A stretch of 64,000 nt of DNA from Aquilaria yunnanensis (Eukaryota > Streptophyta > Magnoliopsida > Malvales > Thymelaeaceae), in contig CM077594.1 of NCBI GenBank assembly GCA_039654915.1, positions 91,836,893 through 91,900,892 on the forward strand, in the 5' to 3' direction. How positions within the stretch are numbered: the stretch's first letter is position 1; each line of letters starts with the position of its first letter. The notes under the pieces were generated by a model. The model did not search any database. It had not been told where the DNA came from and saw only the letters and a program-made list of their open reading frames with translations. Position numbers and translations under genes: made by a program. Positions 1 through 64,000 of this stretch are shown here, one piece after another.

Positions 1-1289
1 TGGCCATTCTAAGTGACTGAAATGTCAGTCAATCAACTAGTCTCTTTTATAAAGTGACTAAAATGCGACTAAAGTTAGCAACTAAGCAAGTCAGTCACTA
101 ATAGAGAATGGACCCAAAATCTAAGCAGCTGAAAATGTCAGTCTATCAACCTAGCTTCAGTCACTCCACCCATTCTCTTTTTATTTTTAATTTAGTTATT
201 AGTATTAAAATTGAATTTAGTATTAGTATTAAATTATTTTAATTATTTTAAATTGAATGATTATTTAATGAAATAAAATTAAAAAGAAATTCATTTAGTA
301 TTAATACAAAAGTCAATTAGTACAATGTAATTACAGGAGATTTAACACTAATATAACAAATTTAAGTTAACACAAATTTAAAAATCTTACTAACACAAAA
401 ATTTAAAAGTTTAACAAAAACAAAAGTTAACACAAATTTAACACTAATATAACAATAATTAATTCACACTAGTTAACACAAAATTCTAATCAACATAATT
501 TACTTACAAGTTAATAGCAACATTGGTTAACTCTAAATACCATCAAGTACAAAAAAAAAAAAAACAGCAAAGAAAAATGCTAGTAATCCAACAAATAGCC
601 AAAAATTTAATTAACAATCCAACAACCCTAAAGCCTAACTAATAACTACCAAATTGTAAAAAAAAAATCTAATAAAAAAACTAACTAAAGCAACAAGTCT
701 CTATAGCAACTCATGAAGCTAAATTTCAACCAAAAAAGCTAAATAACATGTAAAAAATAAAGAACATAAATTGTAAAAGCTCACCAATTAAGATAACAAC
801 ACAACCATAGTAACAGAAATGTGCTACTTTAGCCTCTAGTGGATGAAAAGAGAAGTTGATAGTGTCTGAATGTGAGTTGAGAGTTAAGAGTGCTTGAATC
901 AAGTTGAGCTAGGGTTTCAAAGGTTATAAATTCAGGTTACACAAATTGAGGGTTAAGGTTTATGGGTTACAGTTAGGGTTAAAGGTTAGAGTTAAAGATA
1001 AGGTTAGGGTTTAGAGTTTAGAGTTTTACTACTAGGGTTTAGGAAACTCTAAACCTGATACCTTAAAGCCCCGAGCCCCTAAACCCTAATTAAACAATAG
1101 AAATAAACCTTTAATTAGGGTTTGTTACATCCCTAAACCATTTAAACCTTAATACTGAGCCCTTAAACCCTAATTAAAAAGTCACGTATGATGAGATTAG
1201 GGATGTAATTAAACAATTCAATCCGAGCCTTTCTCGTGAAGCTTGAGCCGAATTGAGATGTTTCAAGTTAGCTCTATCGAGGTGTTTTG

Positions 1290-1408
1290 GGCCTTGCCTT
1301 GAGAATACCCATTCTAGTCCATCGGTATAGGTAAACCACCAATTCAGGCTTTCAGTCCTCTCTTCATCCTCATCTTTGTCGCCCCAACCTAATTCAACAT
1401 AACTTACA
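1290..1408 (+). repeat. Direct repeat copy A (about 120 bp)
   Basis: A segment starting GGCCTTGCC and ending near CCTAATTCAAC recurs in the same orientation at 3424-3541 with a few substitutions. Copy A lies just upstream of the TATA-like box and ROP fragment inside the CACTA element. Copy B lies outside it, beyond the adjacent long-TIR element. Confidence 0.85.
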
Positions 1409-1816
1409 TTTGCCAACCTATAAATACATCTTCTCTATTTCATGCATCACACTTCTAACTCTCCTTTAACGAAAGGCTCTCCCTCTCCTTATTTGTAGTC
1501 TGTAGAGTTAGGTCTCATAATTTGTTTTGCTCCCAGTTCAATTTGTGCATTCCTTGAGCCACATACCACTATCTAATCCAAACATTTGGAACCCCAATCG
1601 ATGAGCCTCAGACAACGAAGATGCTATTGTTCCCAAATCTCAGCAATTACTTGTCAATCTTGTCTGGCTAGTTTGCTACTATCAAAATCTACTCTGGCTG
1701 GATTTGCTGAATTTGTGGGTCGATTTGTGTTTGATTTTATCCTTAGTGTCAAGATCTGAGGTTTTTTCTTTCTGGGTTTCTTTTCCTTTTCTTCAAACTT
1801 TTGATTTTCCTAGAAG

Positions 1817-1879
1817 ATGATTGCCTCGAGGTTTATCATGTGCGTTACGGTGGGCGACAGTGCCATTGGTAAAACTTGA
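1817..1879 (+). pseudogene. Captured first-exon fragment of a ROP/RAC small GTPase gene
   Basis: Translation from the ATG gives 20 codons, then TGA. The peptide follows the N-terminus of plant ROP (Rho-of-plants) GTPases: an ASRFI start, the CVTVGD beta strand, then a P-loop reading GDSAIGKT where ROPs have GDGAVGKT. It stops where the family continues with Cys-Leu-Leu-Ile, so it cannot make a GTPase. It lies inside the CACTA element that ends at 2089. The sequence before it looks like the promoter and leader of the source gene: TATAAATA at 1419-1426, then pyrimidine-rich DNA. I infer transduplication of a promoter plus the start of exon 1. The match rests on my recall of the family, not on a search. 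Confidence 0.7.
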
Positions 1880-2095
1880 CATAAACCTCAAACCCTAAAT
1901 CCATACAGTTATTGAAGGGCAAATATTCAGGCCCTATAGCTACTGAGGCATTGGACTGATAGGTTTAATCACTTTCAGTTGACAATTTCATCCATCATTC
2001 ACCCTAGTGACTAAAGAGCGACCAAACTGCATGAGCAACTATAACTCAGTTGCTCCTATCAGTCGCTTTTTTTAATCTCTCTTATAGTGACAAAT

Positions 2096-3180
2096 GGGCT
2101 AAAATGCCTTTTTAGTCCTTGAACTCGGTTGACCAGGACACTTAACCCCCTGAACATGAACTCGATCTAACCCAGCCCCTGAACTTGGTAAAGTGGGCCA
2201 GTCAACCCCTTTAACTGACCCGTGCCTATCTCGTGATGGGCTTTCACATATGCCATCTTCTTTTGTCTGTCTAGGTACGAGAAATGACAACACCCATGGT
2301 TCAGTGGCACATATGAAACTTTAGGGTTATAATTATAAAGTCAGATAAACTATACAAAGTAAATGTATAATTGTTTTACAATATAACAAGAGAAGGAGAA
2401 ACTATAGAAACTATCCTAAAATTTTTAATGTTTCACGTATTTACCATGGTATTATAAACGTTACAAACAAGCTACCATCTTCATCGAGACCTCTCTACCT
2501 TTTCCTAATCCATTCTCTAATCTACCTTAAATAGCAAAAAATTTGATAAACCTAGTCTAATACACATTATACCTTAATTCATGATAACCAATCCTTTACT
2601 TTTAATGGTGAACCTGTATTTGAATCTGATTCCTATTCCATAACTCACACGAACACAAAAGACAAACCTTAAGTTGGTTTAGAGCCACCCAATTGCCCCT
2701 AATGAATTCGAAGCCTAGTCCAGCGCGCCGCACCCAATCCCAGTGCTGCCTCTAGGCCTTTGCTATCTTCCAATTTCTTGCATTTTTGGCTGAGGAATTC
2801 GCCCATGGAAAAACACTTTACTCATTCTTCCTCTGGCTTGTGTTCCAAATTTCGCAGTTTATATCATTGGATTTGGTTTTCGTGGCACAGGCAACACCAA
2901 TCACAAAGTTGGAGAAGTCATTAGGTTCTTTTATGCTGACAATGCCAAGTCATCTTTGATAGTTTTTAAAGGATTTCGTAGAATTAGAAGGCTAGAAAAT
3001 GGATGAATAGGATTAGCAAATGGGGAGGAATGAGACTAGGCACGTAACAGGCACGGGTCAAGTAAAATGGGTTAATTGACCCACTTTAGCAAGTTTAGGG
3101 GTTGAGTTGAATCGAGTTCAAGTTCAAGGGGCTAAGTGTCCTAATCAATTGAGTTCAGGGACTAAGAGGGTATTTTGGCC
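2096..3180. mobile_element. Long-TIR DNA element, Mutator-like, non-autonomous
   Basis: About 130 bp at 2096-2227 is repeated in inverted orientation at 3050-3180. The paired ends read GGGCTAAAATGCC and (reverse complement) TGGCCAAAATACCC, followed by shared blocks such as CTTAGTCC.TGAACTC and GGACACTTA. TIRs this long suggest a Mutator-like element. Flanking 9-mers at 2087-2095 and 3181-3189 agree at only 6 of 9 positions, so the target duplication is degenerate or misplaced. The interior (2228-3049) has no recognised gene. The left end almost abuts the CACTA terminus at 2089. Confidence 0.65.
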
Positions 3181-3423
3181 ATAACAGATGAATATGTGGT
3201 TGGAAGGTTTGAAAAGACGGTGGAGAATTTGGGATGATTTAGTAATCTTGGTGGTTTATTTGGCTAAAAGAAATATTAGTGGACCAACTCATGAACATTA
3301 GTAAGTTATTAGCTATTTTTTTCATTTTTTATTTCTATTAGGGCCTTTATTTAATTTTTTTGGTTCGAAATCGTCAAAACATGGACATGGAAGGCAAAAC
3401 CCATGTCAGTCGGGCCACTTTTA

Positions 3424-3541
3424 GGCCTTGCCTTTAGAATACCCATTCTAGTCCATCGGTATAGGCAAACCACCAATTCAAGATTTCGGTCCTCTCCTTG
3501 TCCTCATCTTCTTCGCCCCAACCTAATTCAACTTGACTGAC
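3424..3541 (+). repeat. Direct repeat copy B (about 120 bp)
   Basis: Second copy of the segment at 1290-1408, same orientation, most bases identical. No coding sense was found. The rest of 3181-3849 shows no other feature. Confidence 0.85.
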
Positions 3542-3849
3542 GTTTTTGGGATGTTCATCGAGCCATTAATTAGAACCAATCTTCATCTTCCTCTTTGAAT
3601 GCTATCATGCACACATGGTTATCACAATATACTTAAATTAATCACTGAAAACCTGTAGTAGTGAGAAGGAGGACCGGTTACAAACTTATTAGGACATCGA
3701 CACGCCAAGGAAGAGCAAGCAGAAATCTTTGTCGAAAGGAAATCATACGACACAAATGCCGGGCCAACACTGAAACTAAAAGCAACAACGTAACTTCTCA
3801 TATAGCGATAGAACGTCACGTAAAGCCTGCAGCCAAAGCAAGCTCCTGA

Positions 3850-4559
3850 TCAGATTCCAATCCATGCTGTGGCGTATGAAGTAGCGATCACCACAAACAG
3901 GACAAGCTGCAGAGGTTTTTTGAGGACACCAGTACCATCAGAAGTCCCAGTACCTGTTCCGAGTTACACAGAACAAATAGTATATATGTATTATGGATCC
4001 ATTTTAGCCAAGTATAGAACTCTTTTTTTTTTTCTGTTTGCATGCATAAAGTTGAGCATCTACCTGTTGTTGAACGGGCAGTGTCAGCTTCACTAGATGA
4101 AGGCGAACCGATGACTGGAGAAAAAGAAGGACCATGAGATCAAAACTGAAGCATCGAACCCCAAAACTAACACGGAATTCATCAACATGTTTCATGGAAC
4201 AAAATAAAGGGTTATTAATTACCTTCGTTGCACTTGCTAACCGGCGGAGTCTTGACGTTGCAAGCTGCAGGCAATGCAAGAGCAAGAGTCCTGTTGACTG
4301 TGACGCCTAGCGACGAGGCAGAGCCATCGAGGATCATGCAAAGGCAGCGGGGGTTGGTTTGGACGACGGTGGACAGCTGGGAACAGCATTGAGAAGTCGG
4401 GGTTGAGGATGTTCCCGTCACAAAGTTTAGGCATGGAGCCAGGCTTATGATCGTGCTGGTGCAGTCAGAAGACTGAGCAATGGTCTTCCGCACCCAAAGC
4501 ATGGACGACAGGATTATGGCTAGACCCATTATCACTTTGGTTGAGCTCATTTCGGTCAA
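3850..4559 (-). CDS. GPI-anchored non-specific lipid-transfer protein (LTPG / xylogen-like), 163 aa
   Basis: Three exons on the minus strand: 4559-4223, 4114-4064 and 3953-3850, with GT-AG introns both in phase 1. The product has an N-terminal signal peptide (about residues 1-29) and an eight-cysteine motif: Cys33, 43, 58-59, 72, 74, 100 and 110, in the order C..C..CC..CxC..C..C. A Ser/Thr-rich linker (exon 2 and the start of exon 3) and a hydrophobic C-terminus follow, as expected of a GPI-anchored LTPG at the outer plasma membrane. This family binds and moves lipids for cuticle, suberin or cell-wall functions. The 8CM exon is 112 codons, a usual size. Exon phases match the two other LTPG genes in this window (starts at 16633 and 21257). 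The exact subfamily is uncertain. The first Met is used; Met4 is an alternative start. Confidence 0.9.
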
Positions 4560-4623
4560 GTTGATTGAACAAAACTATGTGATATATGAGCTAGTGCTTG
4601 GAAGGTGGTGAGGTAGGGAAGTG

Positions 4624-4633
4624 ATTTATATAT
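4624..4633 (-). promoter_or_regulatory. TATA box of LTPG gene 1
   Basis: The minus strand reads CATATATAAATCAC, with TATATAAAT about 65-75 bp before the ATG at 4559. Position and sequence fit a plant TATA box. The rest of 4634-5136 upstream shows no gene. Confidence 0.6.
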
Positions 4634-5134
4634 GGAGGCATCGTCGTGATTAGGGCAAATTGGTAAACTAAATCACAGTCTCCTGACGCAAAGAAAGCTG
4701 CTGTTAATCATAGTTTATTAGCAATTAATGTTGTCACTGCGGAGTGATTAAGAGTTATTATGAAGGTGGACTTGCTTACTAATTAAGATTATCTAAAGAT
4801 GCACTTGATTGGTCTGTGGAAATGAAATGCGGCGCTGGCTGCATGTAAAGCTATTGGCGGTGTGATCATGGAGGCGTTGAAGGTCAATCCAAGGGACAGC
4901 AATTGGTCTGCTAACCTACCTCGACAGATCAGACGTCATCAAGCAGCTATCTACTGTACAGTTTTCTTCAATAATATTAATGTGGCTGCCATCTCTCTTT
5001 TTGTGACGATTATTACGTCATCAAGGCAGATTAGTGGACCGGAACCGGTGGTGAACATCGACCTCAAGGCAACGACTAGCAAAACCCCTTATCACTCACT
5101 GGGATCAATCATGAAAAAAGTTTTTACCAGAAGC

Positions 5135-5136
<2 letters not shown>

Positions 5137-5182
<46 letters not shown>
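5137..5182. repeat. (TA)n microsatellite
   Basis: About 23 uninterrupted TA units, 80 bp before the left end of the CACTA element at 5261. Confidence 0.95.
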
Positions 5183-5184
<2 letters not shown>

Positions 5185-6663
5185 TTGTTCAACATTTATT
5201 CACTTTTGTACTTTTTATATGCTAAAGATATATATAACATATATCTCAGCTATATATTTACACTACTAAAAAAAAGAGATTTACCGATGGCCATTATTAA
5301 CGGCCACGTGTTAGTAATTTTAAAACTACCAACGTGTAAATGATCGTAGCGAGCCGTTGATAATCAATGCATTGGAATATTTTTACTAACGACTTAAAAA
5401 AAAAGCCATTGGAAAACCGACTGATGGAAACTACGAGTGGCCTAAGTACATATGTTCTTTACCAATAGTTCAACTTTTACCAACGTGATAAGCCGTTGGT
5501 AAATACAAACATGTTGGCCTTTGGTAATATTTCCAACAAGTAAGGCCATTGATAATTATTTTGAAATTTTAAAAAAATTAAAGTAGTTTCTAACGGTGAG
5601 CCGTTGGAAATTGCCATTTTTATAAAAAAAATATGCAAAAAAATAAAATAATTAATATTAAAATTCCTAATATATTTTACTAAATTAGTGTACAAAAAAA
5701 TAAAAAATAATATTAACAAAACCTAGAAATTAATATTAACAACATTGATATTTACTAAAAGTGTATGTTATACTCACTAAAAATTATATAACTAAGATTT
5801 TATAAATACACAAAAATTCAGTAAAATTTCAAAATTTCAGAAAAATTAGATAAAAATTCACAAAATTCAAAAAAACTTTAGAAATTCTTCAAAATTTACT
5901 GAAATGAACAACAAATAAAAATTTAAAAAAAATTCAAAAATTAAAAATATCACAAAAATTAACTAAAAATTCACAAAATTCAAAAAACCTTACTAAAATT
6001 ATATATTTTATATCCACTAAAAATTAGATAAACTAAAAATTCAAAATAAAAAACAAAATATAAACTAAAAATTCAAAATAAAAAACAAAACTCACAAAAT
6101 TGAAATGGAATCAACAATCAACAATTGAGCACAAGAAAAAGTATCAAATCAGGCATAATGAAAATCAGATCTACAAAAAGCACAAACTCAAAAAAATTGC
6201 ATCAAAGGAACTATACAAAAATTGCACATGCACAATTCAAAATCATTTGAAAGAAAGTAGGAAACGGAGTGACAAAACTGAGGAAATCCAAGCGGCGAGT
6301 TGCGATCGGTGAAGGACAGAGAAGATCTAGACCGCGGGTAACGAGGAGATCCAGATGGCGAGCGATGAAGGATGAAGGAGATTCAGACAGTGAGTGGCAA
6401 AGGATGGAAAAGATCCAAACGGCGAGCGGCGGGCAAGGAAGCCGTGGGCTGAGGATGGACGGGCAGGCGAAGGACGGATGGGTGAAGCCCAGTAAATGGA
6501 GGCCGGATGGCGAAAGGAAAGAGATGAGAGACGATAGATGAAGAGCGGCTGTGAGAGGGTTAGGTTACGGCGACTGTGAGAATATATAAGGTGATAAGTT
6601 AGGGTTAGGTTTGGGCTTTTTATATGGGTTTGCCCTATTGTTATTTTTTTATATATATGTATG

Positions 6664-6676
<13 letters not shown>

Positions 6677-6731
<55 letters not shown>
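6677..6731. repeat. (TG)n microsatellite
   Basis: About 27 TG units inside the CACTA element. It creates a spurious His-Thr-repeat reading frame on the minus strand. Confidence 0.95.
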
Positions 6732-6735
<4 letters not shown>

Positions 6736-6889
6736 ATGACAATATCAATATGATGCATTATATGATATATTGTTTATACATACATATATGATACATTAAC
6801 ATAATATGATACATACATTAATATGTTTATAATTAATACATTACTACAATAATAATTATTATTATTATTCTTATAATAATAATAATAAT

Positions 6890-6924
<35 letters not shown>

Positions 6925-6959
6925 AATTATTATTATTGTTTATGTGTGTGTGTGTGTGT

Positions 6960-9518
6960 TGTCACATCCCACACAGGCCCCAGCCTGTGCACTCTCAGTA
7001 CCACTCACCAATTTACCCAAGAGTTATTTGAATACTCTTAAGTTCAGGTGTTATTAATTACCTATTATTTTAACTGCTGTTTGTTAGGTAACTTAAGTCT
7101 TATTTTCTTAAGCTGAGAGCTGGGAAGTGTTCCAGGAGGCTTATGAGTTAATTAGAATAATAACCTGCAGCTTAAGTAGGGCCCAATCACTAACTTGCAA
7201 CACAACGCAAGGCTGTAATTCAATAACTTGCAATACAAGCAAGACATACACTTAATCAGTTAAGTGTCTAGGATGTGTGCTCATCAAGTGTGCTACTTAC
7301 ATGAATGACAACCAAGAAGCCCACATCTTTATAGTTTTGAAAATCAAGCTTCCATGCACATGTATATTCGGCCAAACATAGTATCTCAAGGGGTTTCCTC
7401 ATGAAACATAACCATATGCTCATAAACTTAACATAACTTGGCACATAAGCATCCAACATATGTACATACAAAACCATGTACAAACAAGGCTACATATACA
7501 CACAAAATAGCCTAAGTACAAGCATCACTAGCTTGGAAACATACCAAGGATGCTACAAGTCCAAAATAGCCAAGGTTAAGTTTTACAAACCATGTACCCT
7601 TACTCCCCCAGAAGATACCTAAGTGTGCAATACAGCAGCACACACTGAAGCACCAACCCAATGACCATGTTCATGGTCATGAAAGTGAACACTACAATCA
7701 GAGCCATAGTCCACATATCCATCCTACACCTAGACTGATCCCACAACTACACAAGCCTGCAAAACTTAGAACATAAGTTTTGGCCTTAAACCATAAGACT
7801 TGTAATGCAAGTAATCAAGCCAAGATTGAGTTGGCACATACCTTGAGCAATAAGTGTACTAACTAGCACACAAACTAGTAACTCAAGCAAACTACTCAAG
7901 CTGTATATCCTTTCCTGAAACAAAAATGTATGAGCAGTGAGTAACAATTACTCAGTAGGGATTCACAAATAACCATGTAAGGTCTATTTAGTTAAGTCCA
8001 TGACTTAACCACCACAAGCTTACTTGTCCTGCAAGAAAGACATGAAAACAAGGAAAACACAAAGAGGCCGAGACATATAATCATCATAAACCATCAATAT
8101 ATGGGTTAGCATGCACAAACAAACAACCAAGCACACAAAACACACACACACACCACAAGATACATTCGGTTGAAAATATTCACCCGAATGAATATTTCAC
8201 TCGAATGAAATAATCACTCGGTTGAAATCTACTAGCAAGCACAACATCAATCCTTGCACTTCAAGCCTTCCAATTCTCATCCAATCCACTAGAGCTCCAA
8301 GTTCACTAGTAAGTTGGCCTAACTTACTAAGAACTTTATGTGCTTGCCATTAAACCTTGACTAGCTAGCCAATTAACATAGAACCGAATCTCCTCAATAT
8401 GCCCATCTAGCAAACTAAGATCATATAGCAATATATAACTATCACTTAGCTGCCATTATTACTTGATCATGGAAATGGTACCAAGGATTCAAGTAAACGT
8501 GAAAACCCTACCTCAAATTCAAAAGCTTGAGCTCTCAGTTGCTTGAGCAACTAAGGCCGAATGTTCCTCAACAAAGATGGCCTAACACATTTCAATTACC
8601 AATTAGGCAACAATACCCCTTGTTCATGGAATATATACCATGTATTCAAGGAAATCCAAATAATTACCTCAAAAACTATCTTGAAAGCTCTCGGCCGAAC
8701 CTTGTTATTCAATTTCCAAGCTCTAAACTTGAAATTCAAGGTTGCCTACCTCCGAAATTAAGGATTCCAAGCTTGGTTTCGTGATCAAGCTTCACTTCCA
8801 CCTTAATTGGCATCAAAACGTCAAGAGCTCATCAAGAACAAAGCAAGCCTTCCATTCTCGGTCAAATGCACAAAATGGAAGCTTTGGCCGAAATCAATTT
8901 CCTTGTTGCTAAGTGTAAATCATGCTTAATCGGTTATGGCCACATGTCCAACAAAATGGTATAATACTCCATTTGATCCCATGTTAATTTGCATGGTACG
9001 TTTCACCCTTCAAGTCTCTATAGTTACACTTTAGTCACTAGAATACATGATCATTTCGGCTCAAATCTTGATTCATGGCTTATATTGCCAAGCTTTAATT
9101 AAAATGGCTAAAAATGGTTATTAGCCCATGCACAATTTTGGCATTTTACCAAGTTTAATTAACCATATAATAATGGTATAATTTTTGGTGGAAAACATCA
9201 TGATAACCGGCCATTCAAAGTAAAAAAGAATTGGTCTAATTCCTCCCTTTTCCTTGTACTTATTTGCATGGCGCCATTAACCCTTAAATGCCTCATTGTT
9301 TCAATTACATCATCAGTTCAAGTGTACATTGTAGTCCTCCAACTTTATTTCATGCCAAAAACATCATGATCTAATTTTCCCATGCACACTTAAAACCCAA
9401 AGTTTCTCAGGTTTGCACTTACACCTTTATCCTCATTTTCAAACAAGTCCCTCATGTTTTAAATTGGTGTTTCTCTATATTCTTGGCCTAAGCCAAGTAC
9501 TAAAGGATGGTCCTAACA
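6960..9518. mobile_element. Solo LTR of an LTR retrotransposon, nested in CACTA copy 1
   Basis: The insert begins TGTCACATCCC at 6960 and ends TCCTAACA at 9518, so it has TG...CA ends. It is flanked by TGTGT on both sides (6955-6959 and 9519-9523). The flanks continue into sequence that is contiguous in the related CACTA element at 41356 (tgtgtg...tagtagatgctatac, read on its minus strand), which shows this is an insertion. At 2559 bp with no gag/pol coding, it fits a long solo LTR. The lineage is uncertain; the TGT...C-rich start is reminiscent of Ty3/Gypsy chromoviruses. The flanking duplication lies in a TG repeat, so it is weaker evidence than usual. Confidence 0.75.
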
Positions 9519-9961
9519 TGTGTAGTATATGCTATACTATATTAGATGATATATTATAATAATAATAATAGTAGTAATAATGATAATCATAATAATATAT
9601 TAATAATATTAATAATAATAACAATAATAATATATTAGTAATAGTATTTACCAACGATCTGGCCATTGGTAATTTGCCCGATGGAAAATACGTAAATTAC
9701 TAACGCGTTTAACTGCTGGTAAATTTTAAATTTTTTTACCAACAGTTTGGCCGTTGGTAATTTGGCCGTTGGAAAAACAAGTTTTTATAGTAGTGTTAGA
9801 TTTCTTTGGATTAAGAGTTCCTATTTTTCCAAATTGAGATAGATAATAGAGGTTTTCATAGTTTTTCCAAGTTAAGTCGATCATTTGACCTACTTTGATT
9901 TATGATATCTATGATTTATTTGGCCTAATAAAAAACAATAGAGGTATTTGTGCATTGTTAA

Positions 9962-11228
9962 TGTTGGATTTATTCCAATCAATTAACTTAGAATTTTGAT
10001 GATAACAAACATTTATAAAGGACTAATGTGTTTATTTTAGTGTACAAGATAATTAAACAAATTTACATGTTTTTTAGATTATGTTCATTGTTTCTCAAGT
10101 TATTTGAAGTGTTCCTCAAGTTGTTTGAAATGCTTCTCAAGTTGTTTGAAGTGTCCCAAGTGTTGCTTGAAAAATAAGAAATCCAATGGAAGAAATCAAT
10201 ATTGAAATTTAGAAGTTTGGAGGTTAAAAAATCCTAGATGTGTCATTTCAACAGGGTGAAAACTTTCAACCTATTGAAACTAGAGCAGTTTTTTGAGTCG
10301 GAGTCATTCTTGGCTCTAGAACAGAAAAATACTTGAGTGAAATTTTTTTAACCGAGTGAAAGCTTCAATCCAGACTTACACTTGAATCTCTGGTTGAAAA
10401 AATATTTGAAAATTCTTTTTAAAATCATGCCAACTCAGCTAACCACATGCACTAGGTGTTGACATGTCATTAATAAGTAATCTAGCTGTTGGAGATCAAA
10501 CCTTGGCTAACGATACAAGACTGGAATTTCAACCAAGTGAAATTTTTTACCCGGGTGAAACTAAGCGACAAAGGCCTTTTTCCTGTCAAATTTGACAGCA
10601 ACAATCACTTATGGTTTTGAAGACTTTTCTGATCTTTTCAATAGCTTTTCAACGTCTTTTGGCCCCTCAAAGGAGTATAAACACATGGAGAAATACCTTA
10701 GAGACAACTTTTGGCCATAAGATCAAAGATTCATCATCAAATACTCATTAAAGTGTTTATCATTTGAGAAAAGAGCCAATATTTATGCTTTCACTTGTAT
10801 ATCTAACAATAGTGCTTTTTATGTGAGCTTGTGAATTTGAAAACATTTCAAACTTTAGAATCTTTTGTGTGAAGATGTGGTTCCTAGTGATCCCTGAAAA
10901 AAACTAAGGAATAGTTTTTAGTTGGCCTTGGAGAAAACTAGTGTTTAGTTTAGTGTGAACCTCGAAGAAAACATCATTATATTATTAATCAAGAGATAGT
11001 AGAGGAACTCTCAAATGAGCAAGCTTAAGGAGAGCACATAGACTCCGATTGGTGGAGTTGAACCTCTGTAAATCCTGGTGTACTCTTTTCTTTACCCTCC
11101 TTTATTTACTTGCTTTATTTGTACTTAACATTACTTAATTTGTTCTTGATCTTAGGTTGTAAAATTAGATTTTACTAAAGTTTTTAATGCAATCTATTCA
11201 CCCCCTCTTGATTGCACTTGGGCCAACA
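9962..11228. mobile_element. Solo LTR, probably Ty1/Copia
   Basis: The ends are TGTTGG (9962) and CCAACA (11228), a perfect 6-bp terminal inversion, and GTTAA flanks both sides (9957-9961 and 11229-11233). The 3' part reads CTATTCACCCCCTCTTGATTG, a block commonly found near the end of plant Copia LTRs. No internal retrotransposon coding is present, so the element was reduced to one 1267-bp LTR by recombination. Confidence 0.9.
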
Positions 11229-11233
11229 GTTAA

Positions 11234-12230
11234 TATATGTAACCAATAATAAGGCATAGGTAAATTCTCTTAATCTTTGCCATATTATTTTCCCAAAAAT
11301 TTTGAAAAACACTAACTGAATTATATGTAAGTTAAAAAAGGTTATGCTTTTTTGTTAAATGAATAAAAAATAGCCCAATCTCACGAAAATAAATTTTATT
11401 ACTATATGGAGTATGGGTTGGAAGGCCGAAATTCAAACTCTTAACCTTCCACATTTCCTCCTAACACCTTAACTATTATGCTAATATAAGGGGACTACTT
11501 TAATTTTATTGAAACTTAAGGCATAAATGATCAATGGTAGAGTTTAGCTAAAAAAAAACAAAGCGTGAGTTGCGTCGTCGGATTAATTAATTGATAACAT
11601 TGATGGAGGCCCATGAAAGAGCAAGTTGCTTAACTGTATGGACTTGTGCTACTTGCAAGAGGTAATGGGCCTCAAAGATTGAGTCGAATTAGATCCAAGC
11701 CCAGCGTCAACAGTAGGACTAGTTAAAACTTAGAAGACTTTTAACAAGTAATCGACCCACATTTCATTTCAATTCAATCAATGAAAATACAAAACCCTTT
11801 ATAGTGATTATATTTAAAGAAAAAATATTAAAAATTTCTGATTTCAAAATTAAGTTATGATCAATTCAAATGTTTTTAAAAAATTCATACATTTCAAGAT
11901 TGTTGGTAACTAGTTTAGTAAATATAAAACATAATATAGGACATATGACCAAGGTAGTTGATCTAGGATTAAAACACAAACTGGAGTCTTGTCTGTACAT
12001 GAAAGTTCAGGGCCTAAAATGTCAAAAACCAAAAGTTTAGGACATTTTCTATGGTTATTAAATTATTAGTGGTAAAGATGCATGGTTTCAAAAATTGAGG
12101 ACCAATAAATATTACTATACACAAATAGATGACCAACTCTGTGATTTACTCTTGGATTCAAACATCTGGACCAGAAGCACAAAACGAGCTAAAGCCCAAG
12201 AAAAATATGTAGCAGCTGAAACTACTAATC
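11234..12230. other. Intergenic, no gene recognised
   Basis: AT-rich DNA between the solo LTR and the next transposon. No conserved reading frame, RNA or clear repeat was seen. Confidence 0.6.
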
Positions 12231-13355
12231 GTGACATTAGGGTTAATTACACACGTTACCCTGAACCTTTAATTATTATTCCTGTTTTAACCCTAATGTA
12301 CATTTTATTTGTAACATGTCCCTAACTCCATTAAAATGTTTCATTTTAGCCCTTTTTTGGACAAAGTTTGTTAAGTTAAACGGAAAAGGCTATGTTAGAA
12401 TTGTAGGGAAAAATACTAATTTTAACCGTTTAAAACATTGAAATCTAACAAAAAAATCCCAGCAAACAATTCTCAGCCATTCTCGACCTCCCTCTCCAGC
12501 CAATCCTTCTCACCTTTCCTGCCACCAGCCCCCACCCTCTGATGACCCCCATCCTCCATCCCAGTTGCAATACCCCAATATGCTCAGAAAATGCGTGACT
12601 CCCGCCCCTAGTCTGCAACATCATCACGATTGGGGGTGAGGAACACCACTGTGTTCGTCTCTCCAGCCATGGCAAGGTCTGCATTGCCGCCCACGCCGTG
12701 TCCGCCATCTGCCGCCTTGGAACCCACCATCGACGAGCTCACCAACCTCCCCCCTTAAAACTGCCAAATGGTTTGCCCACTGCCCTCCACTTCTTGGCAA
12801 TGTAGCAACTGCTTCGCCCACCACCGATCCTGCCCTATTTGATCTTCCTGGTTTGCCTACTTTTTGAAACACGTAGCCACTGACTCTTTCGGTCTCACCA
12901 GTCCCAGACCCTCCAGGCCCCCCATTTCAGTAGACAACTTTGATTCAAAAAATAGGTTCAGACCCAGAACAGGGCGAATTGCAGCAACGGAGTGTCCAAT
13001 GACGAACTTGATTATAGCAACAGTTACTGTCGAGGAAAATAGCTTCTTCATTGGAGAAGTCCAACAAGTCATCGACAATGAAATGGTCAGTGGGGGTGGG
13101 CTTCTCCGGCGGGAATTAGGAGCAATAGTTGCTTCCTTGGAAGAATTCCGGCATTCCCATTGCTAAATGGGTCATTTAATTTGCTTTAGGTAGTGATAAT
13201 TCTTGTTCCCCCAACGCCGCTTCAAATGGATCCTGTTTGCTGCATTGTATTGTTTGAAACAAGAATACATTGAATCCAGTTGTGTACTTGTCCAAATTAG
13301 TTTCAGATCTTAGGGTTTTATTTTTGTCTCAAATATGCTACGAGAAATGGAATCA

Positions 13356-14169
13356 CACTACAATACAAATGCAGAATAGTGACTGAGGAAACAATCTTTT
13401 TCAGTTGCTAGTTACGACTGACTAGCGATTGAATATGTCAGTTGCAAAAACTTTAGTCGTTAACTGGCTAATAACTGACTAGCGACTGAATGATTAAATT
13501 GCACAATTTTTAAACTGCAGCAAAATAGTGACTAAAATGTCAATTGCTGGTACCAATTTATTTTTTTTTTAAATTAATTGTTAAGATGTTTACGTGTGTG
13601 TGTGTGTGTGTGAAATGCACTAAATATGGTAATGAATTGTACTAATAAAAAATTTAAATTAAAATAAATATAGAATCTAAACATAATATTATTAATTAGA
13701 AAATGAGGAGGAAGAAAAAGGAGAAATGAAGGAGGAAGAAGAAGAAGGAGAAGGATGAATGAGGAAGGAGAGGTTGCAGCTAAAGGAAGGAGAAGATGAA
13801 GGAGAAATGAAGGAGGCAGAAGAAGGAGAAATGAGGAAGGAGAGGAAGGAGAGACCGGAGTTAAGGAAGAAGAATAAGAAATGAGGGAGGAAAAAGAAGA
13901 AGAAAAAAGGAAGGAGCGGCCGGAGCTGAAGTTTTTAATTTGTTTTAGCGACTGAAATAACGACTAAAGTATATCAGCGATTGAACAGTGATTGATTCCA
14001 AAAAATAATATAAAATATGTGACTAACTAGCAACTGAAAATTTAAAATTAGTGACTAAAATTTTTAGTCGCTAGTCAATCACAATAATTATATGGTCCAC
14101 AAGCTAGCGATTAACTAGCGACTGAATTGACTAGAGGTCTAGTTGCTTCATCGCTTCTTTCTTGTAATG
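13356..14169. mobile_element. Small CACTA element (family B), non-autonomous
   Basis: Starts CACTACAATACAAATGC at 13356 and ends CTTTCTTGTAATG at 14169 (reverse complement CATTACAAGAAAG). It is flanked by TCA at 13353-13355 and 14170-14172. Subterminal zones are full of GACTAGCGACTGA / CAGTTGC-type motifs, as in the element ending at 2089. The middle is a purine-rich (GAAGGA)n tract (about 13697-13925). It is nested in the long-TIR element at 12239-14547. Confidence 0.88.
13697..13925 (+). repeat. Polypurine tract
   Basis: About 230 bp that is almost pure A/G on the plus strand (units like GAAGGAGGAAGAAGAAGGAGA). It could form triplex or H-DNA. It lies inside the 814-bp CACTA element. Confidence 0.9.
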
Positions 14170-14555
14170 TCAAACAACCATGCTACTTATCTAAATGAGT
14201 TTTAGACAGAGGACGGGGATTTGTCGAGTGTGGGGGTTGTGGTAGGAAAGGTGGGAGAGCGTTAAGGACAAAGGGTGGGCGTGGTTCAAGCATTTTTAAG
14301 GAGTTTATTATTAGATTTCAAAATTTTAATGATTCTTTGGTAAAAGGAAATTTTTTAAGGGATTAAAGTTAGCATTTTTCCCTATAATTTTATGATGATG
14401 TGACAATTTTTTGTCTAAGATAACAAATTCTATCTAAAATGGGGTCAAAATGAAACATTTTAATGGGATTAGGGATACAGAAAATGCAGGTTGGGATTTG
14501 AACATGAACAATAATTAAATATTAGGGTAACATGTGTAATTAACCCTGTGACATT

Positions 14556-15503
14556 AATATCAAAACTTGTAGCTTTAGTTAATATAATGAATATGGCTAT
14601 ACCTTAGACCTTGGTAAAACATATATTTGTTGATCGAGAAGGACATGAGAGTTTTGGGTGTGTATGTTGCTTGCTTTCTTTACGTCACTTCTAGTTGGAT
14701 GAAAGCCACTATTCTCCTCCTTCATTAATTCTTTGTTTCTTTGTATTAGCCCAAGCCCGATAAAAAAATTGTGACTGTTGTTTTAAAAATTTTGACAAAA
14801 ATAAATTTTACAATTTGAATAATGAATCAAGTAAGCAGCATATAAACAGAGTTTCTTTACTATATCCTGACTAAATTGTAATGTTGATTTATTTAAAGTT
14901 CACAACTAACTAATTCCAAGTTTTCTTTAAGGCTAATTACAAGTCACTCCATTGTTTTTTTATTGATCACTAGAAGTCACTTTCTCACACAGGAGATTCT
15001 CAAATTTAGTGTGGCTATGGAGTTCAAGCTCAAATGATAGCACTATTGCTAGAGTTATAAGTAAAAGCGAAAATCTTCCCCCCCCCCCCCCTCTCAAATA
15101 ACAAACACTTTGATGAGTATTTGTGAATCAAATTTTAATCCAATGGCCAAAAGCCCTTAAGAAAATGCTTCTCGATGAATTTGTACCCTTTTGGGTTCAT
15201 TTGAAGGTTTCAAAGTAGCTAGAGTGGCCAGAAAAGGCTTCTTAAAATATGGTGATCATTACTGCCAAATTTTACAAGATTAAGCTTTTATCTTTCAATT
15301 TTACTCGAGTGAAAATTTCAACCTATTAAACAAAGTGTCTTGAGCCGTCGAACCAGGCCTGTTCTCTAATTGCTACAATGGCTCGTTAATAACTTGATAA
15401 CACCTAATTCACGTGGCGGTCTAAGTTGTAATGATACTAATTTGAATCTCAAAGAAATTTTCAGCCGAGCTCTCGCATGAATGTCTACCTAGAGGTTTTT
15501 AAA
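14556..15503. other. Intergenic; possible degraded LTR fragment
   Basis: No gene seen. A 14-bp C run occurs near 15078. At 15290-15480 phrases such as ACTCGAGTGAAAATTTCAACC resemble pieces of the solo LTR at 9962-11228, so a decayed relative may be present. Confidence 0.4.
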
Positions 15504-15512
15504 CTCTTAAAA

Positions 15513-15835
15513 GGATAAACTGCACTTGTTATCCCTAAATTATATCCAATATTGTTTAATCATCCTAAAATTATGAAGTGTTGCTTAATGATCCCTAAAT
15601 TATGTCCAAGATTGTTTAATCATCCTGCATCTATTACAGTCATTAAGGATAGATGAAAAAATGACGTGGTTATTGATAGGTTATCACTTATCCATCTATC
15701 CTTAATGATGTGGTGAACTGCAGAATGAGATAGTAACAATTAAATAGTTTAACAACAATTGGTGTAGTACTTGATAGTTCCAAGATAATTAAGTAATATG
15801 GGATATAGTTTAAGGATGATTGGTGGAGTTTACCT
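15513..15835. mobile_element. 323-bp MITE with 9-bp target duplication (Mutator-type)
   Basis: Imperfect inverted termini: GGATAAACT at the left, AGGTAAACT as reverse complement of the right end, then matching CC.TAAA.TATATCC blocks. CTCTTAAAA flanks both ends exactly (15504-15512 and 15836-15844). Size and 9-bp duplication fit a Mutator-derived MITE. It lies about 660 bp upstream of the LTPG gene 2 TATA box. Confidence 0.85.
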
Positions 15836-16498
15836 CTCTTAAAAATTTTACTTGATTGTTTTTCTTATACATGAACCATAGACCAATTCTCCTTTCATTT
15901 GTGATCTTAAACACATTCATGATTCTAAATTTTATGTTACTCATTCGTATTTTATATATGAAACAGGAAATAGCGTACATAAAAGAATTGTTGCGGCAAC
16001 TAACTTATTTTGAATAGTGTTTTTTTTTTTTTTAATAATCCATGATCCTATGATAAAAAAATACGAATTTATTTGGTATTTGATACTAAGAGAAAAAAAT
16101 TAAGGACAAGAAGAAAGGTCAGCCATGGCCAGATGGAAATAAGAAATTACTTGAGAAACATATCTATTGGTCAGTTTAAGACACGTAACTAACGAACACA
16201 CATCCAAAACTTGCAAGGTCACAGCCCAAAAGCATACCCCGGGCTGAAACCTTAATCAACTAAACCATTTCATTTGTTCCTATTCTAAACCTTTTATTAA
16301 CGTTTGACCTAACCAGGTTGCCAAATGACAAACCTCCGCGTGCTTTGGACAGGTTAACTTCTAAAAAGCCATTAGCATAAGTTTAGCGCGTGGCACGCTA
16401 AACCTCCTATGCTCAAGTCCAAAAAAACGAAATGTTAGTTCAGCTGTGTGTTGAGGTAGTTGAGCTCCAAAACCAACTTCAAATCCTCATTTCTATCC

Positions 16499-16505
16499 TA
16501 TAAAT
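16499..16505 (+). promoter_or_regulatory. TATA box of LTPG gene 2
   Basis: TATAAAT about 130 bp before the ATG, followed by a C/T-rich leader. The stretch 15845-16498 before it shows no gene. Confidence 0.6.
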
Positions 16506-16632
16506 TCCCCCCAATTCTTCCTCTCCCAATCAACAAGCACCAAACCCCGAAACCAGCCAATCGACCATCCATCTGATTCTTTCTGCTCTAAGCCTCTAAC
16601 CAATCCTGCAAAGCCGAAAGTCCTCGGAAAAC

Positions 16633-17471
16633 ATGGCCAAGTACTTGTTGGTCCCTCTTGCAATAGCAGCTGCTTTGACTGTTCTGCCAGTGTACGGACA
16701 GGTCGCTAGTCCCTGCGGTGGGTCTCTGCTGACGAGTTTCACCCCATGCATGAATCTGCTGTCCAACAGCAGCTACAATGGCTCCTCTCCCACTGCTGAT
16801 TGCTGCAATTCCCTCAAGTCTCTTACAAGCGGTGGGTTGGATTGTTTGTGCCTCTTTGGTACCGCCAACCTCCCCTTCAAGCTGCCCATCAATCGATCTC
16901 TCGCCATCAGTCTCCCTCATGCCTGCAACATGCCCGGGGTTCCTCTCCAATGCAAAGGTACAAAATCCATCTCTCTTCCTTCTTTGGGTTTCTGTTTATG
17001 TTCGGGAAAGAGTTAACAGGGGCTCTTATATCTGGCAGCAGCTGCTGCTCCTGCGCCAGTTGCTGGGGCCCCAGGTCCAGTCTCGCTTGGTCCAGCTTTG
17101 TCACCTCAAGCATCTCTAACCCCACAAGGTAATAAACTTGTTCTATCTGAAAGCTTGATGTGTGTGTGTGTGTGTGTGTGTGGTCATGGTTGATTTTGGA
17201 TTCAGATTTTCATGGTTTTTTTATTTTTTCTGTTTTTTGGGTTCACTGAGCAGCTTCTGTTGCGCCTGAAGCTCAAGCACCCGCAGCCGACAAGACGCCT
17301 ACTTTGAGTCCTCCGACAACGATAGGAGCGGCTGGAGCTCCCACGGCAACCGCGTCAGGAAGCCGATCTGTTTTGACCCCTCAGGCTTCGTCTGCCGTTC
17401 CCACTTTCAGTCTTTCACTAGCTCCTCTGGTTTCTACATTAGCTTTTCTTGTTCTTATGTACTTCTACTAG
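16633..17471 (+). CDS. GPI-anchored non-specific lipid-transfer protein (LTPG), 210 aa
   Basis: Three exons, 16633-16957, 17039-17128 and 17254-17471, with GT-AG introns both in phase 1. Exon 1 encodes the signal peptide (about residues 1-22) and the eight-cysteine lipid-binding domain (Cys28, 39, 57-58, 71 and 73, then two near the exon end). Exons 2 and 3 encode a long Ala/Pro/Ser/Thr-rich linker, likely O-glycosylated as in arabinogalactan-type proteins, then a hydrophobic C-terminus ending MYFY that fits a GPI-anchor signal. The predicted site is the outer face of the plasma membrane or cell wall, with a role in lipid binding or export. Its exon structure equals that of the LTPG genes at 3850-4559 and 21257-22598, suggesting old duplication, although the proteins have diverged. 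Intron 2 contains a (GT)n tract near 17159. Confidence 0.92.
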
Positions 17472-17995
17472 TTTCTGGTCTTTCTAATTATTGTTAGTTT
17501 TTCGTTGTTTGGAATGTAGCATTCTTTTGGCCTGTATTATCAAACAGTTCCACACTCCAGTGTACAATATAGTTTTTTTATTAATGATAATTAATATATG
17601 TCAATACTCCTAAAATTTAGTAATATTTATCTATCACTCTAATTATGTTTTTAAGAAATTAAGAATTTTTTAAGAAACCCATGATGAAGTAGATTGATAT
17701 GTTACAAAACGCTTTAAAACTAATTTTGAACAATAAGAGAAATATCATTCTCTTTAGATTTTTTTTTAAATTGCTAACATATTTCCAAAGTAATTCAAGA
17801 GCAACTCATGTAAATTAATATTCATGGAGCCCCCTTCCCACTGCAACGCATTTTTCTCATCCATCTCTTAACTGACTTGTAAAATTGGTTTTGTATTCCA
17901 AACCAAAAAAACCAAAATCCCTATATTATAATTTATACAACCCTAATTTGGACCATAATATCAGGAAAGAACCAGTTAGATAGGTTTCTTATTCA
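17472..17995. other. 3' flank of LTPG gene 2
   Basis: AT-rich sequence, presumably the 3' UTR and terminator followed by intergenic DNA. Nothing else was recognised. Confidence 0.5.
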
Positions 17996-18414
17996 GGGTT
18001 ACTTACAATTAGCCCCTGAGGTGAAGGTAAAATGACATTTTATATCTCATGTTTTAGAAATATACATTTTGTTCTTGCTTTTTTAATACAGTCAAACAAT
18101 AACTTTTGAAATCTTAATTTAAACATTACAATAGTCATTTTCGGTAATTTCAATCTGTATAGTATTTTTATAGTTAATGAACATTTTAAGTTATCAATTT
18201 TTTCTTTCTGTAAATGGAGATTAGTACTTTTTAAATGTCAATTAACTATAAAAAAAATACTATTTATATTGAAATAATATCATACAGTCTAAATTAAGAT
18301 TTTAAATGTTACTGTCTAATTGTATTAAAAAGGTTAGCGGTAAAGTGTATATTTTTAAATAAAAAGGGTAAAGTGTAATTTCACATAAACCTCATGGCAA
18401 ATTGTAGTTATCCC
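17996..18414. mobile_element. MITE, inverted-repeat family M copy 1
   Basis: A palindromic element whose left end (GGGTTACTTACAATTAGCC) pairs with its right end (reverse complement GGGATAACTACAATTTGCC). The inner arms contain ATAGTTAATG...TTTTAAGTTATCAATTTTTTC and its inverse. The same arms occur in copies at 55030, 59222 and 60050. The flanking duplication is unclear here (TTATTCA near both ends, with an offset). Confidence 0.75.
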
Positions 18415-18441
18415 TTATTATTCATTTTCAGGTTTTAGAAT

Positions 18442-19731
18442 GGGTAAATTGCATCTATGGCCCTTAATATTTCATTATTATTCTATTTTGAACCATAACC
18501 TCAAAACCATACATGAGATGTCCTTAACTTGAATGTTTTGTTCCATTTTGAACCTTTGGTGAACAAAAAATGTAAAAATTGATTGAACTAACCATATGGT
18601 ATGTCTGGCATAATTTATCACGATGGCATAATAATTAACTGCTGGCAATGACATAGAAAAGAAGAAAACTAATAAAAAATGAAAACATGAAAAAGGAAAA
18701 ATAATTATAAAAAAAATGAGGAAAACTATCACCAGCCCTAACCCCTTCGGCACCCGCCGCCATTCATGCCCATGTAACCCGCCGTCACGTCGTCACCTCC
18801 CCCTTCCTTCCCTGCCCAGCCCGACGCTCTCCAGCCGCGCAACTCGTTTCAGCTGACGGGAAAGTGCTTGCCTCCTGTTCGCACAACCCCAAATTCAACC
18901 GGCAATGTCCGACAATCTCCTCCACCGTCCACACAACCTCGATCTTAGCCTCACCCACCTTCGATTTCGCCCAATTTTGTCTTCAATCTCCGACAATCTC
19001 CGATACCATTCCGACAACCTCGACTTCAGCTTCTCCCACCTTCGATTTTGCTGAATTTGCCTTTGTCTGTACCGTAACTCGCAAAATCTGGAAAGCACAA
19101 AACCGATGAGAAATCGCCAAGAAATCACAAAGGTTTTGAGGTATCAGACGCATAAGAGGCAGTGAAGAGGCGCTGAAGATGCGTCTTTAAGCTCTCCTGA
19201 AAACTCTTCGGAAATTTGTAGGAGAACTCGAACCGAGAATAGTGACGGGGTTCTTGGGTATGAACATGGTGGCCACTTGGATGGCATGCTGTTGGCTAAA
19301 ACGAGCTGCGCAGTTGGAGGGCATCAGGCTAGGCGGGGAAGGAAGGGGGAGGCGGCAACATGGCGGAGGGCAGCGTGGTTATGGAGAATGACGGTGGTGC
19401 AGAAGGGGTCAAAGCTGTGATGGGTTTCCTTTTTTTTTTTTTTTTTCTTTTTTAAACTATTACCCTTTCCTTCAGATTTTTATTTTTTATTAATTTCCTT
19501 CTTTTTCACAACATTGCCACTAATTAATTATTATACAACCGTGACAAATCACATCACACTAGCGTGCCATATGATTAGCTTCATTAATTTTAATATTTTT
19601 CGTCTATTAAACGTTTAAAATAGAATAAAAAAAAAAGTTAAGAACTTCTTATATAAAATTTTGATGTTAGACTGTTAGGGTCTCAAATAAAATAATAATA
19701 AAATATTAATGGCTATAGCTGCAATTAATAC
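18442..19731. mobile_element. Fold-back Mutator-like element with about 420-bp TIRs
   Basis: The left end GGGTAAATTGCATCTATGGC pairs with the right end (reverse complement GTATTAATTGCAGCTATAGC). The inversion continues through AT-rich arms and into GC-rich DNA (CCTCCCCCTTCCTTCC.....GC.CAGC.CG), so about 18442-18860 pairs with about 19305-19731. The flanks are GTTTTAGAAT (18432-18441) and GTTTTACGAT (19732-19741), a 10-bp duplication with two mismatches. The short central loop carries two copies of a roughly 80-bp motif (ACAACCTCGA..TTC.CC). No transposase or known gene is inside. Confidence 0.85.
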
Positions 19732-19741
19732 GTTTTACGAT

Positions 19742-21186
19742 ATTTGAACTTGCTCATTCCGATCGTCTTCGTTCTTTTTACCATTCCTCTTCATTCTTAA
19801 TACATGTTATGGTCATCCAAATAAATTCCCCTAGTTGGTACGACCGGTCATAATAGCTTCACAGCTCTATCACTCCTCAAAATACGCATGGGTAGATTCT
19901 TCAACCACATTATTATTTTCAAGTTTTGTTGTTGGCGTCAAATCCCAAATTGGCTTAAATTTCCAAAATTACTCTCTTTAGCCTATCAAACTGCTTTGTG
20001 TGCTTACCTCTCCATCAATCTTTCAAAATTTAGGCCACTGAATGCCTAAATATAAATGTTTCCGAAATTTTGGTCTAAAAGTGTAGTTTTTCTAAATTTG
20101 AAATCTCAAAAAAAAAAAAAAAAAAAATACAGAGAAGTCATGCCTATAACTGTATAACTTATATGTGTGTGTACATAAACTACACACACATACACACATA
20201 TATATTACATTGATGCACAACGTCATGAAAATTCTTATTTAAGGCATACAATGTCTCAATAATAGACACAATTTTGATAAGTTCAATGGTTGATAGGCAC
20301 TAACAAAAGATTATTTTATGAGTAATTAATTAAAGCATTTGTTAGAGTTTAAGAATATAAGGATATTTGTGAGAGTTTGTAAAGCATGTGAGACTTTGCA
20401 CAAAAGAAGAACGACAATAAGTTAATGGGCACAAAATGTTTTTTATTCTCAAAATTTTTAATAAAGTTTGTGATTCAAGAAATTGAAAAAAGGCAAATAA
20501 TTATGGAAAAGATTTTTTTTTTTATACTTAGAAGAATTTACATATAAGGATGTTATGTGTCTGTAAAGGATGATGATTAACTATCATGTTTCTTGATACC
20601 CATAACCCTAAATCGGACTCAATTGTCACCGGGTTATCGTCCTAATAGAATCTATTATTCTTAGAAATTAGGGCACAAACCCATTAAGACCATTTGGTAC
20701 TCATTTATACAGGAGCATCTTATCTCTTACTTTACCCTAAGTCACTGGGTAATTTTGTTATCATTTCTCAAAACCTGGGGGGCTTGCTGACCATGCACAA
20801 TTGATAACTTGTTAACCTTGTTGCAAACTGCAATTAGCAATTTATTCTTATCTTATGTTGATAGAGCAAGGATGGCCTAGGGAGTCAAACCTTAAAAATT
20901 GCTAGGACACTGTTCTTACATGCTGGCTAGAAAAAATTAAATAAAAAAAAAAACAGAAAAGAGTTGGGAGATGGTGAGTAAGCAATAATTTATTTACAAG
21001 GAACATGTATGCAGCAATGATAATAATAATAATAATATAACAATACTGCAATTATTCTCTAGTTATAAAATAAAAAAAAAAAAGCGAGAAAAAAATAGCC
21101 AACTTCAATCCTTTACGGTTTTTCCCGCGCACATGAACTCTGAACATCTATTTCTACCTCAGGAGGCGACGCAACGCCCGTAACAG
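19742..21186. other. Intergenic, no gene recognised
   Basis: AT-rich DNA with homopolymer A and T runs, a TGTGTG/ACACAC near-palindrome at about 20161-20205 and an ATA-type microsatellite near 21020. Nothing coding was recognised. Confidence 0.55.
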
Positions 21187-21199
21187 ATCCCTAACAGAC

Positions 21200-21250
21200 T
21201 CTTTCTCTCTCTCTCTCTGCTCTTTCTCGCTTGCTCCCTCCCTCTCTTCC
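21200..21250 (+). promoter_or_regulatory. CT-rich leader of LTPG gene 3
   Basis: A (CT)n tract just before the ATG at 21257, a common composition for plant 5' leaders. No clear TATA box was located. Confidence 0.5.
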
Positions 21251-21256
21251 ATAACC

Positions 21257-22598
21257 ATGGCGACCATTCTCACTGCTTTCCTCGCCTTAACCATCTTTTC
21301 GGTGGCGACGCCGCCACCACCGGAGCAGCAAGGATGCGTGTCGGAGCTTGTGGCCTTCTCTCCTTGCCTGCCCTATGTGTCAGCACCGCCCAACCACATA
21401 GCCACCACAGTGCCTCCGGAGTGCTGCGACGCGTTCTCCTCAGCTCTCTCCTCCGGCGACGGTTACTGCCTCTGTTATCTTCTCCGGCAGCCATTGCTCC
21501 TTGGCTTCCCGCTGAACGAATCCATGCTCGCCTCCCTTCCTTCGCTCTGTTTGCCAAAAACCAACTTTTCTCTGGAGTCCCTTTGCTCAGGTTTCAATCT
21601 CTTCTTCTTCTTCTCTTCATTTCTTGCCTAGCTAGCTTTCTTGATTGATTTGTTACAAATTCCTCTTTCGATTGCTTGATCTGGGTTTAATTCTTCTGGG
21701 CTTCCAGTAGAGAATCTTTACCCTCTCTGTTTCAACCCCTTCTAGCACTTTCTTGCTGGATCAGCCGAAGGAGAAAAGGAAGAAAAAATCGTAATCTGAT
21801 GATCTTTCGTCCTCTCTTGGGGCTTTTTCGTTTGTGGCTCTGATCTTCTTCTCCCTCTCAGTTTTGATTAAAGAAGTAGATAATGTATCAAAGATCAATT
21901 TGTTAGTTACAACATGAGTGTTATTTATCTTACATGTTTATTATTGCTCAGCGGCACCTGTATTTCCTCCGTCGGCGACCACGGGCCATGAATCAGGACA
22001 AACGCAACCTTCTACTTCTGGTGAGTCTTACCTTCCAGCATTCTGTTCTTGTTGCGATTAAAAGATGCGCGTCCCCATTATTAGTAGTCTGGTCTCTTCA
22101 TCATCATTATGGTCAGGCATAGTTTGTGTATGAAGAAAAGAATTATAAAGATTTTTCCAGCTACTCAATCGAACCCATCTCATTTTTATGGCGAGCATTC
22201 CAATTCTGGTTTGGCTGAACGAGAGAAAACGAGGCTGAACTATGGCAAGACACTTTTCTGGTAGATTCGTTAAGTTAAAAAAACTAGGAGACATTTTCAC
22301 TTGATATGATATTACTGCCGCATGAAGTTCTAAATTGCCGTAGCTTAACAAAACTAATTAAGTTAATAATTCTATTGTCCCAGATGGAGCTCCATTTGAT
22401 GGCTCAAATCCCCTGATGAACAAGCCCCCGGAATCTGTCAATGCATCCATATTTCGCTTTCCACCAAAATCTGCCAGATCTCCACCAACGCCACCAGGCT
22501 TCCCAGTCAAACCAGCCACACATTCTTCAGCAACAAAATGGAATCACAGTGGCAACTCTTGGTTTGTCTTTGCAATAGTGATTTTCCTGCTCAAATGA
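21257..22598 (+). CDS. GPI-anchored non-specific lipid-transfer protein (LTPG), 205 aa
   Basis: Three exons: 21257-21590, 21952-22020 and 22384-22598, with GT-AG introns in phases 1 and 1. Exon 1 gives a signal peptide (about residues 1-18, ending near VATPPPP) and the eight-cysteine motif (C..C..CC..CLC..C..C). Exons 2 and 3 give a Pro/Ser/Thr-rich spacer, then a hydrophobic tail (WFVFAIVIFLL) with one terminal Lys, consistent with GPI anchoring. The role is extracellular lipid binding at the plasma membrane or wall. The gene is convergent with the SDE3 gene, with 288 bp between the stop codons, so the 3' UTRs may overlap. Intron 1 keeps the exon 1 frame open for 13 more codons, so intron retention would give a short secreted form without the anchor. 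Confidence 0.9.
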
Positions 22599-22813
22599 TA
22601 CATTTGTCCTGTACAAAGGTCTAATAAGGCTAAACATCATCTAGAAGCCATATAAAAGTAGTTCCTTTCAGAACTCAGACAGCAAAAGTATATGAAGTGT
22701 CTCTTTCGTCTTGCTTCACTGAGCATACTGAAATCAATATTCTTATCAACTGCAACACAAGTAACAGAAATACGGCAAGAGTCCTTTCCTTTTTCTTTGT
22801 TTTCTTTCCTTTA

Positions 22814-22832
22814 AGGGAAGGGAGGGGAGGGG
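22814..22832 (+). other. Potential G-quadruplex between convergent genes
   Basis: GGGAAGGGAGGGGAGGGG has four G runs of at least three with 1-2 base loops. It lies 55 bp beyond the SDE3 stop, on the strand opposite to SDE3, in the 288-bp gap between the LTPG gene 3 and SDE3 stop codons. Confidence 0.6.
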
Positions 22833-22886
22833 AGTGGAGGGAGAAGAAGATGACGTGGAAAGGGGGCAGTGATTAGGGCTGATGTT

Positions 22887-25800
22887 TCAATTCCAGCCAT
22901 CTGAAAACTCAGCTTCGTCTACTGGCTGAGGCATTTCAGTACCAACAGAGTCTTGCACCCATTCTTCAACTCTAGTCGATTGAGACAGATTGTCTTCATG
23001 CACTGGAACTTCAACATACTCCTCCCTTTCTGGAAGCGCACATCCCATATAGCTGTTGTTATCTTTGCTATGCCATATAAGCTTACTCCAGTACATATCC
23101 TGCCATTCAGTAAATCATTGGAATAAGTTGAGCCAATGGGCTAGGGAAACAGGTGGAAGGTGCGCCAAGAGCAATAATACTATGAATAGAAAAGATCATA
23201 CATCCCCAGAAACTATTCATTCAACAGTTATAGAACCTATCCTTTGTGTTTTCTTCACATGTACCGGCTACTTTTTATCTTCTTAAAACCACGTAAGAGC
23301 CATGTAATTTAATGTGGGTTACCATCTATATTTTTCCCATGGTAAGCTGTTGAATATGAGGCCGAAGACTGAAATAAATGAACAAGTTCAAAGATCAGGG
23401 TGCTTCAAGAGTTATGTTATATATGCACCCAATGCAAGGTTTAATTCTGCTGTCAGAATACAAGTTGAAGTCCTTGGATGACCTTTACTACTTTTAACTC
23501 ATTTCCATGTTCCCATCACATTATTCCTCCATTTCAATGTATTAGAGATCTTTTTCCTTTCAAAATCACGCACATGCCTTAACCTACTTACCTGAAATCT
23601 AAAAAGGGCATAATGTTGGGAGGGCTGCTTTCAGTTCAGAAGGCAGCATCTAAAGTAGTTGTAAATTAAAGAAATGAATTTGAATAAGTTTCCAACTCAT
23701 CCTCGATGTACCTCCACAAATGCAAAAGAGAGAATGCAAGTTTGAAGTTTAACGGTATTGCTGAGAGCCAGGATGTACCAAAACATTGCATTCATCATAT
23801 GGATCAAAACTGACAAGTGCCAAACAAGCATTAGGCAGGAGTCTGGGATCGATATAAGCTTATTTCAGATCATAGCTCTGGATCAACATTCACTTGAAAA
23901 AAAATCCAAGCACAGCTCAAGTAGAAAAGCAATACCTTTGCAATTATGTGGGGATTTCCAACTATTAAAAGCAAGGATATTGCACGGGTAATGGCCACAT
24001 TAAATCTTTTCGGGTTACTCAAGAATCCCAAACAGTGGGCTCTGTCGAAGTCGTTGTGTTTGATAGTTGACCGGACAGTAGATATGATAATAACTTTTCT
24101 TTCCTGTCCCTGAAATTGCTCAACACTACCTACCTTTATGTCAGGCATTTCAAGATTCTCAAGAGTTTTTTTCAGCTTGAGTACTTGCTGCCTGTAGGGG
24201 GTTATAACCCCAATATCTTCCTCACTAAGAGACCCACTGCAAATCAAACTCCTTATAAACTCAGCTACCTTGCTGACTTCAATACGGTTGAACCATGATG
24301 GATTGTTTCCTTCCCGCTCATCACAACCTTGAATGCCAAAAAAGAAAACAGGGAAGTCCTTGTTGGGAAGGAACTTTAACGACTTCAAAAGTGAATCTGT
24401 GTCATCTTTGCAGGAGATCAATTCACCATTGTAGAAAAGCGTTGAAGGAAGATGCAGAATCTCTGGGTGGCATCTGTAGTTCCTGACCAGTTTTGTCACA
24501 TAATTTTCATCCCCGGCTGAATAGTATCCAAATTCACAGAGCCTCTCTAAGTACGATTTTCCCAGTCCATAAGACGCCGCATCTCGGGAGTATACTATTG
24601 GACCTAATTGCATTGGGTCTCCAGCAAGCACTACAACAGTATCCGAGGAGCAGAAGTTGGCTATAGGGATCATGCTTTCTGGCTCCGAAGCTTGACCAGC
24701 CTCATCCAAAAATATATGAGAGAAATGGCCTCGCTGAACTCCTTCAGTGTAAAGAAGAGAGGCACTCATATAAGTTGAAATGATGATTCTGTAGCGGCCC
24801 AAAGCACTGAATGGTGGACATTTGAAGACTTGCTCATCAAAGAAGCAGAAGTGGATATGATCAGGTTTAACATCATCATATGGACGTGTTGCAGCATTTA
24901 GCCTGAACACTTCATGTTCTTTAAGTTGAAGATCTTTTTCACTCAGGAGCTTCTCAAGTATATGATCTGCTGCACTATTTGAAGGCGCACACACAAGTAT
25001 ACGAGCAAGTTCTTTAGTTGAGCAGAGTTGGAGCACTGCTTCAACTAGAGTCATGGTCTTACCTGTACCAGGTGGCCCATAAATAACATAAGGTGGTCCT
25101 CCATTGCATCCAAGAATCATCTCGATTGCACACATTTGTTCTTCATTAAGTGTACATGTTTTTGGCACAAGTGGAGTTGTTTCAATCAACCTATATCCAG
25201 AACATTCAGATGGCAAAAGGAGTTCTAAATCCAAGTTCTCAGCAGCATCAATTGCTTGGTACAACCTTCTCATGTTGATTCTATTATATGTAAATTGGAC
25301 ATCGTAAAAGTTGTCATCTCTGTGGTGTGTGTGAAATTCTGGTGCAAATTTCAAGCACACGTCATCAGATTCTACTCGGTGTATATAACCCTGCAGGCAT
25401 ATTAGATTTGGTGAAAAAGCCAGACACATATAATAGCATGACTCTTAGCCAAAGGGAAAAATGTAGGGAACAGATAAATTTGCACTGAGTGGTGGACAAT
25501 TGTTGGGTGAGTGAAGGTATCTAGCAGTACTAGCACAGGAACAAGCAGATACCAGACGGTGAGTTATACAAGAAGCATTGCCTATGTGTTATTTAAAATT
25601 TAGAAATATTTATATTACCAATCCTTTAAAAGGTAAAGAATATCATTCAAAAGAAGTGGAACTAGAATAACACGCAAACAATTATTTACTCTTATACCAA
25701 ACAATGATTTACCCTCTATGTGGCTATGGATTTCAGTAAATTTCAACAGTAAACAGAAGGCCTGACATCAATTCAAAGACAATGTCAACTTCGCCATGGC

Positions 25801-27164
25801 TAAATTGTCCTGAACATACAGCATATTCATTTCATTATTCTCTCAGCAAAAGTACTAAAAATGAGTGAGAAGTTACTAAAGAGGTAATGGAATATTTAGG
25901 AACAAGTCATAATGCAAACAGTATAACACAATCAGGTCGCCTCCCAGGGAATGACATGGCAAAATATTCTGAGTGTGATTTAGAAAGACAATCATGATAT
26001 CTAACACCATGCAACTCAAATTCTGGGAAATTCTCCACTCTAGTTCTACCAGAGTTCTGCTAAAATGAAATACTTTTGACTAAAGAATCAAACGTCTGGA
26101 ACATGGAACAACCTGAAAAGGCGAACTCATTTCTGCATCATGAGAAGCAAGCTTAGCAAAAATGAAATCCCCATGGACAAGAGAAGGTCTCCTCTCAGCA
26201 AGCCCAGGGACTTTAAGAGACAAAAAACCTCCACTCCTCCTCATGTTCACGTTCTCCATGTCATAAGCCCTCATGTCTTCCTGGAAAAAAAAAAAAAGGA
26301 GAGAACAAAAAGGAATCAATCCAACTTACAGGAAGACTGAAACATTAAACATTTTATGTGATCTCCTAATCCAGGCTTTTGAGTTACCTCGACTTGAATC
26401 TCCTCCAACATCACCAAGGCCTTGAAATAAGATGAATAATTATCACACGTCAGTCCTTCAAAAATAGCATCAGGAATCCGCTTACTCTTAATTTGCTCTT
26501 TAACATCTTTTGGAATGTCATAGCGAGGAAGCCTTTTCTTCGAGTGCCGATCCATGGCCCTTCCTGGACGTGATCCCTTAACATATAATTCTGCAGAGAA
26601 GTGTGTCGTGCTCTTGCCCCGTGCATATGGTCTCGTGGAAGACAATGACTGTGATATCTTATCCTCAGCCAGGAGGAAAACCACTCTCTCTATTTGATCA
26701 GTACCAACATCAACATGCACAACTGAAGTGTGCAAGCCAATATCTTTGGGCTTGCAAGAGAGCCAAATTGTTAATGTCTCCCCAGGCTGGATCATCCTAT
26801 CCTCCAACTTAGTACTTTCAACAAAACCTCGGCCATCTGAGTTTCCAGCAGAATCTGCTGTAGGAGGCTTCATCAAAGAGAGCTTGAAAGAATCCTCAGG
26901 CGTTGAAGCATAGATTTTAGTCCATATCTCCATGGCTTCATCTGTTGTATTCTTTATAGTGATTGGGTCCACCGCAATGTCTCCAACGAAGACAGACTGA
27001 GGCTTCCCATTGAAGGGGAATGGCACAGAGATGATCAGAGGACCCTCTTCAACTGGATTGTAACTACACACAGATTTATCATCCTCATAGTCTATAAACC
27101 CAATTTCTCCCTTGTCCCCAATGACTGAAAATTCATCACCCCAATTATCACCAGCAGTACTCAT
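22887..27164 (-). CDS. SDE3: SDE3-type RNA helicase (MOV10 family), 870 aa
   Basis: Four exons on the minus strand: 27164-26388, 26280-26113, 25390-23936 and 23099-22887. All introns are phase 0 and GT-AG. SDE3 is a superfamily 1 RNA helicase that works with Argonaute proteins and RDR6 in amplifying RNA silencing and in antiviral defence. The N-terminus ([17 protein letters not shown]) matches SDE3 orthologues, which supports this start. Helicase motifs are Walker A GPPGTGKT (residues 420-427), motif II DEAGQ (544-548), GDPMQLGP (572-579), the [11 protein letters not shown] segment and NVAITRA. Arabidopsis SDE3 is longer (about 1000 aa) because of a C-terminal extension with Gly-Trp repeats that binds AGO. 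Here the tail is short and ends SDGWN with one GW. Intron 3 is 836 bp. Confidence 0.95.
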
Positions 27165-27617
27165 TGCTGAACAAACAATGCCAGTCCCGAGTATCCAATC
27201 AAGACCTCAGAAGTTCACCCTAGATGGATAAATTAAATCAAGTAAACCACAGACAAGGACATCCACGCTCTTCCTTTCGGGAAGGGAGGATTAAGAACCC
27301 AAAAAGTAAATGTATGAAAACAGGCAGATAATGGAACATTCATATGAAGCAAGATGAAAGATGAACGAAAACACGGAAACGCGAGGTTAAAAAAGAAAAA
27401 CAACCAACTTCAGCAGAAAGTTGAAGGCCCAACAGAGCGGCGACCGGAAGTGGGGACAAAAAAAGAGTAAAGTTAATCTCTCGTCATCATTGTGTACCTG
27501 AGTTTCGAGAGCAAAGAAGACAAGCGACTGGCAGACTGGCACAACTTCCCTCACCCAAAGCAAAAGAGTGCGGTGACGATAAATGGCACCAATGTCCCAA
27601 ACCCTCAATTTCCGTTA

Positions 27618-28063
27618 CAAATCGGTCCCTAACCTTTATTTTATTTCAAATTAGTCCCAAATATTTATAATTCATTGCATATTGATCTTTAGCCCTAGGC
27701 AAAGATAGTAACTTGATTTACAGAGAAGAAAATTTAATAGTTTAAATTATCTATTAACTATGAGCAAGTTATGAAATAATTTAAATTTATTGAAAGATAA
27801 CTACCAAATAGTCTGAATTCATTAACTTTCACAAATTATCTAACATTAATTTTTTAAATTCTAATTCAAATTATTCAGTAACTATTTTTTTATAAATTCA
27901 AATTATGTCATAATTCTCTAATAGTTAATGAAAAATTTAAATGATCAATTTTTTTTCTCTGTAAATCGAGTTTTTGTGTCTGTCTAAGGCTAAGGATCAA
28001 TATGTAATGAATTATAAAAAGTTAGGACCAATTTGAATCATAAAAAAGGTTGGGACTGATTTG
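27618..28063. mobile_element. Inverted-repeat MITE in the SDE3 upstream region
   Basis: The ends CAAATCGGTCCC and (reverse complement) CAAATCAGTCCC start arms of about 95 bp that match through TTCAAATT.GTCC and ATAATTCATT.CATATTGATC. The centre is AT-rich with further palindromy. It starts about 450 bp upstream of the SDE3 ATG and may lie next to or within the promoter. No clear target duplication was found. Confidence 0.75.
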
Positions 28064-28071
28064 CAATGAGA

Positions 28072-29349
28072 ATTAAAGGTTTGTGATCAAAGGTGCTTTT
28101 TACGCAATGAAGTGATGAAGAGACCTGGCGTGGCAATCTTTCGGTTTCTGTTTTCGTCGGCTCTCGTAACTCGTTTGTTTGGGTGCGGAAATTGGATGGC
28201 AACGGGGCCGGATGATCGGCTGGATGGGTCTGCAAATCATGGTGGGCTTTTCCTGCTAAGATGGTTTGATGTTTTGGGCAATTTTTCATGTGGACCGGGT
28301 ATGGGTATTTTCTTGAGTAATCTGCGCTACTTTTCCTATTTCCAAGGTCGAAATCTGCCAAAAAACATTATTATTTTCTTTTGAACATTTTTCGGGTGAA
28401 TTTTAGTCGCCATTCGGTCTTAGGTTAAAAAATAAATATTTATTTTTATGTAAATTTTCCAAAATCTAAAATTTAGTACTGTATCTTCTCAGTTATCTTT
28501 TGAATATTTTATTGAGAAATAACTAACATTCTTTATGAATTTCACATTTTTCGGCGCAAAAAGTAAAAACTTATAAAGATCATACTTTTGCCAATATAAA
28601 GAATATTAAAAATTTATTTTAGAAAGTGTTGTATCTCAATTAGTACACTGGGTTTAACGCAAAATGTTTAAACCAGAATAACTATATTTGATCACTTAAA
28701 AGGAATCTATGATAAATTCACCCCTACTTCCAATCCAACGCACTTGAAAGCTGTCATTTGGACACGGCTTCAAATTTAGTTATACTTCAATTTTTACTTT
28801 GTTTTTTTTTTTTTTTGGACATTTTGATGTGTACCTTTTCACAACAATAAAAAAGTGAATGTTTTTCATTCATACCACTGAACTACAAACTCTTAATGTT
28901 TGATAGATCTGTATCTGATAATGTCCATTTGCAGAGCTGGATTTTAATTTAAAAACCTAAGCAAATAAGACCTGCGAATCGCTCTGCAACTAAATGCGTG
29001 GAACGCTTTCCCTGAGGCCAAGTGACCTTAACTCCCTTGATTGGTACAAATCTCCTATTAGCAATTTAGCATTGGTCACAAACTTATAAACAACCTTGTG
29101 CTTTAAAAACAAAAAATAAAAGGAAAAAAATTGCAAGTTTAGGATTAATGTAAAACAATCAATCTAGCATAGCAGGAAGTCAGCATCTAATTCAGACAAA
29201 GGTGCTAAGGTACATGAACAAGTTCAAAACAAAATATAAATCAACCGTCCAAATGTTATTAAAACTAGAAAACAACTGCTGGAAACTCAATGCCGGGCAT
29301 CGCCCACACAATATGCTTCTGAAGAGAAATTAGGCCTCATTTATAAACC
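28072..29349. other. Intergenic, no gene recognised
   Basis: Spacer between the SDE3 upstream region and the 3' end of the proteasome gene. A 90-codon frame at 28112-28384 (+) resembles nothing I know and is probably chance. Confidence 0.5.
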
Positions 29350-31249
29350 TCATGCTGCAGAAACTGAGGCATCCTTCACAGATTCACGCCAAGCATATTC
29401 CCTTGCTCCATCCTTGTCAACAATCTTGATGACAAAGTTTGGAGGGGCTACTACCAGCCTTGACCTGATCTCCAGTATGCATTTATCTACTAGATCAATG
29501 GCTTCCTCCACAGTCATTCCACTGTGGTAGTGTCTGTCCATCATCGACAGTGAAAAATAGGATCCATAGCCAAATGCTCCCTTTTCAAGCTTATGAAGAG
29601 TTGCAATATAGTCTATGTAGTAAAGGGATGGCCCTGTTTCTCTATCGTAGCCAGCCAGCAGAATGTTGACAGAGTATGGATTCTGGAAGATGTATTAGTA
29701 AGATTAATAACCACATTGAAGAGGAAGAAATGTGCAGACAGCATACTCAGTCAATAAACAACTAACAGAATAGAAGAAACCAACAAATAGTTTTCTCTCA
29801 GCATATAAATGTACAAGAAGATACATGGATATTAAATAGAAAAATAACATTACTTGCTCATTCCAAGTATGAACCAAATCAAGACACATGAATACACTTT
29901 CTTTGTCACGAATCATGTAGCTACTATTCTGTCCATAGTATGTAAAAGAAAAAATCAATATTGTTTTGTGTAATGGAAGGCATATCTAGGCTTGACCAAT
30001 ATGGTGATATGGTAAAGGACCAGAGGAGGCTAGCAAAAATCCTGCAACAAGGGCCTGACTGCAGCACTTCAATGTCTATACAACATTACTTCAAATGCGA
30101 CTGCAAGGAAATACTTAAAACTCCATTACCAGGAAGCAAAGCAGGCCTTTCATGGGTAAAAAAGAGCAAAAGATGGCTACAAATAAAGTTCCAGGTGCAA
30201 GAATAAGAACAGGCCTCGTAAAGAGTGATAAAATGAAAACCATTGAAATGATAGCAGATGAGAGCACAAAAATACCAACTCATTAGTTTCCCCAAAGATG
30301 GAGAGGGTTTGTCTGTGAAGTGTGTAATAGATTACAAACGTGTTTTCAAAATGTAGAAAAATCACTCAAGTCCTTTCCCCTGCAAAGAGTACCATGTGTG
30401 CTTTGGATCTTTGAATCATAAAAAAGAACAAGTCCACTCCTTGAAACATACTATTGGCCTGCTGCGACAGAGCTCAGAAAATCGACCAAAAGTATGACTA
30501 CAACTCATTAATCAATTAACAGTACATAACATATACTCCCGGCATCCTATAAAGTGCAATGCTTACTGGGTCGGAGGGAGTATAGCCAGAAAAAAGTATA
30601 CGTATCACAGTCAGATCTTAAACATGTAAGAATGAAAACAGTCAGGTAAACAACGATAGAACAGAATAGTACTCGGACAATCATCACCATCAAATTTATG
30701 CCACAAACTCAAAGCTAATATATGATCAAGAATCAACTGTTTAACAACGAATCAAAGCAAATTTCACCGACAACAAGAGCAAGCTGGTTATTACCCGCAA
30801 ATTCCAATTATCCATGACAATTAGTATTATTCAGTAAAACACTAATTCAACATGACAGAAGGAACGTTAATTTTCACCTTTCTCAAAGCAGCAGCAAGCT
30901 CGCCACGAGTGAAATTAGCAGCAGCAGCCGTAGTTAAAGGAATTCCATTCCGAAACTGGTAAAGAGCCACGTTCTTTTGGATATACTCGGTGAACTGCAC
31001 TCTGAAATCAAAGGAAAAAAGTTTAAACCAGAAGATGAGCAAATCGATTAATGATGTTCTAGGAATACGCGTTTCTAGGGTTTTCCGTTACCTGTCGCCG
31101 GGTTCGCCGCTGGCGGCGATGAGCTTGTGTGAGTCGAGGACCATGATCTTGTCTTCGTTGGATTTGTGAACCAGGATGCTATGAACGGCCGATGTGTCAG
31201 CCACCACCACCGCGAAGTCTTTTCCGACGAGGCCGAACACGCACTCCAT
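29350..31249 (-). CDS. PBD1: 20S proteasome subunit beta-4 (beta type-2, PBD), 204 aa
   Basis: Three exons: 31249-31092, 31001-30878 and 29682-29350 on the minus strand, with GT-AG introns in phases 2 and 0. The product is 204 residues, equal to Arabidopsis PBD1/PBD2. It starts [15 protein letters not shown], the beginning of the beta-type fold without a propeptide or catalytic N-terminal Thr, as expected for this structural, non-proteolytic beta ring subunit. Later segments include [33 protein letters not shown] and [19 protein letters not shown]. It forms part of the 20S core of the 26S proteasome in cytosol and nucleus. Intron 2 (about 1.2 kb) holds a 45-bp Stowaway-like remnant at 30536-30580. 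PBD1 versus PBD2 cannot be decided. Confidence 0.95.
30536..30580. mobile_element. Minimal Stowaway/Mariner-like MITE, 45 bp
   Basis: CTCCCGGCATCC at the left and GGTCGGAGGGAG at the right, flanked by TA on both sides (30534-30535 and 30581-30582). These are the ends of a CTCCCTCCGTCCC-type Mariner MITE with nearly all internal sequence deleted. It lies in intron 2 of the proteasome gene. Confidence 0.75.
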
Positions 31250-31289
31250 TCTTCGTCTTCTCGGATCTGTTCCCTTTGTTTGGTATACT

Positions 31290-32103
31290 TTATATATCGC
31301 GATTGTCTTGAGAAGGAAGTCGCCTTTCGGTTTAGTTTTGACGACGAAATTTGACACCGCTAGAGAGTAGGGTCCTAGAGCCTCCTGGAGGGCTAATTTG
31401 CCAATCTTGCAGTTTCATGGATGCAAGTGAACACATTTTACAGGTATAATAACGAATCATGTCTTTAAACCTTAGTTTTGGAAATCGCATCTATGGTCCC
31501 CATCCTAAAATTTTTATCCCGTTTTGATACCTAATCTTTAAAATATACTGATTCGGTCCGAAAAGTCTAGAAGACCCTTGATAGATTGCTATCAAATTGA
31601 GGAAGAATGCCATGTTAAATAGGTTTAAGAAAAGAATTGAAAAAAAAAAATAAACCTAATAAATGAATTTCGACTACAACCTACGAGTATCAGTGATTAC
31701 ATCCATTTGCATATGGACCGCAAAAACCCAATAACAGCGCTTACTGGAGGTTTCTAGCAGTAAAACGTCTTCTTCTTTTTGTTTTCATTTTTTCCTTTAA
31801 AAAAATTAATGAAGTCTATGTAGTAGTAGTATGAAGATGTGCTACATAATTTTCTTAATAAAGGAAATTATATTGAGAAGTTGAAAAGCACAATGTTGTT
31901 TATAGCGATTTAAAATATTAGATGACTTGGTTTGTAATTGCTCCACTTAATTAAAAAAGCTAAAACCTGGCTTGCCGCCGCAGCTAGCGAATATGGAGAT
32001 TGGAGAGTGCATGTGCATCACGGACGAAAGTTGTTAGGCTACTGAAATATTCCAACTTAATGAAGGAGCAAGGCGGTAGATTTGATTTTTATTAGATTGC
32101 TAG
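31290..32103. other. Intergenic between PBD and the defensin-like gene
   Basis: Contains the PBD upstream region (minus strand TATATAAAG near 31287-31296, possibly a TATA box very near the ATG). The rest is AT-rich with no gene seen. Confidence 0.45.
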
Positions 32104-32574
32104 CTAGAGTTGATGAGGAGTTACATTGATGAAGCGAGTGAAAGGGGAGAGAGAAGGGGGGCAGCCGGGGCATTTAGGCGGCCCAGGCGGGGTACAAGGC
32201 GCTCCCTTCTGGAAATCACACATGCATTCATCAAAAGGGTTCCCCCCGCCGGCGGAACGGCAGAAGGCCACTATATGCCCCACCCCTCGGTAGCATGCAC
32301 TGCAAACTTCCCGGCACTTCTGCTTATCTGGACACCCTCCGCCTCTCACGGCTAACACGCATCTTCCCTCCGCCCTCTCAACCACCACAATATTCCCTGC
32401 ACCACGCACGCAGACACAAGAATTAATGTACCACTTAAAGTGGAAATCAAGAAACAACAGACTCTGTAATCTCACGCACACACACATATATATATATATA
32501 CCTGTGGTGAAGATTAGGAGCAGCAGGACGAAGCATGATGAGCAAGGGGAAGCGAGCCAGGTGGTGATCTTCAT
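32104..32574 (-). CDS. Defensin-like cysteine-rich secreted peptide, 121 aa
   Basis: Two exons, 32574-32502 and 32396-32104 on the minus strand, with a phase 1 GT-AG intron. Exon 1 is a signal peptide with a strong hydrophobic core (VLLLLIF), and exon 2 is the whole mature peptide, the classic layout of plant defensin-like genes. Mature cysteines are at 37, 46, 52, 56, 59, 70, 82, 84, 92, 100 and 103. Cys52-xxx-Cys56 and Cys82-x-Cys84 fit the CS-alpha-beta motif of defensins. The last three cysteines lie in an unusual Pro/Gly-rich extension (CTPPGPPKCPGC), followed by about 18 residues without cysteine. It is presumably secreted; defence or pollen/ovule signalling are the usual roles, but this one is untested. 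An upstream in-frame Met (codon at 32670) would bury the signal peptide, so Met at 32574 is preferred. Confidence 0.8.
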   Translation of the reverse strand: MKITTWLASPCSSCFVLLLLIFTTGIYIYMCVCVRLQSLLFLDFHFKWYINSCVCVRGAGNIVVVERAEGRCVLAVRGGGCPDKQKCREVCSACYRGVGHIVAFCRSAGGGNPFDECMCDFQKGAPCTPPGPPKCPGCPPSLSPFTRFINVTPHQL

Positions 32575-33180
32575 GTTGGAGCTCCGGCAAAACAATTTGG
32601 GTAATTGGGGTGAACTAGCTAGTTGGTTGGCTATAGTTACAGATAGAGAGCAGACAAGGATGATGAGCAAATGTAATGAGCCACTGGCTGGCTAGTGTGG
32701 TTGCTGCTTGCTTGCAAGATTGTAATTATGGCCAGCAGCATTAATGTTGGGATACCATATAAGCTTACCATTGTAAATTCTCTGGCTCTCATATACTACG
32801 TGTGAGACCCCGCATTAATGATGAGCAACTAAATCCTTTTTCATACGGTCCACTCATTCTTTTTGGCCTACCCTTTGACTTTGACTGATCAGTAGTACAT
32901 AAGCACAGACAGAGAGAGAGTGTAGTCATACTGAAAGCATATTTAGAGGTTTCAGAAATTCTTTTTTTTTTAAAAAAAAAAAAAGAAAAGAAAAAAATAT
33001 GGAACAGAAAATGAAGAGGTAGGTACCATGCCATCCAAAACCCTTTGATACATCCCCCTGGAGAAGAACATGACCAGAAACCGATTATCATCCAGAAAAA
33101 TCTGCATCAACCCCTTTCAACGGATGCCAAATCGATTTCACGAGGTATGGAAGACCCGTGCGCTGTGACGATCATATAAT
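32575..33180. other. Upstream region of the defensin-like gene
   Basis: Presumed promoter. The minus strand has a weak TATA-like CTTATATGG near 32755-32763. A poly-T/poly-A inverted homopolymer pair (T9A12) lies at 32962-32983. No other gene. Confidence 0.45.
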
Positions 33181-34800
33181 GTTACAATATTAAATAAAAT
33201 AATAATAAAAAATAAAAATAATTTGGAGATCAAGAGAGAAAATATAAAAACTTTAGACATCAAGAGTTTAACAATTGACTTAGGAAAAGTTAAGAAAAAA
33301 AAATCTTATTTCACTAAAAAAATAAATAAACCATGGTGACCAATATTTTAGTTTAGAAAATAAAACATAAAAAAAAATCAAGAGATTAAACAAAAACACT
33401 ATAATTTATTAAACTTAGGGTCTAATATTAGAAACGGAAATAATATAGAGACTGGAAATGTGTTTCACAAAACAGAAAAGTGAAAGTAGGAGAACAGCGA
33501 GATCTACCAGCAAAAAGATATTTTCATTCAAAAATTTCACCAACCTTCCAAAAGAAGCAACCCAACCCAACATTAAAAAAAAAAAGGACAAGTAACAGAG
33601 CGGATCACAACCCAGCCCAATACTGAAGGGCAAAAGCAGAAAGAAACTATAGTTTACTGTAGATAAAACGATGGTTAGAATATAGAGAGTTTTTTTAGGC
33701 GCACTTTGTAGCAAACATTTTTTTTAATAAATTTTTACATTAAAACAAATGCCAATAATAAATAATTAAAAAATTCTCATTCATAAATGGATGTTAATCA
33801 ATTAAATTTTGCTTCATTTTAATTTTGGGTTGGGTTTTCTTTATGTTATGTTCTTATTATTAAAATGATTAATTGTGATCAAAATATAATTCTATAAAAC
33901 ATAACACTACATGTGCTTTGAAATGATAAATATTTTTTTTCATAAAAAAATAATTTACTAAAAATTTTCATCCCCTATTAATTTAAATTTCAATTTTTAA
34001 TATCAATAAGAAATTTATTTAGTAAAATTCACTCAAAAGCTTTAGAGTATAATAAAGTAATTTGATCCATTGATCCATACTTGTTAAAATTGAAAATGAA
34101 TATGAAACATAACATTGTACATGTTTTGAAATGATGGATAAAATTTTTCATTAAAAATTAATTCACTAAAAAATTTTATCTCCTATTAACTGAAATTTCA
34201 ATTTTTAATATTCTTTATAAATTTATTTAGAAAAATCCATCTTCAATTTATTTATTTTTTTTAACCTTTATTAATTCAATTATTAAAACGGTAATTTCAA
34301 AAGTTATTTCTTCAAACTAAAGAAATAAACCATGATTACCAAGATTTTGCTTTAGAAAACAATAAATAAATAAATAACAAAAAAATTAAAGATAAAGAGA
34401 ACAAATTATGCTCACCAATGTCTTTCCTTAGAAAATAGTACATAAAACAACAACAAAAAAAGCTTGGGATGAAGAGAGCAAATAGAAGAGGTAGATTAAT
34501 AGTTATAAAATTTGGGAACCAAAATATAACACTGATGTAAATTCGAGCCTAAAATAGAAGCATTAGAAAGTTAGGGACTGAAACCGTGTTTTCATCGAAA
34601 CAACACATGAAACAGATTGAAAGCATAAAATTGCAATACAGATCCTCAGGAAATTTAGAGACTTACAAAAAGAGGATCAAACTCTAAAAAAGGCAAATCA
34701 TATCCTGAAAAACCCAAAAAAAAAATTGACGAACGCAAAAAAAAAAAACTAATAAGGGGCAAAACAGTAAAGGCACTTATTTTTATTGTTCATTTGAACA
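33180..34800. repeat. AT-rich intergenic block with internal duplications
   Basis: A segment of about 135 bp at about 33898-34033 (AACATAACACTACATGTGCT...) recurs at about 34107-34240 (AACATAACATTGTACATGTT...) in the same orientation. A shorter unit around AATAAACCATG.T.ACCAA.ATTTT is seen at about 33325, 34323 and 34405. No coding or known transposon ends. Confidence 0.6.
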
Positions 34801-35408
34801 ATACCCGAACACGGGTTTTAATAGGGTTTTAGTATATAGTATAATAGTGCTCATTAGGGCTCGTTGATATTGAAGGGCCTCACCATCAACAGCGAGCTCC
34901 GGCGAGGAAGAATTTCTTTTGCGCATCTTCTCTCAGCCGCACATCCTCCTCCCAATTGAGTCCATTTTGCTCCTCCTCCGTCAGCACTAGTTTTTCCACC
35001 GCTTTTGTAATTCCTCAATCCCTGACCCGCACGCAAATAATGGAACTCCTCCTTGATCTCGAGTTCATTAGCAATTCACAGATAAAAAATGAAAGCATCC
35101 ACCCACAAATTTGCAACGACCATAAGATTCAAGATAGATTTACGACGCAAAATATCGCTGTGCGATGCCTAGATATACTATAAAATTTACTCAGAGTATT
35201 AAAACTTAATTACTGATATTATTTATTTAGCACCGGCATATTACAGCTCTTGACATAGAAAAGCTAACCGCACTCTACAAAACAACCAAAAAAGCAAAAG
35301 AAAAAAAAGGCTGAACAGAACACAAAAACACCGCGGAGGGACATGTTATGTTCCTCCTCTCTGTTACAGTTTCACACAGTCGCAGTTTATTTTGTTTCGC
35401 TTATGACT
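34800..35408. other. Intergenic with a small GC-rich island
   Basis: 34850-35040 is GC-rich and reads like a gene fragment in composition, but no frame has a recognisable product. 35160-35408 contains the vicilin 3' flank (UTR and terminator presumed). Confidence 0.4.
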
Positions 35409-38400
35409 TCAGAACAATCGGGCCAATTCCAGAATGGATGATAGAGGCATGGGCCCCGCCTCGGTCTTCTCTTCGTTGTCTCTCCTCTGCCTTCCCCTGG
35501 ACTCGGCCGACGACACGATGTATGACTCTTTAGCGTTGTTGAATATCTGATCCACCAGCTTCGCCTGCACCCCGAAAGCCAACTCCTTCGCCTCGCTGTC
35601 CATTTCCCTCATCAAGTTCTCCCGCCCTTCATTGCGTCGACCGACCAAAACCAGCCCAGTCAGATAGACTAACAGAAGCGTATTTACGATCGAGATCAGG
35701 TTCACGTAGAGTTTAAGACTTTACCTGCGAGGAAGATACGCTCGTTGTTCCTGGCGTTGATTCCGAACCCAACTGTTGTCAGATTCTGGTTCCCAGTGGC
35801 CACCATTGTGAATGGATGACTTACCGGAATTACGAAGATGTCACCAGCGGAAATTCGGGCACTCAACCTTTGGATTTCTCCACTTCTCTCCTCCTCCTCC
35901 TCCTCCTCCTCTTCTTCTTCTCTTCTCCCTTCCTCTCCTCCATATTCTTCTCTTCGTCTCCCTCTGGATTCAGTTTCCATCCCCCGTCTGGAAAGATGTG
36001 GGCAAACTATCTCGACAAGCCCCTCCCCATTCGCCACGTAAACGACGGTTGTCTTTCTCGAGTTGTAGTGCGGAGCAAACATGGCGTCCTGTTTAAGATC
36101 GGCGATCCCGACGGAGACCTCAATGTCTTCCAGTTGCCCGAATTCATCGGGCGTGGCTTCAAAGAAGCGGCCATTTTGGTTGGAGTAGACTGGTTTCTGG
36201 TTCATCAGGTCGATCGGGCTTCTCATGTCCCGGCCTTTCGACTTGGGCGAGGAAGCGTTGCGGCTCATCGCCTGAAGCTGCTGTTGACTCGCTCTCCGGA
36301 ATATACCCTGCTGCTGCCTCTCTTGCCCCTGGAACAGCCTCTCTAGTTCTTCCCTTGGTGTCTGAAACAGGAACCAATATCATAATCAGATACCAACTTT
36401 CTGAAAATTCGTTAGCTGCAACAACGGGAGAACCATACATTTAGGGCTTGCTCCAGGATTTCAGTGCTGAAGGCTCTGTAATAAGGTTGGGGACTTTCAC
36501 CTCCAGCAGGGTACAAATCCTGCGACATTGGCAATAATAATAATAATAAAGGAAGTAATAAGCACAAGAGCATTGAGGGTTGAAAATAAGAGTTGAAAAT
36601 AAGCTAATTACAAATCAACCAGACTCTTTTACTTTAAAGCTTCTACCTGAAACCGGCCAGGAATATTTACTGGGTTAACAAAAATGGCGACGTTTAGCTC
36701 CTCATTGCTCTCATGGTTGATCAGGTACAGGGTGTTTCCAGAAGGAACTCTAATCACATTTCCTTGTTGAATATTGTATGACTCTTTCCTTTCGTGATTA
36801 ACGAAAGTAATCGTCCCCCTTCCTGTCGTAAACATGGCAAGGTAATTAGTCTATCAGCCATGATTCAAAGTTACTTAAGCTCTTAATTTCAAATGAAGCT
36901 CACCCCTTGTTACTACACAAATCGAATCAGAATCGGAGTGGTGGGGAAGAACGAAGGTGTTGGGACTGACTACCAGCTCGGCAAACCGGAAGTTCTTTAT
37001 GCCGCGGAGGAGGCGAGACCTGGAAGTGAACTTAGGAAGAACCCTGAGACTGCCCTGTGACGACCGGAACCGCTCCTGGAACCGCTGCGAGTGGAAGTAG
37101 TAGGGGTTGTTACTTTGTTCTTGCTCTTCCCCGGCTCCACCAACTTCTTCCTCCCTTCTTCCCCTGCCTTGTTCTTGTTCTTCTCTGTATTGCCTGTCGC
37201 ATCTTCTCTGGCATGGGCCTCGCTGCCGTTGGGAGGTTTGTCGGCACCGTTGCTTGCATTCCTCGTATTCTTGCGCCGGCTCTTGCTCACCTGGTCGATG
37301 AAGGCAGGAATGTAGAAAAGATTTAAGTACTTCCTCAGATTTGGATGGCTTGGTTCCTTTTCAAGGATCAATCAGACAAGAGATCCTTCTAAAAAAGATG
37401 TTATACTGAATTGCTACCTCTGTGTCGCCTGCCTTCGCTTTCTTGCCGTTCTCGTTCATAGTCTTCTTGACACCTTCTCTGGCACTGTTGTTGCTCCTGC
37501 CCACGCGCTTGTTCTTGGCATTGGCGTTGGCACTCCTCGTATCGTTGTCTAGCAGGGTCTTCATCGCCTAATCAAGGAATGCGTTTAGGGAACGAACTCA
37601 ATATTCTCAATTAATTGGCTAATATGGTGGTGTTACTATTTATTTATGTGGCGACTGGCTAGCTGCCTAGCTAGCGGTTACCTCTTCCTCGTCTGCTCTC
37701 GCTTTCTTCTCTTTCTCGCTCATATTCCTCTTGACACCTTTTTTGGCATTGTTGCTGTGAGCTACCTTCCTGCCTCCGGCATTGCTCCTGGCACTCTTCG
37801 TAACGACATCTAGGATCTTTCTCGCTATCGTCACCTAGTTTAATGGAGAAAATATATTAGTATATCTTATTCGTTGAGGCTTCCAAAGCGTAATTTTGGT
37901 TGGAGACTTGGTATTAACTATAAGCTCACCTCCGCCTCGTCGGTGCTCTCTTTCTTGCCGTTGTTCTTCTTCCTGATATTCCTCCCGACACCTTCTCTGG
38001 CATTCTTCCTGTTGCCGTCCCCTCTCTTGCCTCTCGCAGCTTTGCGAGCACTCCTCGAAGCGACGGCGAGGATCTTGCTTCTGGTTAATTTTGTTCCCTA
38101 CCTCTTCGCTTCGTCGCCCCTCTCGGCCTCTAGACTGTTCCCTGCACTGTTGCTCGCACTGCTGCCGCTCCCTCTGGCTGCGGGTTTCCCACGAGCACCT
38201 CCTCTCGCACTCCTCCCGTCTCTGCGGCTCCCGACCGCTCTCGCCTTCTCGCTTTCGTTCTCTCTCCTCGCAGAACCGCTGGCACTCTTCCGGTCGCCCT
38301 AGCTGCATCTCCTCGCACTGCCAGACACACTGCTCATACCTTTGGCGTTGGTTCTCCTGGTTGGTGAGCTCAGTTTTCAGGACGGAAACATCGTTGGCCA

Positions 38401-38473
38401 AACAAAGGAGCGCAGAGGAAAGAACGAGAGCAGAGAGGCAGAGAAACAAAGGGGAATATTTAGAGATCAACAT
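35409..38473 (-). CDS. 7S vicilin-like seed storage protein with six N-terminal cysteine-pair modules (MiAMP2 type), 781 aa
   Basis: Eight exons on the minus strand: 38473-37930, 37834-37682, 37567-37418, 37290-36904, 36822-36647, 36519-36439, 36361-35725 and 35626-35409. Residues 1-26 are a signal peptide. Six modules of the form CxxxC-x(9-12)-CxxxC follow: three in exon 1 (Cys49/53/64/68; 89/93/106/110; 142/146/158/162), one each in exons 2 and 3, and one at the start of exon 4. Such modules are released as antimicrobial hairpin peptides from Macadamia MiAMP2. Two cupin domains follow: the first in exons 4-6 (from NPYYFHSQRF), the second in exons 7-8 (from SPIDLMNQKPVYSNQNGRFF), with an acidic loop containing 11 Glu. 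The protein is a trimeric globulin of seed storage vacuoles. The last acceptor (35627) has a weak pyrimidine tract but restores the conserved AGRENL. Confidence 0.93.
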
Positions 38474-38519
38474 TGCTGAGTTTTGGTGAATGATTTTCTT
38501 GCAAAATGGGGCCTGTGAA

Positions 38520-38682
38520 ATTTATAGAGGGGTGCAGAGGATACTGTAGCATGCAGAAATCTCATACGTGTTGGAGGGCTTAACATGCAAGGTGACGAGT
38601 GTTGGTCCGATGGAAAAACTAAGAGAGGAGGAATTGTTTTGGTTTGTCGCAACAAAACCCAGGCGCCACCTCTGGTCACGTG
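38520..38682 (-). promoter_or_regulatory. Seed-type promoter of the vicilin gene
   Basis: TATAAAT on the minus strand at 38526-38520, 47 bp before the ATG. CATGCA (RY-type seed motif) occurs at 38550-38555 and 38584-38589. ACGTGT (ABRE-like) lies at 38566-38571 and a CACGTG G-box at 38677-38682. RY plus G-box/ABRE is the known arrangement for ABI3/FUS3/LEC2 and bZIP control of storage-protein genes, so embryo-specific expression is inferred. Confidence 0.7.
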
Positions 38683-38689
38683 GAACGGA

Positions 38690-39363
38690 GCTGCTGACGA
38701 GGACATAAGGAGGCAAGCTAACCGGCTATTCCTACCGGACAAGGATTTTGGGCTCGATCTCATCCCGAATTGTTTACGTGGAGAACTGTTGACGTAATTG
38801 CTGAGTTTCGACTCGGGTGAAGTCGAGGAAGAAACCAAATGTGACCGAGTTGTGCGGCGATTTACCGAGTTGATAGTGATCGATATATGTATGGGGAGGA
38901 ACTCAGTGGTACACTTGTACCGTGTACGGGGAACCCGTAGCGGAGCAGGATCAACCTACGCTGCAGATGAGATGACGCCTTTAGCTAGAAAGTAATGATG
39001 ATGATAAGCATGAAAATTAGATTCTAACAGGTGTCGTCATGACAAATATAGATTGGTATATCATATATGTCTGCCATGAATAGGGCTCAAAATTGCAAAG
39101 GTAGACCAATCAACATCAATTGTCATGCGCATCAATAAGGATGAATTGAGGTCACAAAAATAGAAATATAAAAAAATATCCTATTATCACCTAATCTGAC
39201 TATTCAAACATAAATTTGACCTTTCCTGTAAAGTTATGGATGAGGTATGAGTTTAACTTATTCTATTCGATTCTACTTGCACCCCTCTTAAATCAGCATG
39301 TTGATATTTAAAATATTATTTTATTTTAAAATAAAATTATAATGTAGCATAAATCATCTTATA
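38690..39363. other. Vicilin upstream DNA and intergenic sequence
   Basis: No further gene. The first few hundred bases are moderately GC-rich and may belong to the vicilin promoter. Confidence 0.45.
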
Positions 39364-39622
39364 CTCCTATCGTCCCATAATAAATAAAACGTTTCTCTAG
39401 ACACGGAGATTAAGGTATTTATGTAGTAAAAATTTAGATAATGAATAAAAAATGAAAGATTCTTTTTTTGTTTTGTGCGTTGAGAGTTTAAATGAAGATT
39501 AAAAAAAATTCTTTATTGGATTTTGTGTAATGAGAGTTTAAATGATGGTAGTAAGGTAAATTAGAAGTTGAAAACTTTCTAAAATAGGAAACATTTCATT
39601 CTTTTTGGGGTTTAGGGAAAAA
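39364..39622. mobile_element. Stowaway/Mariner-like MITE, degraded
   Basis: The left end CTCCTATCGTCCCATAATAA after TA (39362-39363) is a typical Mariner MITE terminus, continuing to AAAACGTTTCT. The right end (GAAACATTTCATTCTTTTTGG then GGTTTAGGG, TA at about 39623) is its decayed counterpart. There is no coding. Confidence 0.65.
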
Positions 39623-39624
39623 TA

Positions 39625-40280
39625 TATGTCTTAAAATGGATTGGTACGTAGTACCTATCTACCCGCGGGACGAGTACTACCCACCCAATTACTTAAGAAG
39701 AGGATTTAGAATTAGCTATACTCAGCCCAAACTCAACTCATTGACATCTCTAACTCAAAATAAATTTTTTTTTTCCTTATGGCTATTGGAAAAGGTTTAA
39801 ACTTGCTTGAGCCCAATTTATGTTTACGTTTACTTCTACATAATTTGAACAAACATGTTGAAAGTTAAACTACCTAGCTAGGGTTTTGAGTCAGACGATT
39901 GAAACCCTTGATCATCGGCTGGCTCTAGTCACCTACGTTCAAAGACATGGAAAATGGGCATTAGGACGACCCTCCCGGTGTATCCCGAAGGAGACCCATC
40001 CTACACTCAAGTCAGCATAGCTATGGTGTAAAGATGTAAGGAAGAAATAAGAGAGATACACGCTATATATATAACTAGTATGTGGGCTTAGTGGGTCTAT
40101 GCCCTAGTTTTTTAATCCAATGGGTTTTATTATGCCTCTATTTATAAATCAGGCTCGATAACCCAGTAATAATTAGGTTTAATTCGAGCTTTATCTATCA
40201 CATGTACATCTAGAGAAGTACTTGTCAGTGAGCTAGTGTGGAAACTTGGAGGGGATGGTTTGAATCTAGATAAACCCTTT
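39625..40280. other. Intergenic, no gene recognised
   Basis: Mixed-composition spacer between the Mariner MITE and the T-rich tract. No reading frame or repeat of note was seen. Confidence 0.5.
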
Positions 40281-40289
40281 GATGTCTCT

Positions 40290-41255
40290 TTCCCCATTTT
40301 TTTTTTTGTTTTTTCATTTTTTTCACAGTTTTTTTCCCGTTTTGTTTTCTATTTTCTTTGCACCTTTTCATTTTCATTTTTTTTAGTTTTGTCTTTTATT
40401 TTATTTTCCTATTTTTACTTTTTTATTTTTATTTTCTCATCTTTTTCAAGTTTTCCTTTTCTTTTTCATTTTTTGTATTATTTTTAGTTTTATATGTTGT
40501 TTTGTTTCCAATTTTATTTCTTTATTTTTTACTTTTAATTTGCCTACATTTTCTTCTTAGTTTTATTTTTGTATTCTTTGTATTTTTCTTAAAAATTTCT
40601 ATATTTTTCATTTCAAATTTCTTAACTAATAAAAGAAAACAACTAATTGAATAAAAAAATAAACAGTTACTAGTAAAAAACAAATAGTTCCTAACATAGA
40701 ACAAAGAGATAATAATTAAATAAAAAATAAATTATCTAAAAAACTAAGTTATGCTAATAAAATATTACAAATAGATAATAATAAAAGAACAAAAAAATAA
40801 ATAGTTTATCCAAAAAAATAACCAAGAAATTGTAGAAGGAAAAAAAATTGAGCTAAAATAACAAATAGCTACAAAAAAAAATATTTATTTTTATAATAAA
40901 ATAAATAGCTAGTAACAAAAGAATAAATAACTACAGATAGAAAACAGAACTAATTTATTTGAAAGAAGAAATAAGAACTAATGAAAATTTTATTGTATGT
41001 GATATGTTTTAGGTTAATTTATATATGTTAAAAAAAAAGAAAAATTGAAGAAGAAATTTTTTTCTTAGAAAAAGATAAATCTAAAATATGGAAACATAAG
41101 ACCAAATGTAACAAAAGAACAAATAAGAACCAATAAAAGAATAGAAAGTATTCATAAAAGAATAGACAGGCTAAAAGAACAAATAGGAACATCCACTAAA
41201 GAACAAACAAAACTAATAAAAACAAAATTGATAAAAGAATAAACGTGTATACATG
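40290..41255. repeat. T-rich then A-rich low-complexity block
   Basis: About 330 bp strongly T-rich (40290-40620) is followed by about 620 bp strongly A-rich (40630-41255) with loosely repeated AACAAATAG / AATAAATAG units. Phe-rich and Lys/Asn-rich frames here are composition artefacts. Confidence 0.8.
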
Positions 41256-41579
41256 AGATAGGCTCATACAAAACCTACTCATTGGAGCATTTATTCTTAA
41301 TTTACATGTTGTGGTGCCGATTATTTAATCATGAACACTTATATAAGATTTTCTTGACTACTAAAAAAAAAAAAATTTCTAACAGGCAAATTACCAACGT
41401 GTTAAATTGTTAGTAAGAAAATTTAAAATTTACCAACAGTCAAACATGTTGGTAATTTACTAACAGTCAAATACGTTGGTAATTTACAACTTTACGTATT
41501 TTTCAACAGGTAAATTACCAATGATCAAACTGTAGTAAATTCCAACGCGTTAGACCATTGATAAATTACCCATTTAAAA

Positions 41580-41580
<1 letters not shown>

Positions 41581-41653
<73 letters not shown>
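41581..41653. repeat. (TTA)n microsatellite
   Basis: About 24 uninterrupted TTA units inside CACTA copy 2. Confidence 0.95.
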
Positions 41654-41833
41654 GTTTTATAATATATAATATATCATCTAATATAGTATAGCATCTACTA
41701 CACACACACACACACACTTACATATATAATATGAATGTGAATATTAATATTAATAATAATATTATTATTAAATTATTATTATTATATATATTATTGTATC
41801 ATATGTATCTTCTAATATGTTTGGTAACATATT

Positions 41834-41840
<7 letters not shown>

Positions 41841-41883
<43 letters not shown>

Positions 41884-41893
41884 TAAATATTTA

Positions 41894-41929
<36 letters not shown>

Positions 41930-41938
41930 TCCCTCTGC
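41841..41938. repeat. (AAT)n-(TTA)n inverted microsatellite pair
   Basis: (AAT)14 at 41841-41882 faces (TTA)16 at 41891-41938 across an 8-bp spacer, so the pair can fold into a hairpin. The Mariner-like element at 41939 is inserted at its right edge. Confidence 0.9.
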
Positions 41939-42834
41939 CCTAGTTTCTATGCACCATTTGGGTTCGCACGTAGACCAAGGCATTTTACTATTTTTCTCTT
42001 TTTTTTTCCAAGTTTTCCCTTCTCCTTCTTTCTTCCTTCTTTGCCTATTAGGTTGTCGCTGCTCCGTCCGTTGTCGACCTCGATCCTTCAGCCTCTGTTT
42101 GCACTTTCCACCATATGTCTTTGCCTTTGCCTCCATCCCCATATGTTTCTTTGGCCTCGATTCGCATCGATCACTCCCCATCCGGCCTTGATTCACTTTG
42201 TCAATTTGCCTCATTGATTAGCCACAGTCGATTCGCCTCCATTGGTTACCGTAATCTAGCCACTGGCTTTTCTACGGGATCGAAAGATGATCGAAAAAGG
42301 TCAACCTCAGCTGCAACACGAAACCCAGAAATGGATTCCAATAATAAAAAATCCCTAAATCTTGAACATCAGTAAAGATATCGACCTCATCGTTGACCGC
42401 AAATTCGGCCTCCTCCAATCTCTTTGCCTTGTCTCCTCATCGCCTCCCACCTCCTGCCTTCGATCTTCTAGTGTTGTCTTCTACCTCACCGCCTTCCAGC
42501 CACCGCCTTAAAATCCCCATCTAGATCTTCCTATCCTGTTACCCTAACTTCCTTACTCCGTCGCTCGTAGCCCTGACCTCCTTTCCTAGTCATTCGCCGC
42601 CCCGATTGCCCTTTGCCTACCGCCCTATTTACCGATTGTCACCATGTCGGCGATGACCAATGAGGGCATCAAAGAAATAAAGTAGGAACAAAATGAACAA
42701 GAGTAAAGTAGAATAGATGAAGAAGGGTATAATTGTCAAATTGTCTAGTAAAATTTACTAAAAAGTGAAATGGTGCAAAAACTGAGGGATAACCCAAAAA
42801 GGAAAATGGTGCAAAGAATATGGGACGGAAGGAG
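41939..42834. mobile_element. Mariner/Stowaway-like element with GC-rich interior
   Basis: The left end CTCCCTCTGCCC continues to CTATGCACCATTTGGG. The right end, reversed, is CTCCTTCCGTCCC continuing to CTTTGCACCATTTTCC. TA flanks both sides (41937-41938 and 42835-42836). At 896 bp it is large for a Stowaway MITE; about 42040-42650 is GC-rich and may be captured genomic DNA, though no gene is recognisable. It is nested in CACTA copy 2. Confidence 0.8.
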
Positions 42835-44313
42835 TATATGAAAAGCTTATATATATATATAAGCCCATAAAGCCCAAAAAACCCAAAACCCTAACCTAGC
42901 CTAAATAAAAACTCTAACCTATTTCTCACAACCCGTAACCCTCCTCTCTCTGCCGTCTCTCACCATCCCCTATCTCTTTGCTATCGTCTCTCCTCCCTCT
43001 ATCATTCTCCTCCCCAGCCAGCATTCTCCCTCCGTCCTTCCACAGCCTTACGACCTTCCTCGCGTCGTCGCCTCACCCATCACTGGATCACCTTTTTCCT
43101 CCTTGCCTTGCCTCGCTTCCCCGCTTAGCTCCCTGCAATGGGTCCTCTCGCCTCTTTACTGATTTCATTGTTAATTTTGTGTTTAATTTGATGTTTGATT
43201 TTATAGATTTGGTTGTGCATTTTATGTATGAACTTGTAGATACAGTTGTATGATTTTGATTTTGTAGATTTGATTGTTTGATTGTAGATTAGTTTTTGAT
43301 TTTGTTAATTTTTAGTTATTTTTTATGAATTTTTTGAATTTATTCTAAGAGTTTGAAATTTTGGTGAATTTTTAAATTTTTTTTATTAATTTTGGTAATT
43401 TAATATTAATTTGGGTGAATTTTATTGAATTTTTTATGATATTTTTATTTTTGTGAATTTTTCCATTTTTTTTTAATTTTTAAATTTTTATTAATTTTGG
43501 TAAACTTTTTGTGAATTTTAGTAAGTTTTTTTTTTAATTTTTGAAATATTATTATAATTTTGTGTAATTTTTATTTCTGAATTTTTTATGAATTTTTTGG
43601 TACTAATACAATCTTTGTTATATAATTTTACTAAGTATAATTTTTAGTCAATATAACATATAATTTTAGTAAATATAACATATAATTTTACTAAATATAG
43701 TTTTACCAATGTTTTAAATATTAATTTCTCAGTTTTTTTAATATTAATTTTTAATTTTCTATGCATGAATTTAGTAAAATTTAATGGAAATTTTAATAGT
43801 AATTATTTTAGTTTTTTTCACATTTTTTTAAATAAATAGTAGTTTCTAACGGCTCCTTATTGAAAACTGTTTTATTTTTAAAAAAATTTCAAGATATTTA
43901 CCAACGGTATTGTGCATTGGAAATATTAACAATAACCTAACACATTGGTATTTACCAACAGCTTAAACCATTGGTAGATTACCAACAGCCTAAACCGTTT
44001 AGGTTGTTGGTAATCTACCAATGGTTTAAGCTGTTGGTAAATAGCTACAGCCTACCACGTTGGTAAATGTTAAGTCATTGGTAAAAGACATGTGAACTTA
44101 GGCCGTTGGTAATTTCCAACGATCAGCTATTGGTAAATTAACCAATGGAAACTACCAACGGCTTAGTATTAAGCCGTTAATAAAAAAATTTTCAACGTGT
44201 TAATTACCAACGGCTTACTACAATGGTTACGCATTGGTAATTAATTTTGAAATTATCAACACGTTGTCGTTGGTAACGGCCGTTGATCAATGCTTTCTTT
44301 TTTATTAGTGCTT

Positions 44314-46200
44314 ATTGTTGATCAGGTGAGGAGAAATCAAAGCCAAATCAAATCAAGCTGCAATTTCAATGTTAGATTTAAAGAACGCAACAAGGAATGT
44401 AAAGAATGCATAAGGGTGTTACATCAAGTCCAAATTCAAATCTGACAAAAGCTTTGAGGAACGTGAAGAACGTGTTTCTATGTTACATCAAGTCCACCCC
44501 TAAGGAAAAGCAATGAAAAAATGGCAAAAAGTGCAAGAAGTACAAAGTCTAAGGAAAACAACAAAAGAGCATCAAAAGTCCAGGAAAAGACAATAAGTAT
44601 GCTGAAGGCTTAGGTTGAAGAAAAGTGGCAGAGAACACTAGGAGGAGTATGCATATGAAGCATATAAGAGAGTTAATCCAAAAATCATTGTATCAAATTT
44701 CCAAAAAAATTAAATTTATAATGCAATTAATTTCAAGTGCAATTTTATTTACACGAAATTTGTGTGTATAATCTGATAATTATATTCTAGTAAATTTAAT
44801 TAAACCATGCAATATTAAATTTTTGGTAGTTAATAGATAATTAAAATTATTAATTTTTTATTTTTTTAAATCAAATTCTGTGTGCCACATTCGTACTCAT
44901 GTAGCAACTTCTATCAACTTTTTATCAATATAATATCATCTAATTTCATTCATTTAACTAACTTACCAAGAATTTGTAAATTGGAAAAACTTAGCAATCT
45001 CATTTATTAAAATGAAAAACATTACTCGAGATACATTCTAGGAGTTTCAAAAGCTTTTGGAAACAAAAGGTATTCCTCTATACCCAAACATGCTATGGAT
45101 CACATATCCATTGAATAAAATTTGAAAAAAATGAAAATTTTTGCACAACTGAGTTTCACTTTAATTTTTTCTAGCTTTTATTACTTTTCTTTCTTTATTA
45201 AAAATTAAAAAAATAAAAAAAATATCCAACAAGTGGTTTTGAATCAAATAAGCAGAATCTTACATTCATATCATACTAGGCAAAACGTAAGCCTTTATTA
45301 CTTCAACTTCTTCTTCTTCTTCTTGCTAAAGTTTTCTTGTTGTTTCTTTATTAACATTGTTTTATTAGTCATTAGTGTTGAAGCATCCAATTTAAAATCA
45401 ATTGAAGATAAGTGGAGAGACCTTATTACAATATATAGAGACAAGTACCGAAACTATAACAACTGGGTGGTTAGAGTAAAGACCAAGAAAGATCAAGGTT
45501 CGCAAAACCTGAGCTCTAATATTATATTAAAACATTTAATTTAAAACCAATTGGTAATAAAATAGAGATGCCTCATCACAATATATAGAGATAAGAAACC
45601 CCTTCATTAAACCATACAAGATTTAACAACTCTCATTATATGTTACTAAGGATAGTTCAGAGAGGTGAATGAGGGGATTTCATTTTAAGGGTGATGAGGA
45701 TATATTGAAGTGTGAAGCATGAACTCCACCACCCGCAGGCAAAGAAATCAATGGACATGTCCTTTAAACTTCATATACTCTTTATTGAAGTTAGAGTTAT
45801 GACTATTTGAACTTCTCAGTTTATAAAATAACATGAAGTTTTTCCTAAAAATAAAAAGAAACTTACATAACATATATAAAAAAGTAATGACAACCTTGGC
45901 ACAAATATGTCATTATGAGATTTGTAAAAATTGAGCAAAATGCACATCATATGTCTCTCTATGTAGAGAATTATTATAGCGCCATGGTGAATTTGTGAGC
46001 AAATTTAATAGAAGCAAAGTCAAGAACATATTCTATTTATTTTTTATTTTTTTGAAATACAGTATTTTAACAACGTTATTTTTTTATTTTTTTTATTTTG
46101 GATAAAAAGATCAAACAAGTCTCAATAGATTGGCACACTTGGCGCAGGTGGGGCAGGAGGAGCTAACAGAATCGAAACGGAAAAGGTGGGAGTGTGATCT
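44314..46200. other. Intergenic with dispersed short repeats
   Basis: A unit like GTTACATCAAGTCCA repeats near 44420-44500. A unit around ATTTAAAA.CAATTG..AATA..TAGAGA.....TCA.AATATATAGAGA occurs at about 45390 and 45530 and again near 61720. No gene was recognised. Confidence 0.5.
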
Positions 46201-46473
46201 GAATCCTAACGGTCTTCGGCGCGAATTTAAAAACAATCCTCTCCCTCCCCATTCCCCGTTCACGAACTCAGTCTCCTCCTCCTACTTAACAGCTAACCTA
46301 CACTAACCCTACCTCATTCCTTTTCCGGTTTCCACCCTCCTTAATCAATTCCTCTTCTCAATTCGCCAACGTCTCACTCTAAGAACCCTAATCCCCATTT
46401 CTTCGCCTCCGCGCCTCACAAAACCCACTGCCCTTCCTTCATCCGAGCGATCTGTTTCCTTGAGTTCCCGACG

Positions 46474-47295
46474 ATGCCATCCAAACGAACTCGGGTTACC
46501 CGATCCTGGAGCCACGGCGAGTTTGGGGTTTTCACTCAGTTCCTGCCAATTGAGTCGCCTCCGGTTTCTTTGTTCGAGAGCAAACGCTCCGTTGCTTCTC
46601 CATTGAAGGGATCCAAACGCCAGACGGTGTTGACGCAGCGGCGGAGAGAAGACGAGTCTCGCGGGAGTGTCTTTACTATTTGGTCTCCCGAGAGAGAGGC
46701 ACAGTCTCAGAAGACGAATTCTGATGAACGGTTTGGCGCCTTCTTTGATACTTGTGCTTTGTGCAAGAAGAAGCTCGACCTGGCTCTCGATATTTACATG
46801 TACGGGTAAGGTTTGATTTGATATTTCTTAAGATCCTAATCTTTCATTCAATTTCCGTTGTTTTCTTGCAATAATTTCCGTTGTAATCCTGATCATGAAA
46901 ATACACTAAAAGAACAATAGTCTAGCTTGAATTCTTCTAATGGTTGAAGAAGGTCTCTTATGTATGTGCCTATTGATCACATAAAACCTAACAAGATATT
47001 TTGTACAGAAGTGACTTCACTACCGGCTTTTCTCATGTATTTGAACAGATACTATAGATCTACTTCCGTTTTATTTGTCTTCCACCTGAATGTAGAGTGC
47101 TGCTCAGATGGTTTGACTTTGTTTTTCGTTGTACACTGTGACTATGTCTTTACTTGTGGTGGAGCACTTCATTGATGATGATGGTGTGAAATTTTTCCTT
47201 GTTGCAGGTACTTAGGCGCATTTTGCTCCACGAGTTGCCGGGATGATCGGATAGCTTTGGATGGATTTGCTGATGCATTTGATATAGAAGCATAG
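46474..47295 (+). CDS. FCS-like zinc finger (FLZ, formerly DUF581) protein, 139 aa
   Basis: Two exons, 46474-46805 and 47208-47295, with a phase 2 GT-AG intron. The FLZ domain spans the intron: FFDTCALCKKKLDLALDIYMY in exon 1, then GYLGAFCSTSCRDDRI in exon 2, giving the C-x2-C and FCS-x2-C zinc ligands. FLZ proteins are small plant-specific adaptors that bind SnRK1 kinase and link energy, sugar and stress signalling. The N-terminal 80 residues are basic and Ser-rich, with no other domain. Usual FLZ domains have RGD between MY and the FCS half; here the linker is GYLGA, a slight divergence. The split of the finger by an intron at this position is common in the family. Confidence 0.92.
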
Positions 47296-50254
47296 AACGG
47301 GGTGATCGCATAGTAGATTAGTAGGTTTTGGTGAAGGGGTTCACTAAGATGGGTTTTTTCTCAAAATGGACCAGGCTGCCTAGCAAAACACTTCAGCTTC
47401 ATTCCAGTTAAGTTTGACTATAACTTGATCTGCTAATTGCCAAAGACGCGTGGATGCAAGTTTTTTTTGCATTCAGGCTGAACTTCTGTTTCTGGGTATA
47501 GTAGTGTAACAGTGGTAGGCTAGAGTTATATTTCTGAAGTATGTACAGTTTCCTTTGTCTGTTTGGGATAATAGAACTTTTTTTGTTCTTCGTTCTTCGT
47601 TTCAAAAGTCCTGAAGCATTATTCGTTTCCTTGCTTGTTTCTAAAGCATGTTCATAAAGGACCCTTGGATATATGGTCCTTGCGCTCTTTCTATGGTAGC
47701 TGCATCAGCACAATAGCTTTTAAGCATTTGTTAGATGTAATTATGGCATGCACAAGAAATTAATTAGGAAAACTACCAGAGTTTCTGTCTGGTACCTCTG
47801 TCTCAAAAATGCTTCAACCCCTTTAATTTAAAGGGGCATGTGAATGAAAAGAAAAAGGGACATGCACAGGAATTCAGCAGACCTGGCTGCAAGCCAAGAA
47901 GCAACCCCTTCCGAAATAAAGAGCAATTAGTATCATGTTCAGCATTGCACAGACTGAGTAAGGACCATGCTTTTGCCTTCCAACTTTTTGCTTCCACCTT
48001 TCCACTAACCAAACGTAAGAAAAAAAAACCTCATCCATAACCATAAGCAGTCGTTTGTACATATTAATCTCTGAAACCCACCGCCAGGTAATCCTCTGTC
48101 TCCTGTCCACAAAACATGAGAAAAATGCGCCGATGGTATGTTTAGATACTGAAACAGGAAGCATTAAGTACTAGTATTATATGAACTGCCAAAGGCTAAA
48201 GTAGACCTGCAGCTTCTCAGAGGTGTCCGGTGCTTTTCAAGTGTGTCCACCTTACAAGAAAGAAAAAAAAAAAGACAGAAAGAAAGAAAAAGGTCATGAA
48301 CTTACTCTGTGCAGGCTTTTGACCTTCAAGATTTAAGTTGAATGATCTCTACTCTCAACTAACTAAAAACATTTTGTTGGTATTGCTGCGGTGCCAATTG
48401 GTACCGTTAAATTGAGTTCATCTCGGGCCAGCAAGTCAATACCTTGCTCTCTTTCTTAAAACCTCCCTTGTTATTAAGTTTGCACTTACGGTAAGAGCTA
48501 GTGTGATTCAATTATGATTATCTTGCATTAAGAATACATGAGAGCTTATATTATTTTTAATAGATTACATCTGCCTCCTTTTCTCTTCTTTTTCTGGGGC
48601 CATGTTTTGCAATTTGGATTTACAAATGCGCGCTTGATGGGATTACTGACAGAATTTTCATTATTATAATTCTTTTCTCTGCTAAATATGAAACAAAATT
48701 GGACCATCTCAACCGAGCAGTTTGTTCTACTGATTGAAAGTAGTTTGATTCTTTGTTACAAAACGCTGTGTACTGCTAAGATATTGTAAATGCATATCAG
48801 TTGAACAAAAAAAAAGAAGAAGAAGAAGAAGACAGAGATATTTAAGATTGAAATGCTTCCTAAGTTTAGGATTTTTCAGCCAGTAAACGGTGGTGGCTTC
48901 AGTGTGCAATTGTAACTCATTATATAGCCGCTGTTCAAAGTAGAAAAAGGGACAAAGTGGGACTATCAATGAAAACAACCTTTTTCAGTAAAATCATTCA
49001 GTAGAGCAGGCAGCAAGTTCCAGCCGGAGAAAGAAAAAGAAGCATTCTGATCTCAATCGTCACTTTAACTTTTTACAATTCCTCTCAACACTCATCACCC
49101 TCACGAAAAATAAAAAGTGCAATAATGATTATACCATCAGCATTTGCTCTTCTGGATCTTTAACTCACCAAAAATCGTTAGTAAACTTGTCAAAGAATCG
49201 TGAACAAAGCAATCTTCTACCCAGCTGGCGCTTTTTTCAGCTGCAAAACCACGAAAAACATTCTGATTATAACGAGCAATCTCTTTTTCATTGTAATCAG
49301 TAATCACCATAACTCAGAAGCCATATACCTTGCCGTTGCCACTATTCAACGAAGAAAACTCCATAGAACAAAAAAATGGTTTTTTCTTCTATATCTTGTC
49401 ACTGTGATAACTGATAAGCGCCCCAATCGGCCATCTGTTGAACTACCAATAGTTAAAAAAATTTACACCTGCTGGAAAAAGGATTTAGGCGACGTTAGGA
49501 AAATGAAACCAGAATTAACAGCAACACCAAGAAAGCGAAACAAATGAAGACCAACCTTTTTTGGTTAGTGGGTAACCCAGAGGTGTCCCGGTCACCCAAA
49601 AAGAATGAAGACTATTCAACATCATTTCTCTTCCAGGCTTCCTGCATAGGGGGGACCAAAGTGTAATCCAAATTAGGAACATCCCAATAAACCCTCTAAA
49701 TTTATAAGAGACAAAGGCAATGTGAGCGTGAGCATGAAAAGCTTCCATTTTTTGCCAAGGGATATCACATGGATTCACTAGTGAGCTAAAATATCATCCA
49801 TTTTCGCAGAGGAATAATGGTGTCATGTGTGAGGACCACTGGGACGAAGTCGTGGACAAAACCATGATTCAAAGAACTGAAAAGTAAAGTAATGAGTGAA
49901 AAGCGGTTTCACCTGTTTGAATAAGAACAAGAAGCTACAGCCAGTATCCACAACCACATTGAAAATTTCCAAGAGACGTTTATATCTGGGATATAAGTAT
50001 CTGTTTGCCTGGAAAGGAAGGTCAAAGTTTTGCCACATAAGAAAATAACTTCTCAAAGCCACTAACTCAAGAACTAGAAAAAACTACTCAAACAAACAGG
50101 TAACAGCTGAAATGCAATCAGATCATACCTAAGTCTTAATTCCGCTGAGGATTTTCTTATTTGTGCATGCACTAAAAGTGGTGGTGGTGGGAGGGGGGCA
50201 AGAGAGAGAGAGAGAGAGGGAAAGAGAGATTACCTGGACAGCTACCTTCAACGT
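47296..50254. other. Intergenic between the FLZ and 5-phosphatase genes
   Basis: The first part (to about 47640) is the FLZ 3' region. The rest shows AT-rich DNA with A-rich tracts (48260-48290, 48808-48832) and a (GA)n tract at 50204-50218 just beyond the 5-phosphatase stop. No further gene was recognised. Confidence 0.5.
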
Positions 50255-53200
50255 TCAGAAAAAGCTTAGCTCAGTATATCCATGTGAATATGGCCAAAGC
50301 TCCTCCACCTCAACCCTTGAACTAGAGTAACTCATACTTCTCTTCAATCGGTTCTGACTTGACACAACCTCGGCATAGAACATACCATAAACTGGTCTAT
50401 GATCTGAGAATCTGGATTCTCCACGGACATAAGATAACTGATGGAGGCCTTCTCCATGCCACAGTATTCGGTCACACCTTCATAAAAGCATAAGCATTAC
50501 GTCAGTATAACTGTCTTTAAAACTTGATGGCATCAACTTGCATGGGAGCAAACTGGATTTTTTCTACGTTCTTGATTCCAAAATCTTTCCTTTTCCACTG
50601 TTCTATCCTGAGTAAATCGTGCACTTACTGAATGATCCTAGTTCTTACCAGGCAGGAGTTCGTCGTTTCTCTTTCGGATGCATATCATCTCCTGCATACC
50701 TGTCTGAATTAGTTGAATACTTGTATGTTGGTGGGAAATATATTTTTCCTTCATTCCACCCGACAAAAACACGTCCCCGGTTCTGCTCTATCCGTAGCTG
50801 TTACAGTAACCATCACTTTAGTTGCTTGAAAGATTTCTTTCAAAAGCTCAAAAAATTGAAGATACAGATGCCAAACTGGCAAGTATTTCTGTGGACTTTA
50901 GGTTTAGGATAAAAAAAATTACCTGATCATTCTCTAACAATGCCCTCCAGTTCTGCATTTCAACTAGTGCCTTGGCTGAGCGATATGAAAGTGCAATACG
51001 ATAATTTAAATCCCCGAGCCAAATTACACGACTGGATTGAGAGGGGAAAAAAACATAAAAGGATTAGATTTTCAAACTAAATTGAATCTCTGAACAAAAA
51101 ATGTCCATTCTACATTCATGATGGTCCAATCCATTTTATTGAAAACATTATCTGCTAACATTTTAATTGAGAGCTTTGAGAACAAGAAGCTCACAAAGAA
51201 AAAAATGTCTAAAGTTATTGAATCATTTTATATTCACATTAAGTATCTAACATTTCAGTTCTTTACTTGTCAAGTATAACAGCTGAATCTATAGAGAAGA
51301 AAGATCTGAAATAGTCTTACTCGTGCTCAAGGATTGTTTCAGGGGACTTCTCATTAACTGCACTGTTAACTGGAGGAAACCTCGTTTTTCTTAAAATTTG
51401 CATGACATCAGAGTTCCTTCTTAGCTCATCACCCTCCTTCTGGCCAGAGGTAAGGTGAGTACATACAAAGCAAAAGCTTGTGTCATGTACTAGCATGCTA
51501 ATAGAGATAGATCCCTGCATCCAAGGAATATGGTCATCTCAAAAATTGGTCTAACTATTAAAGGAAATCTAATGCATGAAGAAAAAAAAAAACAAAAAGC
51601 TAAGTGATAGCTGAAAACCTTGTTTCCGAGGTAACCCATCAATCCTCTGCCAACACATGACACTTTCATGTTTTTAACATGATCTCGCAACTCACTCCTC
51701 ACCCAGACTGTTAGAAATATGCCAACCATTTGTTTGCTGGCCACCAAACAGTACCTTGACTGCCCTTGCATCCTATACCCTTGGTCATATGCAGGTCCAT
51801 GGTACGACATTGGGGAGTGTAATACAGTGCTTGGAGACTCCCCAGTTCCATTATCATCGTCAGATGAACCCCATCTTGAAAAGTCACTTGGCCTGGAATA
51901 GTCACTCGGCCTGGAATAATCACTTGGCCTGGTGTAGTCACTTGGCCTGGTGTAGTCACTTGGTCTGTTGTAATCGCTTGGCCTGGTGTAGTCACTTGGC
52001 CTGGCGTAGTCACTTGTTCTGTTGTAATCGCTTGGCCTGGTGTAGTCACTTGGCCTGGCGTAGTCACTTGGTCTGTTGTAATCGCTTGGCCTGGTGTAGT
52101 CACTTGGTCGGTTGTAATCGCTTGGCCTGGTGTAGTCACTTGGCCTGGTGTAGTCACTTGTTCTGGTATAATCACTTGGCCTAGCATAATCACTTGTCCT
52201 GCTACAGTCACTAGGCCGATGTGCCCATCTGTAACTGGAATCAAAGTCACTTGCCCTGTGGCCAAACATAACCCGATCACAGACACTAAATCGCCGATCA
52301 AGTCTTGGCTGTGAAGCATATGGATCACTGTCCATTCTCGAGCTACTTGTAGTCTGGAATGACCTGCGGTGGAAGAAAGAAGAGTTTTTCTGCCTAAAAG
52401 ACCCCTCAAAGTCCGCATTCATCTCGGCTACAGGCCTTGGGACAGGAGACGGTGTGTAGCATCTACCTCCTCCACTTGTTCCTGGGAGACTGTTCAGAGA
52501 CTTTCGAATTAAGGCAGTCCATTTCTTGGCAGGGCCATTGTCTTCTGCACCCAGAACATTTCCAGCATTCAAAGGAACAATCTCCTGAAAACTACAGAAA
52601 TGGAGATTTTTTTTCTTTTTTAGGAATGATTTGCTACAGACACTATCAAATTTCTAACAGAAGAGGCTCCAGAACATACCCCAGGACATATATATCTGCA
52701 GGAGGAGCAGCATGAAGCCAATCGTCAATACTCAAGTTACTTGGCGGTGATCTACCAGCCACATTCCATGTGGCAACAAAAACACTGCTCCATACAGCAA
52801 CAAAAAAAAAAAAGCAGTTGGTCCCAGTTCGTAATCAGGCCAAAGAAACATGCTTGCATATATCAAAATAATGACCATAAATAAAGTCAAACCTATAGTT
52901 CTGAACCTCTATGATTCGAGGATCATCGAGATTCATCCTCCGCCGCCTGCCAGGTGGCTCACTGCTCTTGCTAAACTTCTCTGCAGAAAGGGAAGTGGGG
53001 AAGTTAACAATTGTGGAGAGTTTAACCCAACTCGCAGAGAAGAAATACTTGTCTCTTATGAATGAACCTCTTCTACTCTTTTTAATCGTGCAAGGCTCTC
53101 TCTCAGGGAAGCTCGTCCTGTACTCTACCTCGGCTCCTATATTTGAGTTTAACACAAAAAGAACCAAAACCAAGTTAACATTAAACGAAGTACAGTTATT

Positions 53201-53693
53201 AACAATGAAGCAAAAGAAAAGCTTCTCGTTGGGTTATCAACAGAAGAGGCTCCAGACATAGTTTGTGAAAGGAGGGAAGACTCAAGTATTGGGCACAAAA
53301 CTGAGGAAAACAGGATTCAGCTATTTAGCATTGCTTTGCACTGTTACTGGACATAGTTTTCTGTGTATAAGGTTCCAACCTGGTTCAAATTGGGTGGTGG
53401 GGAGGACAAAACAAACAGCAAAGAAGTAAAGTTGTAAGCCTCGAGAAAAGACGAGATTACGGACCTCCATAAACATGATGATCTGCCTGAAAGTCCTCAT
53501 TCTTGCTTTTGATATTGAACAGCTTCCTCACCATCTTTTTAGACCATGACAACTTCACCACAACAAGAAAAGGAAATTAGTGAAGGCCACCCAGAATTTT
53601 GCGTCTCGATGGATTTGCCGACGTTCAAAAAGGAGAAGAGAAAGTAGGAGAAAAAACAAAAACCTTTGTTTTCTTGGAGTTCCCATCTGTCAT
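50255..53693 (-). CDS. Type I inositol polyphosphate 5-phosphatase (IP5P1/IP5P2 type), 675 aa, with hexapeptide repeat
   Basis: Ten exons on the minus strand: 53693-53664, 53552-53465, 53136-53068, 52980-52893, 52784-52680, 52591-51619, 51514-51321, 51031-50923, 50797-50649 and 50477-50255, all GT-AG with agreeing phases. The enzyme removes the 5-phosphate from inositol phosphates or phosphoinositides such as Ins(1,4,5)P3, dampening Ca2+/ABA and auxin-vein signalling. Conserved segments, in order, are [39 protein letters not shown], the Mg2+/catalytic WLGDLNYR (about 520-527), PAWCDR (about 600-605) and SDHRPVYG. The N-terminus ([16 protein letters not shown]) matches Arabidopsis IP5P1/IP5P2. 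Residues 251-364, in the variable insert between the two catalytic halves, are 19 units of xRPSDY. The family normally has only a short Ser/Arg-rich segment there. Confidence 0.93.
51880..52221 (-). repeat. 18-bp coding minisatellite, 19 units (xR[P/T]SDY)
   Basis: Exactly 342 bp = 19 x 18 bp, in frame in exon 6 of the 5-phosphatase. The units vary at the first position (H, S, A, T, N) and at Pro/Thr. The first ends in Cys and the last in Phe; all others read SDY. Pairs such as [12 protein letters not shown] recur as 36-bp higher-order units. Confidence 0.95.
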
Positions 53694-55029
53694 TGTGTCC
53701 TCCACTTCATGCAGCTCTTTTGATCTCTTTCAATCACCCCCTCTTAAATTTCCGCTGTATCGAGTAATGAATAATCACTGAGAAATGCTAGTCCCGAACC
53801 CGAGGGGTCTAATTTTCAGCTTTATAATCTAGAACAGAAACAAGCTCAAGACTTTAGGTTCGCAGAGATGTAAAGGCAAAGAAAATAAGGAATGGTTGGT
53901 TGGTTGCCAGAACAAGGTCAGAGTTGAGTGAAATGGGGGAAAAGAAGAACTGGGTTTGCTCAGATTTTTACAGGAAGAGGAGTAATAACGACCAAAAACA
54001 CAGAAAACACAAATGTTCAGGTACTGGGAAGTGTACAAGCCAGAGAGAGCAAGAGAGATGAGCTGAAGTAATTAAGATGAGAGATTGTTGAAGTAGGAGG
54101 AGACAATGCGGTAGAAATAAGCTGATAGAGAAAGAGTGTTAAAGAGGAAGGGGGGGGGGGGGGGGCGGAGAGAGAGAGAAAGAAAGAGAGAGAGGCAGAG
54201 GCAGAGGGAGAGAGAAAGAGATAGAAAGAGAAAGCTTACAAGCTGGCTAACTAGCTGCCCCGCCTCAGTTTCTCTCTCTCTATCTCTTTCTTCGTTAAAG
54301 GTTAAACAAAGAGAAGAGCCTCGTTCTGAGTAAACACAAGCAAAGCAAAGCAACATTTGAACAGAATAAAGTGTGGATTGTGGAATAAGGGAAGAGCAGA
54401 GCAGGGGCCCCGGAGACCTGGTCTGGTCTCTCAACCCACTGCCCTTTTCCTTTTTTTTTTTTTTTAAATTCTTTTTGGTGTTATTTTCTGGGCTCGATTC
54501 TGTCCTTTGCTTCCACCCCCAAATCTCAAGACGGCCCCAACCCACCGGCATTGGGGCAGGGCGGGCGATTTCGTTCAGCTTGCAATAGTCATCGAAACGA
54601 CAGAGGCTGGGGAGGGAAAGCTGCCTGCGGGTCAATAAAGCTCCCTGTAACTGTAACCTTTGGCCCTGTAGTGTAGTGTTGGGTTGGTCCTCCGTCAAAG
54701 TGAAAAAAGCAGTTAAAGAAGGAAAGAAAGGGAATGTATGGTCTCTACAGTCTATTTTCTTTTGCTTTTTTGTTTTTTTCCTCTTTTTTGTTTTAATCTG
54801 TAAATCATCTCTGTCTCTATTCTATTCTTTTCTTGGGTGAGAGCGAGATATGACTGCTCTGGGGCCGATTTTCTTGCTTTCTGTTTTTTTTTTTCTGTAT
54901 ACGTTTTCCTGCATCCACAGACGGATCCTTCTCCTACATAAAATATTACTTGTAGTAGCAGCTAGTTGGTTATACTTGTTGATTCTGTGGGATTTCTAGC
55001 TTCTTCATTTGTTATTTTACAATTTTTTT
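53694..55029. promoter_or_regulatory. 5-phosphatase leader and upstream region
   Basis: Contains a G17 run at about 54149 and a GA-rich microsatellite at 54170-54240, which read as (CT)n on the gene strand. This is typical of a plant leader or core promoter. No other gene; the Ser/Leu-rich frame across 54072-54698 is a product of the CT tract. Confidence 0.45.
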
Positions 55030-56025
55030 GGGCGAAAGTTACAGTGCTTCCAAATCTACTTTCTTTTTTTTAAAACGTCCACTTTGCTCTATGCTTCATT
55101 TATATTGTCCTATAATAAATCCTGACATCCTAATTTTGAATCATATAATAATTTTTTGTAATAATTTTAATTTTTTAAATATTTTTTATAGTTAATAGAT
55201 ATTTTAAATTATCAATTTTTTTCTCTGTAAACATATTTTTTCTCTATATAAATATAAATCATTTTTTTTGTATTCAAAATCAATAAAATAGGCTAAGGGA
55301 AGTGAGACGTTGTTAGGTCTTGTGCTAGAGAAACATAGTAACACAGAATGATTACCAACAAACAGCGCTCAAATTTCTCCATCCTAGAAACAACCGGATC
55401 AACAATGTCCACCAAGCCTAGTAAAGGTGACCTTTGATGTTGGAGAACATTCAATACCTGCGAGCAATCTGACAAGATTGTAACATATCTTAGAGAAGGA
55501 GCCGCTGTTGTTTAGATTGCCTCTAGAATAGCTACCAACTCCGCTTCTGACACCTTGGAGCAATTCGGCCATATTTTCCCTTGTCGGTACTAAGGAGGAG
55601 AATTTGATTCTCATCCATAACCAACACAGCTGTTCCTAACCTCGACAATCTATGCCAAGCCCCATCAACAATCCAAGTAACCGGATTGTATTAGTGCCAC
55701 CAATATCATAGTTCCCCATGTGCGACATAGTTTATTAGGTGAGGTAGATGTAATCTTGCTATGAGTTGATAAGAAGTCTTTAGCATCAAGAAGTTGTTGG
55801 GTAATAACATCCCTCCTGACTATCAAGGACCGGGAGCCAAACAATGCATTATAGAAAATATACTCATTTAAATCAGTGTTTTTAAAATGTCAGTTAATTG
55901 TGAAAGAAGTATGAAAATTTTTGAAATTACTAGAATATAGTTACAACCTACTAGACAATTTAAATCAGGGTTAATTTCAGAAGTGTAGGTTAGGCAAAAC
56001 CATAAAAAGATTTTTATATTTTTCC
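55030..56025. mobile_element. MITE family M copy 2, split by a LINE insertion
   Basis: The left arm (55030-55261, with TTTTTTATAGTTAATAGATATTTTAAATTATC) and the right arm (55869-56025, with AAATGTCAGTTAATTGTGAAA) together match the continuous copies at 59222 and 60050. The 607 bp between them is a separate insertion. The outer flanks are both T-rich, so the outer duplication cannot be read cleanly. Confidence 0.75.
55262..55868 (-). pseudogene. Truncated LINE-type retroelement with RNase H-like remnant
   Basis: On the minus strand, broken frames between about 55680 and 55300 read like the RNase H domain found at the end of plant non-LTR polyproteins: GTAVLV, then a stop/frameshift, then ILSDCSQVLNVLQ, SPLLGLVDIV and, finally, VSLAQDLTTS (usual VSxAHDLA). 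The insertion ends with T8 (55262-55269), a short poly(A) tail on the minus strand. TAAATCA flanks both sides (55255-55261 and 55869-55875). A 5'-truncated, dead LINE copy inside MITE copy 2 explains all of this. The frame is interrupted by stops. Confidence 0.75.
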
Positions 56026-57960
56026 ATTTTTCTTTCACTAGCTTGAAGATTGAGGATGATTGTAAGGGATGTCATTCCACATCTGCTCTGACGGGATCCA
56101 ACTATATTCAATGCGATGGGTTGATTTTTTTTCAATTAAAAGGATCTAGGTCATATGTAAGTTTCATTTTCTTCCATTCATCGGGTTTTGGGTATGAAGT
56201 TGAACTCAGATTTAACTCATTTCTTTTACTGGTGTTTAAGTATGATGCAATAAGATTCATTAAAATTGATGCCTTATTTGTCTAGATAGTTATTTTTGTG
56301 ATCTATTCAAAAATAAGTTGATTAAGAGTTCAAAGTTCCATTTGCTAACAATAACATAATTTTAAAAATCACATCTGTCAATACTTTTGACCTTATGCTA
56401 AGTTTGTAATAGTATTATACTTGGTAGCAAACATTTAATGAAGTGGAGCAGCAACATGCACCTCGTGTGTATGATGTATCTATCTATTAACTTTATCTTT
56501 AGCTGATCAAGAAAGAAAAAAACTCTAAGCACCCTTCTCTATTATTTCCCTACATTGTGTTAATAACTAAAGTAAAAAATTTTGTTTGCTTGAATTTATG
56601 TTGTATGGTACTTTATTATTATATGCTACTTAAATTTATGTTTGCTTAGTCCATTGAAAAGAATGCGGCACCAAAAGCATGAGAATGCTTGTGATTGTTG
56701 AAGTGTGACGGGTGAATAGGTTTTACTTGATGCAACTTGCTTGAAAATGAGTAAGATATAAATGTTAAAATTGTCCACTTGACATGCGATAGGCAGAATA
56801 TAGGTCAGACATCCAACATAGCAGGTTGAAGGTGTGAATGAATCATCCAACCTAACAACATTTCCTAATGGATGTGCAACTCTATTTCTAAATATACTTA
56901 CCACCCTATTTAGGAAGAATATCATTAATCTATTATAATTGAGGAAAAAATTATGTAATGATAGTTTTTAACTTTGACAATTTAAAAAATAATCTCCATT
57001 ATTAATAAATTATTTCAAACTCTAATTCCAATAATAAGAGCTTTTCTCAAACAAGTCTACTTCTTAAGACCAAAAGTTCTATTAAGCCCTTCAATTTGTT
57101 CATTTTTGCAAAACAAATTCCTTACCATTAATTAAACTCAATGGAACCCCATTTGGTCAAATTTTTATTATACTTTAAATCAATAGACCAACAAGTAATT
57201 TCTTCAATTGCTTGAACGTCCGTTAATTATTACAAAAAAAACTCATATAAAGGACAAGTAAAAAAAAAAATTGTCCTCATACTTGATTCGAGATAGAAAA
57301 CCATATGGACAGAATGTAGCATAACGTAGGAACCATTTTATCTGAACATCAGAAAGTTGGATATAAATAATTTAGTCAACAAAATGAGCATCAGATTATT
57401 TTTTTTATTAGTATGAAAAGAGAAAAAAAATAAAAAGGAATTACATACATCAATCTTTTTCTTAGTGTGTTGAATGGATGATCATGATAGGATCAAGGGC
57501 TTTATTGATGTTGTTACATATTAACGGTGTAGCAAACAAAGATAAACAACTCTAAGGACCTATTTGATTGTTTTCATTAAAAGTTTAACAGAAATATGAA
57601 AAATAGGAATGTTCTTGGCAGAGACCATAGCAAAAAATCTTGTATCCACTAGGTGGACATACACCCAGTTAAGAAATGTCAAGGAGGCAGTTATTTTAGG
57701 AGAATATGGAAACTAGTTTCAGTTAGGATAATTGCCATGATTAAGTGATAAGTATGATCCATTTACTTTTAATAAAATATTTAATATAGTTATTATCCAT
57801 ACCAATTTTGAATTCAGTGGTTCCCTCATTCTTCACCCATCTTATAATTTATTCGACCATTATATCAATTTTTATTTATTTTTTTTAAATAGTTCTACGT
57901 TCCGATAGTTGATATATCATAGTTTTTTACTAGAAAGAAAACCCACCGGTTGAAGATAAT
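56026..57960. other. Intergenic, no gene recognised
   Basis: AT-rich. The 80-codon frame at 56043-56285 (+) and the 99-codon frame at 56626-56925 (-) match nothing I know. Confidence 0.5.
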
Positions 57961-58160
57961 TTTGGAAATCAAATGTATTAATCTAGAAATCCACTGTACT
58001 ATTATATATATTCATTGTATTAAACTAGAATTCAATGTATTACCCTTAAAATCTAATGTATCATTCTGGAAATCCAAAGTATCATTCTATACGTTTCTTG
58101 TATTAAACTGAAAATCCAATGTATTATTCTATACATTCGTTGTATTAAACTATTCAACCA
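57960..58160. repeat. Imperfect tandem repeats of about 40 bp
   Basis: Units around AATCCAATGTATTATTCTATA and CATTCGTTGTATTAAACT recur about five times with substitutions. They may be the subterminal repeats of an undefined transposon that also contains the 130-bp duplication at 58579. Confidence 0.65.
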
Positions 58161-58578
58161 TCTGATACATACCATAATCAGACCCAAAAACCCCAACAAT
58201 ATATTCCAAATGTATCAAACTGCACCACAAGCGTATCATTCTGAAAAATATTGGATTGCCACTTTGTTCCCATTTAAATCGATATATCCAACACTCAGAT
58301 CAATAAATTTTATGCTCATATCCATACATACTTCATATATTATAGAATCGAACCGAAACAACACACACACACATAGAGCAATACAAACTGAACCCAGTTG
58401 TATTGCAAATCAATACAAAAAAAGGCATAATCAAATTGAAAAACACAAATTGAACACACTCACACTACACCAATTTTGGTTTCATATGCAAATTGACGAA
58501 CCCATTGATTTTTACCAACGAAAAGCATAAATCGTGAATCACGAATAGTGAATCCCCCTTGCGGCGAACTACCCACCG

Positions 58579-58838
58579 GAGCACATGCGTCTTCCCTTGT
58601 TCCCTTTTGAATGCAGGCCATCGTTGCGTCTCTTGCAACGCCATTTGAGATCCACAACGGCCTCCCCAACAATGACGTAACAATTAAATAGTAGAAACCC
58701 AGCAGCAGGAGCACATGTGTCTTCCCTTGTTCCCCTTTGAATGCAGGCCATCGTTGCGTCTCTTACAACGCCATCTGAGATCCACAACGGCCTCCCCAAC
58801 AATGACGTAACGATCAGATAGTAGAAACCCAGCAGCAG
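58579..58838. repeat. Two-copy tandem duplication, 130-bp unit
   Basis: Unit 1 (58579-58708) and unit 2 (58709-58838) both begin GAGCACATG.GTCTTCCC and end CCCAGCAGCAG, with only a few differences (such as ATGCG/ATGTG and TTGCAA/TTACAA). They are GC-richer than the surroundings. No recognisable coding. Confidence 0.93.
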
Positions 58839-59221
58839 AGGACGAGAAAAGTGGCTGCAGCGGATGGCGCGTTTTCTACCCTAGTTTCTTTTTTTCAGGG
58901 GGTGGGGGAGAATGGATTTTAAGTTGGCATAGATCATGGGTTTTAGAGTTTACTGGGAAGTTATTGCATGAAAACAAGACTCCAAAAAGGGTAACTGTTT
59001 GATTATCCCCAAATTTTTTGTATGTTTCATCCTTTTGAAAACTTGCTGAAGAAAGTTAACTCATTGGGGACTTAACGGCGTCAATTGATGTATATACACC
59101 AGGTGGATGTTCTAATATCTTATATCATAGCGTCTCCCATAGACCCACGGAATCTGAGATGTCTGCCTCTGCCATTTTAAGCAAGACACCGGATCTAGAA
59201 TTTGTTTAACCTTTGAAAATA
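58839..59221. other. Intergenic, no gene recognised
   Basis: Spacer between the 130-bp duplication and MITE copy 3. A phrase at about 59086 (TATACACCAGGTGGA) is the rough inverse of one at 57648 (TCCACTAGGTGGACATACACC), which might mark transposon ends, but I cannot define them. Confidence 0.4.
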
Positions 59222-59675
59222 GGTAATTTTACAATAACTCCCTGAATTTTGACCTAATCAACACCTTATCCCTTTATTTTTGAAGACCTACATATTACCC
59301 TTGTTTCTTTTAAATTGTTCGATAACAGTTTCTAAAATCTTAATTTAAATTGCACGATAATCATCTTTCATTAATTTCCATCTCTTTAATATTTGTAACA
59401 GTTAATAGATATTTGAAATTAATCATGTTTCTTGTCTGTAAATAAATTTTCCTCATTGTAAATGCGAATTAGTATTTTTTAAATTTCAATTAATTATGAA
59501 AAAATATGAAAAATTTTAAAATTACTAAAACATAATTACCAAACAATTTAAATTAAAGTTTTAGAAATTGTTGTATGACAATGTAAAAGAAATATAGGGT
59601 AATTAATGTGTAGACTTTTGAAAATAGAGAAAGAAAAGTGTAGGTTAGGTTAAAACACATGGGTTATTTTTCCAT
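59222..59675. mobile_element. MITE family M copy 3
   Basis: Left end GGTAATTTTACAATAACTCCC, right end GGGTTATTTTTCC, with inverted arms like those of the other family M copies. Flanks are TTGAAAATA (59213-59221) and ATGAAAATA (59676-59684), a 9-bp duplication with one mismatch, supporting Mutator-type transposition. Confidence 0.82.
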
Positions 59676-60049
59676 GAAAATATAGCACGAGTAAACCAAC
59701 TTAATTATTCTCAGTTTTTTTCTTTTTTTCTCCTTCCTATTCATTTATTATTATTATTATTATTATATCGATTTTTACGGAGGAGATTAAAGAGAAGTTT
59801 ATACTTTTTCACTTCCACATAAATAAAAAAGTGAAAAAAATCAAATACTAAGTGATAGTTAGAAAGATAATATGATATATAAAAATAATATACTTATGAA
59901 AATATTATTAAATTTTGGGAAATTTTAAAATAATAAATTATGCAAATAATGTGGAACAAACACAAAATTTTTATAAAAGACGCTTCATATTCATAAAATT
60001 GCAGTACAATACCATTAACACATCTAGCAATGCTCATGAGATAAACTTA

Positions 60050-60457
60050 GGGAAACTTACAATTACCCCCTAAGTTTTCCATAACATACAGTCTGTCTCT
60101 ATATTTTTAAAAACTTACACTTTGCCATATGTTTCTTTTATAGTGTCTGGCAACAACTTTTAAAACTATAATTTAAACTGTATGATGTCATCTTTCAGCG
60201 ATTTTAATCTCTTTAGTATTTTTTATAGTTAATAGATATTTTAAATTACGATTTTTTTCTGTAAATGTATTTTCATATCTATTAATGCATATTAGTTTTT
60301 TTTAAATGTCAGTTACTTGTAAAAAAATATAAAAAATATTCAAATTACTAGAATATGGTTATTAAACGGTTTAAATTAGAATTTCAGAAGTTGTTGTTGG
60401 ACACTATAAAAAAAAAAAAGGATAAAGTGTAGATTAGACCAAATCGCATAGTTTTCC
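60050..60457. mobile_element. MITE family M copy 4, 10-bp target duplication
   Basis: Left end GGGAAACTTACAATTACCCC, right end GCATAGTTTTCC. GATAAACTTA flanks both sides exactly (60040-60049 and 60458-60467). The central arms (ATAGTTAATAGATATTTTAAATT and inverse) match the other copies. This copy best defines the family boundaries. Confidence 0.88.
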
Positions 60458-60467
60458 GATAAACTTA

Positions 60468-62306
60468 CTAAAGTTTGGTAAGGTTTGTAGGCATAGACGA
60501 ACGGCCTCTGGCGCCGGCCGTGCAGGTTCCAGGGTCGAGCCCTCGGCCTCCGGCGGCAAATTGTTGGCTCCCCCATCAATCATTTCTCTCTGCACCATTT
60601 GGATGCCCTAGCTAACATTGACTATTTAAGTATTTAATAATTTAACGTGAAAGGAGGCTTTTCTCTGGAAATATATATTGGTTTTTCCTACAAATTATAT
60701 ATGGCTCATCATTGTTTTGTTGGCCCAAATGCCTTTCCTCAGGGTCACACACAGTTTTGAAATGGTCAATGACAAATTCTAATTAATGAGGCTTGACGGC
60801 GGAACATTTCATGTTGGGACACCCATAATCCCAGATTAAGCTTCCACATTCCAATTGGAAATAAATTCCCCAGTTACCTTTAAGCTTCCACTCACTACTA
60901 ATTAGTGTTGCATGTCCAACTGTCCCAACCTTTGGTTTGTTTATGTTGATCAAAGGATGTGGTGCCAAACTCTTCCGTCTGATTAGCTTATAAAAATTGA
61001 CAATAAAATTACCAACGCATCTAAAAGACTAAAGAAAAGTTAACAAATATAGGTTTTAACATCTGTGAATGAGGAAAATCATCTTCATCGTTCATAAGTT
61101 GTAATTTGCATGTCACTTGCACGAAATGTTGCCAAAAAGCGACTAAACAACATGAATTACTGAAATATAAAGAGCCAACTGACCATTAGACCAAGACATG
61201 TTATTGTGCTTGAAAGATATTAAATAAAGAGTTATTAATGTTGTTCTTGATTTTATTGATTTTTTTTACTTACCTTGTATAAAATTTGAAACTCTATAAT
61301 TTAAGAAGTTCAAGAAGATCTTTTAAAAAAGTTTAAATATTTTTCACAAAATTTCCTTTTTTCAGGTTGGGTCCAAAAAAATGTAAAAAAGAAAACTTTT
61401 ATTCAAACTATTATTAAGAAAATGGAGTATTAACTTTAAAATGGTATTAGTTTTAAATAAAAAATTAATAAAATTGAAAGCAACAAGATTTTGCATGCGA
61501 AAAAAAGTGTTAAAACGTCAAACCTAAAACAATTAACAATAAGTGGAAATATCTAATAACTATATAAATCATTGACTTAACCTATTTTTTTGGTTATGTG
61601 AGATTTTTTTACTAACAAGCACTTTCATTTGTATGCTGTTTTGGCTCTAGCATGTAGGTTATTTTTAATAATGATTAGAGCAGTTTCAAACCTACTTTAA
61701 TATTATATTAACATATCCAATCTAAAACCAAACCAATTGATAATATGTAAAGAGACCTCATTACTATATAAAGTACTAATTTAACATTTTTTATTAGTAA
61801 TATGAGATTTCCTCACTTTACAGAGAGCCTTATAATCATGCATTACAAATATTACGAAATAAATTGATAAGCACAAGTTAAATAATTGAACCCGGTCGTC
61901 TAGTGGGCTTGCAATTGTTCAAATCAAGGTTATCTAATCAGCATGCAATTGATTGCTTGGGTGAAATTGGGAGGCGATGGATTTCGTTATGAATTTCATA
62001 AGACAGGCAATTTATTTGTTATGATTCCTTCTGCCTCTTCAAATGTGGGCCAGTTAATGATTTGATATGAAACAATCAAAGATTCAAAGGACAGAAAAAA
62101 AAGTGAACATTCAATATTAATACCAAGCCACTTGTAAAGTGAAAACTCTGCTTTTTCGCCAAATCTCTTCTTCAATATATGATATTGGAAAGCTTATATT
62201 TGAATTTGATTTGTCATTGGGTTTTCCATTCCATGTTTAATAGGCATTTATTTCAAACCTCTTTTTTATATAGTAATAATTTCCACAATAATTACTGTTA
62301 ATATGT
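60468..62306. other. Intergenic, no gene recognised
   Basis: AT-rich with a small GC-rich patch at 60495-60560. Near 61720 it carries a copy of the short dispersed unit also found near 45390. No gene seen. Confidence 0.5.
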
Positions 62307-62307
62307 A

Positions 62308-62539
62308 CTATCTCCATTTCATAAAACTTTTCATTTTTACAATTCATGACAATTAATTTATAATTTTTTTTAATTTTTTATATAAATATTAATTTTTTAT
62401 ATAAAAATAATAACTTAAAGACTCTAGTTTATAAATATATTTTTTTAATTTTTTTTACAGTACAAATTAATATGAATATATTTAAATTAAATTTTAGTAA
62501 AAAAATATAAAAAAATTAATCTTTATGAAACAGAAAGAA
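62308..62539. mobile_element. Stowaway/Mariner-like MITE, degraded
   Basis: CTATCTCCATTTCATAAAACTT at the left and (reversed) TTCTTTCTGTTTCATAAAG at the right, with TA on both sides (62306-62307, 62540-62541). AT-rich interior with no coding. Confidence 0.55.
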
Positions 62540-62707
62540 TATTATTTTTTATACAGAAAAAATACATCAATTGTACCTAGCAACAATTCTAACATAAAGG
62601 GTATAAAAACTGAAGGACCATCATACTTTCATATTTGTGCTTAAATTTTCTTTTTGTTCCCACGCGAGCCCGCCCATTGAAGTTCAACTGGACCAAGCAA
62701 GTTCCAG

Positions 62708-62708
<1 letters not shown>

Positions 62709-62742
<34 letters not shown>

Positions 62743-62758
62743 GGGGGGGGGGGGGGGG
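62709..62758. repeat. (AT)n followed by a poly-G run
   Basis: An (AT)n tract runs into about 17 G. The poly-G run is a likely sequencing or assembly weak spot and could form quadruplex structures. Confidence 0.9.
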
Positions 62759-62759
62759 A

Positions 62760-64000
62760 AGGAAAAACACCAAAGAAACTACTACTTCTTGAATCTCTAC
62801 CCATAAAATCCTTTCAGTTTTTTTTTTCTGTCAAAAACATAGAATGTCACTTTAGAGCACTTGGACTCATGGAACATGATGGGACATGGGAAAGAAGAGA
62901 GAAGGTTAGGGTTTTTTTTTTTATTTTTTGTTTGGGCTGAGTTGAGCTTACTTTAGAGCATATGGACTTATGGAAATTGGCTTAGGGGATAATATGTGAA
63001 GGCCCAATTAGGCTCAATAAGATATAGGGTCGAATCTTACTAGGCTTTTGATCAGCTCATTTAAGTACCAAGCCTAAAAATAGGCTTAAGCTCGAGCTCG
63101 ATAAAAGCCTTACCGGTTTACACTCCTACTAGAAGGCCTACAAGGCATAGTTGGATTAAAGGATAATGACAATTTGTTTCCCTGAGGTTTAGGTGAAATT
63201 ACATTTCGCTCTCTCTTCCTTCATAAATATACACTCATAATGTTAAATACCATGGTATACTGTTTATCATTGGTACACAGCACACGGTACAAATTTTTTC
63301 ACATTTTATCATTTTACTGTGCGATATTTCATGGTATTTCACGTATCACTCACTTTTTATACGCATTTTGTAAAAAAAAAGTCGTAGTATACCGCAAATA
63401 CAGCATGGTACGTATTGCAGTATTTTATTTTTCACGGCTATTTTTTTCATTTTACATCAAAATATCATAAATATATAAAACATTAAATTATAAATAATAT
63501 ATAGATCATAAAATAAACATATACTTTTATTTTTTTTTGTTATTTTTCTTAGTTAAAATAAAAATTTAATGGATGGTAGCAGTTTGAAGGTCCCAACATG
63601 AATTTAATTGGTGATAGTGGCTCCATGGTGTATGAATCATATGGATATTCACAACAAATATCATCATCTTTTTGATTTGGACAAGTGAGCAGTACGTAAA
63701 AGAAACATCATACTTTAAGCCACATAGGAACTCAATGTGATATTAGAAAATATATTATTATTATGAAAGTATTATTTTTTTATCTTATATCAATAAATTA
63801 GTTTTCTTAGTATTATTTATTTTGCTCCATATATAAATTTGTTAATATATTTTTTGTATTAAAAAATATCATCCGTTTCACAATAGTTGGCCTCTATTCC
63901 TTTTTTTGCAGTTTCAAAATAATTGTCCCCTTTCTATCTTTCCAAATAAGGTAACTTTTTTATTATTTTATATATATATCATTTATTGAAAGGAGAGAAA
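62760..64000. other. Intergenic to window end
   Basis: About 63165-63236 resembles one arm of the family M MITE (CCCTGAGGTTTAGGTGAAATTACATTT). A Mariner-type terminus (ATCCGTTTCACAATAGTTGG) begins near 63870 and its mate, if any, is outside the window. No gene was recognised. Confidence 0.45.

Follow-up and report, generated by a model that had tools for sequence, protein, structure and literature searches.

A 19-unit hexapeptide array in the linker of a predicted CVP2/CVL1-type 5-phosphatase of Aquilaria yunnanensis and its likely origin from an RPSDY seed common to many angiosperm relatives

The window, a stretch of 64,000 nucleotides from Aquilaria yunnanensis, carries on its minus strand a gene whose product we assign to the CVP2/CVL1-type inositol polyphosphate 5-phosphatases, and the linker of this predicted protein of 675 amino acids contains a long tandem array of a hexapeptide. 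Comparison with homologous proteins argues firmly that an expandable RPSDY seed, common to many angiosperm relatives, has been strongly expanded in this array. Since many relatives repeat a near-identical core with other spacings and in fewer copies, the array is best regarded as a long example of a trait widespread in flowering plants rather than as a one-off. Such recurrent growth of nearly the same peptide, with different periods and at one place in one enzyme, is a natural experiment on slippage versus protein-sequence selection.

The gene and its hexapeptide array

The gene at 50255..53693 (minus strand) is intact and consists of ten exons with an open reading frame of 675 codons from ATG to stop; each of its nine introns begins with GT and ends with AG. 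The exons, the array and the two elements next to it are the following:

53664..53693, minus: exon 1 with the start codon (gene model)
53465..53552, minus: exon 2 (gene model)
53068..53136, minus: exon 3 (10-exon model)
52893..52980, minus: exon 4, after the 87-nt intron 52981-53067 (10-exon model)
52680..52784, minus: exon 5 (gene model)
51619..52591, minus: exon 6, 973 nt, running from FQEIVPL to GNK and including the entire linker with the array (AG/GT splice sites)
52243..52260, minus: HRASDF, candidate ancestral seed unit, beginning 13 residues ahead of the array (comparison with relatives by eye)
51880..52221, minus: 19-unit array, residues 251-364 (TRF, codon reading and gene model)
51847..51879, minus: conserved exit flank of the array, 11 residues (sequence and comparison with relatives)
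51321..51514, minus: exon 7 (gene model)
50923..51031, minus: exon 8, carrying the catalytic motif WLGDLNYR (gene model)
50649..50797, minus: exon 9 (gene model)
50255..50477, minus: exon 10, completing PAWCDRILW, with the stop codon (gene model)

The domain PF22669 was matched in two stretches with 248.5 bits against a cut-off of 27 (704-aa model, see below). GDxNxR is the second catalytic motif of inositol polyphosphate 5-phosphatases and is present in the translation within WLGDLNYR. The stretch PAWCDRILW agrees with the 5-phosphatase motif P(A/S)W(C/T)DR(I/V)L given in the accessible part of PMC7781601, so that both catalytic motifs of a 5-phosphatase are found. Nine introns were counted in 27 of 75 plant 5PTase genes (PMC6562803, accessible part); the number in the window gene is the usual one for plant 5PTases, which fits the family and is not diagnostic of the CVP2/CVL1 subfamily. 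A nine-exon model of 704 amino acids was rejected: its exon 3 held an in-frame 87-nt GT..AG intron encoding 29 residues without a counterpart in the family consensus, and the protein lacking these residues fits the consensus better. The domain match, the homologue searches, the OCRL alignment, the unit comparison and the tree used the 704-aa model including the 87-nt intron; the array counts are independent of the choice between the 704-aa and the 675-aa model, and the tree retained 500 of 817 columns.

The initial annotation had described a 19-unit in-frame hexapeptide repeat at 51880..52221 in exon 6, and both its extent and its exon were borne out. Codon-by-codon reading places 19 in-frame units of 18 bp, xR[P/T]SD[Y/F/C], at exactly 52221..51880 of the minus strand, within exon 6 of the 10-exon model, and TRF reports an 18-bp array at 51882-52217 with 18.7 copies, a score of 399 and 0% indels, the copy number being that of a single assembly. 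With 114 of 245 residues the array accounts for 47% of the linker; its share of the whole protein is 17%. The proposal that it lies between the two catalytic halves holds as far as the linker is located there; the array itself, however, does not split the domain, since it fills only this part of the linker and one-unit relatives also have a linker at the same place. Arg, Ser and Asp are unvaried in 19 of 19 units, position 3 is Pro in 16 and Thr in 3 units, and position 6 is Tyr in 17, Phe in one and Cys in one. The spacer residue is Thr in 8, Asn in 4, Ser in 3, Ala in 3 and His in one unit, in line with the earlier statement that variation is focused on one position (T/N/A/S). At the level of DNA, 13 of the 19 units are distinct. 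The array contains 19 Arg, 19 Asp and 18 aromatic residues; when the upstream unit and the spacer are included, R+K, D+E and aromatics amount to 21 each, resulting in a net charge of zero.

Comparing unit with unit, the five core codons gave a pN of 0.040 and a pS of 0.771, and the spacer codon a pN of 0.455 and a pS of 0.252; these pairwise counts are not independent because the units descend from one another. With each distinct core variant counted once, 7 variants were synonymous and 3 non-synonymous, although 78% were expected to be non-synonymous when transitions are weighted twofold (binomial P=0.0018). Of the non-synonymous core variants, Y to C and Y to F belong to the two end units of the array (first and last); the third, P to T, is shared by three units. 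Synonymous variation in the core next to so few non-synonymous variants means that the RPSDY peptide was retained though mutation reached its codons, which suggests that selection acts on the core peptide. The identity between units peaks at a lag of three units (mean 0.851, with 3 of 16 exact), indicating that 54-bp blocks were duplicated in the past.

At 51678-52418 long open frames also cross the array, both on the plus strand and in another frame of the minus strand. A function of the array in the other strand or in other frames was considered and rejected, as open frames across both strands are a mechanical by-product of a stop-free 18-bp period.

The array in relatives, its periods and its history

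Homologues were collected by three protein searches at E 0.001 or better, taking the best 120 each of 3468, 157 and 4349 matches; one of these searches scored only the 7992 candidates with most words in common. From the matches listed, 162 different proteins were pooled, of which 158 were parsed and 4 dropped; in the parsing of an earlier set of 146 proteins, 12 had been dropped because anchors were missing. As the array was part of two of the three queries, the sample leans to array-bearing relatives. The searches rule out that the array is an oddity of this window alone: 126 of the 158 parsed relatives carry three to twelve units, 10 carry two, 21 a single one, and one lacks the unit altogether. 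The window counts 20 units by the same regular expression (the 19 plus the upstream HRASDF), compared to a maximum of 12 in the relatives, and its 19 tandem RxSD[Y/F] units between the anchors SVCD and QMVG place it in the RPSDY-array group. The initial annotation had allowed that orthologues might all carry the same array, making it a family trait; this is true in so far as at least three units are present in 126 of 158 relatives, but unit number and period vary by clade.

The assumption that Arabidopsis homologues have no such array is contradicted by P0020 from Arabidopsis suecica, which has six regular-expression units at the same place with a period of 6-7, the first being the seed. Growth from a short RxSD-type ancestral seed, which had been proposed as well, gains support from one-unit relatives such as P0109 (Vitis vinifera), reading HRPSDFDPNFRWGSSDDEN at the place of the array; by eye, HRASDF of the window occupies the place of the sole unit in these relatives. 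P0113, the CVP2 of A. lyrata, has one unit, as does P0147, its sister. The magnoliids, the orchid and the Proteales sampled, together with Nelumbo, also have one, of the form RPSD(F/Y/C)(D/E): Magnolia, Cinnamomum, Aristolochia, Tasmannia, Dendrobium, Nelumbo, Protea and Macadamia. Craigia, which among the matches listed is nearest by the catalytic part (88% over 405-704 of the 704-aa model), has one unit, and Cochlearia, Craigia and Linum tenue have only 1-2 each. Paralogues can differ strongly, with 9 versus 1 units in Cornus and 8 versus 0 in Apium; a four-row group of the tree (86) with 5-phosphatase-4-like and related paralogues from Cornus, Apium, Vitis vinifera and Shorea has one unit or none. 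The annotated proteins P0067 (Punica) and P0058 (Cajanus) show 41-42 residues between the anchors, P0067 without the SSDDD flank, which reflects either real loss or wrong gene models.

The closest known systems are Arabidopsis CVL1 (At5PTase7) and CVP2 (At5PTase6) of type IV, which share domain, linker and seed position with the window protein, whereas the latter is set apart by its 19 units, its uniform period of 6 and its mostly T/N/S/A spacers; this comparison is based on the rows of A. lyrata and A. suecica, not A. thaliana. The 5-phosphatase 7-like arrays of asterids, Caryophyllales and Papaver (mostly 9, 5 and 8 aa) have the same place and the same or nearly the same core, while spacer length and composition differ and the rows tabulated contain 5-12 units. 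Period 6 is found in legumes, Citrullus, Oxalis and the window and a period of 6-7 in Brassicaceae, so that most array-bearing rosids have 6. Most asterids have period 9, Papaver has 8, Caryophyllales including Ancistrocladus and Dionaea have 5, and Crassulaceae (Rhodiola and one Kalanchoe) have 13; the clades are those to which we presume the species to belong from their names. Mixed periods occur in Hibiscus (13/6/5), Lithospermum and Bertholletia (5/9) and Actinidia (13/9). Across all period classes the core is RPSDY or nearly so, the array consensus of Amaranthus and Dionaea being RASDY, not RPSDY.

A tree was calculated from 74 rows, namely the window protein and 73 hand-picked named proteins of the 162, with the linker excluded. 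Period classes require 14 changes on this tree, compared to a mean of 40.9 and a minimum of 35 in 200 shuffles, with three mixed 6/7 Brassicaceae rows assigned to period 6 by hand; the number drops to 11 when four other mixed or long rows are left out. Array versus none requires 9 changes. Because the tree is quick, midpoint-rooted and weak at many forks, with 21 of its 71 inner branches drawn open, all change counts are approximate. In it the window protein groups with CVP2 and CVL1 of Brassicaceae (clade of 25 rows, 91; 22-row subclade, 95, asterisked), apparently near Punica (93) and Malvaceae, and P0020 pairs with the Raphanus protein P0066, named 'CVP2 like 1' (97, asterisked). Since CVP2 and CVL1 split inside the Brassicaceae group, the window gene appears to be co-orthologous to both.

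Because the regular expression behind the unit counts presupposes RxSD, they are to this extent circular, and a motif-blind repeat search was included for this reason. It detected arrays in 43 of 74 linkers, 10 of which were not scorable, and in 23 of the 33 scored arrays conservation was higher in the core than outside it. Nine of the ten exceptions have three units, and seven of these nine (six legumes and Linum) show reduced conservation of the core owing to RASDY in the middle unit. The motif-blind periods were 12 (two units) for the window and Citrullus, 7 for Spinacia and 5 for Lactuca. The simplest history that we infer would start from one ancestral seed, pass through a 13-residue duplication, a state seen in Vitis rotundifolia and Dillenia, and continue with repeated growth at differing periods. 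Among the open papers listed no description of such arrays in plant 5PTases was found, the titles and abstract starts of At5PTase7 papers mention no repeat, and RPSDY turned up only with a Drosophila peptide and with a peptide vaccine (IL17A). As far as open papers are concerned, the recurrent and largely clade-specific expansion of RPSDY is apparently undescribed.

Position in the fold and possible roles

The array is located in the linker ahead of the YCLVASKQM strand. OCRL, INPP5B and synaptojanin-1, animal enzymes with solved structures, match the window protein across the catalytic domain; OCRL, however, has no long linker at the place of the array, approximately 25 of its residues facing approximately 268 of the plant protein (query 163-431 versus OCRL chain 68-93, 704-aa model). 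An AlphaFold2 model of P0001 from a 49-sequence alignment reached a mean pLDDT of 33, and of this low-confidence model only the order of strands and helices was used, and only where it matches the Synj1 alignment: helix 146-161, coil 162-341, strand 342-350 and strand 353-360. In synaptojanin-1 the loop 641-654, which joins strands 4 and 5, lies on the far side from the active site (PMC7781601, accessible part), and it aligns with 14 residues of the window protein, provided that residue 528 is the first of the 346-residue chain. A tight hairpin seems to be formed by strands 3 and 4; this would bring the start of strand 3 beside the equivalent of loop 641-654, and the linker, ending at the start of strand 3, should face away from the active site. 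Its composition points to a disordered linker.

As the best explanation we tentatively propose that the array is a disordered arm for multivalent docking or self-association, the valency of which is altered by slippage. The disordered linker would project from the face opposite the active site, and each unit would act as one weak sticker with one Arg, one acid, usually one Tyr and a net charge of zero. Such stickers could support multivalent self-association or docking to a partner, and the arm might set the clustering of the enzyme at, or its retention on, membrane domains where PI(4,5)P2 is removed, with catalysis untouched. Slippage of 18-, 36- or 54-bp blocks would change the valency, and phosphorylation of the RPS serines may act as a switch. 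The equal numbers of Arg and Asp, the 18 aromatics and the absence of net charge favour weak multivalent contacts over electrostatic lipid binding. Citrullus and Papaver likewise show 10/10/10 for R+K/D+E/aromatics, but the 1:1:1 ratio is not general (Cinchona 16/12/14, Lonicera 17/13/15). Further points against the proposal are the low unit numbers of A. lyrata CVP2, Cochlearia, Craigia and Linum tenue, the RASDY consensus of Amaranthus and Dionaea, and the ten scored arrays whose core is no better conserved; the open papers searched yielded no report on binding, condensation, localisation or phosphorylation of the array. The FUS family comprises Arg/Tyr sticker proteins with regular spacing of Arg and Tyr and polar spacers, and the array resembles them in this respect; in contrast to these proteins it lies inside an enzyme loop and every Arg is balanced by Asp, and the likeness is one of composition.

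According to the accessible part of PMC5665488, CVP2 is polar at the plasma membrane and CVP2/CVL1 are tied to PI(4,5)P2. We consider it conceivable, with some reserve, that the RPSDY seed is a valency dial, which eudicot lineages independently expand with different periods and whose unit number tunes clustering or partner binding. With the same reserve, this species might represent the highest setting among the 158 parsed relatives and may still vary between individuals. If so, unit number would act on an enzyme by which PI(4,5)P2 is set in vascular cells. Array length lends itself to a direct test of its role, given the distinct vascular phenotypes of the Arabidopsis cvp2 cvl1 mutants (PMC5665488, accessible part).

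Somewhat doubtful, though it accounts for several observations, is near-neutral growth of a minisatellite in a tolerant disordered loop, by which a slippage-prone seed gains and loses units at random and young, homogenised copies mimic conservation of the core. It would agree with the spread from 0 to 12 copies among the 158 parsed relatives, with few-unit members inside array-bearing clades, e.g., Cochlearia, and with the three-unit register that reflects 54-bp block duplication (0.851, 3/16 exact). Moreover, CVP2-CITRINE alone rescues cvp2 cvl1 roots according to the accessible part of PMC5665488, and as CVP2 has one unit, judged from A. lyrata, the long array seems not to be needed for root function in Arabidopsis. 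Against near-neutral growth, the same codons diverged at synonymous positions (pS 0.77) while the core did not at non-synonymous ones (pN 0.04), and nearly the same pentapeptide was kept under different periods in different clades.

That the array serves as a phosphorylation array, in which a basophilic kinase acts on the RPS serines and the multisite change of charge regulates the enzyme or recruits a phospho-reader, we regard as unlikely. Every one of the 19 units has the Ser, each time with Arg at -2, but a basophilic site has no need of a conserved Tyr and Asp. Reports of phosphosites in the array were not found in the open papers searched. Trypsin cuts Arg-Pro bonds poorly, and as Arg directly precedes Pro in 16 of 19 units, standard tryptic proteomics is nearly blind to the array, so that missing phosphosite data are weak evidence. 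Canonical 14-3-3 sites, RSxpSxP or RxxxpSxP, require Pro at +2 of the phospho-Ser; since no Ser of any unit has Pro at this position, the suggestion of a 14-3-3 array is not supported.

It is very unlikely that the array is real but its unit number wrong, due to a collapsed or expanded repeat in the assembly. There is one assembly, short-read assemblies are prone to errors in repeats of this type, and no parsed relative of 158 has more than 12 units; however, the variety of the units in DNA (13/19 distinct), the intact frame and a length of 342 bp, well within the reach of long reads, argue against an error. A phospholipid-binding array that directly holds the membrane, as raised initially, is highly improbable: although CVP2/CVL1 act on a membrane lipid (PMC5665488, accessible part) and the array offers 19 Arg, it lacks the net positive charge of a basic phospholipid-binding repeat (R+K 21 versus D+E 21), Asp equals Arg one for one with a net charge of 0 here and between -1 and +4 in the remaining rows listed, phosphorylation would add acidity, and the point of attachment is probably opposite the active site.

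Other features of the window

Matches to Cupin_1 (35705-36379) and Vicilin_N (37838-38521) lie in neighbouring open frames at 35705-38521 on the minus strand, which probably represent a vicilin-type seed storage gene or its remnant. Also on the minus strand, matches to AAA_11/AAA_12 and the MOV-10 beta-barrel at 23873-25444 and a weak, sub-cut-off match to the Mov-10 helical domain at 26319-27206 suggest a MOV10/SDE3-like RNA helicase gene at 23873-27206. Two further tandem repeats are present in the window: a 130-bp unit in two tandem copies with 94% matches at 58578-58838, and a degenerate nested repeat of 21/42/83 bp at 57965-58527, which overlaps an open frame of 157 amino acids without a Pfam match.
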